Origin: Methanolacinia petrolearia DSM 11571
GTDB taxonomy: Archaea > Halobacteriota > Methanomicrobia > Methanomicrobiales > Methanomicrobiaceae
Assembly: GCF_000147875.1 (NCBI RefSeq)
Contig: NC_014507.1
Coordinates: 1,178,001 to 1,242,000 of the forward strand
Length of the DNA: 64,000 bases
Direction: 5' to 3'
Position numbers and translations under genes: made by a program. Positions 1 to 64,000 of the stretch are shown in pieces (position 1 is the first letter of the stretch; each line of letters opens with the position of its first letter). A model generated the notes under the pieces. The model saw nothing but the letters and a program-made list of their open reading frames with translations, searched no databases and was not told the origin of the DNA.

Positions 1-2
1 GT

Positions 3-389
3 TCGCTCTCCGACCGGTTAGGAAGAAAACCTGTGGTCGTTGCAACAACATTCGCGGCCGTCCCGGTTTTTGCCGCAATCCTTGTCACCCACGGCGCCCT
101 GCTGATCCTTTTCATTATACTGTTCGGTTTCCTCCTCTGGTCCTCATTTGCGGTGACGATATCGATGGCTCATGAGCTGGTTCCCACCCAAATAGGCCTC
201 ATATCCGGTATGTTCATGGGAATCGCCATGGGCGCGGGTGGGATCGGTGTTTCGGTCTCCGGAATTATCGCCGACCATTTCGGCCTGACGACAGCGCTTG
301 CTACATTCCCTGTAATCGTATTTTTCGCGGCCGTAATGTTCGTACTGGTCAGGTACAGCCCTGAGAAGATCAAAACGCCTGGAGATTGA
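3..389 (+). CDS. MFS transporter, C-terminal part
   Basis: The reading frame is already open at the window edge and ends with TGA at 389, so only the last ~128 residues are present. It begins with S-D-R-L-G-R-K-P, the loop motif between helices typical of major facilitator superfamily (MFS) permeases, and continues with four hydrophobic helices. A glycine-rich helix (M-G-A-G-G-I-G) follows. This is the C-terminal half of a 12-helix secondary transporter in the cytoplasmic membrane. The substrate cannot be told from this part. Partial only because of the window boundary. Confidence 0.85.
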   Translation, partial: SLSDRLGRKPVVVATTFAAVPVFAAILVTHGALLILFIILFGFLLWSSFAVTISMAHELVPTQIGLISGMFMGIAMGAGGIGVSVSGIIADHFGLTTALATFPVIVFFAAVMFVLVRYSPEKIKTPGD

Positions 390-729
390 ATAATAAGGAA
401 AAACTGACCTGAATCCCTTTTTCGGGTTGAAAAATTCAAAATTTTTTATATCCGCTTCCGGTCTCGATCTCGTATAATAATCCATCATCTTCATATGGAA
501 GGGATCATATTGTAACGATATCGCCCGGGAAGGCAGCCATAGGATTTATGATCCTGTATCCTTCAAAAAATGCAATTTTTCGTATTGTAAAAATCAATAT
601 TATTCAAAATTCATGTCTTAATTGAAACAAATGTGTGGTTGAAACGAAAAACTGTTGCATCAATTTCTTAAAGTTTATCATGATCAGGGCTATTATCATT
701 TACTGTCTAAGAATGATGGAACGATAATT
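390..729. other. gene-free stretch upstream of a histidine kinase gene
   Basis: No convincing coding frame is seen in these 340 bases. A T/A-rich run at about 436-450 (a TTTTTTATAT tract) could be an archaeal TATA element, and the last 100 bases are AT-rich as expected for a promoter. An in-frame TTG at 655 would lengthen the kinase gene, but the added residues do not look like part of its receiver domain. Confidence 0.4.
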
Positions 730-3240
730 ATGTCATACGGGGAGCAGGAGAATTCCGGCATATCACTTCTTTATGTCGATGATGAGCCGGTTCTTCTTAA
801 TATGAGCAAATTATTTCTTGAGAAAATAGGCGGCTTTTCAGTAACAACAGCAGGGAATGCAAAAGATGCCCTTAAGCTTCTGTCGGAAAAACCCTTTGAT
901 GCAGTAGTCTCCGATTACCAGATGTCCGGTATGGACGGTATCGGACTGCTGAAATCTCTCCGGAGCTCCGGCAACAGAATCCCTTTCATTATTTTTACCG
1001 GAAAAAGCAGGGAAGAGGTTGTAATAGAGGCGTTAAACGAGGGCGCGGACTTTTATCTCCAGAAAGGCGGAGATCCTAAATCACAGTATGCCGAACTGGC
1101 GCATAAGATTAAAAGCGCAGTAAAAAGCAGAAGATCGGAAGAAGCACTTGAAAAGCGTGTGATAATGCTGACTCAGCCGCCGGCGGAAGGCAATATCGAG
1201 TTCGAGGATCTGTTCGATATCGATGAAATCCAGCGGATCCAGGACGATTTTTCAACAGGTGCCGGCGTCGCATCGATAATTACCCGGCCCGACGGAACGC
1301 CGATTACAAAACCGAGCAATTTTACGCGGCTGTGCAGCGATGTCATCCGGAAAACCGAGCACGGCTGCAAAAACTGTTATATCTCCAACGCCACGGTCGG
1401 GCGGCCTAATCCTGACGGTCCGACGGTGCAGAAGTGCTTAAGCGGCGGCCTCTGGGATGCCGGTGCGAGTATTATCGTCAATGGCAGGCACATTGCAAAC
1501 TGGCTCGCCGGTCAGGTCCGAAACGAAGCCCAGACCGAAGAAAAGATGCTCGAATATGCCCGGAAGATCGGTGCTGACGAAAATGTCTTCCTCGAAGCAT
1601 ATTATGAAGTACCTTCAATGTCGACGGAGAGGTTTGAAAACGTTTCAAAAGCATTGTTCGCGATGGCGAATCAGCTTTCAAAATCCACGTATCATAACCT
1701 CCGGCAGGCAAGGTCAATTGCCGAACATGAAAGGACGAAGAAGGAACTTCTCCGGAAGACCGGGGAACTCAATACTGCCTATGAACAGCTTGCCGCCTCT
1801 GAAGAAGAGCTCAGGCAGAATTACGACGAACTGGTAAAAAGTGAAAAGGAGCTTCGCGAAAGCGAAGCGAAGTTCAAAACGCTTGTCGATCTTTCCCTGG
1901 ACGGCATCCTGGTGGTGGATTTCTCGGGCAAAATCCTCTTTGCCAATATGGAAATCAGCCGAATTCTGGATGTAAAAGATTGCAAATCCCTGGCAGGGAC
2001 AGCAAATATTATGGATTATATCGCACCCGAATCCCGTGCCGGACTTGAAAAAGATCTGGGCTGTGTTCTGCGGGGCATAGACCGGTACCCTGTCGGCTAT
2101 AAGATCATAAATGAAGCGGGAAGGGAGATCTGGATCGAGTGCATAGGAAAAAAGATTCTTTTTAATGATTCGGAAGCGATGCTGGTTTTCATCTGGGACG
2201 TTACAGGCCAAAAGGAGATTGAAGAGCAGCTGAAGGAATCGGAGAATAAGTTCACTACCGTTTTTATGAACAGCCCCTTTGTATTGACTCTCATATCCGG
2301 AACCGACCAGAAATTTACGGATGTCAATGAGAAGTTCGTAAATCAAACCGGCTATTCCGTGGAGGAGACCATCGGAAAAACACCCGGGGAGCTTGGGATC
2401 TTTCAGGATAATAATGAGTATAAAGCATTGCTTGCTGCTATTAGGGAAAGAGGTGCCATTGATAATTATGAGATCAAGTGCCGCAAAAAAAACGGGGAGA
2501 TAAATCTCTGCTGTTTCACATCGAGATTTATCCGGATGGGTGGAAAGCCTTTTTGCCTGGCGGTCGTGGAGGATATTACCGAACGGAAGACTGCGGAAGA
2601 GGCCGTGAGATTTGCGAACAGGAAACTAAATATTCTCTCTGATATCACACGTCACGACATCCTGAACCAGCTGATGGTGATTAAGGGTTTTCTTGAAATT
2701 GCAGAAGATCATGTCCTGGACCAGCCGGGAGCAGATTGCCTCAATTATATAAAAAAGGCCTCTTCGGCTATCCAGCGTCATATCGAATTTACACGGGAAT
2801 ACGAGAATCTCGGAGTCAACAAACCCGTATGGATGGATATCCGGGAATTGATCAGCGATTCCGGGAACGAGAAAGTGGTTCTTTATAACGATTGCCGGAA
2901 TATCGAGGTGAATGCAGATCCTATGCTCGAGAAGGTGTTTTTGAACCTGATGGACAACACGATCCGTCATGGCGAAGCGACCGAAGTCCGGGTCGGCTGC
3001 GAAATATCCGGCGATCTGCTGAAGATATTGTGGGAGGACAACGGGACAGGTATCCCGGACTCCGATAAGGAAAGAATATTTGAAAAAGGGTTTGGAAAAA
3101 CTACCGGTTTCGGACTTTTCTTATCAAGAGAGATCCTTTCGATAACGGGGATCTCCATCTGTGAAACCGGAGAAGAAGGTGTTGGGGCACGTTTTGAGAT
3201 AAACGTTCCCGGAGAGCATTTCAGGGTTGTCAACAGCTGA
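730..3240 (+). CDS. Hybrid sensor histidine kinase: receiver, PocR, two PAS, kinase
   Basis: Cytoplasmic signalling protein of 836 residues counted from ATG 730. Receiver domain at about 12-130 has the D-D-E acidic pocket, phosphoacceptor D62 (V-V-S-D-Y) and K92. A PocR ligand domain spans about 165-340, with the cysteine-rich stretch H-G-C-K-N-C and a later K-C-L. A short coiled coil, two PAS domains (about 380-630), a dimerisation helix with H642 in T-R-H-D-I-L-N-Q-L, and a complete HATPase (N-T-I-R-H-G, E-D-N-G-T-G-I-P, G-F-G-L-F-L) follow. No membrane segment is seen. PocR domains sense small hydrocarbon-type ligands in other systems; the ligand here is unknown. No partner regulator gene is adjacent. 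ATG 730 was preferred to TTG 655 because the receiver begins right after it. Confidence 0.88.
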   Translation: MSYGEQENSGISLLYVDDEPVLLNMSKLFLEKIGGFSVTTAGNAKDALKLLSEKPFDAVVSDYQMSGMDGIGLLKSLRSSGNRIPFIIFTGKSREEVVIEALNEGADFYLQKGGDPKSQYAELAHKIKSAVKSRRSEEALEKRVIMLTQPPAEGNIEFEDLFDIDEIQRIQDDFSTGAGVASIITRPDGTPITKPSNFTRLCSDVIRKTEHGCKNCYISNATVGRPNPDGPTVQKCLSGGLWDAGASIIVNGRHIANWLAGQVRNEAQTEEKMLEYARKIGADENVFLEAYYEVPSMSTERFENVSKALFAMANQLSKSTYHNLRQARSIAEHERTKKELLRKTGELNTAYEQLAASEEELRQNYDELVKSEKELRESEAKFKTLVDLSLDGILVVDFSGKILFANMEISRILDVKDCKSLAGTANIMDYIAPESRAGLEKDLGCVLRGIDRYPVGYKIINEAGREIWIECIGKKILFNDSEAMLVFIWDVTGQKEIEEQLKESENKFTTVFMNSPFVLTLISGTDQKFTDVNEKFVNQTGYSVEETIGKTPGELGIFQDNNEYKALLAAIRERGAIDNYEIKCRKKNGEINLCCFTSRFIRMGGKPFCLAVVEDITERKTAEEAVRFANRKLNILSDITRHDILNQLMVIKGFLEIAEDHVLDQPGADCLNYIKKASSAIQRHIEFTREYENLGVNKPVWMDIRELISDSGNEKVVLYNDCRNIEVNADPMLEKVFLNLMDNTIRHGEATEVRVGCEISGDLLKILWEDNGTGIPDSDKERIFEKGFGKTTGFGLFLSREILSITGISICETGEEGVGARFEINVPGEHFRVVNS

Positions 3241-3295
3241 AACGGAAAAATTGGGTATAATCATTTACGTGGCATGGCAATTATATTGCAATCCT

Positions 3296-3610
3296 TCATA
3301 TTTTGGTCAGGTTCATTCCTTCGTCAAGTATATTCAGGAGATTTTCGACATCTGTGTCGTTTTCCATGCCGAGCATGCTGAATATACTCCCTATAAAATC
3401 CAGTAGTTCTTCAGCAGCTTTTATCAGCCTCTCTGAATAGGTGAGCAGCGATTCGAGACTGCCAAGGGGAGTTTCGGAAAAATTGAGCGCTTCAAGTTCG
3501 GGAATGTCCAGTGATCCGGTGTCGATCTCTTCAACTGATACAGCAACGGCCGGGCAGATCGCTGCCGCCGTAATTATTATCGCCACAATCAGGATGATCC
3601 CGGTTTTCAT
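3296..3610 (-). CDS. Small secreted protein of unknown function
   Basis: A 104-residue protein beginning with a clear Sec signal peptide: M-K-T-G, a hydrophobic run to about residue 22, and an A-V-A type cleavage site. The mature part is acidic, leucine-rich and predicted helical, with one possible N-glycosylation site (N-D-T). I do not recognise a family. It faces the preceding kinase gene tail to tail and stands alone. The signal peptide and the plausible length make it more likely real than chance. Confidence 0.55.
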   Translation of the reverse strand: MKTGIILIVAIIITAAAICPAVAVSVEEIDTGSLDIPELEALNFSETPLGSLESLLTYSERLIKAAEELLDFIGSIFSMLGMENDTDVENLLNILDEGMNLTKI

Positions 3611-3767
3611 TGATTAAATAGAAGAGACTACATGAAATATATTCTTTTACCATTCTTAATAGCGGCCCGTGAATGATTGTTTCCGGATCTTCTGTCCATG
3701 GTCGGATGCAGATACACTCAGGCGGCAGGGCTATACAAAGGGAAAGAAGAATCAATAATGATTTAAT

Positions 3768-4286
3768 ATGCCTCCAAATGTTTCTCCTGGGCTGGGACCG
3801 CTGTCAGGAAAAGATCCTTCCGTCCTGATTCTCGGGAGTTTTCCGTCTGTCATCTCCCTTGAAAAGGGAGAATACTATGCAAATAAGAGGAACAATTTCT
3901 GGCATATAATGGAATCCCTTTTCGGGATAGACCGCGATCTTCCGTATGATCAAAGGATTGCCGGACTCCTGAATATGGGAATTGCCCTATGGGATGTTAT
4001 ATCCGGATGTTCGAGGGAGGGCAGCAGCGATTCGGGAATAAAGGATGTCGTCCCCAATGACATCCCCGGCTTCCTGCATGAAAATCCGACAATAAAATGC
4101 ATTGCATTAAACGGTTTCACCGGTGCGGGGAAATGGTTTGGGAGAATTTACGGCGATCTGCCGGAATACCCGGATATTGTCGTAATGGTTCTCATGTCGA
4201 CAAGTCCTGCAAATGCCGGCTACACGTATGAGGAGAAATTATCGGACTGGAAAAAAATCATCGGGTTTGCGGGAAGAAAAGATTAA
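3768..4286 (+). CDS. DNA-deoxyinosine glycosylase (uracil-DNA glycosylase superfamily, family 6-like)
   Basis: 172 residues, the usual length for hypoxanthine-DNA glycosylases. The N-terminal active-site region reads L-I-L-G-S-F-P-S followed by Y-Y-A-N-K-R-N-N-F-W, which is diagnostic of this branch. A conserved A-L-W-D-V-I stretch and a C-terminal S-T-S-P-A-N-A loop complete the fold. The enzyme would remove deaminated adenine (hypoxanthine) from DNA to start base excision repair. The last four bases overlap the end of the convergent kinase gene at 4283. Confidence 0.85.
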   Translation: MPPNVSPGLGPLSGKDPSVLILGSFPSVISLEKGEYYANKRNNFWHIMESLFGIDRDLPYDQRIAGLLNMGIALWDVISGCSREGSSDSGIKDVVPNDIPGFLHENPTIKCIALNGFTGAGKWFGRIYGDLPEYPDIVVMVLMSTSPANAGYTYEEKLSDWKKIIGFAGRKD

Positions 4287-6058
4287 TTATTGTCTGCCGG
4301 GAGGCTGATGATCCAGATCGTGCCGCCATCGCTGTGGATCTCGGCTGTTCCGTTGAGCTGAAGTGATACGATGTTCCTGATGAGGTCAAGACCGATGGAT
4401 TCAGTTTCACCTTCGATATATGACCGGTCGATTCCAATTCCGTTATCCGAGATTCTCATATTGAGGGTTTTGTCTTTACAGGTATAGTTAATCCGAATTT
4501 CACCCGATTTCTTTCCTTTGAATGCAAATTTCAGCGAGTTGCCTATTATTTCATTAATTACCAGGCTGAGAGGGACCGCTTTGTCGGGGCTGATCAGGCA
4601 GTCGTCACCAGTTACCTCAAAATGTATGTCGATTCCCATACTATAGTCCTGGATAAGTTTTTCTCCAAGGGTCATGAAAACAGTCCTGATATTGATCTTT
4701 GAAAGATTTCCCGACTGGGAAAGGTTATCGTAGATAATAGACATCGATATTATCCTGTTTCCCATATCCCTGAGTTTTTGTTTTGTCTCTGCATTTTCTG
4801 AATTTATGAACTGCATATCTACAAGACTTGTTATAACTGCAAGGTTGTTCTTTACCCTGTGGTGGACCTCCCTCAATAAAATGTTTTTTTCTTCAAGAGA
4901 TTCGTTTAGTTCGATCTCGGTCTTCTTTAGCCTGTTATTGTAGACAAGAGAGATCAGCAGGATGGCTGCAAGAGACAATATCAGGATAACTATCGCGGTT
5001 ACGAAATTTTTCGGGATGCTAACCATGTAGGATGGTTTGTTGAAAAATTCGGTTTCCGGCGGGATATTGCCGTCTTTTATATTGTATTTTTTGATATCAT
5101 CGTAGTTAAGTTCAATCTTGGACGGGATATCTGTCACAACAGGGATATCATTCGGATCGGTCCCTTTTATGATTTCCATGGCCATCTGTGATGCCATTTT
5201 CCCAAGTTCATAAGCAGATTCCTGATAACCGCCGGAAACTCCCAGATCATTATACTGGTCCATTACAGTATATACCGGGATTCGATCCTGGTTCATGAGG
5301 GTCATAATGTAGCGATCGGGGTACATTTTATCCCCCTTTTCGTTCAGGACGCTATATGTGAAGAAGATTACGGCCGAATTGTCCGGGAGTTCCTGTACTT
5401 CACGGAGTATTTCCCCTGTACTCAGTTCCTGGCCTGAATACCTGATCTCTATCCTGTTTTCATATTTTTTCGTGATATTTTCGGTCTGTCTGCGGATGGT
5501 TTTCCCTGTGAATGTATCGTCGATCACAAAGTAGATCGTATTCAAATCCGGGTGCAGCCTGAGAACAAGATCTATATTCTCTTCGATGGGTATTTTCTCG
5601 ATTATTCCGGTATAATTGGCAGGCAGATCATCGAGAATCGAATCATAGTCGTTTATGCCTGTAAAGACTACCGGCACTCCCGGAAACATCTCATCTCCGT
5701 ATTCTCTCATAAACCTGAGTGCATTGTCATCCGATACGATAATTACCCCCGGTCTGTTGTCTCTTAGTTTGTATGAGTAAAGGTTGTAGAGGTTCCTGAA
5801 ATGAGTGTCGTCAGAGATGAATTTTGAGTCCATAAACTCGGTCAGAACATAAACCCCGGGTTTTTCGCTCTCATTCAAACCGGAAATGATACCGTCATGG
5901 ACTCCGTCCGCCATGAGTTTGCTCCATGAAAAATCGAAATCATATGAGTTGATATATAGAATCTGATCCGGATCGTTTTCTTCCAGGCATGAGCCGTGGC
6001 CGGGAATAATAGTCACTACTATTAACAGAAAGAAAACAGCCGCCCAGAATCTGCCCAT
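4283..6058 (-). CDS. Membrane histidine kinase with extracytoplasmic ABC-type binding domain
   Basis: 591 residues. A signal/anchor helix at about 5-22 precedes a periplasmic-binding-like domain (about 28-330) of the ABC substrate-binding family seen in two-component sensors. A second membrane helix lies at about 355-375. After a coiled-coil linker comes a HisKA_2-type dimerisation domain with H-H-R-V-K-N-N-L, then a HATPase with N-E-I-I-G-N-S-L-K-F-A-F and D-N-G-I-G-I. The protein thus senses an external small ligand and phosphorylates an unknown regulator inside. It is transcribed alone; the nearest receiver-only gene is far away at 51948. Confidence 0.87.
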   Translation of the reverse strand: MGRFWAAVFFLLIVVTIIPGHGSCLEENDPDQILYINSYDFDFSWSKLMADGVHDGIISGLNESEKPGVYVLTEFMDSKFISDDTHFRNLYNLYSYKLRDNRPGVIIVSDDNALRFMREYGDEMFPGVPVVFTGINDYDSILDDLPANYTGIIEKIPIEENIDLVLRLHPDLNTIYFVIDDTFTGKTIRRQTENITKKYENRIEIRYSGQELSTGEILREVQELPDNSAVIFFTYSVLNEKGDKMYPDRYIMTLMNQDRIPVYTVMDQYNDLGVSGGYQESAYELGKMASQMAMEIIKGTDPNDIPVVTDIPSKIELNYDDIKKYNIKDGNIPPETEFFNKPSYMVSIPKNFVTAIVILILSLAAILLISLVYNNRLKKTEIELNESLEEKNILLREVHHRVKNNLAVITSLVDMQFINSENAETKQKLRDMGNRIISMSIIYDNLSQSGNLSKINIRTVFMTLGEKLIQDYSMGIDIHFEVTGDDCLISPDKAVPLSLVINEIIGNSLKFAFKGKKSGEIRINYTCKDKTLNMRISDNGIGIDRSYIEGETESIGLDLIRNIVSLQLNGTAEIHSDGGTIWIISLPADNN

Positions 6059-6283
6059 TGATCAATCCCATCCTATAATTCTGATTATATTATTATTAAA
6101 TTATTGAACTCCAAATAACTGCTATATGGATTATCAATATTGCACCGGTAATGGTTAAAAAATTATTCTAATTGATTTTCCATATATGCCGGGCACCTGT
6201 AGGTGGATCTGAAGAATCCGGATGGCAATCAGAATTTATTTTTAAGCCACGGATAAATATTAATAATCGGACTGGTTGTAAAG

Positions 6284-7333
6284 ATGAGAACTCCTGAAAA
6301 TTTAAAGAACCTGCTCTATCCTCTCCTGTCGATCGCTTTGCTGTTTGTAATCCTGATCGGGATGAAAAGTGCGGCGTATTTCATAAATATTATGCTGATA
6401 TCCGTGATCCTTACTCTCCTTGGAATTCCTATTATGAAGAGGCTGAATAAGGCCGGGCTTTCCGATATTCTCTCGGTGACGATAATTATAATTATTTATA
6501 TCGTCTGTATTCTGGGTTTTGTATTCCTGATCTATGAATCCCTGTACGTTTTCATATCAAGACTGCCGGAATACGAATACCTTCTGACAGAGAGACTCTC
6601 GGAGTTGCTGGATATTTTAGCCAGGTTCAATATTTCAGGAGATATGGTTGCATCTGTTCTGAAACCTGACTGGAATGCAATTTCAAAGATGCTTCTTGAG
6701 GTCGTCGCAGGAGGATCGATGCTTGCCATGGATCTCTTCTTTATTCTTGTAATAACGTGCTTTGCTCTCCTTGAAGTGCACAAAATGCCGGGAAGGATTG
6801 AAAAAGTTTACGGGGAAGGCTCGGGTAAGGTCGAGAATGTAAAAGTCATTATCTCTAATATCATCAAATGGCTCGTCGTAAAGACCAAGACGAATGTGGT
6901 TCTCGGGGCGTCGTTCGGGGGAATGCTGTATATTCTCGGGATCGATATGGCGGTCTTCTGGGGTCTTATGGCGATTATTTTAAGCTACATCCCGTATGTC
7001 GGCCTGATAATAGTCTCAATCCCCGCGATATTTCTCGCCTGGCTTCAGCTCGGGGTATGGGGTGCGGTCGTAGTGATTGTAGGCATCTGCATAATTAATG
7101 CGGTGGTCGAAAATTTCGTATTCTCCAAATTTGCAGCAGACAGTTTCCAGATCCCGCCGTTGATCGTTATCGTAACGATCATCCTGTGGTCGTGGATTTT
7201 AGGTCCTGTGGGACTGTTTCTCTCGGTTCCGTTCACTGTAATAATTATCGCTCTCCTGCAGGGAAGTCCGGACACGAGATGGATAACTACCCTGCTTGGA
7301 TTCGACGATCCGGGGCAGGTTGAGGAAGAATAA
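6284..7333 (+). CDS. AI-2E family transporter (TqsA/PerM-like permease)
   Basis: 349 residues with about eight hydrophobic helices. The pattern fits the AI-2E transporter family: two N-terminal helix pairs, an amphipathic cytosolic stretch (about 85-130), then four helices ending with the G-P-V-G-L-F-L-S-V-P-F motif near residue 310, a family hallmark. Members export signalling compounds or ions; autoinducer export is not implied for an archaeon. A single gene with an AT-rich upstream region. Confidence 0.85.
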   Translation: MRTPENLKNLLYPLLSIALLFVILIGMKSAAYFINIMLISVILTLLGIPIMKRLNKAGLSDILSVTIIIIIYIVCILGFVFLIYESLYVFISRLPEYEYLLTERLSELLDILARFNISGDMVASVLKPDWNAISKMLLEVVAGGSMLAMDLFFILVITCFALLEVHKMPGRIEKVYGEGSGKVENVKVIISNIIKWLVVKTKTNVVLGASFGGMLYILGIDMAVFWGLMAIILSYIPYVGLIIVSIPAIFLAWLQLGVWGAVVVIVGICIINAVVENFVFSKFAADSFQIPPLIVIVTIILWSWILGPVGLFLSVPFTVIIIALLQGSPDTRWITTLLGFDDPGQVEEE

Positions 7334-7365
7334 TTTTTAATTTTTTTTCATCTTTTATAGCAGGC

Positions 7366-7470
7366 AACCCCTCGCCGCGGGCCGCCCTGCAGACCCGCGG
7401 ATCGGCCCCGACCTCGGGGCCTCTTCGTGGCGATATGCCGCTCAGGGGATAGACGGGTATCCCCTGAGCC
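7366..7470. repeat. GC-rich composite hairpin element, copy 1
   Basis: A GC-rich island in AT-rich surroundings. It contains a stem with GGCCCC at 7404-7409 and GGGGCC at 7416-7421, then a strong stem-loop CTCAGGGGATA / TATCCCCTGAG at 7441-7468. The same two-hairpin order occurs at 42300-42410. The rest of the 7334-7660 gap shows no coding frame. Confidence 0.6.
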
Positions 7471-7660
7471 GAGAGATGTCATAAGCTCATGGCATGTTCT
7501 GAATGGCTTTTTTCAGAAGGAAATCTCGTTCTATACCTTGGGATGTGTGGATGCTGAATCTTGATATATGAAAATAATTTTGGGATATTGCAACCCCGAC
7601 ACCTCAATAAAATCTAAATATCTTCAGGAAAACATTACATCATTTCCCGGAGGTGTAAAA

Positions 7661-7876
7661 ATGGGATACCGTTGGAGAAACAAACAGGAAGTTGATGAGG
7701 CCGTCGTCGTCGTAATGAACTCTCTTGACAGCGAAGGCACTTTAAAGGGATGGCTTGTCCGGACATTGAAACAGTCGATTGCAGATTCGGACGCGGCACT
7801 GGGCACATATTTCTACGAAGAGATAAAGGCCCATGCTCCTGCGGCGCTGAAGTATTTTGAAGTCGTGGAGGGGTGA
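7661..7876 (+). CDS. Small conserved-looking protein, unknown function
   Basis: A 71-residue soluble acidic protein. The start ATG 7661 is set by a perfect GGAGGTG ribosome binding site eight bases upstream; the frame is open further upstream but without a better signal. The sequence is helical, beginning M-G-Y-R-W-R-N-K-Q-E and containing a V-V-V-V-M-N-S-L segment. No cysteines, no membrane segment, and no family that I recognise. Stand-alone gene. Confidence 0.65.
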   Translation: MGYRWRNKQEVDEAVVVVMNSLDSEGTLKGWLVRTLKQSIADSDAALGTYFYEEIKAHAPAALKYFEVVEG

Positions 7877-7988
7877 TTCTCAGGAGATCTATGCGAGTTC
7901 ACAAATGATGTTTTGACACCTGATCGGTGTTCATCAAAAATCCTTTTTTCGGGCTTTGATTTATTTCTATGCGTTTATGATGATTTAA

Positions 7989-8052
7989 CATGAAAATCAC
8001 GTTGTTATCTACATGAAACAGTGTATGAATCCTTTATTTCATGAACGTTTTT
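7989..8052. repeat. Two-hairpin dispersed repeat, copy 1
   Basis: About 64 bases closely matching 36557-36622. Each copy holds a first dyad around AAATCAC/GTGATTT (imperfect here) and a second dyad ATGAA...TTCAT, and ends with the shared string TTTCATGAACGTTTTT. It lies just upstream of the MNT gene here and upstream of a YlbF gene in the other copy. Confidence 0.65.
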
Positions 8053-8120
8053 GAGAAATCTCTATTACGATTTCCGGCATAGAAAGTAAATATCATAAGT
8101 TTGTCCGGGAGGTTATGCAG

Positions 8121-8456
8121 TTGAGCGATAATTATGTCAGCATACGTGAAGATGTCTTGAGAAAACTTGAGCGCGAGCTGCCTTACCTCCAGAAGGAGTT
8201 CGACATTGAAACGATAGGGATCTTCGGATCCGTGAGCCGGGGGGAGGATACGCCTGAAAGCGATATCGATGTACTTTATACATTTAGGCACGGTGCTATC
8301 GGAATCCGGAAGTTTCTGGATCTTTTCGAATATCTTGAAAATCTGTTAGGAAGGAGGGTCGAACTTGTCTTGGAGAAGTATCTTAGTCCTTATATCAGAC
8401 CTTACGTTTTGGCGGATGTTGTAATGTATAGTGCAGGCATTCCTGTACGGGTGTGA
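8121..8456 (+). CDS. MNT-type nucleotidyltransferase domain protein
   Basis: About 111 residues with the minimal nucleotidyltransferase signature G-I-F-G-S-V-S-R-G-E and S-D-I-D-V-L. This is the fold of MntA antitoxins, which AMPylate a HEPN toxin (HepT) on a conserved tyrosine. No HepT gene is adjacent, which is unusual. The start was placed at TTG 8121 because a GGAGGT at 8108-8113 sits seven bases before it; ATG 8115 in the same frame is too close to that site. It may act on a HEPN protein elsewhere, such as the one at 41747, but nothing here proves it. Confidence 0.78.
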   Translation: MSDNYVSIREDVLRKLERELPYLQKEFDIETIGIFGSVSRGEDTPESDIDVLYTFRHGAIGIRKFLDLFEYLENLLGRRVELVLEKYLSPYIRPYVLADVVMYSAGIPVRV

Positions 8457-8475
8457 TATTTACCTGCTAAACTGA

Positions 8476-8514
8476 GCAATTTTAATTTGCATTTCTCAGA
8501 GATGCAAAAATTGC
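8476..8514. terminator. Inverted repeat after the MNT gene
   Basis: A long dyad: GCAATTTT...AAATTGC outside, with TTTGCAT/ATGCAAA inside, centred near 8495 and starting 20 bases after the stop codon at 8456. It could end transcription or stabilise the 3' end of the mRNA. Confidence 0.45.
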
Positions 8515-9033
8515 TTAAACCATAATTTCTCCGAATTGGATTTCAAATCAAATTTAAATTCTGAAATATGAATTTATTTAACTTGCAGATCTCAAAATAT
8601 CTGTTGATGATTCATGAACCCCAATCCTTTCAGTTAGCCTTTCTGACTGTAGAAGCATGAAGGGTTGTTCCGTGTCGACAGTATCAGACATTCTCAAACC
8701 GGGACAATTTGTCACGGTTTGGTTTTCCCCTATGAATCACCATTTAAAAACTTACAGGATCTTTTCTTCTTTTTTTCCTTCATTGACAAAATTTTCTCTT
8801 CCCGGTCATTGCCCCATGCATCAGGGACTATTTGTACTCTTCAGGTTTCCTGATGATTGTTACTTTCTTTTGGGATGGTTTTGTCAATTTGAGAGCTTTT
8901 TGAGTAATCTAAAGGAGATATCAAATTATGAGATAATTTTTAGTTTCATATAAGCTAATTTTCAAATTCAATAGTTTATTTATATAAATAAATACAATTT
9001 TCTGATATCTATAAGATAAACTAGGAAATTGTA
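8515..9033. other. AT-rich gene-free stretch before the AAA/DUF4276 pair
   Basis: No credible gene. An open frame at 8657-8953 (+) has low-complexity composition, no ribosome binding site and no recognisable domain. A 25-base dyad at 8696-8720 pairs AAACCG with CGGTTT and GACAA with TTGTC. The final 90 bases are very AT-rich, with TTTATATAAATA at about 8977-8990 as a likely promoter for the downstream pair. Confidence 0.45.
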
Positions 9034-10281
9034 ATGAATCCGGAAGCATCCGTTCCCCGAATTGAGGAACTCACCGTAAAAAATTATCGTACATTACGTG
9101 ATCTTGAATTGAAGTCACTTACCCCTTTTACGGTTTTTCTTGGCCCTAACGGGAGCGGCAAATCAACAATCTTTGATGTTTTCGCTTTTTTATCAGAGTG
9201 TTTTCAGTCCGGCTTAAAAGGTGCATGGAATAAGCGTGGGAGGTTTAAGGAGCTTAGATCAAGGGGTGTTGGTAAAGACGAAAAAATAGTAATAGAACTG
9301 AAATACCGTGAGGCGAAAAATTTTCCTTTGATTACTTATCATCTGGAAATTGCAGAGGACGATAGAGGATTCCCGGTTGTGAGTGAGGAGTGGCTTCAAT
9401 GGAGACGTGGTTCAAAAGGAAAACCGTTCAAATTTTTAGATTTTCATAATGGCGAGGGTTATGTTCTTAGCGGTGATAATCCGGATAAGTCTGCCGAACG
9501 TGTTAAAGAGCGATTGTCCAGTCCGGATATGCTTGCTGTAAGTACACTGGGCCAGTTTGCGAAGCACCCCCGTGTGAATGCTCTTCGACGATTTATTACT
9601 GACTGGAACCTTTCTTACCTTTCGGTGAACGATACTCGCGGCACGCCTGATGCCGGACCTGAAGAACGGTTATCTGCTTCAGGGGATAATCTGGCGAATG
9701 TCATTCAATATCTTTCTGAGAGTGAACCTGGGATTTTAAAGGATATTCTTCAAAAACTAGCAATACGCGTTCCACGTCTGGAATCTGTGAGGTCAGAGTT
9801 TCTGGCAGATGGAAGACTTTGTCTGATGATTAAAGATGCACCATTTAAAGATCCTGTTTTATCTAAATATGCATCTGATGGGACACTCAGACTATTGGCA
9901 TATCTGGTTTTGTTGTATACTCCTAATTCACCACAGATGATTGGTATTGAAGAACCGGAAAATCAATTGCACCCTCGTCTTCTGCCGGGTCTTGCAGAGG
10001 AGTTTAGAATTGCATCCTCCTATACGCAGATTTTTGTGACAACTCATTCTCCATATTTTGTAGATTCGTTATATCCTGATGAGGTGCGTGTTTTGTACCG
10101 TGATGAAGATGGGTTTACATGTGTGGTTCGTGTCTCTGATATGGAGGCTGCAATGGCATTTTATCAGGAAGGAGCTTTGATTGGCTCTTTATGGATGGAA
10201 GGGGTATTAACAGCGGGTGATCCACTGGTGAATCAGGGAGTACCCGGGAGAACAATCCAAACGCGTCTTCCTATGGAGTAA
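9034..10281 (+). CDS. AAA (ABC-type) ATPase, OLD/PARIS-like
   Basis: 415 residues of the AAA_21 ABC-type ATPase class. Walker A G-P-N-G-S-G-K-S-T is at 37-45. Walker B I-G-I-E-E-P-E-N-Q-L-H-P lies near 303-315, followed by a switch histidine in T-T-H-S-P-Y-F near 336. The N-terminal I-K/T-V-K-N-Y-R pattern is typical of RecF/OLD-like proteins. It is followed after six bases by a DUF4276 gene, so the two form one operon. ATPases of this class work with nuclease or TOPRIM-like partners in several anti-phage systems. The codons are more AT-rich than in neighbouring housekeeping genes, which suggests horizontal acquisition (inference). Confidence 0.85.
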   Translation: MNPEASVPRIEELTVKNYRTLRDLELKSLTPFTVFLGPNGSGKSTIFDVFAFLSECFQSGLKGAWNKRGRFKELRSRGVGKDEKIVIELKYREAKNFPLITYHLEIAEDDRGFPVVSEEWLQWRRGSKGKPFKFLDFHNGEGYVLSGDNPDKSAERVKERLSSPDMLAVSTLGQFAKHPRVNALRRFITDWNLSYLSVNDTRGTPDAGPEERLSASGDNLANVIQYLSESEPGILKDILQKLAIRVPRLESVRSEFLADGRLCLMIKDAPFKDPVLSKYASDGTLRLLAYLVLLYTPNSPQMIGIEEPENQLHPRLLPGLAEEFRIASSYTQIFVTTHSPYFVDSLYPDEVRVLYRDEDGFTCVVRVSDMEAAMAFYQEGALIGSLWMEGVLTAGDPLVNQGVPGRTIQTRLPME

Positions 10282-10287
10282 TTCTTT

Positions 10288-10905
10288 TTGACTGCTATCG
10301 ATTTTTTTACAGAGGAAGAGTCTGCCAAAATTACTTTGGGTACTATTTTACCTCAGATTCTACCTAACGGCACTGAATGTAATGTGTTTTCATTTCGCGG
10401 GAAAAAAGATATGCTTGGAAAACTGCCGAATCGTCTCCGTGCATATCATCATGAGCCACTGTCTTCTCATAAGATTGTAGTCCTAATAGATAGTGATCAT
10501 CAGGATTGCACTGAGCTAAAATTTAAATTGGAACAGATTGTTGCTAATGCCGGTCTTGTTACAAAAACCACCGATTGTAAATCTTTTCGCGTTGTTAACC
10601 GCATCGTTGTTGAAGAGCTCGAAGCATGGTTTTTTGGAGATATACATGCTTTATCTTCCGCATATTCATCTGTTCCCAAAAGTCTCTGCGCAAAGAAGGG
10701 TTATGAATTCCCTGATAAAATTCATGATCCGTCAGAAAAATTGTCCCATCTTTTAAAGAAGGAGTATTCAGGAAAAATGCCAAAACTGGAGGTTGCAGGC
10801 AGAATTTCACGGCATATGATTGCAGAAAGAAATATTTCTCTTAGTTTTCGGGAATTTTGTGACGGAGTCTGTGCATGTGTCGGACAACCTGGTCTATTCC
10901 GATAA
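10288..10905 (+). CDS. DUF4276 family (TOPRIM-like) protein, partner of the AAA ATPase
   Basis: 205 residues from TTG 10288, which is preceded by GGAG at 10275-10278 inside the end of the ATPase gene. Features match DUF4276: a hydrophobic strand with acidic residues, V-V-L-I-D-S-D-H-Q-D, and a later V-E-E-L-E-A-W-F-F-G-D. This acidic set resembles the metal site of TOPRIM nucleases. DUF4276 proteins commonly follow AAA_21 ATPases, and such pairs are suspected defence modules. No experimental function is known to me for this exact pair. Confidence 0.8.
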   Translation: MTAIDFFTEEESAKITLGTILPQILPNGTECNVFSFRGKKDMLGKLPNRLRAYHHEPLSSHKIVVLIDSDHQDCTELKFKLEQIVANAGLVTKTTDCKSFRVVNRIVVEELEAWFFGDIHALSSAYSSVPKSLCAKKGYEFPDKIHDPSEKLSHLLKKEYSGKMPKLEVAGRISRHMIAERNISLSFREFCDGVCACVGQPGLFR

Positions 10906-11104
10906 AATACAATTTTTCAATCCTGGTTTTTCATTGTGGTAAATTTTGTTTTGACATCTCTAAACCTTCCTGCCGAGAATAATCATAAGTGGATATTCCT
11001 TGAGCCAAGCTCTCACAACAATGTAAATCCTTGAAATCTGGGCGGAGTTCATGAGCATGCGAAGTGAGTATTGCGCAGGGTTTGCTGAAGACTGGGATTT
11101 GATC

Positions 11105-11260
11105 TTATGCTGAAGATTCTATGTTCTCAATCTTCCTGGTCGCGGCTTCATAGATCCGGGAATTTTTGTAATCTTCAGGGTTTCCAATGAGGTTTTCTTT
11201 TTTGTAAAATTTTTCATCAATTGCAACACATTTTTTGTTGGGATAGTCGGCGATCTCTCT
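11105..11260 (-). pseudogene. Possible C-terminal gene remnant, unidentified
   Basis: On the minus strand a frame between stops encodes about 51 residues of ordinary-looking protein (for example Y-P-N-K-K-C-V-A-I-D-E-K-F-Y and a helical E-A-A-T-R-K-I-E-N-I tail) but has no start codon and a stop immediately upstream. It may be the tail of a lost gene. I could not identify the family. The rest of 10906-11353 shows nothing. Confidence 0.3.
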
Positions 11261-11353
11261 TTACTCGTGGAGTGGAGGGGTTCCAAATTTGCAATCTCTA
11301 ATGAAAGGATTCAGATTAGAATGACGATTTCAGAAAAAGGTGAATCCTTCACT

Positions 11354-13441
11354 TCAGACAATATTGAATATATGTTCCTCAAGCCCGGCTTTCTCTTTCT
11401 CGATCTTTTCAAGAAGTTTATGATAGACATTCGGAAAGACAAGCCCTTTTTCCTTCATGCTCGAATAATCAGCCTCCTCCTTTATCATAATAGAAAGCCG
11501 GAAATAGTAGTCCTCGATATCTTTTGAAAGCCCGGGGTACCTTGCGGCAATTTCCGCGATTCTCTTCTCCGACCGCTCCGAGATCCTGTGCAGTTCATTT
11601 CCGGCCTCTTCCAGCATTTTTTCAGGGAAATCCAGTTCGGAAGTGATAATGTCCATGGCACCCTCCACCTCCGCGGCCGCAGAACTCAATACAATATATT
11701 TCTGGTATTCGGCTGTAAGTATGAACTTTCGCAGGTTTTTGGCAAAATGGGAATTCTTAAATGTCCCCGAGAGGACGGCTGCTGTTTTCATAGAGATCCT
11801 GTATTCCGGGGAATCAGGTTTGAGAATATCACGCGGGGGTACAATTCCTGCCGTTACATCGTCCAGCCTGAGATTGATGAAATGCCTCATCTCGTCAAGA
11901 ACGATCTCGGAGATATAACCGCCTTCATAAAACTCCTCATAGAAACTCCTCTCAACCATAATCAGCCGAATCCACAGGAATTTCTTTAAAACTTCGGCAT
12001 CCGGGAGAATATCCCGGTAAATTTCCTGTATGCTGTTCCGGGCATCTGCAATCTCACGGGAATACTCATCCCTGATCCTGCCGGCGATCACTGGTTCCAC
12101 CTTATTCCGTGCTTCAAGTCTGTCGAGAATTTTAAGACCGGCGGTCTTTGCATGGATGATTCCGCTGTAATATTCGTATAACGCGATATTGCTCGGCCGG
12201 TCGAGACCAAGTTTCGCTGTAAGCGGTTTTGTCGTCGTCCCCTCGACGATAACGGTAAACAGGACGACCCCTACTGTCATCATCACGATCTCGTCCCTGT
12301 ACGGCATATTCTCGCTGATCGAGAGCGCAAGTGCGAGTGCAACGGCACCGCGGAGCCCTCCCCATAAAAGTGCATGCTGGTAATTTAGCGGGATGTAACC
12401 CCTGCCTTTGAAGAGATTCATGACACCCGAAAGGATATAGACCACCGCGGCTCTCGATATGAAAACCGCGACCAGTGCGACAGGAATCAGGAGCAGGAGT
12501 TCGGTTTCGGAGCTGTAAACCGCCAGTATGTTGGCGGTTGTAATTCCAATCAGGAGAAATATGAGGCTGTTTGCAAGATATGCGAAAAAGTCCTGGAAAT
12601 CCGACAGTCCATTGCGTTCCTCCTTCTTCAGCCAGATCGAGGAGAACCAGCCGACAATGAGTCCTGCCGTAAGCACCGCAATTATTCCGGACACCTGGAA
12701 TAGCGAGTCCGCAATGAGATAGGAGGCATATGCGATTATCATCGTTATAACGGACGATATGACTGCATCCTTCCCGGACAGTGCAATGAGACTTCCGATA
12801 AGGATGCCTGTGAAAATTCCCGTGAGGATTCCGCCGAAGAAGCTCCAGAATATCCATTCCGTTCCGTAGACAACCGTATAGAGATCGAACGTTCCCACAC
12901 TAATTATCCCGAGAACAAGGCTGAACGTGACAAGGGCCGATGCATCGTTGAATACGCTTTCGCCTTCGAGAATAGTCGTAAGTCTTGCAGGAACTCCTAT
13001 GTTTTTGAAGAGCGCTATGACCGAGACAGGGTCGGTTGCCGAGATCAGGGCCCCGAAGAGCATCGCATATATCAGCGGCACCGGGGTTGCATATCCGACT
13101 ATAAAGCCGACAATCAGTGCCGAGAAGATGACTCCGGGAATTGCAAGAATTAGTATCGGTGCAATAGTCTCGGACATCAGCCTCTTGTTGATATGAAAGG
13201 CAGCTTCGAAGACGATGGGCGGCAGAAAGAGAAAGAGTATAATTTCTGATGATAGTATGAAATCAAAGAGGTTTTCGATTCCTGAAATGTTCCGGGATAT
13301 CGCCGTAATTACAAAACCTGCCAGGAACAGGCCGATTGTATAGGGCACTTTTATCTTTTTGAATAGTATTCCTGCGAAGATTGCGATGAAAAGCAGGAGA
13401 AGTATTATCGATATAATACTCTCTACATCTGTTCCCGTCAT
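11354..13441 (-). CDS. Na+/H+ antiporter, CPA1 (NhaP) type
   Basis: 695 residues. About 12 membrane helices occupy residues 10-410 and carry the CPA1 ion-site motifs S-A-T-D-P-V-S-V and E-S-V-F-N-D-A-S-A. A long hydrophilic helical C-terminal domain (about 410-695) is typical of NhaP/SOD2-like exchangers and is usually regulatory. It swaps Na+ (or K+) for H+ across the cytoplasmic membrane. ATG 13441 was chosen because GAGTG lies six bases upstream; an in-frame GTG at 13450 overlaps that signal. Monocistronic. Confidence 0.88.
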   Translation of the reverse strand: MTGTDVESIISIILLLLFIAIFAGILFKKIKVPYTIGLFLAGFVITAISRNISGIENLFDFILSSEIILFLFLPPIVFEAAFHINKRLMSETIAPILILAIPGVIFSALIVGFIVGYATPVPLIYAMLFGALISATDPVSVIALFKNIGVPARLTTILEGESVFNDASALVTFSLVLGIISVGTFDLYTVVYGTEWIFWSFFGGILTGIFTGILIGSLIALSGKDAVISSVITMIIAYASYLIADSLFQVSGIIAVLTAGLIVGWFSSIWLKKEERNGLSDFQDFFAYLANSLIFLLIGITTANILAVYSSETELLLLIPVALVAVFISRAAVVYILSGVMNLFKGRGYIPLNYQHALLWGGLRGAVALALALSISENMPYRDEIVMMTVGVVLFTVIVEGTTTKPLTAKLGLDRPSNIALYEYYSGIIHAKTAGLKILDRLEARNKVEPVIAGRIRDEYSREIADARNSIQEIYRDILPDAEVLKKFLWIRLIMVERSFYEEFYEGGYISEIVLDEMRHFINLRLDDVTAGIVPPRDILKPDSPEYRISMKTAAVLSGTFKNSHFAKNLRKFILTAEYQKYIVLSSAAAEVEGAMDIITSELDFPEKMLEEAGNELHRISERSEKRIAEIAARYPGLSKDIEDYYFRLSIMIKEEADYSSMKEKGLVFPNVYHKLLEKIEKEKAGLEEHIFNIV

Positions 13442-13626
13442 AATCGTCACTCAAAAATTATTCTCTTCTAAATAATTCGGTTTCCTGTTGATAATGATTC
13501 CTGACCGGGAATTCTCCGGTCATTCCCTGCCTGAAAAGTTATTGGCGGTATCCTGAAAGGAGGATTTTTCTATAAGCTGTAAAATAATATGAACCGATGG
13601 ACCCGTTGCCCGTTGTTAATGCTTAA

Positions 13627-13830
13627 TTCCAGATCGCTCTCCTTCTTCTCGTCGCCGTCGGCGAGATGGCCATGGTCATAGCGCTTGTAGGCCTTTCGAT
13701 GGGAATAATCGGGCAGGATGCGTTCATATCGATTATTATGGCCAGCCTGATCTGCACGATAATTACACCGTTCCTGCTGAAAGACCGGCTTTTCAGGGAG
13801 AAGCACGAGTGCCCGGAGGAAAGCCGGTGA
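13627..13830 (+). pseudogene. C-terminal fragment of a cation:proton antiporter
   Basis: A 67-codon open stretch right after a TAA codon encodes only the last two helices of a Kef/CPA2-type antiporter: A-V-G-E-M-A-M-V-I-A-L-V-G followed by I-I-T-P-F-L-L-K and a short tail. The rest of the transporter is absent upstream, where the sequence is non-coding up to the NhaP gene. An internal ATG (G-E-M) exists but without a ribosome binding site. Best read as the relic of a deleted antiporter gene. Confidence 0.6.
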
Positions 13831-13878
13831 TATCCTTATGCTTTTTCAGGACAGATCTGTCAGGGGAACTCACACAAA

Positions 13879-14550
13879 ATGGCCGGCACAACAGATCAAA
13901 AATCAGTTTTTACCAGGTATTCTACCTTAATCCTGGGGCTGTTTTTTATGGGCCTCGGCATAAGCCTGATTACAAAATCGTATCTCGGGACGTCACCGAT
14001 TTCAAGCGTCCCTTATGTTCTCTGTCTGGTATTCCCTGTAACTTTCGGTGAATTTGCATTCCTCCTGGGGGTATTCTTTCTTCTTATAGAGGTAATAATC
14101 CTGGGAAAGAATTTTCCGAAGATCCAGTCTCTCCAGGTATTCGTCGGGCTCATCCTCGGGTTTTTCATCGATCTCGGGATGTTGATCTTTTATTTTGTCG
14201 ATCCGGTATTTTACCCGGCGAAAATTATCACGCTCCTTGCGGGATGCGTCGTTCTTGCACTCGGAGTCTACCTCGAGATAACATCCGGCACTTTTGTCTA
14301 TCCGGGCGACGCAGTTGTCAGGATAATCGCGGAAAAAGCGGGGAAAAGGTTTGGAACGGTCAAAGTCGCATTCGATACGACGCTCTGCTGCACCGCGGGA
14401 GCGATTTCGTTTTTTTTCTTCGGAACACTGAAAGGTCTTGGGGAGGGAACACTCATCTCCGCACTGCTTGTAGGGTACATAATAACGGCGATAAGCGCCT
14501 TGTTTGTATTTTTCAGTCCCCTGCGTTATCGTTTCCAGCGGGACAACTGA
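13879..14550 (+). CDS. YczE/YitT-like integral membrane protein
   Basis: 223 residues with five or six hydrophobic helices. The motif G-L-G-I-S-L-I-T-K-S-Y-L-G-T-S-P-I-S-S close to the N-terminus is typical of the YczE/YyaS/YitT-like membrane protein family (DUF6198-like), which has no established biochemical function. A second conserved patch, V-Y-P-G-D-A-V-V, lies near residue 140. It begins 48 bases after the antiporter fragment. Confidence 0.72.
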   Translation: MAGTTDQKSVFTRYSTLILGLFFMGLGISLITKSYLGTSPISSVPYVLCLVFPVTFGEFAFLLGVFFLLIEVIILGKNFPKIQSLQVFVGLILGFFIDLGMLIFYFVDPVFYPAKIITLLAGCVVLALGVYLEITSGTFVYPGDAVVRIIAEKAGKRFGTVKVAFDTTLCCTAGAISFFFFGTLKGLGEGTLISALLVGYIITAISALFVFFSPLRYRFQRDN

Positions 14551-14712
14551 TCTTTCATAATGTTTCTTCTTTGCCAACTGATCACCGGAGGACTTCAGAC
14601 CCGTACCCTTTTTTTCCGGTTTCTCTCGTTACAACTGAGAAAATACCCTTTTGGCGTGAATAAAGGTATAGTTTATCTAATCTTAGTGCCCATTAGTTAG
14701 TGGAGACCGTTT

Positions 14713-14976
14713 ATGGAAACCAGTAAGTTGTATGTCGGCAATCTGACATACTCGGTAACTGAAAAACAGTTGGAAGAATTGTTTTCTCAATATGGCGACG
14801 TTAAAAGCGTTAGAATTATTGAACGTAAAGGATTTGGATTCGTTGAGATGGGCTCGGCCGAAGAGGCCGAGAAGGCAATGGCCGCCCTTAATGAAACAGA
14901 GTATGAAGGACGCACGATGCGGATTGATGAAGCCCGCCCGCCGCGCCCGAGAAGCGATTTCAACAGAAGATATTAA
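14713..14976 (+). CDS. RNA-binding protein with one RRM domain
   Basis: 87 residues forming a single RNA recognition motif. RNP2 is L-Y-V-G-N-L (6-11) and RNP1 is K-G-F-G-F-V-E-M (39-46), with the aromatic side chains used for stacking on RNA bases. A short basic tail (R-P-P-R-P-R-S) follows. Small RRM proteins of this kind occur in cyanobacteria and some methanogens and are thought to bind single-stranded RNA, perhaps as cold-shock factors (family inference). It is preceded by an A/T-rich promoter-like region. Confidence 0.88.
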   Translation: METSKLYVGNLTYSVTEKQLEELFSQYGDVKSVRIIERKGFGFVEMGSAEEAEKAMAALNETEYEGRTMRIDEARPPRPRSDFNRRY

Positions 14977-15077
14977 TTCTCCTGAAAATCTTTTTTTTAT
15001 CCGGATTATTTGACGCACACCGGATTCTTGTCCTGCAAATCCGTCAAAGATATGGTTCCAAAGAACGATACTATTCT

Positions 15078-15899
15078 GTGACCTCTGAAAGGTATCCCGT
15101 AGTACTTGTTCACGGCTGGAAGAGCGGCCCGGAGATCTGGAAAGATCTTGCAGGAAAGCTCGAAGATGAATCGATACCTTACTGGAATTTCAGTTTTACC
15201 GGAATGGAGAAATCAGAGCCCGTCGCGATCGCAGTGGCTCTCCGCGATTATATCCGGGATACCCGGAGGAGACTCGGTTACTATGATTATATCGATATCG
15301 TCTGCCATTCAACCGGCAGCTTCATCGTCAGGTACATGCTTGAGGTGATCGACGGCGTATCGAGAGAGGAGAAGGTCAGGTCTTTCATCGGCATAGGTCC
15401 TGCAAGCAACGGTTCGTCGATGGCAGAGCTCTTCAACGATCCCGTCCACGGCCCGGAGGTCCTGAGGAACCTCGAGGGCGTGTTCGTTCCAAGAAAATAC
15501 AAACCGGAAGAAGACCTGATCGTGCAGGGCCTTCGTCCGGGAAGCCCGGAGAATATGGAGATCCGTGCGTCGGGCACACGTGACGATATCATGTACAGGG
15601 TGATCGTATCTTCCAATGAAGAATGCTGTCCTGTGTTTTTCCCCCCGTTCAGCGGAAGAACCTGGGTATTCGGTGAAGACGGCTCATGGGATACGACGTT
15701 CCGGGGCGACGGCGTCGTCGCCCATGTGGATTCGTTCATACCCGGCGCAGGGGCGGATATTATTCCTAAGGACCGGGAGAGGTTCGGCTCGGGGCCTTTC
15801 CGCTACTGTCACATCATGTTACCGAAGAATAAAGAGGTAATCGAGAGGATCATGGAGTATCTCACCGATCCTGATACGGAGCCGGAGTTCTTCTGCTGA
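15078..15899 (+). CDS. Alpha/beta hydrolase, lipase/esterase-like
   Basis: 273 residues with the alpha/beta hydrolase core: V-V-L-V-H-G-W at the oxyanion region, nucleophile elbow C-H-S-T-G (Ser near residue 84), and likely C-terminal Asp and His (V-V-A-H-V-D, R-Y-C-H-I). The closest pattern is the EstA/triacylglycerol lipase type. There is no signal peptide, so it acts in the cytoplasm, and the substrate is unknown. The start is GTG 15078; no strong ribosome binding site is seen and no ATG start fits better. Confidence 0.78.
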   Translation: MTSERYPVVLVHGWKSGPEIWKDLAGKLEDESIPYWNFSFTGMEKSEPVAIAVALRDYIRDTRRRLGYYDYIDIVCHSTGSFIVRYMLEVIDGVSREEKVRSFIGIGPASNGSSMAELFNDPVHGPEVLRNLEGVFVPRKYKPEEDLIVQGLRPGSPENMEIRASGTRDDIMYRVIVSSNEECCPVFFPPFSGRTWVFGEDGSWDTTFRGDGVVAHVDSFIPGAGADIIPKDRERFGSGPFRYCHIMLPKNKEVIERIMEYLTDPDTEPEFFC

Positions 15900-15918
15900 T
15901 ATGGTGAAAAGTCCGGGT

Positions 15919-18900
15919 TCAGCTGCCGACTGATTCCATATCCCTGATAAGATCTGCGAGGGCCTTCTTTTTTGCAGGGTTCTTCTCCTTAATAATTGCC
16001 ACGGAGATTACCGGGATTATCGTTTTTCCTCTTTTTTTGAGTGCTGAGTTCGCAACCGCCACGATCTCCGGGTCGGTGTCGAAGAGCGAGTGAAGAAGCG
16101 GCCGGACGGCACTGATATCATCGATGCCTGCAAAGACTTTGGTCGCTCCCATTCTGTTTTCGGGGTCCGTATCTTCGAGCAGTTGGGAGATCATGTCGAT
16201 TGCATCCTCACCTTTTAACTGGAGCTCTATCCATCTCTTTTCCTTAACGAGGGTTGCAATCTCCTCCTCTTTCGATATCTCTCTTATAAGGAATTTAAGA
16301 GCCTCCCGTCTTGCAGGATTTGGGGTCTCCCTGCAGATCTTTTCCAGTTCCGGAATCGCTTCGCCGCCGGTATTCAGCAGGCCGTGCCGTGCGGTAACCG
16401 CGATCCTCTCGTCATTATCGAAGAGCATCTCAGCTAGAGGGCAGACTGCCTCTTCTCCCCCGATTTTTGAGATCACCGAGATCATCTGTCTCTTTGTTTC
16501 CGGATCGGCGGAGCCCGTCCTTTCGGAGATATATTTGATCGCCACCGGTCCTGACCCGGCAAGTGCGTTCCAGTCCCCTGTCTCTATAGATTTTTTAATG
16601 AGATCTTTCTGGTCGATCTCCCGGATTATCGATTCGATCTCTCTTTGCCGCCCGGCATCTTTTTCCTTCGAAGCGATCTCCGTTAGCGCCGGAACCGCGT
16701 TCCTGCCCATGTCAAGGATCCCCTGCCTTGCAGTCCGGGAGATCTCTTCATCGATATCGAAGACCGCTTTTGAAAGGGATGGCATGGCCTTCGTTCTGCC
16801 GATCCTGATCAGGGTCTTCAGTGCATCCGTCCTCTTTTTGGAGTAGGGGTTTCCGATAATCTGTGAGAGGGGTTCGAGTGCATAATCTCCCGACTTCTCA
16901 AGTTCGTCCCATCTTCCCTTTGCCGCATAATACCACGCGATGTCACTACTGTCGGCCGGTATGAACTGCATCTTGTCCATGGTCGCTGCAATTCTCTCCC
17001 TGAACTGGTCGCTGCCGTTCCCTTTCAGCTCTTTGAGGAGGATCGGTTGTGCCGCTTTTCCGTAACCGACAAGCGAATCGGATGCAAGATCCGCGAGCGT
17101 ATCCTCGGAATAGTTCAGGACCGATACCAGGGGGCCGATCGCCCTTTCGTCTTTGATCTTTGCAAGAAGGCGGACTGCCAGGGTCTTTACCCCGGGATCC
17201 GCATCGGCGAGTGCGGAATGAAGTGCGTCGGGAATTCTTTTGTCGTTCGAATCCTTTGTGAATGCGAGTATGAGTGCCTTCCTGACCTCAGGGTTCTTCT
17301 CGCTCTTGATCCTGTCGTATACGGCATTCACCGCCTCCGGGTCTTTGCTCTTCAGGATGGTCTTTGCAATGACGACCCTCATTTCGGTCCGGCCATAGTT
17401 AAGTGTCCTGATCATCCCCCTGATTCCCGGTTTTCCGATTTTGATAAGGATTTCAGCAATTTTTGCCTGGAATTCCGGTTCGGCGTTGTTCATGAAGCTG
17501 AGAAGGGGCTCGACGGCAGGCTCGCCGATCTTTATAATTTTTGCAGTCGAAGATGATTCTGTTGCAGGATCGCTGCTCTTCAGGCCGACGATAAGCATGG
17601 AGACCTCCATTGCAGCTTTCTTCTTGAGTGCGAGCTCCTTTTTGATCAGGTCGTCGATCTCGTTCTGGGTGAGCTGCTTCTTGATGTCCTTCGCGGCATT
17701 CTCTTCCTTCTCCGAGGATGCCCTTTTGATGAGATCGTCGATCTCGTCCTGGTTGAGCTTTTTGCCAAGCAGTTCCGTAGTATTTTTATTGCTTACATAG
17801 GCCGAACGGTGGATGAGTTCGTCGATCTCATCCTGCGAGAGTTTCTTCCCGAGGACTTTTGAAGTATCTCCTTTCTTTGCCTTGAGGCCCCTGATCAGAT
17901 CTTCGATCTCGTTCTGCGAGAGCTTCTTCCCGAGGATCTCCATTGTCGCGGAGTCGTCCGCACCGATTAAGCGGTCGAGAAGGCTGTCGATCTCCTTTAG
18001 CGACAGCTTCCTCTTCAGCAGGTCGGCAGTCTCCCTGCTGTACTCGCGAATCCTGTCCTTCTCCTTCTTGATCTCTCTCTTTCTGTATACTTCGAGGATC
18101 TCCGATGCATTTCGCCGGACCTCCTCGTCGTCGTCGGCGAGGAATCTTTTGACGACGGGAACGATCTTTAAATCCTGGAGTCTTGAGAGAACGCTGAGCA
18201 TTCCCAGCTTCTCCATCTTGGTCCCCTGGATGCTGACCCTCTGGATCTCGTTCATCAGGAAGTTGAACATGAAGCCGCTGATGCGGACAAGGGCATCCAT
18301 TGCCTCAATCCTGACGTTGTACTCGGAATCGTTCAGGGCCTTGGTCCCGAAAGGAATTCCGGACGGATCGCTGATCCCGCCGAGAGCCCTGAGAGATGCT
18401 ATCCTGACATCCGGATCATTGTGTGATACGAGATTTTCGATGAAGGGAAGGGCGATGTTCCCCATCTTTGCGACCGATTCGGAACACTCGTTGCGTACGT
18501 TCTCGTCGGGGTCTGCAAAGTGCCTGACAAGAACTGGCAGCGTTCCTTTATCACGGATCTTTCCGAGGGCATAGGCAGAAGCCCTTCTGACCTCGTGATG
18601 CTCGTCTTCGATTGTCTTTACGAGCGATTCGATGGCATCTTTCGCGTACAGGTCGCCGAGCGATTCGATGGCGACGGTCTTCACGTTCTCCTTTTCGTCG
18701 TTCAGGAGAAGGATCATGATCGGGATGGCTCTCTTCCCGTGCCCTTTGAGATTTTCGATAGCCGTTATTCTTATGATGTCGTCTTCGCCGGAAAGAGAGG
18801 CAGAGAACCTTTCAGCCATCTCCTGGTTATAGCCGTTCTCAATGAAAGCGTGATGCCAGTAATCCCTGGAATTATATTCCCTGATCTCGTTCTCTGATGC

Positions 18901-20025
18901 CGAATCGCTTCCTGTTTTTTCCGCGGATTCCTTTTCGTTGGTGCTGAAATATTCAAGGGCCTCCTGTATTCCTTCACTGATCTCAGGTGAGGATTTGTTT
19001 TCTGCCTGCCTGAGGGCCTCATATGCCGGTTTCCCCATGGAATACAGGACCTTTACGGAATTTTTTCTTATATTGTGATCCGTATCGCCGAGACTTTCGA
19101 TGAGGGGAGTGAGTGCCGTCCGGCCCATCAGTTCGATCTCCCTTAAGTCGCCCTGGAGGATAAGCGCCCTGACCTTTTCGTTGTAGCTTGCTGGTCTCCA
19201 TCCGGCTTTTCGGAGTGCCCATGAGGTCTCCACCCGGACGTCGTAATCGCGGTCGTACATGGCGCCGGCAAGATAATTCATGAGTTCCGGGTCACGGGTT
19301 TCGGCGACTGCATCGATCGCAGCCAGTCTGACTTTTTTATCGGGATCTCCCAGAATTGAAAGGAGAATTTTTTTGGATTCATTTCCTTTCGTCCCTGCCA
19401 GAATCCCGGCGAGTTTTATTCGCACTTCGGAATCGGGATTATTTAGCCCGAATTTTACCGCTTCAAGTGCGAACGGCCCTGACTTTCCCAGTTTGTCCCA
19501 GTCTTCGTCGGCCATATAGAAGAAGGCCATCTCGACAGGGTTGACCGAAGTCCAGTTCAGTTTTTTCAGCGATTCTGCTGCCTGTTTCCTGACTTCGCGT
19601 TCGTCGTCCTTAAGCATATACAAGAGCATGTTGACGAAATCGGCCTTCGGGTTATGGATATAGCCGATGGATATGGCGGCGCCTTTTCTGGCTTCGGGTG
19701 TCCCGTCCCTGATCATCTTTGAAAGAGGAGTTGTAATCTTCCCGCCGTTGCCTATGATGTATGCGATTGTTCTTGCAGCACCGTCCCTTGCATTTTTCTT
19801 TCCCGAGGCAAGAAGTTTCAGAAAAGTATCGATATCTCCTTCGCTGTATGTGCCGAGGATCTCTGCGGCGCCGTCCCGGATATCAGGATTTTCGCTGTTC
19901 AGGATATTTAAAAGCTGCAGGGATGCGGGTTTCCCGATCTTTTTCAGTCCTTCGATCGCAGATCTTCGCTCTCGTTTGTTTCCGGATTCCAAAAGATTCA
20001 GGAGTTCGGCGGTGTTTTCGTTCAC
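15919..20025 (-). CDS. Large HEAT-repeat protein with five LSQxEIDxLI motifs
   Basis: 1368 residues, GTG start at 20025. Almost the whole protein is HEAT/PBS-lyase-type repeats (A-A-E-S-L, D-P-D-x-x-V-R patterns) in two long arrays at about 1-660 and 800-1368. Between them lies a charged linker (about 665-800) with five copies, spaced roughly 27-29 residues apart, of K-L-S-Q-x-E-I-D-x-L-I. This resembles the N-terminal peptide of FliM that docks phosphorylated CheY. No signal peptide or membrane helix, so cytoplasmic. HEAT arrays are protein-binding scaffolds; the linker may recruit receiver-domain proteins (inference). Not part of an operon. Confidence 0.82.
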   Translation of the reverse strand: MNENTAELLNLLESGNKRERRSAIEGLKKIGKPASLQLLNILNSENPDIRDGAAEILGTYSEGDIDTFLKLLASGKKNARDGAARTIAYIIGNGGKITTPLSKMIRDGTPEARKGAAISIGYIHNPKADFVNMLLYMLKDDEREVRKQAAESLKKLNWTSVNPVEMAFFYMADEDWDKLGKSGPFALEAVKFGLNNPDSEVRIKLAGILAGTKGNESKKILLSILGDPDKKVRLAAIDAVAETRDPELMNYLAGAMYDRDYDVRVETSWALRKAGWRPASYNEKVRALILQGDLREIELMGRTALTPLIESLGDTDHNIRKNSVKVLYSMGKPAYEALRQAENKSSPEISEGIQEALEYFSTNEKESAEKTGSDSASENEIREYNSRDYWHHAFIENGYNQEMAERFSASLSGEDDIIRITAIENLKGHGKRAIPIMILLLNDEKENVKTVAIESLGDLYAKDAIESLVKTIEDEHHEVRRASAYALGKIRDKGTLPVLVRHFADPDENVRNECSESVAKMGNIALPFIENLVSHNDPDVRIASLRALGGISDPSGIPFGTKALNDSEYNVRIEAMDALVRISGFMFNFLMNEIQRVSIQGTKMEKLGMLSVLSRLQDLKIVPVVKRFLADDDEEVRRNASEILEVYRKREIKKEKDRIREYSRETADLLKRKLSLKEIDSLLDRLIGADDSATMEILGKKLSQNEIEDLIRGLKAKKGDTSKVLGKKLSQDEIDELIHRSAYVSNKNTTELLGKKLNQDEIDDLIKRASSEKEENAAKDIKKQLTQNEIDDLIKKELALKKKAAMEVSMLIVGLKSSDPATESSSTAKIIKIGEPAVEPLLSFMNNAEPEFQAKIAEILIKIGKPGIRGMIRTLNYGRTEMRVVIAKTILKSKDPEAVNAVYDRIKSEKNPEVRKALILAFTKDSNDKRIPDALHSALADADPGVKTLAVRLLAKIKDERAIGPLVSVLNYSEDTLADLASDSLVGYGKAAQPILLKELKGNGSDQFRERIAATMDKMQFIPADSSDIAWYYAAKGRWDELEKSGDYALEPLSQIIGNPYSKKRTDALKTLIRIGRTKAMPSLSKAVFDIDEEISRTARQGILDMGRNAVPALTEIASKEKDAGRQREIESIIREIDQKDLIKKSIETGDWNALAGSGPVAIKYISERTGSADPETKRQMISVISKIGGEEAVCPLAEMLFDNDERIAVTARHGLLNTGGEAIPELEKICRETPNPARREALKFLIREISKEEEIATLVKEKRWIELQLKGEDAIDMISQLLEDTDPENRMGATKVFAGIDDISAVRPLLHSLFDTDPEIVAVANSALKKRGKTIIPVISVAIIKEKNPAKKKALADLIRDMESVGS

Positions 20026-20232
20026 AATTTATTTAATCTATATATGAATGGTGTCATTATACTTTTGATTGAAATCAGGATGCTATTGTTTCCTAAAGAA
20101 GAGATCTGCGCATGACGGACGGGACTGTGAGACCGGTTACTCTCATTCCTCCGGATAATTATTATTTATTTGAATGAACTTTCCCTGTCAGGAACGATTA
20201 TTACATTCGACCTTGAATATTTCTCCACATTC

Positions 20233-21156
20233 ATGGATTTCTTTGAGATAACGAATAGTATTATAATACTTTTTATAATGATGGCGATAGGCTATGCGGC
20301 CTACAGGATGAAGGTGATCGACAGGCAGGGTGCAAAGGGCCTTTCGAGTTTTCTGGTGAATATCTCTCTTCCATGCCTGATTATCGTCTCAATGCAGATC
20401 CCCCTTACCGAGGAGACCTTCGGCAGTACGATCGAGATGTTTGGGGTAGCGGCGGTCTATTACCTGATCTCCTTCGCTTTCGCATTTGCGATTCCCCGTT
20501 TTCTCTCAAAGGATATCCACGAGATCGGTGTGATGAAGTTCATGCTGGTCTTTTCCAATCTCGGGTTTATGGGAATTCCGGTTACAGCCGCGATCTTCGG
20601 TACCGGTGCGGTGTTTTACACGTCTCTTGTAATGCTTCCGTTCGGTCTTCTCGTATTCTCGGCAGGAATCCTGATGCTGAGGCCGGATATGGGGAAATCT
20701 CTCGATCCGAAGCTGTTCCTGAATTCCGGAATATTGTCGTCGCTGACCGGTCTGGTATTCTTTTTCACCGGATTTTCGATACCGTCCCCGTTTATCGACG
20801 TTCTCCAGATCCTCGGGGATCTGACGACACCGCTTGCGATGGTGGTCGTCGGTGCACTTCTTGCAACTCTTCCGATCTCCGGGATGTTCGGCGATCTCAG
20901 GATCTATTTCATTAGCTTCCTGAGACTTATTGCGATTCCGTTCGCTGTCTATCTCGTTCTTACGCCTTTCGTGAAAGATCCGCTCTTTATCGGGATTGCG
21001 GTTCTTTTGGCATCGATGCCCGTCGCCGCGAATTCCGTTCTCCTGGCCGAGGAGTACGATGTCGATTCAACTCTGGCTTCAAAAGGTGTTTTCATCTCGA
21101 CTCTGCTGAGCCTGATCACTGTTCCGGTTGTAGCCGTTCTTTTGATTTCTGTTTAA
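20233..21156 (+). CDS. AEC family transporter (auxin efflux carrier / malate permease type)
   Basis: About 307 residues and ten hydrophobic helices in a 5+5 arrangement, with the family pattern I-N/S-L-P-C-L-I near helix 2 and a C-terminal A-S-M-P-V-A-A-N-S motif. AEC proteins carry organic anions or related compounds. The start is uncertain: ATG 20233 gives the normal family N-terminus (M-D-F-F-E-I), while an in-frame TTG at 20170 would add 21 residues. Divergent from the HEAT gene, separated by about 200 bases of promoter region. Confidence 0.83.
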   Translation: MDFFEITNSIIILFIMMAIGYAAYRMKVIDRQGAKGLSSFLVNISLPCLIIVSMQIPLTEETFGSTIEMFGVAAVYYLISFAFAFAIPRFLSKDIHEIGVMKFMLVFSNLGFMGIPVTAAIFGTGAVFYTSLVMLPFGLLVFSAGILMLRPDMGKSLDPKLFLNSGILSSLTGLVFFFTGFSIPSPFIDVLQILGDLTTPLAMVVVGALLATLPISGMFGDLRIYFISFLRLIAIPFAVYLVLTPFVKDPLFIGIAVLLASMPVAANSVLLAEEYDVDSTLASKGVFISTLLSLITVPVVAVLLISV

Positions 21157-21312
21157 GGAGTCATGATTCAGGGAGTGCAGTCCGGTATTTTACACAGACT
21201 CTTCATGCCCGCATAACAGATTTATTATTGCAGAAATCGTAATAATACACTAACTGAATAATGCTTAAACGTATATTAAGTTAAAAACTCAAAAGAGGTG
21301 AAATCAGGTCAG

Positions 21313-21525
21313 ATGAAATTCAGAGTGATCATAGAAATGGACGAAGACGGAATATTTGTCGCCGAATGCCCGTCTCTTCCGGGCTGCATATCTCAGGGAA
21401 AAACCAGAGCCGAAGCACTTGAAAACATAAAGGACGCTGCAAAAGGGTACCTGGAAAGTCTGAAGAAACACAACGAACCGATCCCCCCGTCAATATATGA
21501 AGAAACCGTGGAAATTAGCGCCTGA
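21313..21525 (+). CDS. hicB: HicB-type antitoxin
   Basis: 70 residues with the HicB partial RNase H fold: F-R-V-I-I-E-M-D-E-D-G, then A-E-C-P-S-L-P-G-C-I-S-Q-G and a helical E-A-L-E-N-I. It should bind and inhibit the HicA toxin encoded three bases downstream. ATG 21313 was chosen; GTG 21298 in the same frame overlaps the GAGGTG ribosome binding region. No DNA-binding domain follows, so autoregulation may rely on the complex. Confidence 0.85.
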   Translation: MKFRVIIEMDEDGIFVAECPSLPGCISQGKTRAEALENIKDAAKGYLESLKKHNEPIPPSIYEETVEISA

Positions 21526-21528
21526 TAT

Positions 21529-21852
21529 ATGCCAAAATTACCTGTATTATCTCATCTTGAAGTAGTAAAAGCACTTAATAAAATCGGTTACAATATCGGC
21601 CATCAGACCTGTAGCTATGTTATCCTGAGGCAGGACACAGAACCCTATCGAAGGCTTACTATTCCAAACCACAAGGAAATTTCAAAAGGAACAATAAATA
21701 GCATCATTAGACAGGCAGGACTTACAAGAGACGAATTTATAGAACTATTATATCCTTCCCCCTTATTGCGATATTGTCGCCGACCGAAGGGCTGTCGCCC
21801 TTTCGAAACCCCGGGCGACCTTCGGTCACCATTCGTGAAAATTAGTTTTTGA
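21529..21852 (+). CDS. hicA: HicA-type mRNA interferase toxin with repeat-derived C-terminal extension
   Basis: 107 residues. The first ~75 match HicA: a dsRNA-binding-like fold with V-K-A-L-N-K-I-G-Y, a G-H-Q-T-C-S-Y-V block in place of the usual catalytic-His segment, and the end pattern G-L-T-R-D-E-F-I-E-L-L. HicA proteins normally stop about here. The remaining ~30 residues (C-R-R-P-K-G-C-R-P-F) are encoded by a dispersed hairpin repeat at 21776-21830, so the original stop codon appears to have been lost by repeat insertion. Activity may be altered. The neighbour upstream is its antitoxin. Confidence 0.82.
   Translation: MPKLPVLSHLEVVKALNKIGYNIGHQTCSYVILRQDTEPYRRLTIPNHKEISKGTINSIIRQAGLTRDEFIELLYPSPLLRYCRRPKGCRPFETPGDLRSPFVKISF
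21776..21830. repeat. GACCGAAGG hairpin repeat, copy 1
   Basis: Outer arms GACCGAAGG and CCTTCGGTC pair over about 50 bases; an inner arm AGGGC / GCCCT forms a second stem, followed by TTTCGAAACCCC. This copy lies inside the end of the hicA reading frame. Confidence 0.7.
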
Positions 21853-22047
21853 AAGACTGGCATTCTTCCCTCCGGCTCTGGTTCTCTTTTCAGTTGGATC
21901 TTTAAATTTCATTTTCCCGGATGAAGCAACTAAAGGGATTTTGATCGTTCGAGATTCTGAAAAAGTTCTGGAATCTTCTGGTAATTCAGGGAGGGGGATG
22001 ATTCCCCCTCCCTTAGGCCCTCCCCCTCATGGCGATAGGTCGCCATC

Positions 22048-22065
22048 GGGACAGGCAAGTGTCCC
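22048..22065. repeat. Short hairpin repeat with CTTGCC/GGCAAG loop, copy 1
   Basis: GGGACAGGCAAGTGTCCC, a small hairpin also found with variations (in the opposite orientation) at 41146-41163 and 42472-42489. The surrounding 21853-22280 region is GC-rich in parts and has no gene. Confidence 0.5.
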
Positions 22066-22285
22066 TCTGGCTCCGTTTTTCTTTTCAGTAAGATCTCTAA
22101 ATTTCCTTTTCCCCGGCCGAGGCTACCCGGATGGGTAGCGTCCAGGCCGGGCTATCGCGATTGCGCAAATTCGCGTAGCGAATTAAGCAGGGGGCTGCCC
22201 CGAAGGGGCTTCCGCCCTCACAAAGATCAACTCAATTAAAAAAATTATATAAAAATCAAAAAAAGGAAGGAATTATTTTCTGTTC

Positions 22286-22403
22286 AGGGTAAACCGATCG
22301 ATTTCGCCCTGCATTGTTTGCCGACCGAAGGGGCTTTGCCCCTTTCGAAACCCCGAAAATTTGATTTATGGAAGTCCAATCGATTTCGCCCTGCATTGTT
22401 TGC
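22286..22403. repeat. Two partial duplicates of the acyl-CoA synthetase 3' end
   Basis: On the minus strand, 22287-22320 and 22369-22403 both encode Q-C-R-A-K-S-I-G-L, nearly the last residues of the ADP-forming synthetase gene that ends at 22495. A further shared string, ATTTTCTGTTCAGGG, precedes both the first duplicate and the true gene end. The units are separated by GACCGAAGG hairpin repeats, giving a tandem array of about 100 bp units. Confidence 0.65.
22318..22356. repeat. GACCGAAGG hairpin repeat, copy 2
   Basis: CCGACCGAAGGGGC followed by GCCCCTTTCGAAACCCC; an inner stem AAGGGGC / GCCCCTT is perfect. The outer right arm is missing in this copy. Confidence 0.65.
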
Positions 22404-22452
22404 CGACCGAAGGGCTTCACCCTTTCGAAACCTATGGCGACCTTCGGTCACC
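22401..22452. repeat. GACCGAAGG hairpin repeat, copy 3
   Basis: A full copy with outer arms GACCGAAGG and CCTTCGGTC and the inner AAGGGCTTCACCCTTTCG segment. It matches copy 1 in its left half and right arm, and copy 4 at 42268-42301 in its left half. Confidence 0.65.
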
Positions 22453-22494
22453 TCTGAAAAAGGAATTCAAAAAAAGTACGGAGATATTTTCTGT

Positions 22495-24567
22495 TCAGGG
22501 AAGTCCAATTGACTTCGCTCTGCATCTCTGCCAGACGACACGGCCGACGACCTTGTATGCCTGTTCGAGATCGTCGAAATTGGGGATTCCGGATTCCTTG
22601 AGGTGTTTTATACCTGCTTCCATGCACTCTCCTCCGAGGAGTGTGCCGATGACCGGGTTGTCGGTCTTCTCCGAAAAGTTGACGATCGCCTGTGCAAAGT
22701 GCTCGGAGTCGAGAACAAGGTTCGGGAAGCCGATCACGAAGGCAATGTCCCAGAGATCGGAATGTCTTGCAAGAACGTCGAATACCTGGGTGAAGCGTTT
22801 CTCCGATGCGTCGCCGAGAAGATCCAGCGGGTTTGCATGACTCCAGTAGTCGGGCAGGAATGTGTTGAGCTCTTCGATGATCTCCTTCGGAAGATCGATG
22901 ATGTTGATTCCGTACATCTCGGCATAGTCGGAGGACAATACGGCGAAACCACCTGCATTTGTGATGACGATAGCCCTTGTCCCCTTGAGTGCTCCGGTTG
23001 GTGATGCCGGTGCCGCAAGGAGTTCGGCGGCCTCGAATGCACCCCTGAGCGCCCTTACCGGGATTACGCCCGATTTGCGGAAGGCTTCCATGTACACCTC
23101 GTAAGAACCGGAGAGCGATCCCGTATGTGATGATGCCGCTGCCTGGCCCTTCGACGAAGAACCGGATTTGATTGCGATTACCGGCTTCTTCTTCGCGACC
23201 TCGGATACGACCTCCATGAACTCGCGTCCGTCGGTCAGCTGTTCCACGTACAGAATTACCGCCTTGGTGTTCTTGTCCTGCTCGACAAATCTCAGGTAAT
23301 CGATAAAGTCAAGGTCAGACTGGTTTCCGACCGAGAATACCGCCGAGAATCCTATATCGTTCTTCAGACTCCAGTCGACGACCGTATTGATTATCGCACC
23401 GCTCTGTGAGATGAACGCGATTCCGCCGGAATCCGGCGATTCGTGAACATATGTCGTATCAAGTCCGCGTGGCGGAATGATCAGGCCGAGGCAGTTCGGG
23501 CCGACGATCCTTATATTGTAGCTCCGGGCGATCTCGAGCATCCTGTCTTCGAGCGCCTTTCCTTCGGTTCCCGTCTCCTTGAAACCGGCGGTGATTACGA
23601 CAACCAGCGGAATACCTTTCTCTCCGCATTCCTGCATGATCTTCGGGACCTGAAGAGCCGGGACCGTGATTACGGCGAGATCGACAGGACTCGGAATCGA
23701 GCTCACCGTCGGGAACGCCTTAAGGCCCTGTACCTCGCTCCTCTTGTTGTTTACCGGGTAGATCTGGCCGGGGAAGTGGAGGAGATTATGCATGACAGCG
23801 TATCCCATCTTCTTCGCATCGGATGAAGCACCGATAACTGCCACCGATCTCGGGTTGAAATATTCCGGCGGAACAGTCTTTCTCTCTGCCTTGGCCGGGG
23901 GCTTGTAGTCGTCATCGATGATTATCCTGGCATCGACCGCACAGGCTCCTTCTTCATAGAGACGAAGCGGGTTTATATCGAACTCCTTTACATTCTCGCT
24001 CTCTTCGAAGAATTTCGCGACCGATTTTATGATCTCGACGAGCGCTTCCTCGTCCTTCGGTTTCATTCCGCGGTATCCTGAGATGAGGGGGTAGGCATTG
24101 ATCTCGGTGACCATCGTCCTGATATCGTCCTCGTCTACCGGGAGTATGCGGAGGGTGACATCTTTCATGAGCTCGACAAGAGTGCCGCCCATTCCGAACG
24201 TGATTACCTTGCCGAATGCAGGGTCCGTCTTTCCGCCGAGAATCAGCTCCAGACCCGGTTTTGCCATCTCTTCAACAATTATTCCCTCTATCTGGGCGTC
24301 CGGGTTGTAGGCCTTTGCCGATTCGACTATCTTATTATATGCATCCCGTGCGGCGTCCTTTCCGGTAACTCCCACGATGACACCGCCGGCATCACTCTTG
24401 TGAACGATCTGCGGGGAAACAATCTTCATTACGACAGGGTAGCCGATCTCGGCACCCGCTTTTGCGGCTTCTTCTGCACTCTTTACAATCTTGAATTTGG
24501 GGGCAGGTACGCCGAAATCCCTGAGCAGCTGGTAACCCGCAGCCTCGCTTAACATTCTCTCTGACAT
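22495..24567 (-). CDS. ADP-forming acetyl/acyl-CoA synthetase, fused beta-alpha
   Basis: 690 residues. The N-terminal ATP-grasp (beta) domain, about 1-225, has V-V-M-K-I and H56-K-S-D-A-G-G-V. The C-terminal part, about 235-690, is the CoA-binding Rossmann (V-A-V-I-G-A-S) and ligase domains with the phospho-histidine segment S-S-H-T-G-S-L-S-G-S near residue 479. The enzyme makes ATP from acyl-CoA, ADP and phosphate, or runs in reverse to activate acetate or other acids. Domain order (beta first) differs from enzymes with alpha first. The ribosome binding site GAGG lies just upstream of ATG. Its 3' end has been partly duplicated downstream. Confidence 0.9.
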   Translation of the reverse strand: MSERMLSEAAGYQLLRDFGVPAPKFKIVKSAEEAAKAGAEIGYPVVMKIVSPQIVHKSDAGGVIVGVTGKDAARDAYNKIVESAKAYNPDAQIEGIIVEEMAKPGLELILGGKTDPAFGKVITFGMGGTLVELMKDVTLRILPVDEDDIRTMVTEINAYPLISGYRGMKPKDEEALVEIIKSVAKFFEESENVKEFDINPLRLYEEGACAVDARIIIDDDYKPPAKAERKTVPPEYFNPRSVAVIGASSDAKKMGYAVMHNLLHFPGQIYPVNNKRSEVQGLKAFPTVSSIPSPVDLAVITVPALQVPKIMQECGEKGIPLVVVITAGFKETGTEGKALEDRMLEIARSYNIRIVGPNCLGLIIPPRGLDTTYVHESPDSGGIAFISQSGAIINTVVDWSLKNDIGFSAVFSVGNQSDLDFIDYLRFVEQDKNTKAVILYVEQLTDGREFMEVVSEVAKKKPVIAIKSGSSSKGQAAASSHTGSLSGSYEVYMEAFRKSGVIPVRALRGAFEAAELLAAPASPTGALKGTRAIVITNAGGFAVLSSDYAEMYGINIIDLPKEIIEELNTFLPDYWSHANPLDLLGDASEKRFTQVFDVLARHSDLWDIAFVIGFPNLVLDSEHFAQAIVNFSEKTDNPVIGTLLGGECMEAGIKHLKESGIPNFDDLEQAYKVVGRVVWQRCRAKSIGLP

Positions 24568-25006
24568 TGAAATCCTCGTAATTTTTCTCCCGTTGCCTGT
24601 ACCGGCAGGGCGGTTGAAATCCCGCTCTTCCGCTTACAGGAAAAGAGTGTTTTCTCTAGATGGAATTATGTTCCAATCATTTGTAAAAAACATTTTCTTT
24701 CGTTTTATTTTAAATATTGCGTCTTAATCGTCAGACGGTGCTTATATGTCCGTTTTTTTCCCGGCCTGAAATGAAACAATAATATCAGTCGGTTTTCTAA
24801 AATCTACATGATTTATAATTATAAATACAGCCCTATACAACTTTCAGTAATTTGTGTGAATAGTGTCATGAACGCAGATTCGCATAGATCTCATCCATTG
24901 TTCGGGCGCGGTCTGAACTATGTCTCTCCCAACCGCGATCAAAAGGGTCTGATGTCGGGATTAAAACGTGTCTCAAAAAAAAGGATTTTGGGTTTAATAC
25001 AGGATT
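24568..25006. other. Gene-free stretch
   Basis: No supported gene. It holds the synthetase promoter (A/T-rich at 24690-24720) and a degenerate stretch at 24860-24990 where an open frame lacks a ribosome binding site and any recognisable domain. Confidence 0.4.
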
Positions 25007-25459
25007 TCATTTTTTTCTTAGCCTTATTATCGCTACTGCGGGGTGTTCATCATTATCGTCCGGCACTTCAAAAAATCCGTCGACGACAAACCCGTTTACG
25101 AAAGCAAACCGCAAAATTTCCTGCAGCGGCCTGTGAAAATAATACTGGAGCACCGGCTGCCCCCTGATCGCTTCTCCTTCGTAGACCGATGATGACAGGT
25201 ATCTGCCCTCCGGCCTGACAAAGCACGGGTGCTTGTAATGAAAAAACGAAAACTCCGTCAGGTCTTCGGTATGCGGCCTTATGATATTGCGATTGAAATG
25301 ATTCGAGTGATCACCCATCCTGGCGTCCCAGCAGTCGGCGTTTGTTTCCCACCGCAATCTGCTTTCCTCTGTGGTTTCATCGAAGTTGTTAATTGTCTCC
25401 TGAAATAGTGGATCAAATATCCTGTCATTCTTTTTCAGGGATCGTAAAAGAGGGCTCAA
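25007..25459 (-). pseudogene. Class I SAM methyltransferase with internal deletion
   Basis: A 150-codon frame whose two ends belong to the same methyltransferase family but whose middle is missing. Residues about 35-68 (R-L-R-W-E-T-N-A-D-C-W-D-A-R-M-G-D, then N-I-I-R-P-H-T-E-D-L) are the usual N-terminus. From about 69 it jumps to the C-terminal part (H-P-C-F-V-R-P, Q-Y-Y-F-H-R-P-L, G-F-V-V-D-G). The Rossmann SAM-binding segment with the G-x-G-x-G loop, roughly 100 residues, is absent. The join is in frame. The product, if made, should not bind SAM. No intact copy lies nearby. Confidence 0.7.
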
Positions 25460-25506
25460 GTGTGTTTATGAGAATCTAAGATCGTGAATTTTAATATAAA
25501 ATTGAT

Positions 25507-27627
25507 TTATGCAGGAGGAGTCCCTCCTCCGGGAAAACCGCCGCCTCCGCCGTCCGGGGGCTGCATGCTGTCGCCATTCTGGTTCATATCAAACTGTCCT
25601 CCGCCGGCGGGGGCGGTTCCGTTGAATTGTCCTCCATCGGGCATTTGCATCTCCTGTCCGGACATGCCTCCGGGGCCGCTACCCGTTGAGGTGCTGTTAA
25701 AGGAGGTGGCTCCTGACCCTCCTCCTCTGCTCATACCTCCTCCGCCTCCCATCGTCATTCCACCGGTGGATGAGCCTGCATAGGTCACGGTGCCGGATAT
25801 TGTGAAGGTTGTATACTGGCTGCCGCCGGAGTATGTTCCTCCTGAATAGAGACCGTCAGTCGCCGTTCCCGTCGAACTTCCGCCCGAGTAGACGACATAT
25901 GTCGTTCCCTCCCCGAGATCGGATGTGCACAACAGCACTGACTGGTAGGTCTTTGCAGGCGAGAACGTCAGGATATCGTCGCCTTCTTCCGATTCGATGT
26001 GGACCAGTGTTCCTGCGGACTGCGATGACGAGTAGGTTATCATCACCGAGTTAACGGTGGATGATGAAGAGGGTGCCTGCGCCATTCCCGAACTTCCCAC
26101 TGCAAGGAGGTATCCTCCGGTCATCACGAATTCACCGTTATAATCCAGCGGACCGTTGCCGCTGTTCGTCGGACCGTTGACGATTGTCTTTCCGCCGGCG
26201 ATATACATATCACCGTTGGAGTCGAGTCCGTCTCCGTCTGCATCGATATAGACGTACCCGCCGTTTATGGTCAGGCTTAGTCCTTCAATTGCAGCAAACT
26301 CGTTCTGGCCTGCTCTTCCGTTGATCGACGATCCATCGTTTCCGCCCGCGACATTGATTCCGTCGTCGCTTGCTGTGATGCTGATATCTCCGCCGTTTAT
26401 CGTAATAATCGCACTTTCAAGGCCTTCATAGCTCTTTGTTATCTCCATGTCCGCATCGTTTATCTCAAGAGATGAATCGGCATGGACACCGTCGTCGCCT
26501 GACGAGAGAGCGATCGTTCCGCCGTCTATTCTTATTGCACCGTTCGAGTGTATCGAATCGTCGGAGGAGTCGATATCGATCGTTCCGCCTGAGATTATCA
26601 CGCCGGTAACTCCCTTTATTCCCTTGGCACTGTCCGGGGTGGCGCTGTCGGTAGATGTCGCAGTCGACTGCATTCCCCAGCTGCCCCAGTTTCCGCTACT
26701 GTTGCTGCTGGCGTTGGAGCTTCCGCCGCCGGACGTTATCATTATATCTCCGCCTGTGATCTCGACTGTGGTCTCAGCCTGGATTCCGTCCGTTCCGGCG
26801 GTGATGTCTATGGTTCCGCCTTCGATTACGACATATCCCTTTTCGGTGTCCTCGTCGTTTGTGGACTGAATTCCGTCTCCTTCAGCATCTATTGTTATGA
26901 CTCCGTCCTTGATAGCGACCGAGTCCTTTCCTTTGATTCCGTCGTTTGCTGCGGTGACGGTGATCGTTCCGGAGACGATCTTCAGGTCGTCTTTGCTCTG
27001 GATGCCGTTTTTGTAGTTTGCATCGACAATGAGTGTTCCGTCGCCGTTGATCGTGAGATCGTCTTTGCTGAAGATTGCAGCGTTCGGCTCTCCCTCTTCA
27101 TCGATGGTATAGGATGTTCCGTCAGTTACCTTGTTTGTTGTTCCGTCTTCGAGAGTAATTGTAGTCTTGTCGGCATTCTGGACGTATATCGGTGCGCTTG
27201 TCAGGCAGGTTATGTACGCCCCGTTTAATACGAGATGGACCTTGTCGTCGTCTCCGGCATTTACTATGATCTGTCCGTCGTTCAGTGTTCCGCTGACGAC
27301 ATATGTCCCTTCGGATGTGATCGTCACCGTGCTCCCGTCGGCTGTTGCACCCGATCCGTCAATCGTAACAGTATCACCGTTCAGGGTGATGATGGTCGAG
27401 TCGGATTCATCCCAGTCCGTTTCGAGATCCGCATTCTTGTATTCTACGGATATTGTGCTGAGCGTCGAGGCTGTTGTTGTAACCGACGCGGAAGAAGCAG
27501 CCGCTCCGTTCGCGGCCGTCGCCTGGGTGCCGGAGCCGGAACCGCCTGTATCCGTGCATCCCGCCGAGGTGAGAATTATTGCTGCTGCAATTACCAGTGC
27601 CGGTAATATCAGTTTTATCTTTTTCAT
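25507..27627 (-). CDS. Secreted lipoprotein, Cthe_2159-like carbohydrate-binding beta-helix
   Basis: 706 residues with a lipoprotein signal peptide (hydrophobic 5-20, lipobox T-S-A-G-C with Cys at about 24). The body, about 55-560, consists of G-G-x-I/D-I-x-x/D-D-G-I repeats characteristic of the Cthe_2159 family (DUF4353), a calcium-binding right-handed beta-helix that binds polysaccharides. The C-terminal 100 residues are Gly/Ser/Pro/Met-rich and low-complexity. The protein would sit on the outer face of the membrane. It is followed by no partner gene. GGGGGAAA gives a good ribosome binding site. Confidence 0.83.
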   Translation of the reverse strand: MKKIKLILPALVIAAAIILTSAGCTDTGGSGSGTQATAANGAAASSASVTTTASTLSTISVEYKNADLETDWDESDSTIITLNGDTVTIDGSGATADGSTVTITSEGTYVVSGTLNDGQIIVNAGDDDKVHLVLNGAYITCLTSAPIYVQNADKTTITLEDGTTNKVTDGTSYTIDEEGEPNAAIFSKDDLTINGDGTLIVDANYKNGIQSKDDLKIVSGTITVTAANDGIKGKDSVAIKDGVITIDAEGDGIQSTNDEDTEKGYVVIEGGTIDITAGTDGIQAETTVEITGGDIMITSGGGSSNASSNSSGNWGSWGMQSTATSTDSATPDSAKGIKGVTGVIISGGTIDIDSSDDSIHSNGAIRIDGGTIALSSGDDGVHADSSLEINDADMEITKSYEGLESAIITINGGDISITASDDGINVAGGNDGSSINGRAGQNEFAAIEGLSLTINGGYVYIDADGDGLDSNGDMYIAGGKTIVNGPTNSGNGPLDYNGEFVMTGGYLLAVGSSGMAQAPSSSSTVNSVMITYSSSQSAGTLVHIESEEGDDILTFSPAKTYQSVLLCTSDLGEGTTYVVYSGGSSTGTATDGLYSGGTYSGGSQYTTFTISGTVTYAGSSTGGMTMGGGGGMSRGGGSGATSFNSTSTGSGPGGMSGQEMQMPDGGQFNGTAPAGGGQFDMNQNGDSMQPPDGGGGGFPGGGTPPA

Positions 27628-27880
27628 TTTGTATTTCCCCCGTGTTCACGGATCTTTTTGAGATTTCTGTTATCGTATCTGTCAGAAGGTCCGTCGTCAC
27701 GGTATATACCGTATATGAGGGTTATATTAATTACAATGTAAAATATACTTTACTATTGGACACTATGTTTTGACATGTGCAATAAATGAAGCGTGCCGGA
27801 GAAGAAAATTGTATCCTATGTTCCGGCGATTCATCCGGTCGTTTATGGGAATTTTTTAATTTACAAGCTGGTTTTGATGA

Positions 27881-30223
27881 TCAGTCGATTTTTCCAAGGC
27901 CGTAATGTGTCTTTAAGTAAGCCCAGATCTTTTCCGAACGTACCCATCCTTCATCCAGCATTTTAACCATCTTGTCGATCTCTTTAACCTGATCGGTTAT
28001 CTCTTTTGCAGATTCCGGGCATTTGAGATCGGCAAGGCCTAAAATGACGGCGAGCGGGTTCCTGATCTGGTCGTTCAATGTTGCAAGCTGTTCCATATTC
28101 TCCTCGATCTGCCTGAGAGAGGCTTTTTCACGCATTTCTGCTTCCTTTTCTGATGTTATATCCCTCACTATGTGGACCCATCCCTTCTGGTTTCCGCCGG
28201 AATCATAGAGTGAGGATATCGAATGCTCTGCCGGAAATACGGTGCCGTCTTTTCTTTTCATCCTGAATTCAAATCTTGGCATTTCCGTATGCCCGGTTAA
28301 GTAAGAGTGGATCTGTCTGGTGAACTGCTCTACTGAATCGCCGTCTACGTGTAGAAGGTCCGGTTTTTTACCCGTCATTTCTTTTATGCTGTATTCAAAA
28401 AGTTTTGAGGCGGCTTTATTTGCCTTTCTTATTGATAGCGGATGGGCATCAAGGACAAATGCTGCATCCCGGAGCGATTCGAATGTCTGTGAGAAGAGTT
28501 CCTTTTCACGTATAAGTTCGTCTTCAGCCCTTCTGGTCTTCAGGATCTCCCACATCAGGTTTCCGAGAGTGGTAAGGGCGTCGGTATCATCTTCGCAATA
28601 TTGTGTTTCTTTGTTGGCGACGATAATAATTGCAGTGATCTTTCCTGAGTCAAAGATGGGGACTGCAAGGATACGTGAAATCTCAACGTGTCCTTTGGGA
28701 AGACCGCGTTTTCCGGGATTGTCCTGTGAGTATTCGTTCACTATGACAGGTGCCCGCTTCCGGACGCACTCGGCCCAGATCCCCGCTGATTTGATAGGGA
28801 GATGTTTTTGAGTGGCCTGGACTTCGCACCTCTTCATCACATCCTTTGACCACTGGTAAACGATCATCTCAGATTCGTCGGCCGTAAGAACTCCTATGAA
28901 CCCATATTTGCTTTCAGTCATGGATCTGCTGTTTTCAAGGGCGTGGAGCATCAGGTTCTCCTCTGATCCGCCTGAAATCCGGTAAAGGTCAAGAAGCCAT
29001 TTTAAACGTTCGAGATGAAGCCTGTTCTTGTCATTTACTTTCTTCTGTTCGGTTACATCCCAGACCATTGAGATGATCTGTCCTTTTTTGTCAAGCGGAA
29101 TGTTTCTCATGTTGATATAGGTGGTCTCCCCTCCCGAACGGGTTACAGGGACCTCATACCATTGCATTCTTTCCGGACCGCCCGTTTCAATCTCGGTAAG
29201 AACCTTCTTCTTTATCTCTTCCCTGAAGACGGGATCCTCATAGGCATTTTCCCAGAATGCATCGATATTTTCAAGTGCTTTTTCAGATATCCTGTGATAT
29301 TTAAGAAAATTCTGGTTGTAGTATACAAAACCGATCTCGGGTTTTAACGTTAAAACGGCTATGCCGACCGGGATGCCATCAAGTACGTTTTTTATGTATT
29401 CTTCATTATCCTTCAATTTCTTTTGAGTATCTTCCAATTTTTTTAAATGCTGCTTCAGTTTCTCTTCGATCTGTCTTTTTTCGGTTATGTCACTGACTAT
29501 TGCTCCGATCCCTGTTCTTCCCGGGGAGATCTCAAGGGGGAATTTCATGCACCTGAGATATCTGTTGCCTATGTTCTCCTCCGTGAATACAGGCCGTCCT
29601 GTTTTCAATGCCTTCTTTTCTGCCATATGGCATGTCTCAGCGTTTTTTTCACCCAGGAGGTCGCGGTCGGTTCTATTACTCAGTTCATCCCGGCCGACTC
29701 CGAAAAAATCCAGTGCTGCGTTATTGGCGATCAGGTACCTGAGATTTTCATCCTTGACGAACATTACGTCGCTGTTTGAATAGAAGAACGACCTGATGAT
29801 CGATTTCTTCTTCCGTTTTATCACGAGCTGGTTTATCTTTTCGGAAAGCCCGGCATACAGCGTTTCAGGATCGCCGTCTCTTTGGATATAATAATCCGCC
29901 CCGCTGTTGAGCGTACTGATAACGTTATCCTCGTGCCCCTTCGGGGTGAATATTATGACAGGTGTTTCGTCCCCGCTTTCACGGAGTCGGCTGATAAACG
30001 AGGTGCCGTTGCAGCCGGAAGTTATGCATCCTGCAACTATTGCGTCAAACTTTTTCTTTGACAAAATCCTGAGGGCATCTTTTTCACTTTCGCAGGCTTC
30101 AACTGAAATGCTTCCTTTTTCTTTAAGAACAAGTCTTCCTTTTTCCGGAATTGGTGAGGATTCATCAATGTATAATACGGAAATTGTTTCAGTTGTTTTC
30201 GTGTTCTTTTTTAATGCTGCCAT
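27881..30223 (-). CDS. Receiver-PAS-PAS-GAF-PAS signalling protein lacking all phosphotransfer residues
   Basis: 780 residues: receiver-like domain (14-135), PAS (about 140-265), PAS (275-400), GAF (410-570), PAS (580-700) and a final two-helix domain (705-780). In the receiver, the usual phosphoacceptor Asp is Gly65 (I-V-A-G-C), though T-P-K-G with the lysine remains. In the last domain the H-box reads L-N-D-Q-I-R-N-P-L, without His, and no HATPase follows. It therefore cannot act as a normal kinase or phosphoacceptor. It may be a ligand-sensing adaptor; similar tails occur in other methanogen proteins (recollection). Cytoplasmic, monocistronic. Confidence 0.82.
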   Translation of the reverse strand: MAALKKNTKTTETISVLYIDESSPIPEKGRLVLKEKGSISVEACESEKDALRILSKKKFDAIVAGCITSGCNGTSFISRLRESGDETPVIIFTPKGHEDNVISTLNSGADYYIQRDGDPETLYAGLSEKINQLVIKRKKKSIIRSFFYSNSDVMFVKDENLRYLIANNAALDFFGVGRDELSNRTDRDLLGEKNAETCHMAEKKALKTGRPVFTEENIGNRYLRCMKFPLEISPGRTGIGAIVSDITEKRQIEEKLKQHLKKLEDTQKKLKDNEEYIKNVLDGIPVGIAVLTLKPEIGFVYYNQNFLKYHRISEKALENIDAFWENAYEDPVFREEIKKKVLTEIETGGPERMQWYEVPVTRSGGETTYINMRNIPLDKKGQIISMVWDVTEQKKVNDKNRLHLERLKWLLDLYRISGGSEENLMLHALENSRSMTESKYGFIGVLTADESEMIVYQWSKDVMKRCEVQATQKHLPIKSAGIWAECVRKRAPVIVNEYSQDNPGKRGLPKGHVEISRILAVPIFDSGKITAIIIVANKETQYCEDDTDALTTLGNLMWEILKTRRAEDELIREKELFSQTFESLRDAAFVLDAHPLSIRKANKAASKLFEYSIKEMTGKKPDLLHVDGDSVEQFTRQIHSYLTGHTEMPRFEFRMKRKDGTVFPAEHSISSLYDSGGNQKGWVHIVRDITSEKEAEMREKASLRQIEENMEQLATLNDQIRNPLAVILGLADLKCPESAKEITDQVKEIDKMVKMLDEGWVRSEKIWAYLKTHYGLGKID

Positions 30224-30555
30224 TAGATTTCATCCGGAGGATATGTGTGTGGTAAATTTCTAATTGTGCTGAATTTATAAAAATCTGCTTATCGTTGTTA
30301 TTTTGGAGAGCGGTTAAATTCCTGATATTTTTTCCTTATCCTTAAATCATCTATATCCGGAACATGAATGGGAAAGGCAATTTAATTGATCCGGCCGGTT
30401 ATCGGAGCTGGGTGATTATAAAGAGCACATACACCTGCAATGGAGGCAGGGCGGTGGCATCCCGGGGACAGGTTAATTGAACTTATTGAAATTTTAGGGA
30501 CGAGATTCATATTTTAAAAAAAGGATCGGAACCCGACCGGTCCGAAGGTACTTTT
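30224..30555. promoter_or_regulatory. moeA upstream region with candidate structured leader
   Basis: Between two divergent genes. 30440-30480 contains a GC-rich block with dyad CCTGC/GCAGG and outer CACCTG/CAGGT. 30524-30545 forms a hairpin GGATCGG/CCGGTCC just before moeA. AT-rich blocks at 30270-30300 could serve the divergent gene. No known riboswitch class was recognised. Confidence 0.35.
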
Positions 30556-31737
30556 ATGCCGCGAATGTGTATTAACCCGAATCTTATGCCGCTTGATGAA
30601 GCGAAAAAAATTATTCTGACGTCTTTTACCGCCCCGGATAACCGGATCACGGTTCCTGCCCCCGATGCCTGCGGCCGTGTCCTTGCCGGACCTGTCTGCT
30701 CGAAGAGAACCAATCCCCCGCTTATACTCGGCGGGCCCGACGGTATTGCGGTCAGAAGCGGGGAGACGACGGGTGCCGGGAAGGATAACGGGATCGAGCT
30801 CGGGGCTCCGCGGGTGAATACGGGAATGCCGCTTCCCGAAGGTTTCGATGCCGTCATTGCGATCGAGGAGGTGGCGAAGGTTGCGGAGAACAGGTACATG
30901 ATTCATGCTCAAGTTTCGCCATACGAGAATACCATCCCGAAAGGGTCCGATGTGGAAGAAGGAGACCTGATCATGGACGGCGGGCATCTCATAACCGCGC
31001 TCGATATCGGTGCACTTCTCAACTGCGGGCTTAACGAAATTCCCGTGAAAAACTGGAAGGTCGGCCTTATCGCGACCGGCGACGAGATAATCTCGCCCGC
31101 TGAGACTCCTGTTCCGGGACAGATCGTGAATACGAATTCGTACATCTTCGCTGCGTACCTGAAGCAGTACGGGATTGAGCCGGTATTATACCCGATTATC
31201 CGCGACAATCGCGATTCGATCGCACAGGGAATCCATAAGGCTCTCAAAGAGTGCGATATGGTCCTGGTCTTCGGGGGATCTTCCGCCGGCTCGAAGGATT
31301 TCACGGTAAATGCCCTGAAAGATTCGGGTGAGCTTCTGATTCACGGGGTGGCGATGGGTCCGGGGAAGCCCGCATCAATGGCACGGGTAAAAGGGAAGCC
31401 TGCATTCGGGATGCCCGGGCCTTCGATCTCTGCCAGGACGGTATTCCATGAACTGGTCCGTCCCCTGCTTGTGCAGTGGGGCGTTCCCGTGGTACCCGAT
31501 ACGATTGTGAGAGGAGTGCTTGCCGCAGATATCCCGTCCATGGGAAGGTTCGACCGCTTCATGATGGTGAAGGTGGAGAAAAAAGACGGAGAGACCTCGA
31601 TTGTCCCGTTGTCGAGATCGCCGGGGTATATGATAATGGTAAGAGCGGATGCGATCCTTCACGTGCCCGGAACCTTTGCACTTCACAGCGGAGACGAGGT
31701 CGAAGTCCGTATGCTCAGGATGATTTCCTCTTCCTGA
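30556..31737 (+). CDS. moeA: Molybdopterin molybdotransferase MoeA family
   Basis: 393 residues with the four-domain MoeA plan. The N-terminal linker domain has P-L-D-E-A and G-P-D-G-I-A-V. The MoCF-type domain (about 180-320) has L-I-A-T-G-D-E-I and F-G-G-S-S-A-G-S-K-D, followed by M-P-G-P. A C-terminal beta-barrel domain completes it. It inserts Mo or W into molybdopterin; methanogens need this for formylmethanofuran dehydrogenase and formate dehydrogenase. It lies 62 bases upstream of the marker 8 gene on the same strand, so co-transcription is possible. Confidence 0.88.
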   Translation: MPRMCINPNLMPLDEAKKIILTSFTAPDNRITVPAPDACGRVLAGPVCSKRTNPPLILGGPDGIAVRSGETTGAGKDNGIELGAPRVNTGMPLPEGFDAVIAIEEVAKVAENRYMIHAQVSPYENTIPKGSDVEEGDLIMDGGHLITALDIGALLNCGLNEIPVKNWKVGLIATGDEIISPAETPVPGQIVNTNSYIFAAYLKQYGIEPVLYPIIRDNRDSIAQGIHKALKECDMVLVFGGSSAGSKDFTVNALKDSGELLIHGVAMGPGKPASMARVKGKPAFGMPGPSISARTVFHELVRPLLVQWGVPVVPDTIVRGVLAADIPSMGRFDRFMMVKVEKKDGETSIVPLSRSPGYMIMVRADAILHVPGTFALHSGDEVEVRMLRMISSS

Positions 31738-31799
31738 ATTTTTTGGCCGCCGGATAATCTCATTATTTATCAGTCTCAAATTTATCAGCAGGAGAGTTA

Positions 31800-32660
31800 A
31801 TGACTGAAATTTTTGATGAACATATAATCGAGGCTTCCGGCAGATGCAGGATCATCGTAAGAAACGGCGAAGTGGTCGAGGTGGGGGAGGCGATGATCAA
31901 ATCCTGCCCGCTCACGAAGAAGTTTTCCTGCCCGGTGTACGATCTCGATAGGGAGTCTGTTAAGGCGAATATCGAATACAGGATAAAAACCTGGGGGATG
32001 TGCACGCCGGAACGAAAGGTGATAGAAAACCGTGAATTCGTCGGGTTCGGAGCGTCGGAGATCCTGAGCTTCGGGCTTTCGGCCGGGATGCTCGATGCCG
32101 TGGTTCTTGCATGCGACGGAGCGGGTACCCTTGTTTCTCCGAATCCTTCCCTAGTGCAGGGTATAGGCGGAAGGATGTCGGGACTCGTAAAAACAGTTCC
32201 TTATGAGAATGTGATCCGCCGGATCGAGGAGGCCGGAGGTCTCGTTATCGATAAAGAGAATGCATCGCTCGACCAGATGGCCGGCCTTGCGAAGGCATAC
32301 GAGCTTGGATATGAGAAAGTCGCAGTAACGGTCGCTCTTCCGGCTGAGGCGGAGAAGATCCGGCAGCAGTATCCGGATGCGATCATATTCGGCGTTCATG
32401 TCACCGGACTTGGCAGGGAGGAGGCGGAGACTCTCGTTTCGGTATCCGACTTCGTAACGTCCTGTGCGTCGGCGACTATTCGCGAGGCCGCGGGAAAGAA
32501 GGTCCTCGTTCAGGCAGGAACCGCTATTCCGACCTATGCCATGACCCGGATAGCGAAGGACATAATTCTTGAAAAGGTCAGGTGCGGAGATGAGCAGGTC
32601 CTTGTGAAGACGACGAAGCTTCCGGTGGCCTCGGGGAGCCAGCCCGAACCCCTGGTCTGA
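31800..32660 (+). CDS. Methanogenesis marker protein 8 (DUF2099)
   Basis: 286 residues with the full pattern of methanogenesis marker 8: an early D-E-H-I-I-E-A-S, the cysteines of K-S-C-P-L-T and F-S-C-P-V, G-M-C-T-P-E-R, and a central V-L-A-C-D-G-A-G-T. The family is found in nearly all methanogens. Its exact role is unproved but it tracks with methyl-coenzyme M reductase. ATG 31800 follows GGAG. It lies downstream of moeA in the same direction. Confidence 0.88.
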   Translation: MTEIFDEHIIEASGRCRIIVRNGEVVEVGEAMIKSCPLTKKFSCPVYDLDRESVKANIEYRIKTWGMCTPERKVIENREFVGFGASEILSFGLSAGMLDAVVLACDGAGTLVSPNPSLVQGIGGRMSGLVKTVPYENVIRRIEEAGGLVIDKENASLDQMAGLAKAYELGYEKVAVTVALPAEAEKIRQQYPDAIIFGVHVTGLGREEAETLVSVSDFVTSCASATIREAAGKKVLVQAGTAIPTYAMTRIAKDIILEKVRCGDEQVLVKTTKLPVASGSQPEPLV

Positions 32661-32828
32661 CGGGGCATAAAATATTCAGGATTCCCTGCCTGCCGTCTGA
32701 TTCCTGAAATTGCCCTGGATATTCTTTTTTAATCTCCTGATAAACCGTATATACTAAAAATTCCTACTCTTTAGAGCAGTCGTCAAAATATCATATCGCG
32801 ATCTATATTTTCCGGAGCCTTAACACCT

Positions 32829-34904
32829 ATGGAAACCGAAACAGAACTGATAACAGCAGTATTCATAATTCTGGCATGTGCACTTGCCGTCATTTTTGTC
32901 GGAAGGCGGTTCAGGCTTCCGATGATTATCGGGTATTTTTTAACCGGAATAATCGTCGGCCCTTCACTTCTCGGGCTCGTTACCGAAGAGCAGGTCGAGC
33001 TGCTTGCCGAGCTCGGCGTAATCTTCCTGATGTTTACAATCGGGCTTGAAATGTCGCTCAAAAATCTCCTGGCTATGTGGAAGAAGATTCTTGTCAGCGG
33101 TGGCCTTCAGCTCCTGATCACGGCAGTTGTAGTGTGGCTGATAATGACTTATCTCGGTTATTCCACGGCTGTTTCGATCCTTACGGCATTTCTCGTAGCC
33201 CCGTCGTCGACTGCTATTATAATGAATCTTTACCAGCAGAAGGGCGAGATCAATACACCGCACGGTAAGACATCCCTCGGGCTCCTGATATTCCAGGACA
33301 TCAGCGTAATACCGATGATGCTTATTATCCCGATCCTTGCCGGAACTTCGGGGGGCAGTATCCCGACGGAGATCCTGAGCCTCATATTCGGATTGATAAT
33401 TCTTGCTTTCGTCCTGATTGCGGCAATATTTTTCGTTCCCCGCCTTTTGATCAGGGTTGCGGCGGTAAGGAACAACGAGCTTTTCATTATCACTATAGTC
33501 GTAATATGCTTCGGGATCGCGTGGCTGATGTCCCTGAACGGGGTTTCTCTTGCACTCGGTGCATTCCTCGCGGGGATTGCCATATCGGAATCGGAGTACA
33601 GCCATGAGGTTGTTGGCCAGATTATGCCGATTCGTGATATACTGACGAGCTTCTTCTTCGTTTCAATCGGTATGATGGTGAGCCTGTCTTTCCTCGGGTC
33701 TCATCTTGTGATGGTTGTTCTGCTTGCTGCGGCGGTTATCGTCGGAAAGAGCCTGATAAATTTCGTGAGCATAAAGGCGACAGGTGCTGATTCGGGTGCT
33801 GCGTTTATGTCTGCCGTAGGAATTTCACAGATAGGTGAATTTTCGTTCATAATCGGATCGACCGGTCTTGTCGCCGGGATAATCACCAATGATTTCTACC
33901 AGATATTCCTTGCAATCTCGATCGTTACGATGGCCGTCACTCCCTTCCTTGTCGATTCGGCACCGAGGATGGCCCGGGCTCTTGCCAGGGGGAATCCGGT
34001 TCCGAACGGGAACGCTCCTCTTTCATTTGGTGGGGCTGCCGGCACCGCTCCCGGCATTGCTCCTGTTCCCGGTGAAGAGCCGAAGGAGCATGTGATTATA
34101 GTCGGATACGGCGTCGTGGGCCAGTATGTCGCAAAGGCTTTCAGGAGGATCGGGATGGATTACGTGATCCTTGAACTGAATCCCGATACGATCCGCGACC
34201 AGAGGAAGAAGGGCGAGAAGATTGTTTATGGCGATGCGAGGCATGAATCGGTCCTGGAATTTGCAGGGATCGATATGGCAAGGGCAATTGTTCTGACTAT
34301 TCCGGATACGCAGGCTGTAAAGGCGGTGATTACTGCGATAAGGAGGAAGAACCCGAAGATCGGCATTATCACGCGTTCGAGGTTCATCTCCGAGATTGCG
34401 GATCTTTATCATCTCGGTGCGGACGAGGTCATAGTGGATGAAAGGGAGGCCGCGATCCAGATCTTCAGGAGAATTCTTGCAAACGAGCAGGTTCCCCAGC
34501 AGGAACTCGACCAGTACGCAAGACAGATCCGCTGCGAACTTTACGATACGTATTTTGAAAAACCGGTATTGTCGCACCTGAAGTCCGAACCTAAGCCCGG
34601 GTTCTTCGAGATATTCGGCCTGAGGATTAGGGAGGCTGAGGAGAGGATGCCGAAGACGAGGAACTCGGTCGAGCAGATTCACGTCGGCAAAAATTCGGAT
34701 GCATGCGGAAAAAAACTCTCAGAACTCCACCTCCGTGCAAATTACGGAGTGACAGTTATTGCCGTCAGGAGGGTCTCGGCCGGTGATGCGGAAGTTAATC
34801 CCGACAAGAACACGGTTTTATATGAAGGCGATACTGCGGTCGTGATCGGCGAGAGGACTTCGATTAATATGATTATCCCTATGTTTACAGAGAAGTCGGA
34901 TTGA
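32829..34904 (+). CDS. Kef/CPA2-type cation:proton antiporter with TrkA-N and TrkA-C domains
   Basis: 691 residues. About 12 helices (8-390) form the Na+/H+ exchanger domain, with F-L-V-A-P-S-S-T-A and F-Q-D-I-S-V-I-P. A linker leads to a TrkA-N (RCK) nucleotide-binding domain starting V-I-I-V-G-Y-G-V-V-G near 420, and a TrkA-C domain at about 600-690. Such proteins exchange K+ or Na+ for H+ under NAD(H)-type control. Stand-alone gene. Confidence 0.88.
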   Translation: METETELITAVFIILACALAVIFVGRRFRLPMIIGYFLTGIIVGPSLLGLVTEEQVELLAELGVIFLMFTIGLEMSLKNLLAMWKKILVSGGLQLLITAVVVWLIMTYLGYSTAVSILTAFLVAPSSTAIIMNLYQQKGEINTPHGKTSLGLLIFQDISVIPMMLIIPILAGTSGGSIPTEILSLIFGLIILAFVLIAAIFFVPRLLIRVAAVRNNELFIITIVVICFGIAWLMSLNGVSLALGAFLAGIAISESEYSHEVVGQIMPIRDILTSFFFVSIGMMVSLSFLGSHLVMVVLLAAAVIVGKSLINFVSIKATGADSGAAFMSAVGISQIGEFSFIIGSTGLVAGIITNDFYQIFLAISIVTMAVTPFLVDSAPRMARALARGNPVPNGNAPLSFGGAAGTAPGIAPVPGEEPKEHVIIVGYGVVGQYVAKAFRRIGMDYVILELNPDTIRDQRKKGEKIVYGDARHESVLEFAGIDMARAIVLTIPDTQAVKAVITAIRRKNPKIGIITRSRFISEIADLYHLGADEVIVDEREAAIQIFRRILANEQVPQQELDQYARQIRCELYDTYFEKPVLSHLKSEPKPGFFEIFGLRIREAEERMPKTRNSVEQIHVGKNSDACGKKLSELHLRANYGVTVIAVRRVSAGDAEVNPDKNTVLYEGDTAVVIGERTSINMIIPMFTEKSD

Positions 34905-35090
34905 TCTTTTTTTGGATTTTATTATAGTGAAGTGGATCTAATCGTGATTAGTACTAATCAGGATTATTAATATTTTGCATGTTTCTAATTCGTCTTAATT
35001 CTCTTTTTCCGTGACAAAAACTGATGGTCAGTTTTTAACAGACCGGTTAATGCAAATATTATGGTGATGATAAGATAATTATCGATCTAT

Positions 35091-35405
35091 ATGTCGAAGT
35101 ATTCAGTCAGGATTGTGCAATTACTATCAGACGATTCATTTATAATTTCAATGCATGCCAGAGTCAGGATGTTTGAAAGAAATGTGTCTACTGATGATCT
35201 GGTTATTTTATTAAAAAACGGAGAGATCATAGAAGAATATTCTGATGATCAACCATGCCCTTCTGTGCTGATGCTCGGATATATTAATAATCAGCCCTAT
35301 CATTTAGTAGTAGGATTCTGTGAGGATCATCTCAGAATAATTACAGTCTATGTGCCGGATGAATATCATTGGATTGAATATAAAATTAGGAGGAAGAGCG
35401 AATGA
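35091..35405 (+). CDS. DUF4258 family protein, probable toxin of a DUF4258/YgiT-type pair
   Basis: 104 residues. The middle has M-H-A-R-V-R-M-F-E-R and the end H-L-V-V-G-F-C-E-D-H-L-R-I-I-T-V-Y, the pattern of DUF4258 proteins with a RelE/MqsR-like small fold. Its stop overlaps the start of the zinc-finger gene by four bases (ATGA at 35402-35405). This arrangement matches toxin-antitoxin loci in which DUF4258 precedes a YgiT/MqsA-type zinc protein. Confidence 0.8.
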   Translation: MSKYSVRIVQLLSDDSFIISMHARVRMFERNVSTDDLVILLKNGEIIEEYSDDQPCPSVLMLGYINNQPYHLVVGFCEDHLRIITVYVPDEYHWIEYKIRRKSE

Positions 35406-35647
35406 TCCCTGAAAGATGTAGTTATTGTAAAGGAAATCTTAAAGAAGGAAATACCGAATTCATGGTACGGGTCGGTGAAGAGGTCATAATCATCAGGGAT
35501 ATCCCGGCATACATCTGTGATCAGTGCGGAGAGGTTTTTTTCACTCCGGATATCTCCAGAAAAATCGATAAGATCATGGAAGATGCTCATAAAGGCAGGA
35601 TCTGCTGCAAGCCCGTTGCGGCAGGTGAAGTTAAACTGGAAGTTTGA
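35402..35647 (+). CDS. YgiT-type zinc-finger protein, probable antitoxin
   Basis: 81 residues with two C-x2-C pairs, C-S-Y-C and C-D-Q-C, forming one zinc site, as in the N-terminal half of MqsA. No helix-turn-helix domain follows, so it binds its partner but probably not DNA by itself. It overlaps the DUF4258 gene by four bases. The short sequence after the stop (to about 35770) is open in another frame but carries no convincing gene. Confidence 0.8.
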   Translation: MIPERCSYCKGNLKEGNTEFMVRVGEEVIIIRDIPAYICDQCGEVFFTPDISRKIDKIMEDAHKGRICCKPVAAGEVKLEV

Positions 35648-35927
35648 ACCGGTTGAATCCTTTTTTAATCTCAATGAATATCTCAAAGGGGGAAAATTGT
35701 CTGCAACCATCCTGTCGCCAGGTGAGTTTAGGGGGATGAGAGAGAAAGACTGCTTTTCTATGAGAGATTGATGCAGGGAAAAAAACTTTTCAGGAGAGAT
35801 CCCGTAAAATTTTCCTGAGACCCTATTGCAATTAGATGTGTTGAATCGATATGCACCTCTGCATGTTAATTAAAAAACATTTTTTTAAGAAAAAAATTTA
35901 TCAAAATGTATTAACAATTTACTATGC

Positions 35928-36293
35928 ATGAAGGAAGAATCGAAGATCAGTCCCGAACTTCTGGACAGGATAAATGCATTTGGTAATGCCATTCTTGAAA
36001 GCAGTGAATACCGGACTTTGATACAGTGCAACGAGAGGCTGGACAATGACCGGAAGGCAAAGGACCTTTTCCGGCAGTACAGGCTGAAGCAGCAGGAGTT
36101 GCAGCTGAAGGGTTTTGATCGCGGGGTTCTCGGCGAGCTGAATGATCTTGAGGCACAAATGAAGAGCAACGAGACCATGGCAAGCCTCGAAAATTCACAG
36201 AAGGCACTCGCCGGCCTCTTCAGGGGTTCGAACGAACTGATCAGCAGCAGGATCGATCAGCCGTTCGCACAGAAACGCGGGGGATGTTATTGA
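35928..36293 (+). CDS. YlbF/YmcA family protein, copy 1
   Basis: 121 residues, almost wholly helical, with the YlbF-family core L-L-D-R-I-N-A-F-G-N-A-I and Y-R-x-L-I-Q-C-N-E. It ends with K-R-G-G-C-Y; the C-terminal cysteine recurs in the second copy (R-L-G-G-C-R). In Bacillus the YlbF-YmcA-YaaT complex carries iron-sulfur clusters and influences RNA processing; the archaeal role is unknown. Its stop shares one base with the next gene. About 70% of positions match the copy at 36654. Confidence 0.8.
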   Translation: MKEESKISPELLDRINAFGNAILESSEYRTLIQCNERLDNDRKAKDLFRQYRLKQQELQLKGFDRGVLGELNDLEAQMKSNETMASLENSQKALAGLFRGSNELISSRIDQPFAQKRGGCY

Positions 36294-36484
36294 TGTCCGC
36301 CGAAGGAAACGAAGTCCTTGCAGAGGCGGAAAGGCTTGCAGATGCCCTGGCGGAGGCAAAGAACGAGATGAGCCTTAATGAATATCTTCTCATGCTTATC
36401 GAGATGAACATGAAGATAGAAGAGATTACAAAGATCGATTACGGGTCGATATGTGCACCCTACAGCGATTACAATTGCAGTTAG
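36293..36484 (+). CDS. Small partner protein of YlbF-like protein, copy 1
   Basis: 63 residues from ATG 36293, which overlaps the preceding stop codon by one base. A helical body (E-V-L-A-E-A-E-R-L-A-D-A-L) is followed by a tail K-I-D-Y-G-S-I-C-A-P-Y with a second Cys three residues from the end. The same layout recurs in the copy at 37021. I do not recognise a named family. Tight coupling with the YlbF gene suggests a protein complex. Confidence 0.72.
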   Translation: MSAEGNEVLAEAERLADALAEAKNEMSLNEYLLMLIEMNMKIEEITKIDYGSICAPYSDYNCS

Positions 36485-36556
36485 GATTATTGAACCTCAT
36501 AAATCCGACCTAAATCTTTCTGCAATCTTTTTTGAAAACCTTTTTTTAAGAATACA

Positions 36557-36622
36557 TTCTATGAAAATCACGTGGTGATTTGCATCAAACAGTGCATGAA
36601 ACTTTCGTTTCATGAACGTTTT
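36557..36622. repeat. Two-hairpin dispersed repeat, copy 2
   Basis: Contains AAATCAC...GTGATTT and ATGAAAC/GTTTCAT dyads, and the end string TTTCATGAACGTTTTT shared with copy 1 at 7989-8052. It lies in the leader of the second YlbF gene. A weaker relative may exist at 37546-37585. Confidence 0.65.
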
Positions 36623-36653
36623 TTACCAGACAATTATCAGCAGGGGAAATTAC

Positions 36654-37019
36654 ATGGCAGAGGAATCGAAGATCAGCGATGAGCTTATGGAAAGGATAAA
36701 CGCATTCGGGAAGGCTATTGTCGAAAGCGAAGAATACCGGAACCTGATACAGTGCGACGAGGAACTGAATAAAAACCAGGGGGCACAGGATCTCCTGGGA
36801 GAATACCGGATGAAACAGCTGGAGCTTCAAAGGAAAGGATTCGACCGGAAGGTTCTCAATGAGCTGAACGACTTGGAAGAACAGATGAAGAACAATGAAA
36901 CGCTGGCAAAACTTGAAAATTCGCAGAAGGCTCTCGCTGCTCTTTTCAGGAGTTCGAACGACCTGATCAGCGAAAAGATCGGCCAGCCGTTTGCACAGAG
37001 GTTAGGGGGGTGTCGGTAA
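36654..37019 (+). CDS. YlbF/YmcA family protein, copy 2
   Basis: 121 residues from ATG 36654, exactly the same length as copy 1. It shares E-E-S-K-I-S, E-R-I-N-A-F-G-K-A-I, L-E-N-S-Q-K-A-L-A and the C-terminal Q-P-F-A-Q-R-L-G-G-C-R. An in-frame ATG at 36612 lies inside the repeat and was rejected. It is one base away from its small partner gene, so the two-gene cassette has been duplicated in tandem and has since diverged. Confidence 0.8.
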   Translation: MAEESKISDELMERINAFGKAIVESEEYRNLIQCDEELNKNQGAQDLLGEYRMKQLELQRKGFDRKVLNELNDLEEQMKNNETLAKLENSQKALAALFRSSNDLISEKIGQPFAQRLGGCR

Positions 37020-37020
37020 C

Positions 37021-37212
37021 ATGCCTGCCAGAGAAAATGACGTCCTTTCAGAGGCGGAGAGGCTCTCCGACGTTTTGAAGGATGCCAAGGAAAAAATGAG
37101 TCCTCCCGAGTTTCTCCTGCTGCTGATCGAAGTGAATCTGAGGGTCGAGGAGATAACAAAGATCGATTACGCTTCGGTATGTGTTCCCTCGTGCGGGTGC
37201 AGTTACAAATAG
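37021..37212 (+). CDS. Small partner protein of YlbF-like protein, copy 2
   Basis: 63 residues. D-V-L-S-E-A-E-R-L and E-E-I-T-K-I-D-Y align with copy 1. The tail is C-V-P-S-C-G-C-S-Y-K, with three cysteines against two in copy 1. With the cysteine at the end of the YlbF partner this could make a metal or iron-sulfur site (inference). Confidence 0.72.
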   Translation: MPARENDVLSEAERLSDVLKDAKEKMSPPEFLLLLIEVNLRVEEITKIDYASVCVPSCGCSYK

Positions 37213-37377
37213 GGATGTTTTCGGTCCTTTTTTTCTTTGACGGATCATAATCCCATGCGTTCCCGGGAATTTTATTCCATATAACCGGAGAATGAAAACC
37301 TGTGTCATACGATACAGGGATATTCATAAAAAGGAAAAAAGATAAATGGAACAATTCAGGCGTTGTGAGGTAATTGA

Positions 37378-37515
37378 ATGCCAAGATCTAAAAAACAAAT
37401 GGAACAGCTGAATAAAGCAAAGAAGGCAAAGGCAGAAGAACTCTCGAAACAGGCGGCAGAAGGCAGCGAAGCCGCCAAGAAGAAGCTCAAGAAGCTTGAG
37501 AAAAAGATCAAATAG
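37378..37515 (+). CDS. Short Lys/Ala/Glu-rich coiled-coil protein
   Basis: 45 residues from ATG 37378, preceded by GAGGT. It is almost entirely Lys, Ala, Glu and Leu, predicted to be one long helix, beginning M-P-R-S-K-K-Q-M and ending K-K-L-E-K-K-I-K. The ribosome binding site and clean helical design support translation. No family is known to me; a nucleic-acid-associated role is only a guess. Confidence 0.6.
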   Translation: MPRSKKQMEQLNKAKKAKAEELSKQAAEGSEAAKKKLKKLEKKIK

Positions 37516-37705
37516 GCCTTCTCTAATTTTTAACTATTTTTATTTCGTGAAAACCACTTTGTGATTTCTGCGAAAATTTCCCGCAGAAGTCCAGAAGATT
37601 CTAACGTTACAGGATGTTTTCAGATATCTCGAAACAGGACTACATTAATTGCCGAAGCGCAAAAGGACCCCGCTGGAAAATTTGCTAATCATATCTTAAT
37701 GTCAC

Positions 37706-37755
37706 AACTTATAGTTATTTGATGACCAATAGTTATATTATAACTAAAAGTTATA
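37706..37755. promoter_or_regulatory. AGTTATA operator cluster
   Basis: A perfect 15-base palindrome AGTTATATTATAACT lies at 37731-37745, with a further half site AGTTATA at 37749-37755 and a dyad AACT-TAT-AGTT at 37706-37716. It is 45 bases upstream of the flavodoxin-ferredoxin gene, whose operon mate is a TetR regulator. It probably is that repressor's operator and covers the promoter. Confidence 0.6.
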
Positions 37756-37800
37756 TTGCTTTGAGAGATTGCCTCCGGCAGTCATAACGGAGTGAATAAA

Positions 37801-38601
37801 ATGGAAATAGAATCCGTGAAATTAGTTTGTTTTTCGCCTACAGGAACAACGAAGGCAGTTGTCGAGGGAATTGCACGCGGGATGAAACCCGGCAACGTGG
37901 AATTGCTGGATATCACCCGGCCGGGTGCAAGAGAAGAGCCTTTACAAATCCGGGAGAATGAACTGCTCGTAATCGGGGTTCCGGTTTATATGGGAAGAGT
38001 GCCTGCTCTTTTAACCGGATGGCTGAATGAAATTAAGGCTCAAAATACCCCGGCGGTCTGTGTCGTCGTCTATGGCAATCGCGTATACGAAGACGCACTC
38101 CTCGAACTGAAAGACATCGTGTCAGGATGCGGGTGCAGACCTATCGCCGGTGCAGCGTTTATCGGCAAACATTCGTTCTCGGACACCGGGACACCGACGG
38201 CAGAGGGACGACCGGATGTAGATGATCTGCACAAAGCAGAATTATTCGGGCAGAGGGTGCGGGAAAAACTTGATACCATCCGGTCGGTTGACCAGATCCC
38301 TGGTGTAAATATTCCCGGCTGCCACCCTTACCGTGGGGATTCCAAACTGTGGATTGTCGATTTTATTGCGGTGAGCGATGAGTGCGACCAGTGTGGGATC
38401 TGTGCGGAGGGATGCCCGGTCGGTGCAATCGACCCGGAGAACTGCAACCTGACAGATATTGAAAGATGTATCACGTGCTGCGCCTGCATAAGGAATTGTC
38501 CGAAGGGTGCGAGAACTATGAAACCCGGTATGGTAAAGGATGCACAGCTGCGTCTCCATACGCTTTACAGCGAGCGAAAGGAGCCTGAATGTTTTATCTG
38601 A
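37801..38601 (+). CDS. Flavodoxin-like domain fused to 2x[4Fe-4S] ferredoxin (EFR1 type)
   Basis: 266 residues. The N-terminal flavodoxin-like domain starts with F-S-P-T-G-T-T-K, an FMN phosphate loop. The C-terminal ferredoxin domain has C-D-Q-C-G-I-C-A-E-G-C-P and C-I-T-C-C-A-C-I-R-N-C-P, enough for two [4Fe-4S] clusters. It is a cytoplasmic electron carrier; its partner is unknown. ATG 37801 follows GGAG. It is followed after 28 bases by the TetR gene, so the regulator probably controls it in one operon. Confidence 0.87.
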   Translation: MEIESVKLVCFSPTGTTKAVVEGIARGMKPGNVELLDITRPGAREEPLQIRENELLVIGVPVYMGRVPALLTGWLNEIKAQNTPAVCVVVYGNRVYEDALLELKDIVSGCGCRPIAGAAFIGKHSFSDTGTPTAEGRPDVDDLHKAELFGQRVREKLDTIRSVDQIPGVNIPGCHPYRGDSKLWIVDFIAVSDECDQCGICAEGCPVGAIDPENCNLTDIERCITCCACIRNCPKGARTMKPGMVKDAQLRLHTLYSERKEPECFI

Positions 38602-38629
38602 ATATAATCAGGGTAAGGTTTGAATAATT

Positions 38630-39346
38630 ATGGGAATCGCCGACAGAAGACAACGGGAAAAGGAACAGCGAAAGAACGAGATCATCGAAGCGGCCGAGCG
38701 TCTCTTTTTTTCGCGGAGCTATGAAGATGTCTCGATGGAAGATATCGCTCGCGAGGTTGAACTGAACAAGGCCACGATTTATCTTTATTTTAAAAATAAG
38801 GAGGCACTTTTCGCCGCTGTTGTTCTCCGCGGTGTCCGGCTTCTTGAGGAGAAATACAAAGAATGCATGGTAAAGGATGTTCCGGGAATTGTCAGGGTTC
38901 TCCTGATGGGCCAGGCTTATTACCTGTATTCACAGGAATATCCTGATTACCTGCGGATGATTCATTATTACGGTTCGGAACGTTTTTCCGGGGAGAATCC
39001 ATGCACCGCAGAGATTGGGAAAGGATATGGCACTTGCCGGCTGATCCTCCGGGATGCGATCAGGGAGGGCATCGATGACGGGACAATCAGGGCGGACCTC
39101 GATCCTTTCCTGGCTTCGATGTACCTAATGACCTCCTTCATGGGTATCCTGTCGATGGAAAACAAGTGGAAGCTTGTTATCGAGGCGGAAGGGTTCAGCT
39201 ACGAGCAGTTCACCGGTGAATTTTTCAGGTTCATCATTCCTTCGATCTCTTCAGGTAAGATTTCTCCGAATATGGATACCGGGGATTTTGAATCGTTCGG
39301 ATTTTCTTTGACCGATATTGTGGAATCCGGGAAAGGAATGAAATAA
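38630..39346 (+). CDS. TetR/AcrR family transcriptional regulator
   Basis: 238 residues. The N-terminal helix-turn-helix, about 12-60, has the pattern I-I-E-A-A-E-R-L-F-F...V-S-M-E-D-I-A-R-E-V...K-A-T-I-Y-L-Y-F-K-N-K-E. The rest is an all-helical ligand and dimer domain. Located in the same transcription unit as the flavodoxin-ferredoxin gene, it probably represses it through the AGTTATA palindrome. Confidence 0.88.
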   Translation: MGIADRRQREKEQRKNEIIEAAERLFFSRSYEDVSMEDIAREVELNKATIYLYFKNKEALFAAVVLRGVRLLEEKYKECMVKDVPGIVRVLLMGQAYYLYSQEYPDYLRMIHYYGSERFSGENPCTAEIGKGYGTCRLILRDAIREGIDDGTIRADLDPFLASMYLMTSFMGILSMENKWKLVIEAEGFSYEQFTGEFFRFIIPSISSGKISPNMDTGDFESFGFSLTDIVESGKGMK

Positions 39347-39946
39347 GAATTTTAATTCTTTCCTGATTTTAGAGCTTATCTAAAAAATAATGACTGAAAG
39401 ATCGTTTGTTCAGGACTTAATTTTATTTAGCCACAAATAAGACAGTTTTAAAAGTGCTGCAAAGATACAAACGCCCCGGTGGTCCCGGCCAGAGTACATG
39501 CCCCGCAACATCCGAAGTAGTTTGCAACTTTGCACATGTTTGCAAACACTTTGCACAAAGATTTTGCAAACTAAATAACTGCAATAATGAGATTTTTCGA
39601 ATAACTGCCCTCATATCTGCTTTCTATCATTTTGTTTGCGAAAAAAACGAAATCGCACAGAACACAACGGCAGGACTAATGCAAAGATCGTCCTGTGTGT
39701 GTGCCTAATTTTTTTGCAAATAAAATAATAATAATTATAAATTTTATTATATGTACAATAATTAGAAAAATATCACTAAATTTCCTTTTTTTTAATTTGC
39801 AAAAAAGTTTGCAAAGTTTGTGCAACGTTGTGCAAAGTTGCAAATATAAATCCTTCATATCCGTCGTGAAAGATCAAAAGGGTAAGAGACGATAAAAAAT
39901 TGAAAAGTTTTCTACAAGGTTAAAATTCAAAAAGTGATAATTCCTG
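39347..39946. repeat. Gene-free AT-rich region with TTTGCAAA clusters
   Basis: Five TTTGCA motifs at 39521-39572, one TTTTTGCAAA at 39711-39720 and at least five more TTTGCAA/TTGTGCAA motifs at 39796-39847, with spacings of 8-13 bases. An A/T tract at 39720-39795 separates them. TTTGCAAA is self-complementary. No coding frame is convincing. Confidence 0.55.
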
Positions 39947-40200
39947 TTATCTTTTATATGCATTTTTCCTGTCTGCTATTTTCAGCAATTTAATCTCTTC
40001 ATTATCTATAAAATAAAAAATCCTGAAATCCCCTACTCTTAGCCTGTATTTTTTAGCTGTTTGATATCGACATTCGGCCTGGATGTAAAAGGATCTTATG
40101 TTAGTCCTTTAAGAGCTTCTTTAACTCTGGTTTTAGTCGATTCATCCGGTTCGCCTAACTGCTTTCTGAATCTTTTTGAAGCAAGAAGAGAATAAGCCAT
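39947..40200 (-). pseudogene. Decayed RelE/ParE-family toxin
   Basis: Starts at ATG 40200, one base after the antitoxin stop, and reads M-A-Y-S-L-L-A-S-K-R-F-R-K-Q-L, the normal RelE beginning. TAA interrupts after about 34 codons; the frame then continues as D-P-F-T-S-R-P-N-V-D-I-K-Q-L-K. A frameshift (with some missing bases) leads to K-K-Y-R-L-R-V-G-D-F-R-I-F-Y-F-I and the normal end R-K-N-A-Y-K-R. Both lesions would abolish the toxin. Confidence 0.75.
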
Positions 40201-40201
40201 A

Positions 40202-40387
40202 TTATATTGCTTCCAGATCCAGGGGAGTGAATTCTTCGTTTTCTAAAATATCGTTTAATTCAGCATCTGGTTTTTTTGTGCAATAATAAATTAGCAGCCT
40301 GTTAACGATATCGCTGTAGGATTCGCCTTTTCGGCCTATCTTTTTGAGTTCCTGTTTGACTTCATCATTTACGGTGATGGTTGCCAT
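40202..40387 (-). CDS. Small antitoxin-like protein (ribbon-helix-helix type)
   Basis: 61 residues from ATG 40387 (an in-frame ATG also lies at 40393). The beginning A-T-I-T-V-N-D-E-V-K-Q-E-L-K-K-I-G and Y-S-D-I-V-N-R-L-L resemble the RHH/VapB-like antitoxins of methanogens. The acidic tail (N-E-E-F-T-P-L-D-L) would wrap around the toxin. Its toxin gene directly downstream is destroyed, so it is a surviving antitoxin. Confidence 0.7.
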   Translation of the reverse strand: MATITVNDEVKQELKKIGRKGESYSDIVNRLLIYYCTKKPDAELNDILENEEFTPLDLEAI

Positions 40388-40448
40388 AACCATTATTATG
40401 ACACAATATCTTTAAACCGTTTGTGAATGTGCAAAATGATGATTGAGG

Positions 40449-40498
40449 GAAGGAGGTTAATATCCCCAATGGAAATTGCATAGTTTCACTTTGGTTTA
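40449..40498. repeat. Direct repeat, copy 1 (matches 41035-41085)
   Basis: Both copies contain GTTAATATC-C-C followed by ATGGAAATTGCATA and CACTT-GGTT within the same spacing. No gene is evident inside. It shows a segmental duplication around the HicB fragment. Confidence 0.55.
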
Positions 40499-40590
40499 TT
40501 TATTTAACGGCAATTTTGCAGAGTTTAATTATCGAATAAAACCACAGCCGCCTGGCGTAATAGGGAGGGATTGAAGGAACCGGTCCTTTG

Positions 40591-40671
40591 CTGAATTTAC
40601 TGAAGTTTACTGAAGTTTACTGAATGTTTACTGAATGTTTACTGAATGTTTACTGAATGTTTACTGAAAAA
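40591..40671. repeat. Tandem 10-11 bp iterons CTGAA(T/G)GTTTA
   Basis: CTGAATTTA, then two copies of CTGAAGTTTA (40600-40619), then four exact copies of CTGAATGTTTA (40620-40663), then CTGAAAA. The spacing is close to one helical turn, which suits cooperative protein binding. Inverted copies (TTCAGTAA) lie at 40811-40819 and 40898-40945. Confidence 0.7.
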
Positions 40672-40827
40672 ATTATTTCTTATCATAGAGTAATTTTAAA
40701 TCTAGGCATTCTAAGCCCTCCGGTGAATTTTATTTACTGAATTTCAAGATTCACAGACGCACTCACACACGGGAGAAGAGAGGTCACTTTCTTTCTGTGT
40801 TCCTTTGTTTTTCAGTAAACAAGTACC

Positions 40828-40845
40828 TGTACATATATATGTACA
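40828..40845. promoter_or_regulatory. 18-base perfect palindrome
   Basis: TGTACATATATATGTACA, flanked by A/T-rich sequence. It lies between the direct iterons and the inverted TTCAGTAA copies. It could be a regulator or initiator binding site. Confidence 0.5.
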
Positions 40846-40897
40846 TATAATATATCCTTAAGATCTGAAAACAAGCATGATTTACGGTTTTAGATCT

Positions 40898-40950
40898 TTA
40901 CTGAAATCTTCAGTAACTTTCAGTAAACCTTCAGTAATTCCGTAAACAAA
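40898..40950. repeat. Inverted TTTACTGAA / TTCAGTAA cluster
   Basis: One TTTACTGAA followed by three TTCAGTAA copies (about 40909-40937) at 10-11 base spacing, the reverse of the iterons at 40591-40671. A relative with ACTGCAGT motifs is at 41571-41604. Confidence 0.6.
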
Positions 40951-40976
40951 AACAAAATTGATCCGGCAAGGCCCGC

Positions 40977-41036
40977 GATGAGGCCGGGATCTTGATCCCC
41001 GAGGGGAAGTCTTTTGCGGTTTGGATTTTGGTTTGA
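40977..41036 (+). pseudogene. C-terminal remnant of a HicB gene
   Basis: Encodes D-E-A-G-I-L-I-P-E-G-K-S-F-A-V-W-I-L-V then TGA. This lines up with the end of the intact HicB at 41279-41488 (E-D-G-L-P-I-P-E-G-K-F-S-A-S-W-V-L-V). The first two thirds of the gene are gone. Confidence 0.7.
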
Positions 41037-41085
41037 GGAAGTAGTTAATATCTCCGATGGAAATTGCATAATCTCACTTCGGGTT
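41035..41085. repeat. Direct repeat, copy 2 (matches 40449-40498)
   Basis: Shares ATGGAAATTGCATA and flanking bases with copy 1. It directly follows the HicB remnant, so the duplicated unit may have included the end of a HicB gene and its 3' flank. Confidence 0.55.
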
Positions 41086-41145
41086 AGATTTTATTGGAGG
41101 TAATTCCGGAGAGTTCAGATAACTAACAACACCATTGGAGCAGGA

Positions 41146-41163
41146 GGGATGCTTGTCCATCCC
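41146..41163. repeat. Short hairpin repeat, copy 2
   Basis: GGGATGCTTGTCCATCCC, same family as 22048-22065 and 42472-42489. A half copy (GGGATGCTTGCC) occurs at 41652. Confidence 0.5.
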
Positions 41164-41278
41164 GACTGCGACCTATCGCGATCGGGGGAGGATTATTGGA
41201 AAAGGAATTCCTCTTCTTTCTCATAATGGTAGAAAATAAATCAAATATATCTGTCATCAAATCAAAAGAGAGAAAATA

Positions 41279-41488
41279 ATGTTCAGGTTTTTGATTGTTA
41301 TCGAGAAGGGGGACGGCAATTACTCCGCATATTCCCCGGACCTTCCAGGATGTGCTGCGACCGGCAAGACCCGCGAAGAGGCGGAGAAGAATATGCACGA
41401 GGCGATTGCGTTTCATATCGATGGCCTGAAGGAGGACGGGCTCCCGATTCCCGAGGGGAAGTTTTCTGCTTCGTGGGTTTTGGTTTGA
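41279..41488 (+). CDS. hicB: Orphan HicB-type antitoxin
   Basis: 69 residues with F-R-F-L-I-V-I-E-K-G-D-G, A-Y-S-P-D-L-P-G-C-A-A-T-G-K-T-R-E-E-A and a C-terminal P-I-P-E-G-K segment: the HicB core without a DNA-binding domain. No HicA gene is found on either side. It may protect against a HicA encoded elsewhere, or it may be a leftover. A partial copy lies upstream at 40977. Confidence 0.8.
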   Translation: MFRFLIVIEKGDGNYSAYSPDLPGCAATGKTREEAEKNMHEAIAFHIDGLKEDGLPIPEGKFSASWVLV

Positions 41489-41746
41489 GATATCTCAGAC
41501 CAAAAATAGGTTTATAGGTTTCATTTCTGTTGATATTGTTTAGATGATCCGGGGGAGAGATCGTTTCGAACTTTACTGCACTTAACTGCAGTAAAGCAGT
41601 AAACAAAATATGAATATGATGATCATTTTTAAAAGACTCCATGTTTGTAGAGGGATGCTTGCCTGTTATGAATGTGGCTTAATCGCATTTGGTGGGGAAA
41701 GGAACTCTCTTCTCTTTTCTATTCCATCATTGTAAAAATTAAAGAA

Positions 41747-42088
41747 ATGAGTTTACGAGATATTATTTCTGCATCATTTGTGGATCGGGAGATTGAAGAA
41801 GCGGAATATTTATTCGGAAAAAATCATCATAGAGCAGCTGGAGCATTGGCAGGTGTTGCATTGGAACAACATCTTAGAACTCTTTGCGATAAATATCAAA
41901 TTGACTATGGAAAAAAAGATACAATCGAACCTCTAGTTCAAAAATTATATAAAAATAATAAATTAGACAGCACTCAAATGAAAAATATCCAGCATTTAGC
42001 AAGTATTCGTGATAAATGCGATCATCCCTCTGAAATAAAAAAAGAAGAGGTGAAAGAATTAATTGAAAGAGTTAAGAAGATAGTTTAA
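41747..42088 (+). CDS. HEPN-like domain protein
   Basis: 113 residues from ATG 41747. The all-helical sequence has H-H-R-A-A-G-A-L-A-G-V-A-L-E-Q-H-L-R and a C-terminal I-R-D-K-C-D-H-P, an R-x4-H motif of HEPN RNases. HEPN proteins often cut tRNA or mRNA in toxin-antitoxin or abortive infection systems. There is no adjacent partner; a tRNA-Leu gene follows on the opposite strand. The AT-rich codons resemble the surrounding accessory DNA. Confidence 0.68.
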   Translation: MSLRDIISASFVDREIEEAEYLFGKNHHRAAGALAGVALEQHLRTLCDKYQIDYGKKDTIEPLVQKLYKNNKLDSTQMKNIQHLASIRDKCDHPSEIKKEEVKELIERVKKIV

Positions 42089-42102
42089 TTTTTGATGAAA
42101 AA

Positions 42103-42187
42103 TGCGAGGGAAGGGATTCGAACCCTCGAACTGCTAACAGACTGGACCCTAAATCCAGCGCCTTTGACCAAGCTCGGCAACCCTCGC
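42103..42187 (-). tRNA. tRNA-Leu (anticodon UAG)
   Basis: 85 bases on the minus strand with acceptor stem GCGAGGG/CCCTCGC, D-arm GCCGAGC..., anticodon stem CTGGA/TCCAG around loop TTTAGGG (anticodon TAG), a long variable arm (class II) and T-loop TTCGAAT. CCA is not encoded and no intron is seen. The 3' end faces the accessory region at lower coordinates. Confidence 0.93.
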
Positions 42188-42267
42188 AAAAAATGCAGAA
42201 TAAAATAGTCATTGGAATTAGATAAAGAATCTCTTTCTTTGGGATTTTATTTTCAAAAAATATTCTA

Positions 42268-42301
42268 GGTTTCGAAAGGGTGAAAGCCCTTCAGTTGGCA
42301 A
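42268..42301. repeat. GACCGAAGG hairpin repeat, copy 4 (inverted)
   Basis: GGTTTCGAAAGGG followed by GAAAGCCCTTCAGTTGGCAA is the reverse complement of the left half of copy 3 at 22401, with CAACTGAAGG for CGACCGAAGG. Confidence 0.6.
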
Positions 42302-42410
42302 CCCCGGCACCGGCGGCCAAGCCGCCGGACGGCCCCTGCCTAGGGGCCTTGCCTTAAGATAGACATCTCAATGCACGCTCAGGGAACCGACGAGGGTCCC
42401 CTGAGCTGTT
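42302..42410. repeat. GC-rich composite hairpin element, copy 2
   Basis: CGGCGGC/GCCGCCG at 42311-42327, GGCCCC/GGGGCC at 42331-42348 and GCTCAGGG/CCCTGAGC at 42377-42405. The order and two of the stems match 7404-7468. The rest of 42188-42776 shows no credible gene except further short hairpins and the eha promoter region. Confidence 0.6.
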
Positions 42411-42471
42411 GAATTTTTTTTGGTAATTCTATTCTGCAAACGCTATGAATTTATCGCGTCTCACCGCTCAA

Positions 42472-42489
42472 GGGATACTTGCCTATCCC
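42472..42489. repeat. Short hairpin repeat, copy 3
   Basis: GGGATACTTGCCTATCCC, same family as 41146-41163 and, in the other orientation, 22048-22065. Confidence 0.5.
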
Positions 42490-42776
42490 CGGAACGGCCA
42501 GGCGGCGAGGGGTTGTCGACGTTGTGTTTGATGGAGACTCCCGGAGAGAAAAAAGTATTACTAAAATGCAACCTAGTACAACTAACGTTCGTCCACAAAC
42601 CCGGAAAAAATCGCTCCCCTGTCTTTCGTTCCCCGAAAATCCATAGTAATTAAACGTCCTTTACTCCTTCTGCCCCCTCCGGCGTCAAATAAAAGATAAA
42701 AAGAGCCCGAATCACAGAAATAATGTTGAAATCAAAACCTTTATCCCTACTCTCGGATTAAAAACTTAATACCTAA

Positions 42777-43292
42777 ATGGGTTTGGACATGGCTGGTGAA
42801 ATACCATACACTGAAATTTTCCATATTTTCGCCGCAGCGGTCGTTTGCTTTGTTATTTATGTATCCATAGACCTGCTGTTCAGGCTCCCGGAGAAGGGAG
42901 GAGTCCGCGGGGCCGACGCAATCGGGAAGTCAATCGAATCGGCCGGAGGTGACCTTAACGGCGGATTCATGATGGGAAACATCGTCTGTTCCCCCGATGC
43001 ATCCGCAGGAACACTCCTTGCCGCATGCGGCGTGTACACGTTCGGGATCGCCGGCGGACTCGTCGCGGCAGTCCTGGTATTCATCGGGAACAGGATCTGC
43101 TACGACAAAGGCTACGCCGGGACCACCGGTGCGATCGTCGCGACATTCGTGATCTATGCACTCTCTGAATACGCCGGGTTCTCGCCCGAACAGTTCATCG
43201 CCGGAATGGTAATCGCCATACTCGTGATACAGGGCATATCGCAGAAATATGCGAGCCGGCTCCTCGGGGCACTGTGGAGGATTCGGTCATGA
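42777..43292 (+). CDS. ehaB: Eha hydrogenase membrane subunit, EhaB-like
   Basis: 171 residues (ATG 42777, or 42789) with four or five membrane helices and a hydrophilic loop holding G-G-D-L-N-G-G-F. It is the first gene of the long overlapping eha cluster, and its position and size match EhaB; a separate short EhaA gene was not found upstream. The Eha complex couples ion flow across the membrane to ferredoxin reduction with H2, supplying electrons for the first CO2-reduction step. The stop overlaps the next start as ATGA. Confidence 0.7.
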   Translation: MGLDMAGEIPYTEIFHIFAAAVVCFVIYVSIDLLFRLPEKGGVRGADAIGKSIESAGGDLNGGFMMGNIVCSPDASAGTLLAACGVYTFGIAGGLVAAVLVFIGNRICYDKGYAGTTGAIVATFVIYALSEYAGFSPEQFIAGMVIAILVIQGISQKYASRLLGALWRIRS

Positions 43293-43531
43293 TCGCCGTC
43301 GCAGTAACAGCAGTGATCGCAGTCTATGCAGTGATCAGGATAATAGCCGAGAAGGAGACGCTCAGGAAGTTCACCTATCTCAATGTCATGAACTTCGCAA
43401 TCGCCGCGACCATCCCTCTGCTGATCGCAGACCCGCTCGCATTGATCGCAGCGATCGCGTACTTCGTCGGCTCAACGCTCGAATCGAATGCCATCGCAAG
43501 TGCATATGCATTAAGGAGGGACGGGAAATGA
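43289..43531 (+). CDS. ehaC: Eha membrane subunit (DUF2109), EhaC
   Basis: 80 residues, two hydrophobic helices, starting M-I-A-V-A-V-T-A-V. Size and position between EhaB and EhaD match EhaC. ATGA overlaps on both sides (43289 and 43528) indicate coupled translation. Confidence 0.7.
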   Translation: MIAVAVTAVIAVYAVIRIIAEKETLRKFTYLNVMNFAIAATIPLLIADPLALIAAIAYFVGSTLESNAIASAYALRRDGK

Positions 43532-43758
43532 TCTGGTATCTCCAGCTAATCTTCGGGCTCATGGCAATCGGCGGTGCGACCGTCGCGGCAATATGGAAGA
43601 ATCCCTTCGACAAACTGATCGCGATCGGTATAATCGGGGCCGGGATAATGCCGTTCCTCGCCGAAAAGGGATACCTTGACGTTGTCATACTTGTATCGCT
43701 GATAATCCCTGTCTCGACCATAATCCTGCTCCGCATCGTAAGGGGGGATGAATCATAG
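43528..43758 (+). CDS. ehaD: Eha membrane subunit (DUF2108), EhaD
   Basis: 76 residues, three helices, starting M-I-W-Y-L-Q-L-I-F. The start at 43528 overlaps the stop of ehaC. It ends with TAG at 43756, and this stop overlaps the start of the next subunit as ATAG, unlike the ATGA overlaps around it. Small hydrophobic subunits of this kind form the ion-translocating membrane arm. Confidence 0.7.
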   Translation: MIWYLQLIFGLMAIGGATVAAIWKNPFDKLIAIGIIGAGIMPFLAEKGYLDVVILVSLIIPVSTIILLRIVRGDES

Positions 43759-43991
43759 ACGCCCTCATCATACTCGGGCTCGGGATACTATTCATCGGCG
43801 GACTATCGGCTGCATTCCCTAACCCAAAGACCTACGTCAACCGGATAATCAATATCGAGGTCGCGTCCTTTGGGCTCCTGCTCGTAATGCTCGTATACGA
43901 CGAGACGATCGCACTCCTGACCTTCATCGCCGTAACCGCGATAACAACCTTCGTGCTTGTCAGGGTCATAGAGAGGAGGGAGGCCGCATGA
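43755..43991 (+). CDS. ehaE: Eha membrane subunit (DUF2107), EhaE, apparent AUA start
   Basis: 78 residues: D-A-L-I-I-L-G-L-G-I-L-F at the beginning, F-P-N-P-K-T-Y-V-N-R in the loop, and a C-terminal E-R-R-E-A-A. The frame is closed by TGA at 43749, and between that stop and the D-A-L residues only ATC and ATA codons exist. The first in-frame ATG is deep inside the protein. ATA at 43755 sits eight bases after a strong AGGGGGG, and overlaps the previous stop exactly as an ATG would. So translation seems to begin at AUA, unless the sequence has an error. Conserved position and length argue against a pseudogene. Confidence 0.75.
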   Translation: MDALIILGLGILFIGGLSAAFPNPKTYVNRIINIEVASFGLLLVMLVYDETIALLTFIAVTAITTFVLVRVIERREAA

Positions 43992-44449
43992 CCGGCATAA
44001 TCAGGCGGATCTCGCGGACTCTCCAGAACCACAACAACCTTGTCGGCGTCTACGCCGCGGTCGTGATCGCGGTAATCGCCGTCGGGCTGCTGCTCCAGTC
44101 GCCGCTGACATACGACGAAAACCAGCTATACCCAAAGACCATCGACAATACCAGCCCACTGAACCCCTACGACAGGGGCGGAGCACCGTTCGAGAAGGCC
44201 GACGTCGTATCCCAGTATCCTGAAAACGAACCATATCTCGGGTTCGTAACCGGATACCTCACCCCGGTATCGCTCCTGATATCCCAGCTCAACATGTTCA
44301 TGGGAACAACAATCGTATCGCACCCGGGTGGAATCATCGACGAGATCCTCTACAATACGAGAGGCCTCGATACGATATTCGAAACCAGCATCCTGTTTGT
44401 CGCGTTCACGATAGCCATGTTCCTGTTCAACAGGAGGAGGGAGGAATAA
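43988..44449 (+). CDS. ehaF: Eha membrane subunit (DUF2106), EhaF
   Basis: 153 residues: a basic N-terminus, helix at about 20-37, a long outside loop (Y-D-E-N-Q-L-Y-P-K-T-I-D), then two helices. This resembles the C-terminal MnhB/MrpB-type subunits of cation antiporters and Eha/Ehb complexes. Overlaps ehaE by ATGA. Confidence 0.72.
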   Translation: MTGIIRRISRTLQNHNNLVGVYAAVVIAVIAVGLLLQSPLTYDENQLYPKTIDNTSPLNPYDRGGAPFEKADVVSQYPENEPYLGFVTGYLTPVSLLISQLNMFMGTTIVSHPGGIIDEILYNTRGLDTIFETSILFVAFTIAMFLFNRRREE

Positions 44450-45066
44450 TGTTCGTCTATAACCTCTCCTCCGAATACGAACTTGCGCTGATAATCACGC
44501 TCGTATGCGTAATAATCGCGTTTTGGGCGATGGTCCGGGAGAAGGAGGACCTGCACAGGCTTATTCTCACCGACCTCGTAGAGATCATGAGCCTCGTAAT
44601 CATCGCACTCGTCGCGACCGATCTCGCCGAAGCCCTGATCCTTCCCGGCCTGGTCGTCGGGATCGCCGAACTCCTCGCACTCTCGGAGCTTTACATCGAA
44701 AAGGAAAACCTCAGGAAAGACCCGGAGAACGTGCTCCATATCGAGGTCATGGACTCCGCACCCGGCATACTTGCGGTCATATTCGTGATCTACGGCATCA
44801 TACTCTCCGGGTTCACCGGCGGTGCCGTCGCAGGACTCGGGCTCGTCTTCTACTTCATGTGCAGGGGAAGCAGCGAGAAGAGGGAGATCATCGAGACCGT
44901 CAGCGGTTACGCCTGGGCCTGCTGGGTCGTGGCATTCATCGTATTCATGGCCCTGCCCCAGTACTGGTTCTTCGGCGTGATCATCGCAGGTGCGGGAATA
45001 TTTGCAAAGGTTGCGGCCAAGATGTCAGTCATAGGAACCATGAACGGAGGCGATTCCGATGTATAA
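44449..45066 (+). CDS. ehaG: Eha membrane subunit (DUF2105), EhaG
   Basis: 205 residues, about six helices, with A-M-V-R-E-K-E-D-L-H-R and Y-I-E-K-E-N-L-R-K-D-P loops. Size and order match EhaG. The start overlaps the previous stop by one base (TAATG) and the end overlaps ehaH by eight bases. Confidence 0.74.
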   Translation: MFVYNLSSEYELALIITLVCVIIAFWAMVREKEDLHRLILTDLVEIMSLVIIALVATDLAEALILPGLVVGIAELLALSELYIEKENLRKDPENVLHIEVMDSAPGILAVIFVIYGIILSGFTGGAVAGLGLVFYFMCRGSSEKREIIETVSGYAWACWVVAFIVFMALPQYWFFGVIIAGAGIFAKVAAKMSVIGTMNGGDSDV

Positions 45067-45727
45067 CCTCCCGTCGCCGCAGATCGAAGGCGACGCCCTC
45101 GCCCACATCCCGTTCGGCGATATCGTATACTACATCAGCCCGTATACTCTCGTGCTGTTCATATTCGCACTTGTGTTCACGTGCCTCGCGATCCTCTCGA
45201 AGCCCGAGAAGCAGGTCGACATCGCGTTCGGCGGGGATGCGTTCTACACGAAAGTCATCCCCGAGAAGCAGGTGCGGTTCCAGAGGTTCATGGCGATCTC
45301 CTGCGGGCTTGCGGCGATGGCCGGCGTTACGACCGGCGACATATTCAACTTCACCCTGCTCACTGCGATGGTCGGCATATGCAACATCGGAATCGTTGCG
45401 TCGGTGAAGAACAAACATGTCCTCGACAACGCCTATGAGTACGGGATACTTGCGATGATCGCAACGCTTCCGCTATTCGGCGGTGCGGCGATCATCCTCG
45501 CCACGACCGGAACGCTCAGCATGTGGGAGCTTTTCACAGCAGCCGTCACGGTTCCGGTGATCGCGAAGGGACTGCTCGTGATAGGTGTAATCGGCGAGGG
45601 AATGGCGCCTGTATATGTAGCGAAGGCTGAAATAACGAGAGCACCCGGAGCGCCCTACGTGCTTATGATCCACGTAAGCTCGCTCCTGATGTTCCTGAGG
45701 GTAATCGAGATTATAATATCGATGTGA
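45059..45727 (+). CDS. ehaH: Eha proton-translocating-type subunit, EhaH
   Basis: 222 residues, six or seven helices with an A-G-V-T-T-G-D-I-F-N-F segment and V-I-A-K-G-L-L-V-I-G like those in NuoL/MrpD-family antiporter subunits, though far shorter. In Eha it is thought to be part of the ion pathway. Starts within the end of ehaG. Confidence 0.75.
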   Translation: MYNLPSPQIEGDALAHIPFGDIVYYISPYTLVLFIFALVFTCLAILSKPEKQVDIAFGGDAFYTKVIPEKQVRFQRFMAISCGLAAMAGVTTGDIFNFTLLTAMVGICNIGIVASVKNKHVLDNAYEYGILAMIATLPLFGGAAIILATTGTLSMWELFTAAVTVPVIAKGLLVIGVIGEGMAPVYVAKAEITRAPGAPYVLMIHVSSLLMFLRVIEIIISM

Positions 45728-45737
45728 GGTGTCGGGT

Positions 45738-45938
45738 ATGAAGAAAAAGATGAAGATACTGATGGTTGTATCGGGGCTGATCTGTCTTGCGTCCGCCGTC
45801 CTTGCGGGGACGGGGATAATCGACCAGATTGTGATGGTTGCAGCGCTGATAATATTCTTCCCGCTGTTTGTCGTCTCGACATTCCTCACGTGGAAGGCAT
45901 CCGATCGCGAAGGGGACTACCCGTTTATAGGTTATTGA
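45738..45938 (+). CDS. ehaI: Eha small membrane subunit, EhaI-like
   Basis: 66 residues from ATG 45738, six bases after GAGGTG; a GTG at 45729 overlaps that site. Two helices separated by a short loop, and a hydrophilic end S-D-R-E-G-D-Y-P-F-I-G-Y. Position between EhaH and EhaJ gives the name. Confidence 0.65.
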   Translation: MKKKMKILMVVSGLICLASAVLAGTGIIDQIVMVAALIIFFPLFVVSTFLTWKASDREGDYPFIGY

Positions 45939-45939
45939 C

Positions 45940-46791
45940 ATGATTTGGTTTCTGCTATACCTGCTGCTCGCCGTTTTCATCGGCCTGCTCTATCACGGAA
46001 TTCACCGGAAGGTCATCGCGAGGATACAGACGAGGCCCGGCCCGCCGATCTGGCAGGAGTTTTTGCACCTGCTGAAGTTCTCCTTCAAGCAGACCTGGAT
46101 ACCTAAGACCGCGTCGCAGCTGATGTTCGTCGCTATAATCGTGGTCGTGATCGCGATCTGGGTCGGCGGACTCTATGTCCTGCTCACCGGCGGAAGCCTG
46201 ATGATCCTCTTCGCTATATTCCTGCTCCACAAGATAACCGAACACGGCCTCGGACTCTCATCCGGATCGCCCTACGGTAAGTTCGGTGCGATAAGATCGG
46301 TCATATCCGCGGCATCCGAGATCCCGCTCTTCGCGACGGTCGGTGCGATATACATGATCACGGGCTCGCTGATGATCTCGGACATCACAGCCTATGAAGC
46401 CGCGAACGGTCCGCTGATCATTCCGGCGTTCCCGATGGCGATCGCGATGTACGTGATCGTGCTCTCGAAGCTCCCCTACAACCCGTTCGGGATAATCGAG
46501 GCGAAGGAGATCGTAAGCGGGAACAAGACCGAGCACTTCGGTGTTTGGAGAGCGGGGCTGGAGACCGGATTTTCGATAAAGACCTTCGTCCTTCTCGCGA
46601 CTTTCGTTACGATCTTCATCGGCGCCCTCCCGCTGTGGCTCATGCTGATTGCCATGCTCGTCCTTATGCTGACGATGTCGTTCATCTGCGCACTGACGCC
46701 GATGCTCTCCCCGTACGACGCTGTGACTATACAGGCATTAATAATCGCGTTTGTCGTAATCTATGTAGTGATTACAGGGGTGATCCTATGA
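45940..46791 (+). CDS. ehaJ: Eha NuoH-like membrane subunit, EhaJ
   Basis: 283 residues with eight helices. H-R-K-V-I-A-R-I-Q-T-R-P-G-P-P-I-W-Q matches the R-x-Q-x-R-x-G-P signature of the complex I NuoH/Nqo8 family, and S-S-G-S-P-Y-G-K-F-G and K-L-P-Y-N-P-F follow. This subunit joins the hydrogenase module to the membrane ion channel. Confidence 0.85.
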   Translation: MIWFLLYLLLAVFIGLLYHGIHRKVIARIQTRPGPPIWQEFLHLLKFSFKQTWIPKTASQLMFVAIIVVVIAIWVGGLYVLLTGGSLMILFAIFLLHKITEHGLGLSSGSPYGKFGAIRSVISAASEIPLFATVGAIYMITGSLMISDITAYEAANGPLIIPAFPMAIAMYVIVLSKLPYNPFGIIEAKEIVSGNKTEHFGVWRAGLETGFSIKTFVLLATFVTIFIGALPLWLMLIAMLVLMLTMSFICALTPMLSPYDAVTIQALIIAFVVIYVVITGVIL

Positions 46792-47054
46792 GCGGTGCAG
46801 GAAGGGCCGGACGGATCGGTCCCGTCGTCGTCGCCGGTGCTGTTATCTATATCGTAATAGCAGTCTGGCAGGCGGTTCTGCATCCGGCAGTTATACCCGA
46901 GGCGGTTGCGATTGCAGTGCTCCTTGCCGTATTCTCGTCGGGGCTTGCGATGAAGAACCCGGGCGCGATGAAGAAGGGCGAGATGGCGGCGGTCTGGATC
47001 TGCATCCTCCTCTTCGCCGCATACGGAATACTCAGGATCGGAGGGCTGTTATGA
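46788..47054 (+). CDS. Eha small membrane subunit, EhaK/EhaL-like
   Basis: 88 residues with two or three helices (I-V-I-A-V-W-Q-A-V-L-H-P, M-A-A-V-W-I-C-I-L-L-F). It overlaps ehaJ by ATGA and ehaM by ATGA. Two small subunits (EhaK and EhaL) are known at this place in other methanogens; here only one gene is present, and I cannot tell which. Confidence 0.68.
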   Translation: MSGAGRAGRIGPVVVAGAVIYIVIAVWQAVLHPAVIPEAVAIAVLLAVFSSGLAMKNPGAMKKGEMAAVWICILLFAAYGILRIGGLL

Positions 47055-47437
47055 CCGATTTCATCTACGAAAAGGACCTTACGAATATGAAGCTGAAGAT
47101 ACTATCAAGTCCTTTTCATACGAGGATGGTCGACGAACTCTCGAAGAAGTATGGCATAAGCAGGTCGGCACTGATGAAGACTATGATTGAGAACCTCGAC
47201 ATGTCCCTTCTCGAAAATCTTCCGGCAAGATACAACGCGTGGAAGTCGGATGTGAACGACTCGGAACTCGACAGGGAGATTGGTGCGATGCTCTTCGTGA
47301 ATTATATTCCCCTGCTTAGCGAAGGGGACGCCGAGTCTGTGCTTGACAAGGCGAAGACGGAAATGGATTCGGGAGTGACCCGTGAAGCGGCGGTCTCGAA
47401 CGGAATAAAGGAGATGTCGGGGATGATCCGGCGATGA
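47051..47437 (+). CDS. ehaM: Eha subunit EhaM (DUF1959)
   Basis: 128 residues, soluble and helical, containing K-K-Y-G-I-S-R-S-A-L-M-K and P-A-R-Y-N-A-W-K. This is the DUF1959 family found only in Eha/Ehb-type hydrogenase operons. Function unknown; it is placed directly before the catalytic subunits. Confidence 0.8.
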   Translation: MTDFIYEKDLTNMKLKILSSPFHTRMVDELSKKYGISRSALMKTMIENLDMSLLENLPARYNAWKSDVNDSELDREIGAMLFVNYIPLLSEGDAESVLDKAKTEMDSGVTREAAVSNGIKEMSGMIRR

Positions 47438-47916
47438 GTATAATACAGAAACTGAAGAACAAGGTCCGTTCCAAATCAATACACGTAAGCTACGTCAACG
47501 TCGGTTCGTGCAACGGCTGCGACATCGAGATCCTCGCCTGCCTCTCGCCGAGGTACGACCTCGAACAATACGGGATCTATGTCCACAACAACCCGCGTGA
47601 GGCGGATGTCCTCCTGATCACAGGTGCTCTGTGCGAACAGTGGGACGACAAGCTCGTCAGCCTCTGGGAGAAGATCCCCGAGCCTAAGGCGGCGATAACG
47701 ATAGGAAACTGCCCGGTATCGGGCTGTGTCTTCAACAGGCGGGGGAGCTACGTGAACCCGCCGGTATCGAAGCATATCCCGATTGCCGCATCGATTCCCG
47801 GCTGTCCCCCGCGGCCGTCGGAGATCGTGAGCACGATCCTCAGCATTGCCCCTGAGGTATTCAAAGACTTCGAGGAGAAGGGGAAGAAGGAAAAAAGGAA
47901 GGAGAAGAAGAAATGA
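47434..47916 (+). CDS. ehaN: [NiFe]-hydrogenase small subunit, EhaN
   Basis: 160 residues. Proximal [4Fe-4S] ligands are C26 and C29 in G-S-C-N-G-C-D, then I-G-N-C-P near 94 and P-G-C-P-P-R-P near 126, as in energy-converting hydrogenases and NuoB. The C-terminus is a run of Lys and Glu residues. It passes electrons from the large subunit to the polyferredoxin. Confidence 0.9.
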   Translation: MSIIQKLKNKVRSKSIHVSYVNVGSCNGCDIEILACLSPRYDLEQYGIYVHNNPREADVLLITGALCEQWDDKLVSLWEKIPEPKAAITIGNCPVSGCVFNRRGSYVNPPVSKHIPIAASIPGCPPRPSEIVSTILSIAPEVFKDFEEKGKKEKRKEKKK

Positions 47917-48998
47917 AGAAGATCGTCGATGTATCGCTTCCTATAGGTCCGGTCCACCCGGTATTCAAGGAGCCCGCCCGTATAAAATGCGAGACGATGG
48001 GTGAGAGAGTCCTCTCCGCCGAGGTCGAACTCGGCTATGTCAAGAAGGGCATAGAGAAGATCATGTGCGGCCGCCCCTGGCAGGAGGTCATGTTCCTCGC
48101 CGAAAGGATCTGCGGGATCTGCTCGGTTATTCACAATATGGTCTTCATCGAAACCGTCGAGAGAGTCTCGGCGATCGAACCCTCCCCAAGAGCGGCATAC
48201 CTGCGGGTCATCGCCAACGAGCTCGACAGGATGCAGTCGCACATCCTTGCGAACTACTCATACTGTTATACGATAGAGCACGAGACCCTCGCGATGTATC
48301 TCCTCAATATCCGTGAGACCGTCATGGACCAGATCGAGCTTCTCACAGGGGCGAGGGTGACCTGCGCCTACATCATCCCCGGCGGGGTGAGGTTTGACTT
48401 CAGGCCGGAAGAAGTGGCGAAACTGAGAGCCGCACTCCTGAAGATTGAATCGGACGTCAAAAGATTCCAGGGAATGTTTGCGAACGGGCGGATGATCTCG
48501 CTCCGGAGTAAAAGCGTCGGAATTCTCACTCCCGAGGAGGCGAGGATCGCCCATGCGGTCGGACCGACTGCAAGGGCGAGTGGCCTTCGGATCGACGAGA
48601 GGCTCAATCACCCGACATACAAACTGCTTGATTTCGAGCCGATCGTCCGCGACGAGTGCGACAACTATGCACGGGTAATGATCCGTTTCCAGGAGGTCAT
48701 GCAGAGCATCGCGATAATCAGGAGATGCCTCGACGAACTTCCGGGCGGCCTGATCCGGAACGGCGGCGAAGTCGGTGCAGGCTCGTTCGTGTGGAAAGGC
48801 GAAGCACCGAGAGGAGAGCTCACTTACGATCTCAAGACCGACGAATTCGGGCGGATCATCGAGATCGCGATAATGACCCCTTCGATCATGAACATCGAGG
48901 CGTGCGGGCATTACATGCTTAAGGGAATCGATTCTGCGGCCGATATCACGGCGACTTTCATAAGTTCGGACCCGTGCATCGCGTGCAACGAGAGGTGA
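47913..48998 (+). CDS. ehaO: [NiFe]-hydrogenase large subunit, EhaO
   Basis: 361 residues. Nickel ligand motifs are both present: R-I-C-G-I-C (C67, C70) and D-P-C-I-A-C (C355, C358). The protein ends three residues after the last cysteine (N-E-R), so there is no long C-terminal extension to be removed during maturation. It splits H2 and belongs to the NuoD-like group 4 enzymes. Confidence 0.92.
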   Translation: MKKIVDVSLPIGPVHPVFKEPARIKCETMGERVLSAEVELGYVKKGIEKIMCGRPWQEVMFLAERICGICSVIHNMVFIETVERVSAIEPSPRAAYLRVIANELDRMQSHILANYSYCYTIEHETLAMYLLNIRETVMDQIELLTGARVTCAYIIPGGVRFDFRPEEVAKLRAALLKIESDVKRFQGMFANGRMISLRSKSVGILTPEEARIAHAVGPTARASGLRIDERLNHPTYKLLDFEPIVRDECDNYARVMIRFQEVMQSIAIIRRCLDELPGGLIRNGGEVGAGSFVWKGEAPRGELTYDLKTDEFGRIIEIAIMTPSIMNIEACGHYMLKGIDSAADITATFISSDPCIACNER

Positions 48999-49003
48999 AT
49001 GGG

Positions 49004-49609
49004 TTGTCTTCGTCCATTATATATTACCTAAAGGAGTTCTGCCGGCCCGAATGGTGGAGGAAGTTCCTCTTCGCAAAGACGCCTCCACTGGTAACACCGG
49101 CCCATTTCAGGGGCTATCCCGAGCTCACGGGAAACGAGTGCTCTCATGAATTAAGATGCATGATGATCTGCCCTTCGCCTGGTGCGATAGAAGTCCTGAA
49201 GGGCGATGACGGCAAGTGGGCGCCTGTGATATACAAGGGTCACTGCATCCGTTGCGGGCTCTGTGTCGAGGCCTGCCCTGATAATGTTTTAAAGAGCGGT
49301 GATATCCTTGAAAGAAACGAGGACGATAAGACATATTTCCTTGCCACATATCACCTGCACGTGGACAATGCGAAATGCATGCGTTGCGGAAACTGTGCGG
49401 TCGCCTGCCCGGTGAACAAGGAAGAGGACCCCCGGCTCGGCTCGACGGGAACGTCTTCCAACGACGATGTAATAATGCGGGTAAAGGAAGGAAACCTGAC
49501 GTTCCTTCATCCCGAAAAATGCACCGGCTGCAAGACCTGCGAGGAGACCTGCCCCAACGGTGCGATAACGGTTGCAAGAGTCGTGGAAGGAGCCCAGGAT
49601 GAAGAGTGA
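49004..49609 (+). CDS. Eha polyferredoxin subunit, four C-motif 4Fe-4S protein
   Basis: About 201 residues from TTG 49004; GAGGTG lies six bases upstream and partly overlaps the ehaO stop. GTG 48995 is an alternative start. Cysteine motifs C-S-H-E-L-R-C-M-M-I-C-P, C-I-R-C-G-L-C-V-E-A-C-P, C-M-R-C-G-N-C-A-V-A-C-P and C-T-G-C-K-T-C-E-E-T-C-P can hold about four [4Fe-4S] clusters. It closes the operon and should carry electrons from EhaN to soluble ferredoxin; it corresponds to EhaP/EhaQ-like ferredoxins. Confidence 0.83.
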   Translation: MSSSIIYYLKEFCRPEWWRKFLFAKTPPLVTPAHFRGYPELTGNECSHELRCMMICPSPGAIEVLKGDDGKWAPVIYKGHCIRCGLCVEACPDNVLKSGDILERNEDDKTYFLATYHLHVDNAKCMRCGNCAVACPVNKEEDPRLGSTGTSSNDDVIMRVKEGNLTFLHPEKCTGCKTCEETCPNGAITVARVVEGAQDEE

Positions 49610-49656
49610 TCCTCTTTTGAGATAAGATTTTATTTTATAAAAATAATCAATTATCA

Positions 49657-49806
49657 ATGGTAAAGCACAAATGCGGTTATGAAGAGGACATGCGCTGTAA
49701 AAGATGCGGGACTCCCCTGATTGAAAACAAAGGCGGGCTGTATTGTCCGCACTGCGGGAGGCAGGTAACTGTTATCTGCCCCGGCTGCGGAAAGCCCTGG
49801 CTATAA
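49657..49806 (+). CDS. Small zinc-ribbon protein
   Basis: 49 residues with C-K-R-C-G, C-P-H-C-G and C-P-G-C-G pairs plus an early C-G-Y: a double zinc ribbon. Such tiny proteins are often lost in annotation. Start ATG 49657 lies 48 bases after the Eha operon. The function is unknown; RNA or protein contact is typical of the fold. Confidence 0.7.
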   Translation: MVKHKCGYEEDMRCKRCGTPLIENKGGLYCPHCGRQVTVICPGCGKPWL

Positions 49807-49830
49807 GAGCTATAACTCGAAAATCTTTTT

Positions 49831-50103
49831 TCATACGGGCGGGTGACTGCGGACCCAGCCTGCATATTCTTCCCTGATCTGCTGTATCTCCTCCTCGTCG
49901 AGATCTTTTTTCCTCTTTTCCTTCAGGTATTTCTGGAGCTGCCGGGTGATGATTTCGGCTTCCGAGGGAGTTTCTACATCAAGGTATACCTGGACTTTTC
50001 CGGGATTTATCGTCTCGCTGCAGACCGGGCATAGCTTCCACTTCTGGTATTTATCCACATAAGTGAAGGACAGGCAGCCGGGACAGCGGATGATAAGATA
50101 CAC
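49831..50103 (-). CDS. DUF1922-like zinc-binding protein
   Basis: About 90 residues from GTG 50103, beginning (V/M)-Y-L-I-I-R-C-P-G-C and then K-L-C-P-V-C, a four-cysteine zinc ribbon of the archaeal DUF1922 type. The second half is a charged helical tail. An ATG ten codons upstream (50133) is possible but the family starts near the GTG. A TATA-like ATATAA overlaps the start region, suggesting a very short or absent leader. Confidence 0.7.
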   Translation of the reverse strand: MYLIIRCPGCLSFTYVDKYQKWKLCPVCSETINPGKVQVYLDVETPSEAEIITRQLQKYLKEKRKKDLDEEEIQQIREEYAGWVRSHPPV

Positions 50104-50198
50104 TATATAAGTGTAATATGTACATGAATTCATAAAATTATCGGAGGTCCGGATCTTCCGTGATGAGTGTCAGATCTAAAAGAAGATCCGGACTTTGA

Positions 50199-51332
50199 TC
50201 AGAGCGATTCGGCTGTCCTGTACATTTCCTTTTGAACCGTTATCAGAAAACGGGCTCCTTCCCCGTACACACCGTCTTCTGTGATCGATATTCCGGTGAT
50301 GGACAATATCTCACGCGAAAGGAACAGGCCGAGACCGGTATTTTTTCCATAACCCCTGTCGAAGATCTTTTCTTTTTCTGCTTCAGGAATCCCTATTCCG
50401 TTGTCTTTGCAGATAATGTTCAGATTACCTTCGTTATCTTCAGATGCTGAAAAATAAATCCCTGTTACTTTTTTCCCGTGCCTTACGGCATTGTCGAACA
50501 AGGTGTAGATTACCTTTTCAAAGAGCGGGTCTGCATAGATCTCATAGCCGGTGAGTTCATTTGTAACCGCAAGATCCCTGAAGGCCGCCCTGCCTGTTCT
50601 TTCGACGATTCTGCCGATATCGTACCATCCGGGCGATTCAACTCCCATATCCTGGTAATCTTTTGTAAAATTGATCTGCTGCTTAATGTTCTCAAGAGCG
50701 CTTTCAATTCTTTTAAATGATTTATACTCCTTTGAATCGGCAGGGATTAGGTCTTCAATCCCCAGCAGGTTCAGGGACATTATAGCAACCGTCAGCTGGT
50801 TAAGAATATCGTGGCGGGTAATGCTGTTCATAAGATTTAGTTTGTTGTTTACGATCTTGAGGGTATTTTCCGCTTTTATACGCTCGTTGAGTTCCATTAT
50901 CGCCGTATCTTTCATATGGCGAAATGCCTGGACTTCGTTTATGAGATTTGAAACATCCTCGCAGATTATGATTGCATTATATTTTCCCGGACTATCCGTC
51001 TTTGATGCAACTACCGTGGTGTGCTGGATACGCATGTTCCCGTTATGGAGTTTGGACGGAATCAGGTATTTATGGAGCTGCGAAGAGAAACTATCCGGCG
51101 GACCGCCGTTGAATATGAGTTCGAATCTTTTTTGAAAATGCTTATTGTTTAATTTCTCACATTTATCCCTGAGATCCGTTCCTTTTATTCTGTCTTTTTT
51201 AATTCCCGACCAGTTTTCGAGGCACCTGTTCCAGAAAAGGACCTGAAATTCAGGGTTGATAACGCAGATGCCTACCGGGAGGGAATCATATAGTGCCAGC
51301 TCTTCTTCCCTCTCGTTGATATTTGTGATCAT
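50199..51332 (-). CDS. PAS-domain histidine kinase in a CheY-CheC operon
   Basis: 377 residues, no membrane segment. PAS at about 12-130 (L-P-V-G-I-C-V-I-N-P-E), a coiled coil, then the dimerisation helix T-R-H-D-I-L-N-Q-L (His about 176) and HATPase with D-N-A-V-R-H-G, D-N-G-I-G-I-P and N-T-G-L-G-L-F-L. It is closely similar in its kinase half to the gene at 730. The start overlaps the cheC stop by ATGA, so it is last in a three-gene operon. Confidence 0.88.
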   Translation of the reverse strand: MITNINEREEELALYDSLPVGICVINPEFQVLFWNRCLENWSGIKKDRIKGTDLRDKCEKLNNKHFQKRFELIFNGGPPDSFSSQLHKYLIPSKLHNGNMRIQHTTVVASKTDSPGKYNAIIICEDVSNLINEVQAFRHMKDTAIMELNERIKAENTLKIVNNKLNLMNSITRHDILNQLTVAIMSLNLLGIEDLIPADSKEYKSFKRIESALENIKQQINFTKDYQDMGVESPGWYDIGRIVERTGRAAFRDLAVTNELTGYEIYADPLFEKVIYTLFDNAVRHGKKVTGIYFSASEDNEGNLNIICKDNGIGIPEAEKEKIFDRGYGKNTGLGLFLSREILSITGISITEDGVYGEGARFLITVQKEMYRTAESL

Positions 51333-51946
51333 AAGCCGGAGCTCTCTTCAGCGGATATGGTTTCAATTTTTTTCAGGAGCAGATTGAGTGATTCGATTTC
51401 AAGCATCAGAAAAATTATTCCTGTGACATTAATATTTTCGACATAAAAATTGGTCGTTGTGAGGAGAACGTTTTCATTATTTGTGGTCTCTTTAAAATCT
51501 TTGAGAACTTCGATTTTATCCTCGTAATAGTCGGGAAGCGAGTAACTTATATGTTCCCTGAGGAAATTGCCGATTGATCCCATAACCCCGTTGATAAACA
51601 GATTTCCTACTTCCTTCAGCGTCTCTGCTCTTATTGAATCAAGTTCAGGGGTGTCCGGTTTTTCATCGGTGATAGCCATCACCAAGGCTGCAGCACTGCC
51701 CGAGGGGAAAACGAGTACTGATGTGCCTGAGAACGGTCCGCTGAAATCAAGCCGTACCTGTGCGCATATTTCGTTTTCGGGAACCAGATCCTGGCTGCCG
51801 ATATCGTTGATGTTTATAATTTGAACCTGCGGTACACTGAGCCGGATATGAGATGCGGTTATTTCATTGAGAAGAGATGCCGCTTTTCCTACCCCTATAT
51901 TCATAATCTCGGTGAGTGCGTCGAAGTCTTCAGGGCTGACATTCAT
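51329..51946 (-). CDS. cheC: CheC-like chemotaxis phosphatase
   Basis: 205 residues from ATG 51946, directly after the response-regulator stop. It has the CheC pattern: D-A-L-T-E-I-M-N-I-G-V-G-K-A-A (first active-site helix, with E and N) and E-V-G-N-L-F-I-N-G (second site). CheC dephosphorylates CheY-P. TTG 51964 is in frame but lies inside the previous gene. With the neighbouring CheY and a soluble kinase it makes a small phosphorelay with its own off switch. Confidence 0.87.
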   Translation of the reverse strand: MNVSPEDFDALTEIMNIGVGKAASLLNEITASHIRLSVPQVQIININDIGSQDLVPENEICAQVRLDFSGPFSGTSVLVFPSGSAAALVMAITDEKPDTPELDSIRAETLKEVGNLFINGVMGSIGNFLREHISYSLPDYYEDKIEVLKDFKETTNNENVLLTTTNFYVENINVTGIIFLMLEIESLNLLLKKIETISAEESSGL

Positions 51947-51947
51947 A

Positions 51948-52313
51948 TTAATCTCTACTTCCAAGTATCCTGTTTATTGCAGTGGTTAGCTTGTCGTGAT
52001 TTATCGGTTTGTTGATGAAGTCCGCGGCACCCAGTTCCATGCAGAGATCGTGTGAAGTGTCCTGGATGTCCGCCGAAGCGATTAGAACCGGTATGTCGAC
52101 AGACTTTCTTTTTAGTTCCTTCAATACTTCGAATCCGTCGAATTCAGGCATAAGGAGATCAAGAATTATCAGATCAGGTTTCTTTTCTATTGCCAGCTCG
52201 ATTCCTTCGACTCCTCCTTTTGCAGGGATTACTTCATGTCCGGATTTTTTCAGGATTGAGGATATCGTCGTTCTCTGGAATTGTGAATCGTCAACGATTA
52301 ATATTAATGCCAT
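51948..52313 (-). CDS. CheY-like single-domain response regulator
   Basis: 121 residues: D-D at V-D-D-S-Q-F, phosphoacceptor Asp in L-I-I-L-D-L-L-M-P (about residue 53), Ser/Thr switch S-A-D and K in N-K-P-I (about 103). No output domain, so it acts by protein contact. First gene of the operon with cheC and the histidine kinase. Confidence 0.9.
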   Translation of the reverse strand: MALILIVDDSQFQRTTISSILKKSGHEVIPAKGGVEGIELAIEKKPDLIILDLLMPEFDGFEVLKELKRKSVDIPVLIASADIQDTSHDLCMELGAADFINKPINHDKLTTAINRILGSRD

Positions 52314-52403
52314 ATCTCTACATCATATATTTAAAAAATTTATAATGAATCTATGTGTTTGACTAAATCGATCATTTGATTTGAGGATCTATTCTCAACT
52401 TTC

Positions 52404-52511
52404 CCTGGTGATTGTTTTGCAGGAGAAATTTGCCAAAAGATTGATCTTATCGGCGGTGATATTCTTTGCGTCGTCTCGAAAGTTTGCTCGAATTCAAAAG
52501 ATTGTCAGTAA
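52404..52511 (+). pseudogene. Fragment of a second cofE gene
   Basis: Encodes P-G-D-C-F-A-G-E-I-C-Q-K-I-D-L-I then G-G-D-I-L-C-V-V-S-K and stops. This aligns with residues about 16-48 of the intact CofE gene 470 bases downstream (P-G-D-D-L-A-G-E-I-C-K-K-I-D-L-I). There is no start codon and nothing of the rest. Third-base differences show an old duplication. Confidence 0.72.
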
Positions 52512-52672
52512 ACGTTTGAACGTTTGCCGATCTTTATTCTCCCGATAATTTCTACACCGAAATCGACTTCATGCAATACACGGTAATCACCGATCCTGAT
52601 GCGAAAGATCTCCTCTTTTATTGTATCGATCTCTTTTTTCATATCCTCCATGGAAATGGATTCAGTATTCAT
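52505..52672 (-). pseudogene. Antitoxin-toxin fusion remnant (RelE-type)
   Basis: A 55-residue frame from ATG 52672. The first ~23 residues (M-N-T-E-S-I-S-M-E-D-M-K-K-E-I-D) look like a short antitoxin beginning. They run straight into the C-terminal half of a RelE/ParE toxin: R-I-R-I-G-D-Y-R-V-L-H-E-V-D and I-K-I-G-K-R-S-N-V-Y. The end of the antitoxin and the start of the toxin are missing. The remaining stretch to 52877 has no gene. Confidence 0.55.
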
Positions 52673-52877
52673 TTGACGCACTATTCGTTTGGGAACAATA
52701 ATAATTTTTGATGGTTACACGATCCTGATATAATTCCTGACGGATATTGCCTGATAATGCGCTTTCATCCTGAATTTCCTTTTTAAATCACATTTTTTTT
52801 AAAATCTGATTCCCGTCTGTTCCCGCCGACTATTCCAAATGAACGGATTTAATATCATGAAACCCTGATATCAGGTT

Positions 52878-53621
52878 ATGAGTATTGAAGTCCTTCCTGT
52901 CGAGGGTCTGCCTGTATTTCATCCGGGCGACGATCTCGCGGGAGAAATCTGCAAAAAGATCGATCTAATTGATGGCGATATCCTCTGCATCGCCTCGTCG
53001 GTTTATTCAAAATCAAAAGGGCACATCAGGACTCTCGATGAAGTGGTTCCTTCGGAAAAGGCGAAGGAGATCGCCGGAATGTGCGGAGAGGACGAGAGGT
53101 TCATTCAGGTTGTCCTCGACCAGACCGAGGAGATCGTGCTCGAATATCCGTTTGTTCTCTCCAAGATGAGCTCCGGGCATGTCGGGGTCAGGGCCGGCGT
53201 CGACAACTCGAACGTGGAGAGGGGTCATGTGATCATCCTTCCCCCCGATCCTATGGCGGCTGCCGAAGAGATCATGGAGAGGGTTCGTGAGATTTCCGGC
53301 AAAGATATCCGCGTGATAATCACGGATACATGCGGAAGATCGTTTAGGAGAGGACAGACCGGTGTTGCGATCGGCTGGGCCGGAATGGATGCGATCAATG
53401 ATTTCCGTGGGGATCACGATCTCTTCGGGCGGGTGCTTGAGATCACAGAAGAAGCTGTCGTGGATGAGATCGCAGCGTTTTCTAATTTCCTTATGGGAGA
53501 ATCGAACAGGGGTGTGCCTGCGGTGGTCTTCAGGAACTGTCCGGAATGGAAAGGGCATAATGAATTGTATTTCGAGCCCGAATGCGATATAACGATAAAA
53601 GCACTGAGAAAAATAAACTGA
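52878..53621 (+). CDS. cofE: Coenzyme F420-0:L-glutamate ligase
   Basis: 247 residues matching CofE/FbiB: an N-terminal L-P-V-F-H-P-G-D-D-L, a Ser-rich S-S-V-Y-S-K-S-K-G, H-V-G-V-R-A-G-V-D-N-S-N and C-terminal T-D-T-C-G-R-S-F-R-R-G-Q-T-G-V-A-I-G. It adds glutamates to F420-0 using GTP, giving the hydride carrier coenzyme of methanogenesis. Single gene, followed by secG on the other strand. Confidence 0.92.
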   Translation: MSIEVLPVEGLPVFHPGDDLAGEICKKIDLIDGDILCIASSVYSKSKGHIRTLDEVVPSEKAKEIAGMCGEDERFIQVVLDQTEEIVLEYPFVLSKMSSGHVGVRAGVDNSNVERGHVIILPPDPMAAAEEIMERVREISGKDIRVIITDTCGRSFRRGQTGVAIGWAGMDAINDFRGDHDLFGRVLEITEEAVVDEIAAFSNFLMGESNRGVPAVVFRNCPEWKGHNELYFEPECDITIKALRKIN

Positions 53622-53642
53622 CAAAAAATATTTATTCTTTTT

Positions 53643-53819
53643 TTAGAACATATTGAAACCGTAGGCCAGATCCAGTGCACCGATGATTATCCCGATTATC
53701 GCTGCTGTGATCAGAACCGTTTTCGGAGACAGGTGAACTGCTCTCTTATCCTCGCTGTCGTAGTATGTTACAAGACCAGCGGATGATACCAGACGGCCTC
53801 CTTTATTTTTCGCTGCCAT
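53643..53819 (-). CDS. secG: Preprotein translocase subunit Sec61-beta (SecG)
   Basis: 58 residues with the archaeal Sec61-beta layout. A basic start A-A-K-N-K-G-G-R-L-V-S-S-A-G-L is followed by a cytosolic P-K-T-V-L and a single C-terminal membrane helix. It is part of the SecYEG channel that exports the surface proteins seen in this window. Divergent from the amidohydrolase gene; an AT-rich stretch in the 50-base gap carries both promoters. Confidence 0.88.
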   Translation of the reverse strand: MAAKNKGGRLVSSAGLVTYYDSEDKRAVHLSPKTVLITAAIIGIIIGALDLAYGFNMF

Positions 53820-53869
53820 GCTTATATGTCTGTGTTTTGAATATATAAATGAGAGGCAGAGTGATCAGG

Positions 53870-54907
53870 ATGGACAAAGAGACTGTGGTGTCGGGCAGGG
53901 CATATCTCGGCCGTGAACCGGGAATGAGGGATGTCGAGATCTGTGTCGTGAACGGAATAATACACTCGATAGACGAGGTCGAATCCGCAGAAGAAAGATG
54001 GATCTTCCCCTGCCTCTTCAATTCGCATACCCACCTCGCCGATACCGTGGCAATGGACGTCCGGGCGAAAGGATCGCTTTCAGAACTTGTCTCCCCTCCC
54101 GACGGCCTCAAGCACAGGATCCTGGCCCGGACCGGAGACGATCTCCTCAGGGAAGGGATGAGGAAGAGCATTTCATTCATGATGTCGTCTGCAACCCCCG
54201 GGTTCTGTGATTTCAGGGAAGGGGGAGTCAAAGGGGTCGAGATCCTCAAATACGCTATCGGGGGATCGGGTGCCGACGGGATTATCCTCGGGAGAGACGG
54301 CGGAGAAGAGGTCTCGTATGGGATTGGTGTTTCGAGCACGAAGGAGGGCGGCGATGTTATCGAAAGGGCCGCCCGCGTGAAGAAAAACGGCGGGTTTGTA
54401 GCCTTTCACGCCGGTGAGAAAGACGATCGGGATATAGATCCGGCGATCGATGCCGGTGCGGACCTGCTCGTGCACTGCACTTATGCGACCGACAGTCAGC
54501 TGAAAAGATGTGCCGATGAGGGAATTCCGATTGCAATATGCCCCCGTTCCAACTGGATACTGGGTGTCGCATCCGGTCCTGAAAACCCCCCTGTAATGAA
54601 GATGATCGAATTCGGGTGCAAAGTCGTCCTTGGAACGGATAATGTGATGTTCGTCCAGCCCGACATGTTCTCCGAGATGGCGTTTCTGTCGACAGTCTAC
54701 GGGCAGGGTCCGGAGGAAGTCGTCGATATGGCTGTAGGTGGATCGGAGGTCTTCGGCCGCAATTATTCCATAAAAGAGAAAAAAAAGGCGTCATTCTTTA
54801 CCATTGATCCGGTGCGTGCCAATCTTTCTTTCAGCCGCGATCCTGTAAAAACAATAGTAAACAGGATGAATTTTTCCTATATCGAGAGAATGTATTTTAA
54901 GATTTAA
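53870..54907 (+). CDS. Amidohydrolase family protein
   Basis: About 345 residues from ATG 53870; ATG 53849 in frame is also possible, but the TATA-like sequence just before it makes the later start more likely. Metal-site motifs of the amidohydrolase superfamily are present: F-N-S-H-T-H-L, F-H-A-G-E, V-H-C-T-Y and G-T-D-N. This is the layout of adenosine/SAH-type deaminases and chlorohydrolases. The substrate is not deducible. Stand-alone. Confidence 0.82.
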   Translation: MDKETVVSGRAYLGREPGMRDVEICVVNGIIHSIDEVESAEERWIFPCLFNSHTHLADTVAMDVRAKGSLSELVSPPDGLKHRILARTGDDLLREGMRKSISFMMSSATPGFCDFREGGVKGVEILKYAIGGSGADGIILGRDGGEEVSYGIGVSSTKEGGDVIERAARVKKNGGFVAFHAGEKDDRDIDPAIDAGADLLVHCTYATDSQLKRCADEGIPIAICPRSNWILGVASGPENPPVMKMIEFGCKVVLGTDNVMFVQPDMFSEMAFLSTVYGQGPEEVVDMAVGGSEVFGRNYSIKEKKKASFFTIDPVRANLSFSRDPVKTIVNRMNFSYIERMYFKI

Positions 54908-54942
54908 AGAAAAAATTGTAAACACAAAATCGAGGCTTGCAT

Positions 54943-55371
54943 ATGTTCAGTACAATTCTTGTAGCAGTTGACGGTTCCGAGGTTAGTAAGAAGGCTCTCG
55001 AAGCGGCGCTTGAAGAAGCGAGAGTCTGGAAATCGGAACTTAATGCTGTTTATGTCATTGAAACGGGCGGATTTGAAAATATTCCTGCCGACAGTACAAT
55101 GGAAGTCGTTTACAACCGTCTCGAAACCATAGGCAACGAGGCACTTAATGCGGCGGAAGAGGGGGCCAAGAAGAATTCGCTGAGATACAACTCGTATATC
55201 AGGGAAGGGCATGCAGGTGATGAGATAGTCAAACTTTCCGAGGAGATCGGGGCTGACCTCATCGTAATGGGCTCTCATGGCAAGAGCGGAATAGATCGTC
55301 TTCTTCTCGGCAGCGTAACCGATTTTGTAACAAAACACAGCAAGGTGTCTACGATGGTGGTGAGACTATAG
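54943..55371 (+). CDS. Universal stress protein (UspA family)
   Basis: 142 residues with the Usp fold: I-L-V-A-V-D-G-S at the start and the ATP-binding G-S-H-G-K-S-G-I-D-R-L-L-L-G-S motif (G-2x-G-9x-G-S). ATG 54943; a TTG six bases upstream is in frame. Five bases downstream begins the CBS gene, so both form an operon, perhaps sensing adenine nucleotides together. Confidence 0.88.
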   Translation: MFSTILVAVDGSEVSKKALEAALEEARVWKSELNAVYVIETGGFENIPADSTMEVVYNRLETIGNEALNAAEEGAKKNSLRYNSYIREGHAGDEIVKLSEEIGADLIVMGSHGKSGIDRLLLGSVTDFVTKHSKVSTMVVRL

Positions 55372-55376
55372 ACAGA

Positions 55377-56219
55377 ATGCTGGTCCGCGACTACATGGTC
55401 GAGGACGTGGTTTCGGTTGAGACACCGGGAAACAGGGATGATGTTCTCAGGATTCTCAAGAGGACGGGGATCAGCGGAGTTCCTGTAACAAAGGACAGCG
55501 AACTGGTAGGGATTATTACCCGCAAAGATATGTTGCGCAAGGCCGAGGAGACACAACTCAGCCTTCTGATGACATCCGATCCTGTTACGATCGGTCCCGA
55601 TGCGACCATACAGGAAGCAGCGACCATAATGGATAGATACAATTTCAGGAGACTTCCGGTGGTCGATGAAGGGAGGCTTGCAGGAATAATCAGTATCGCC
55701 GATCTCATCACCTGTGTCGCCCAGATGAAGTTCAGGGACGAGATCAAGGACAAATTTACCAGCCAGACATTTGCTCTCTGGGAAGAGACGCCTCTTCCGC
55801 TCGTCGGAAGGATAATGGAGATATCGGGATTCGATGCAATTCCTATCCTCAATTCGGAGTACAAGCTTACCGGTATAATCTCCGAGAGGGACCTGATAAA
55901 GCATGCAATGATCGAGGACAGCGTCGAGGTTAGCGATCTCTCGAACGGAACCGACGATGACGAATGGACGTGGGAGAGCATCCGCGACATGCACACAATC
56001 TCTTTCGGCATCTCGAAGGTCCAGCTCCCCGATAAGCCTGTAAAGGAGGCGATGATCACCGAGGTCGTCGCTGTTCCGCAGAATGCCGAAGTCAGCGAAT
56101 GTGCCTTAAAGATGAAAAGATCGAGGGTGGACCAGCTTCCGGTGATCAACGGCGATCGTCGTATGGTCTCGATCCTCTTCGACAGGAAACTGATAAGGTC
56201 GCTTTGCAAAGATAAATAG
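55377..56219 (+). CDS. Four-CBS-domain protein
   Basis: 280 residues made of four CBS motifs (two Bateman modules) at about 5-60, 65-120, 135-185 and 220-275, with D-x-V and G-I-I-T/S patterns such as L-V-G-I-I-T-R-K-D and L-T-G-I-I-S-E-R-D. CBS pairs bind AMP, ATP or SAM and regulate other proteins. No catalytic domain is attached. Likely co-transcribed with uspA. Confidence 0.88.
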   Translation: MLVRDYMVEDVVSVETPGNRDDVLRILKRTGISGVPVTKDSELVGIITRKDMLRKAEETQLSLLMTSDPVTIGPDATIQEAATIMDRYNFRRLPVVDEGRLAGIISIADLITCVAQMKFRDEIKDKFTSQTFALWEETPLPLVGRIMEISGFDAIPILNSEYKLTGIISERDLIKHAMIEDSVEVSDLSNGTDDDEWTWESIRDMHTISFGISKVQLPDKPVKEAMITEVVAVPQNAEVSECALKMKRSRVDQLPVINGDRRMVSILFDRKLIRSLCKDK

Positions 56220-56412
56220 GATTAATTCTTTTTTATCATTTGTAACCGAATTTGCGGTTTAAATCATCGATTTTCCTGAACAGGATCATTTTAGAGATGA
56301 TTTTTGTTTTCATATAGGAGAAAATTTTTCATTTCTTTTTTCTCAGGATTTCGAATCAATTGATAACATTTTTCCTCCGATGGAAAGTGATATATATCTC
56401 CCTTGTCTATCA

Positions 56413-56430
56413 TTTATTGTTTACAGGGGG
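56413..56430 (+). promoter_or_regulatory. Shared upstream motif of surface protein genes, copy 1
   Basis: TTTATTGTTTACAGGGGG, 52 bases before the ATG of the surface-protein gene. It nearly matches TTTATAGTTTACATGGGGG at 57600-57618 ahead of the second surface gene. A promoter or regulator site is likely. Confidence 0.5.
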
Positions 56431-56482
56431 CACTAAGTAAACTGCTTTTTGTGAACACTATCTATCACCAAGAGGTGAAACC

Positions 56483-57328
56483 ATGGAAAAACAAAAAAGA
56501 AGTATGAGAAAATCAATTGGCATTGCAGTTACCGCACTGCTCGTGATCGCAGCTTTCGGCATTTTGCCGGCTTCGGCTACTCCACTGATGGATGACTGGA
56601 ATAACATCGTTCCCGATTTTGCGAATTCGATAAGGTTTTCCACGTATGAAATAAATTGGACGCTAGACTACGACGGAATAAATGCGCTTCATATCTCGTA
56701 TGATCCTGTCAATGCTCCAGCTGGAGATATTAATGAGTCAGGAAATCTGGCAGGAACATTCTATGTTACCGATACCGGCGGGAGAAAATTCCAGGATGAT
56801 ATTGTTCTTCTTGCTGCGGTGAATTCTACGAATGAAGAGATTTCAATAAAACTAAATTGTAGTGGTTACCAGTGGGATCTAACTGGAGAAGGTTTTGCAC
56901 CGCCTCAAGATGATGTAGATTTTAATTATTCGGCATTGAATGGATCATTCTCAAACTCAGATTATGCGAAAAATGGTGATGAAGATGATGTATTCCAGAA
57001 CTGGAAACCTGGAGTCCACGGAATCGGCGATGTTGGAGATTACCCGATCTTTGACGGAAGTTCTGACAACTGCTATCTTCTATTCGTAGAGAGCAATGTG
57101 GGAACATTCAATAATGGTACCTCTCTGCTCAATAATGGTAGTGTTAGAGTGGATTACTCTATATCTGGGTTAGATTCCGATGAAACAGTAGTATTCAACG
57201 CCTACGCGTGGAACAACATGACTCGCAAAACTAACGGTGCGCTGAAATTTGATAACCCCGGAATCCGCTGGACAAACAACGTCACCGGAACAACGGAATC
57301 AAGTGTCTGGAGAGTAACTGCTCCGTGA
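56483..57328 (+). CDS. Secreted surface protein, DUF3344-like
   Basis: 281 residues with a signal peptide (K-R-S-M-R-K-S, hydrophobic 13-28, A-S-A cleavage). The mature part is beta-rich, with many N-glycosylation sites (N-E-S, N-G-S, N-N-M-T) and a DUF3344-type region: G-T-F-Y-V-T-D-T-G-G, V-L-L-A-A-V-N-S-T and V-F-N-A-Y-A-W-N. The same features recur twice in the giant neighbour. AGAGGTGA gives a strong ribosome binding site. No C-terminal sorting signal is visible. Confidence 0.78.
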   Translation: MEKQKRSMRKSIGIAVTALLVIAAFGILPASATPLMDDWNNIVPDFANSIRFSTYEINWTLDYDGINALHISYDPVNAPAGDINESGNLAGTFYVTDTGGRKFQDDIVLLAAVNSTNEEISIKLNCSGYQWDLTGEGFAPPQDDVDFNYSALNGSFSNSDYAKNGDEDDVFQNWKPGVHGIGDVGDYPIFDGSSDNCYLLFVESNVGTFNNGTSLLNNGSVRVDYSISGLDSDETVVFNAYAWNNMTRKTNGALKFDNPGIRWTNNVTGTTESSVWRVTAP

Positions 57329-57599
57329 AGTAAATGGGATCGCAGTTATAAGGATGAATTCCCTCTACAGGGAAATCAATTCTTTTTTAATGAAAACTGA
57401 ATTTCTTCTTTAACAGATTTAAAATTATTAAACTTACTATCCTCGCCGGGCAGGTAATCTTTGCTTAAACCGACATCCAAAGATCATGTTTGCCTCACAA
57501 TTAAACAAATTAAGTTTACTTTTTCTGTTTAAATTAGATGTTACTATATACTATCACTTGATTAATAAGTAGTGGTAAACTAAAATATCATGTAAATTA
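57329..57599. other. Gap between the two surface protein genes
   Basis: AT-rich, no gene. It contains several AGTTTACTTT/GGTAAACT stretches that resemble pieces of the motif upstream of both genes. Confidence 0.4.
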
Positions 57600-57618
57600 T
57601 TTATAGTTTACATGGGGG
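57600..57618 (+). promoter_or_regulatory. Shared upstream motif of surface protein genes, copy 2
   Basis: TTTATAGTTTACATGGGGG, 23 bases before the start codon of the giant surface gene. It matches 16 of 18 positions of the motif at 56413. Confidence 0.5.
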
Positions 57619-57641
57619 TATTGATCTGACTGGTGATATAA

Positions 57642-60600
57642 TTGAAAAAAGCCGACGCTCAGCTAAAGCTGTTCATTTCAGCGATATTTATTGTACTGCT
57701 TATGATTATTCCCGCCTCGGCGGGGACTATTCTTCCTGATACTATCGGAACGGATTCGTTAAGCTCTTTCTGCCTTAATGTGGCAAACAACGGAGGTGCG
57801 AGTGCCAATATATATGACGACGGTACCTATGCGATGTGTTTCAAAGAGTCAAGTCAAAATGGTTTAACTTTTGAGACCGGCGATTCCATCGATACCGACG
57901 AAATCGGTGAGAGCATTTCCGGGAGTTCGACAAGTGGGAGTTTCTACCTGAATTTCTATGGTAGTGAGGGGGGTGTCCAGAAGGTCATCCTGATGGTTGC
58001 CGTAAACGGTACGATCCAGGATAACTTCAGCGCTCATTTCGAAGCGACCGGTTATAATGTCGGATATAACAGTACCAGCCTTTACGGAGATCTTCATAGT
58101 CTTACAACTTCCGATATCTCGTATGAGACTGGGGTCAGTGAATCCTTCGAAAAAGACGATTTCACCTACGGTCCGCAGGTAACGAGACCGCCGGAGACGA
58201 CCGCGATCTACAACGGACAGGATACCGGCAACACAGAAGAGAATTTCAGTGTCATGTTCGTCGATACGGGTCTGGGAATTCTCGGTAACAAGATTGGGGA
58301 CTATACCAGTATCGCAAATTCGGGTCTTAACAACGCCGGGAAACTGAAAGTAGATTACCAGGTAGAGAATCTCGGTGAATCGATGATGGTCGTCGACGCA
58401 TACGGGTGGATCTATTCGGGCTCTGATGATCCTTCCAGTCCTAACCCAAGCATATCCTGGACCAACATCGGCACTGACGGCGAGTTGAAAATTCTAAATC
58501 AGACTTCGGCCTCTGTTGAACCGGTGGTTTCTTTTACGTCAAATGTGACAAGCGGTGATGCTCCTTTATCGGTTCAGTTCAACGACACTTCGTCCGGCTC
58601 ACCGACATCGTGGTCATGGGATTTCGGCGACGGTTCTTCTTCAACGGAGCAAAATGCAACCCATACTTACAGCGGTGCCGGAACATACTCGGTAAACCTG
58701 ACCGCAACGAATTCAGGCGGAATCAGCAACTCTACTGTAGTCTCTGATTATATTACAGTCAGTATTTCGCCCGGTTCGCTTCTTGCTGATTCTGCATGGC
58801 CCGAATTTGGCTATGATTCAAACAACAGTGGTCAATCACCTTATGACGGACCACAGACTGCGACGCTTAAGTGGGGTCCAGTCTCTCTAGGAATAATGAC
58901 TTATTTAGGAGGGGTCGCAATAGGATCTGATGGGGTATTATATGTTCCAACGCAATCTGGCCTTTTTGCATTAGATCCTGACACTCATGAGACAAAATGG
59001 TGTTTTTCCCCCGGTCCTCAGATAGACAGTATACCTGCGATAAGTTCCGATGGAACGATCTATGTCGGAGCAGTAGGTGGTTATTTATATGCGCTAAGTT
59101 CTGAAGGGTCAGAAATCTGGAATATGACCGAAGCCGGGAACTATATTACATCTCCTGCAATCGGACCGAACGGGATCATATATTCCGCATACAAATCTAA
59201 TTTCAATGCCATATATCCTGATGGAACTATAAAATGGAATACTACTCTTGGAGCAAGTGTATCATATAACTCTCCTGCCATAGGTTCCGACGGAACGATC
59301 TATGTTGGATCTGATGATAAAAATCTATATGCGATAAACCCTGACGATGGATCTGTAAAATGGAATTATTCTACCGGGGATAAAATTAGGACTTCCCCGG
59401 CTATCGGTTTGGATGGTACAATATATGTCGGAAGTTCTGATGGTGCTCTTTATGCAATAAATCCAGATAAGACTGTTAAGTGGATATATGATGCTAATAA
59501 TAATTATGGGGCAGATTTCAAGTATTGTTCTCCTGTTATTGGACCTGATGGAACAATCTATATTGGATCTTATGGTGACAGTTTATTATTTGCAATAAAT
59601 CCTGATGGAACTGAAAAATGGACTTTGGATACTGAAAAATACGTAAAGTCTATAACTATAGGGAATGACGGTACGATTTATTTTGGAAGTTATACTTCAG
59701 CTAGCACAACGTCATCATTCATCTATGCAGTAAATCCTGACAAAAGTATTAAATGGAAATTGCCTCTTGCAGATAATTGGTATAGTTCACCGACTATTGA
59801 TTCTGACGGGACGCTTTACATAGGTAGTTATGCTAATGGCAATCTTTATGCTATTGAAAACGTTGTGGACTTTACCACCACAGACAACACCTTTGGAGCA
59901 GGTTCGCTGACCGTACAGTTCAGCGGCTTTTCCAGCAGGACTGTGTCGTCATCATCATGGTATTGGGAGTTCGGTGACGGAACGAATTACACCGGGCAGA
60001 ATCCCCCTGCACATACATATTTCTCCGACGGATCGTATACCGTCAACCTGACTATAACCGACCAGGATTCCGGTGAGGCGTTCACCGCATCGAAACCCGG
60101 GTATGTCATGGTTTATGCAGCACCAGAGGCTAATTTCAGCGCAGATGTAACTTCCGGTCAGGTTCCGATGACCGTCAGTTTCACAGACACCTCGTTAAAT
60201 ACCCCGGCCGAATGGCTGTGGGACTTCGGCGATATTGGTATTGGAAATACGTCTGAATTACAGAACCCGACTCATACGTATCTTTCTTCAGGTGAATATA
60301 CTGTAAAGTTATATGTCAAAAACCCGGCAGGCAGTGATACCTTTAGTAGTACCATCAGTGTAGTCGCACAGGCGACCCCGGTTGTTGAATTCGAAGCTTC
60401 TGTTACAGAAGGACAGGCTCCGCTTGATGTGACCTTCACCGATCTATCCGAAAATTCACCTTTTCTCTCATGGGAATGGGACCTCAACGGCGATGGGGTC
60501 ATAGACAGTACCGACCAGAACACAACGCATACCTATGATGTCTATGGAATCTACAACGTCAGCCTGACGGTAACGAACTATGGCGGTAACAGCAATGTAA

Positions 60601-63600
60601 CAAAAACGATAATTGTAGGAAAACAGGATCAGCCGGTCGCCGCGTTTGAGGCGAATAAAACGGTCGGAATGCCGCCGCTTTCAGTGTCCTTTACCGACAA
60701 TTCAACGGGCTATAATATCACAAGCTGGCATTGGGATTTCGGTAACGGGAACACTTCGGCCGAGCAGAATCCTGTTTATATATTTGAATCTGAAGGGAAT
60801 TATTCCGTATCCCTGAACGTAACGAATGACGGTGGCAGCAATGTAACCCTCAGCCGGATTGTGGTGAGGGATATGCTCACCCCGGTAGCGAACTTCACCG
60901 TTAACAGGACATATGGCATGTCTCCGCTACCGATCAAGTTCATCGATGATTCGGAATTTGAACCAATTTCATGGGAGTGGGATTTCGGCGATGGTACTAG
61001 TTCCACTGAACAGAATCCTGTACATACCTATACAAAGAACGGTAATTTCACCGTTACGCTGAAAGCAACGAATGATGCGGGCAGCGATACGATTACAAAG
61101 ACTGACTACATTAAGTCCAGTTATACAAATGCACGACCGCTTCCTTTGAATCAGTCCCTTAACCTGTATGTTGCAAATGATGAGGGTGTAAAGTATAATA
61201 TAGAGAATGGAGTTACCAACGAAGCAAAGGGTTATCAGGACTATGTATTCGTAAACAACACATACTTCATGCTCTATACGGAATCCGTAGGGGGAGTTAA
61301 TGCACTTCATGTATCAAACGATCCGTCTGTAAAATATGGCCAGGTCACGAAGACAACCAACGGTTCAGGTGAATTCTGGATTACACATACCGGCGGTCAG
61401 CCGAACATGCATGACGGGGTACTGCTCCTTGCAGTGAACGGGACGATCCCCGACGATTTCAGCGTGCATATCCGCTCGAGCGGCTACGACTTTGAACCAC
61501 CTATGGCCAGTGGACTTAATGACAACAATATCGGACCGCTCACATATGTCAAGGGAGCAGTGAACCAGACCTTTACAAGGGAAGACTTCATCTACGGTCC
61601 ACAGAACTGGAGACCGCATCGTTTCGGGGCATATAATGTATTCCAGGGTCAGGACATGAGCGATACGTCGAATACATTCGAGTTGATGTTTATTGACCTG
61701 GATGTGGGATGCACGCAGACGGTATCCGATGGTTACATAAAGGTCGAATATGAATTCAATAATCTGACGACATTTGCAGTCTTCAATGCATACGGGTGGT
61801 ATAATGCCTCGAACCACGGAACCGGTTTTGTCATGTCATCCACCGGCACCGAATATCAGGTCTTCGGAACTACCGAACCGCCTGTTGTAGGATTTGATGT
61901 AAGTACCATGATTGGAACAGCTCTTGAACCGGTGCAGTTCAACGATACCTCCTCAGGGATGCCTTACTCATGGTACTGGGACTTCGGTGATGGTATAACC
62001 TCAACCGAACAGAATCCAGAGCATATCTATACCGAGCCGGGAGTATATACTGTGAACCTGACAGCCACAAATTATGTGGGAAGCAATACGACGAGCACGG
62101 AGATCAAACAGATCTCAGGGAAGCTTCCCGAGCCATCGTTCACTGCTGATGTAAAATCCGGTGTATCCCCGTTCGAGGTAAACTTCACCGACACCTCGAC
62201 GAACTCGCCGGTGTCCTGGGAGTGGGACTTCGGTGACGGCACGACCTCGACCGAGCAGAACCCGGCTCACTGGTATGCCCCGGGCCTCTACACTGTCAGT
62301 CTCTCTGTTGGAAACAACGGCGGGAATTCAACCCATACAGAAGAGGAATATATCGTAGTCACAGGGAATTCTTCCGCTGACAGGATAGTCAACTCCGGCT
62401 TTGAGACTGGAGATAATACCGGGTGGGAATTGGGTTCATCTGCAGCAATATCAACTGCCCAGGTACATAGCGGAAATTACAGTGGTTACATAAATTATCA
62501 TGGGTATGTTGATTCCGACTGTTCAATAGCACAAAATTTTGACCTCACGGATGTTTCGTCAATATCCTTCTGGGGTTATGTGACTGGCGCTATGGACGGA
62601 TATCCCCAGTATTACAAGATATATATAGATGACGAACTGGTACAAACCGATAAATGCAGTGGTCCATATACATGGACTGAATATAATGTCTCTATAGAGA
62701 AATATGTCGGCGTCCATGAAGTAAAAATTGGGTATGATAATGGCGGGATTACTATTGATTCATACATCGATGATCTCTCAACAGTTACCGAAACATCTGA
62801 ACCGGTCTCTCACTTCGTCGCCAAAAGCAATACTAAAGGAGAGTACCCGCTGAAAGTACAGTTCACGGATGCGTCCTCGAACTACCCGACCGAATGGGCG
62901 TGGGACTTTGACGGCGACGGAAAGATAGACAGCAAAGAACAGAGCCCGGCATATACCTTCGAAAACGTGGGCAACTACTCTGTCACCCTTACTACCAAAA
63001 ACGAAAAGGGTGACTCCAGTTCCGCGAGGAAGAATTACATCACCGTCAAGGGTGTCCAGAAGCTTACAAAGGATGTGTCGATAAAGAACAACGGTACGCT
63101 CACCAACAGCAGCACTGGGAGCAAACAATATACTGTTAACCAGTCCGAAGTCCAGGTCAGCGGCAACAATATAATTGTAGATTCCGGCAGCTACACGATA
63201 ACGATTAAATCCGACAAGACTCCGACGACAAACGGCGACAGTCTCGTCTCCGATGTGACCGGAATCGAGCTTGAAACCGATCCCGTTGAGGCAGTTCTCG
63301 ATGAGCTCGGAAACGTCAGCGGTTCGGTCGATATCGAATTAAACGATCTACCGGAAGATTCGGGACTTGAAGTAACAATCGAGAAGGGCAACTCAGGAAG
63401 CGGAACCGCCTTCCAGATAGCCGCAAGTTCGAGCGGCCTGAACGTCGATAATGTTGCATACACGATGAATATCGTAAAGAGCAACCTGACGAACGGAAAG
63501 GAGATCAAAGAGGCAAGGATCACGATGTCAGTACCTGAGTCGTGGGTAGAGGCCAACGGCGGAATAGAATCGATAAAGATTATCCGTATAGCCGAGGACG

Positions 63601-64000
63601 GAAAGAAGGAGGTGCTCAATACGACCTACATCGGAACGAGTAACGGAATAATGACGTTCGAAGGATATTCGCCTAACGGTCTGTCGATGTTCGGGCTGGC
63701 TGCGACGACACAGCAACCGGAAGTAACTGCTTCTCTGGCCTCGATCCCGGCATCGGGCGGAGGCACATCTGCGATCGGAATTGACAGTGCAGAGAACCTT
63801 AAGGCCGGAGATTTGGCGACGCTTCACTTCGATGAAACGAGCATCTACGAGATGGATGTCTATGCAAAGACCGACATCCCGGTATTGTTTGTCACAGTTG
63901 AAGCCGGGATTATGCCCGAGGGAGCCGAAGCTCCGGAAGGCGACGTGTACGAGTACATTGCCTCGTTCTTATACGACACACCGGCCGAAAACGTGAGCAA
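57642..64000 (+). CDS. Giant PKD / beta-propeller / DUF3344 surface protein, N-terminal part
   Basis: Open from TTG 57642 to the window end, at least 2119 residues. A signal peptide (about 1-28, A-S-A) is followed by DUF3344 (28-285), PKD (292-375), an eight-repeat PQQ-like beta-propeller (380-743; each with D-G-T-I-Y-V-G and L-Y-A-I-N-P), five PKD domains (744-1156), a second DUF3344 (1156-1410), two PKD (1412-1575), a jelly-roll carbohydrate-binding-like domain (1580-1716), one PKD (1718-1803) and a PGF-pre-PGF domain (about 1909-2023). PKD units carry W-D-F-G-D-G and H-T-Y. The PGF-pre-PGF domain predicts a C-terminal archaeosortase-processed anchor beyond the window. TTG follows GGTGAT by four bases. 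Probably an adhesin or S-layer-associated protein. Confidence 0.85.
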   Translation, partial: MKKADAQLKLFISAIFIVLLMIIPASAGTILPDTIGTDSLSSFCLNVANNGGASANIYDDGTYAMCFKESSQNGLTFETGDSIDTDEIGESISGSSTSGSFYLNFYGSEGGVQKVILMVAVNGTIQDNFSAHFEATGYNVGYNSTSLYGDLHSLTTSDISYETGVSESFEKDDFTYGPQVTRPPETTAIYNGQDTGNTEENFSVMFVDTGLGILGNKIGDYTSIANSGLNNAGKLKVDYQVENLGESMMVVDAYGWIYSGSDDPSSPNPSISWTNIGTDGELKILNQTSASVEPVVSFTSNVTSGDAPLSVQFNDTSSGSPTSWSWDFGDGSSSTEQNATHTYSGAGTYSVNLTATNSGGISNSTVVSDYITVSISPGSLLADSAWPEFGYDSNNSGQSPYDGPQTATLKWGPVSLGIMTYLGGVAIGSDGVLYVPTQSGLFALDPDTHETKWCFSPGPQIDSIPAISSDGTIYVGAVGGYLYALSSEGSEIWNMTEAGNYITSPAIGPNGIIYSAYKSNFNAIYPDGTIKWNTTLGASVSYNSPAIGSDGTIYVGSDDKNLYAINPDDGSVKWNYSTGDKIRTSPAIGLDGTIYVGSSDGALYAINPDKTVKWIYDANNNYGADFKYCSPVIGPDGTIYIGSYGDSLLFAINPDGTEKWTLDTEKYVKSITIGNDGTIYFGSYTSASTTSSFIYAVNPDKSIKWKLPLADNWYSSPTIDSDGTLYIGSYANGNLYAIENVVDFTTTDNTFGAGSLTVQFSGFSSRTVSSSSWYWEFGDGTNYTGQNPPAHTYFSDGSYTVNLTITDQDSGEAFTASKPGYVMVYAAPEANFSADVTSGQVPMTVSFTDTSLNTPAEWLWDFGDIGIGNTSELQNPTHTYLSSGEYTVKLYVKNPAGSDTFSSTISVVAQATPVVEFEASVTEGQAPLDVTFTDLSENSPFLSWEWDLNGDGVIDSTDQNTTHTYDVYGIYNVSLTVTNYGGNSNVTKTIIVGKQDQPVAAFEANKTVGMPPLSVSFTDNSTGYNITSWHWDFGNGNTSAEQNPVYIFESEGNYSVSLNVTNDGGSNVTLSRIVVRDMLTPVANFTVNRTYGMSPLPIKFIDDSEFEPISWEWDFGDGTSSTEQNPVHTYTKNGNFTVTLKATNDAGSDTITKTDYIKSSYTNARPLPLNQSLNLYVANDEGVKYNIENGVTNEAKGYQDYVFVNNTYFMLYTESVGGVNALHVSNDPSVKYGQVTKTTNGSGEFWITHTGGQPNMHDGVLLLAVNGTIPDDFSVHIRSSGYDFEPPMASGLNDNNIGPLTYVKGAVNQTFTREDFIYGPQNWRPHRFGAYNVFQGQDMSDTSNTFELMFIDLDVGCTQTVSDGYIKVEYEFNNLTTFAVFNAYGWYNASNHGTGFVMSSTGTEYQVFGTTEPPVVGFDVSTMIGTALEPVQFNDTSSGMPYSWYWDFGDGITSTEQNPEHIYTEPGVYTVNLTATNYVGSNTTSTEIKQISGKLPEPSFTADVKSGVSPFEVNFTDTSTNSPVSWEWDFGDGTTSTEQNPAHWYAPGLYTVSLSVGNNGGNSTHTEEEYIVVTGNSSADRIVNSGFETGDNTGWELGSSAAISTAQVHSGNYSGYINYHGYVDSDCSIAQNFDLTDVSSISFWGYVTGAMDGYPQYYKIYIDDELVQTDKCSGPYTWTEYNVSIEKYVGVHEVKIGYDNGGITIDSYIDDLSTVTETSEPVSHFVAKSNTKGEYPLKVQFTDASSNYPTEWAWDFDGDGKIDSKEQSPAYTFENVGNYSVTLTTKNEKGDSSSARKNYITVKGVQKLTKDVSIKNNGTLTNSSTGSKQYTVNQSEVQVSGNNIIVDSGSYTITIKSDKTPTTNGDSLVSDVTGIELETDPVEAVLDELGNVSGSVDIELNDLPEDSGLEVTIEKGNSGSGTAFQIAASSSGLNVDNVAYTMNIVKSNLTNGKEIKEARITMSVPESWVEANGGIESIKIIRIAEDGKKEVLNTTYIGTSNGIMTFEGYSPNGLSMFGLAATTQQPEVTASLASIPASGGGTSAIGIDSAENLKAGDLATLHFDETSIYEMDVYAKTDIPVLFVTVEAGIMPEGAEAPEGDVYEYIASFLYDTPAENVS

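Follow-up and report, generated by a model that had tools for sequence, protein, structure and literature searches.

The window analysed here is a stretch of 64,000 nucleotides from Methanolacinia petrolearia DSM 11571, whose genome comprises 2,843,290 bases. The open reading frame at 15919–20025 (minus strand) starts with GTG and encodes a HEAT-repeat protein of 1368 residues. The Pfam search gave HEAT_2 with an E value of 1.8e-100, and the other matches were to HEAT-type or other helical-repeat families. Foldseek searches with the HEAT flanks returned alphaRep, the PP2A A subunit and karyopherins. The protein thus belongs to the HEAT-repeat proteins by Pfam profile and by Foldseek, with the repeat linker itself lying outside. 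A PADLOC match was rejected, as it was merely to a generic HEAT-ARM model. Orthologs were found in seven other genomes; their start codon is GTG or TTG and lies at a similar position. Two adjacent small reading frames at 21298–21852 resemble HicB and HicA, a toxin-antitoxin pair, as judged from their sequences.

The five-unit array between HEAT arrays 2 and 3

The protein consists of HEAT array 1 (aa 1–355, 18961–20025, by Pfam), HEAT array 2 (aa 396–645, 18091–18840, by Pfam and AF2), a five-unit repeat array (aa 664–806, 17608–18036) and HEAT array 3 with a C-terminal HEAT region (aa 807–1368, 15922–17607, by Pfam), all on the minus strand. The sequence-only reading had described five copies of a FliM-N-like motif in a linker between two HEAT arrays. 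The five copies were confirmed in this reading frame and their inter-array position was correct, but there are three HEAT arrays and the repeats sit between the second and the third.

The motifs start at aa 672, 700, 727, 755 and 783, with periods of 28, 27, 28 and 28 residues. Each motif is part of a longer unit of 27 or 28 residues, T-x-x-[LI]-L-G-K-K-L-S-Q-x-E-I-D-x-L-I-x-x-[SA], and the FliM-N-like core in each unit is L-[STN]-Q-x-E-I-D-x-L-[IL], the Q being absent from copy 1. On the minus strand, motif 1 (RKLSLKEIDSLL, 17977–18012) carries L instead of Q. Motif 2 (KKLSQNEIEDLI, 17893–17928) is the least conserved copy, and motif 3 (KKLSQDEIDELI, 17812–17847) is the most FliM-like copy in its own genome, with 24.2 bits on the FliM matrix described below. 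Motif 4 (KKLNQDEIDDLI, 17728–17763) has N instead of S. Motif 5 (KQLTQNEIDDLI, 17644–17679) has T instead of S and is preceded by Q, not K; it is the most conserved copy, and its AKDIKKQLTQNEID is invariant. The five spaced copies proposed earlier stand, but copies 4 and 5 deviate from the proposed consensus at these residues.

Structure prediction was performed with AF2 in two runs, one without an alignment and one with three sequences. The HEAT helices on either side of the array mostly reached a pLDDT of 70–89. In HEAT array 2, the value was about 70–80 over most of the first 150 residues (no alignment) and 75–85 at the end (three sequences). The pLDDT of the array was about 30–50, which is no proof of disorder because the alignments are shallow and disorder is inseparable from an unrecognised fold. 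Every motif was modelled within a short helix, beginning close to S or Q in motifs 1–4, and another helix preceded each of motifs 2–5. Motif helices inside ordinary HEAT repeats had been named beforehand as the outcome speaking against a docking role; AF2 does not place them there.

Conservation and rarity of the array

The array was found in eight genomes of three genera, all of them Methanomicrobiaceae. Confirmed carriers in the GTDB contig collection were limited to two Methanomicrobiaceae MAGs. No other part of the protein is as well conserved as the array: the mean pairwise identity of the orthologs is 0.71 for the array and 0.77 for the motif cores, whereas HEAT arrays 1–3 reach 0.51, 0.64 and 0.48 and the C-terminal HEAT region 0.36. 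In copies 2–5, Q is present in 32 of 32, E in 31, I in 32 and D in 28, with variation at the intervening positions. Conservation extends to the helix ahead of each motif, where position –2 is always L or I. Units at the same position across genomes share an identity of 0.72, whereas different units within one protein share 0.37. Therefore, all five copies were already in place when the genera diverged, and all have been retained since.

A paralog in the same genome (G000:C1:710108-713056) has no motif repeats in the linker between its arrays 2 and 3. The layout of three HEAT arrays is common to an order-wide multi-array family, whose nearest homologs are about 37–40% identical over arrays 1–2; unlike the protein at 15919–20025, this family has no motif strip in its array 2–3 linker. 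The array is therefore most simply explained as a gain in one branch. In one carrier genome (G014), the ortholog (L055 7216–11357) has a frameshift just after motif 5, which results in frames of 834 and 571 residues. The frameshift could reflect decay, a sequencing error or coincidence. G014 is also without the orphan CheC-like protein described below.

The DNA pattern L-x-Q-x-E-I-D-x-hyd-hyd had three matches in the own genome, all within the HEAT gene. When 40 related genomes were scanned, 27 of 31 matches fell in the same gene, in eight genomes. This concentration puts the five-copy array far from chance. In a phylum-wide DNA scan of 393 archaeal genomes, matches clustered at the repeat spacing only in the HEAT gene. 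The remaining matches were few and scattered, like those of a reversed-pattern control, and no evident chemotaxis link was seen in their proteins. A 152-aa open frame in another archaeon of the phylum (L148) starts with MTDELSQGEIDTLL, a near-perfect FliM-N match (LSQGEIDTLL). This protein is apparently unrelated to the HEAT protein; therefore, the motif alone is no proof.

FliM-N likeness and chemotaxis context

In FliM, CheY binds at the consensus LSQxEIDxLL (PMC5677366), and the bacterial CheY site has also been given as EIDALL (PMC9126983). Copies 2–5 fit this N-terminal CheY-P-binding sequence, but they are internal. A 10-position FliM matrix was derived from the FliM N-termini of ten bacteria, E. 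coli among them; with so few sequences, its bit values are rough. When 300,118 windows from archaeal open frames were scored, the array copies topped the list with 28.9 down to 13.0 bits; all 40 copies of the eight orthologs lie within this range, and the first unrelated window scored 13.7. Genuine FliM sequences scored 24.7–31.2 bits, a range that includes the copies LSQAEIDELL and LSQDEIDELL. In a comparison with EF-hand hairpins, whose sequences came mostly from general knowledge, the own-genome units scored 17.1–24.0 and the hairpins –5.9 to 7.6 on the same matrix. On an EF-hand matrix, the array units obtained 4.1–13.3 versus 21.9–27.8 for EF-hands. Of 62 generic capping-box helices, 4 have Q after the capping S, versus all 32 of copies 2–5; the latter are not independent events because the units descend from one ancestor. 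By the matrix and the EF-hand comparison, the likeness noticed in the sequence-only reading is specific, scoring above a generic helix cap, and it is conserved in each copy across eight genomes.

The family libraries were less telling. The whole linker matched the NCBIfam profile of FliM, TIGR01397, with an E value of 0.0014 and 17.8 bits at profile positions 2–30, and FliY, in which the FliM-N peptide occurs too, was also among the weak matches. Unrelated families scored as high as FliM, so the library searches do not decide between a FliM-like peptide and a helix cap. Single units searched against NCBIfam gave no FliM match and nothing relevant. Membership of the FliM family (TIGR01397 / PF02154) was rejected, the score of the linker standing against a cut-off of 219.6 and covering N-terminal profile positions only. 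FliM middle and C-terminal domains were rejected as well, since Pfam on the whole protein gave helical-repeat families instead. An EF-hand or calmodulin-type hairpin was rejected with EF-hand_7 at 19.1 bits against a cut-off of 30 and with the low EF-hand matrix scores. Among PDB sequences, weak calmodulin and light-chain matches to the unit appeared because LGEKxTxEEV resembles it.

The candidate partner in the window is a stand-alone CheY-type receiver recognised by Pfam (51948–52313, minus strand), which has no linkage to the HEAT gene. Further receiver genes lie at 655–3240 and 27881–30223. The receivers to which the earlier reading had pointed (655–3240 and 51948–52313) do exist, but they are far from the HEAT gene and are not its neighbours. 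The CheY gene adjoins a CheC/CheX-like gene (51332–51964) and a kinase gene (50202–51332). Together, 50202–52313 forms an orphan cassette of CheY, CheC/CheX-like protein and histidine kinase, apart from the che cluster. A second CheY-CheC pair is located elsewhere in the genome (G000:C1:595689-596643), and the CheC-like protein of the cassette recurs in many Methanomicrobiales.

M. petrolearia possesses flagellin and chemotaxis genes, and motile cells have been reported (PMC3035365). The genome contains 31 receiver matches and one archaellum-chemotaxis cluster, arlH-I-J, cheF, cheY, cheB, cheA, cheC and cheD, with gene names assigned partly by sequence inspection. The CheY of this cluster closely resembles that of T. 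maritima, the construct of entry 4iga included, with a gapless alignment over nearly the full length. CheA, CheF and CheY are present in all carriers, and equally in most of the array-less relatives. Their presence does not separate carriers from non-carriers, and their co-occurrence is uninformative because they are nearly universal. The region from alpha4 to alpha5 of CheY, the FliM-type groove, is nearly invariant in carriers and non-carriers alike. Seven of the eight carriers have the CheC-like partner of the window CheY; roughly half of the remaining family members have it too, and it was therefore dropped as evidence. Neighbours of the HEAT gene are shared only within a genus; no neighbour gene in the window is kept near it beyond that. 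The invariant groove, the unseparating Che genes and the lack of conserved neighbours indicate that the context permits docking but does not favour it.

Possible roles of the strip

Archaea have a Che pathway taken over from bacteria but lack FliM. The linker may be a multivalent docking strip for CheY-type receivers; this is the leading reading, with a probability estimated at about 0.4. Such docking is plausible but unproven. A receiver would bind the FliM-N-like amphipathic helix of each 28-aa unit in its alpha4-beta5-alpha5 groove, and the most likely such receiver is phosphorylated chemotaxis CheY. As archaeal CheY-P binds CheF through a different face (PMC9126983), the strip could keep several CheY-P molecules bound, either as a buffer or to pass them on to CheF at the archaellum motor. 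It would then work much like FliM-N, which is the tether in the two-step bacterial switch (PMC9126983). We infer the binding, its dependence on phosphorylation and the role at the motor. The receiver dock suggested in the sequence-only reading gains from the specific, conserved FliM-N likeness and from the position of the motifs outside confident HEAT structure, and loses from the missing gene linkage, Che correlation and altered CheY groove. That the HEAT scaffold is a multivalent receiver hub, having evolved a five-fold FliM-N-like CheY-P tether in one methanogen family that functionally replaces the missing FliM-N beside the unrelated adaptor CheF, is less likely than not. If docking is true, the strip would be, to our knowledge, the first multivalent version of the FliM-N docking peptide. 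A conserved five-copy strip of this kind in a motile archaeon makes it possible to test cheaply and directly whether the FliM face of archaeal CheY is still in use.

The main rival is structural, and it has a serious chance that falls somewhat below even odds. The five units would be helical hairpins (helix T-x-x-L-L-G-K-K, turn L-S-Q, helix D-E-I-D-E-L-I) forming a purely structural spacer or small solenoid that joins HEAT arrays 2 and 3, and the FliM likeness would be convergence on a helix-capping box, S/T-x-x-E being a standard one. This alternative stays in the foreground because the pre-motif helix has no FliM counterpart and because there is no operon, co-occurrence or groove signal. 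It agrees with the conservation of that helix including position –2, with its prediction by AF2 before motifs 2–5 and with the weak matches to myosin light chain, calmodulin and other helical hairpins (for example LGEKxTxEEV). However, the FliM matrix gives low scores to EF-hands, as does the EF-hand matrix to the units, the Q that is invariant in copies 2–5 is uncommon in generic capping-box helices, and the packing of the hairpins is not confident in AF2, albeit with few sequences.

The same helices may instead dock repeated copies of a non-receiver partner, such as a HEAT, cytoskeletal or motor protein. The strong copy-by-copy conservation with variable positions between would suit any partner, and the HEAT flanks resemble scaffolds with varied partners (PP2A A subunit, karyopherins). 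This is unlikely, as the match with FliM-N at L, S, Q, E, I, D and L would then be a coincidence. A repeat without function, born by chance or slippage, is hardly credible: slippage can create tandem repeats, but the number and position of the units are conserved across three genera, and the unit identities of 0.72 and 0.37 contradict it.

With FliM-N, the array has in common the core L-S-Q-x-E-I-D-x-L-[LI] and a helix that starts at the motif S in the AF2 model, and its best copies score like genuine FliM. FliM-N is a free N-terminal peptide, whereas the five copies of the array are internal and in tandem, and the archaeal HEAT protein that carries them has no FliM domain. In addition, the array has the extra conserved helix (T-x-x-L-L-G-K-K) before each motif, and its last hydrophobic residue is often I where FliM-N has L. 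CheF (PF04283), the archaeal CheY-P adaptor, serves archaeal CheY output, as the array would, and accompanies it in all carriers; its fold differs from that of the HEAT protein, and it binds CheY by another face (PMC9126983). According to a 2009 paper, archaea had no known counterpart of the CheY-P-binding peptide (PMC2666748). Halobacterium OE2401F (HEAT_PBS), likened here by its description, is an archaeal HEAT protein like that at 15919–20025; it is encoded in the che region, and only HEAT-like repeats and no further domain were detected in it (PMC2666748). Both this protein and CheF are needed for motor switching in Halobacterium, and OE2401F interacts with CheF (OE2402F) and CheD (PMC2666748).
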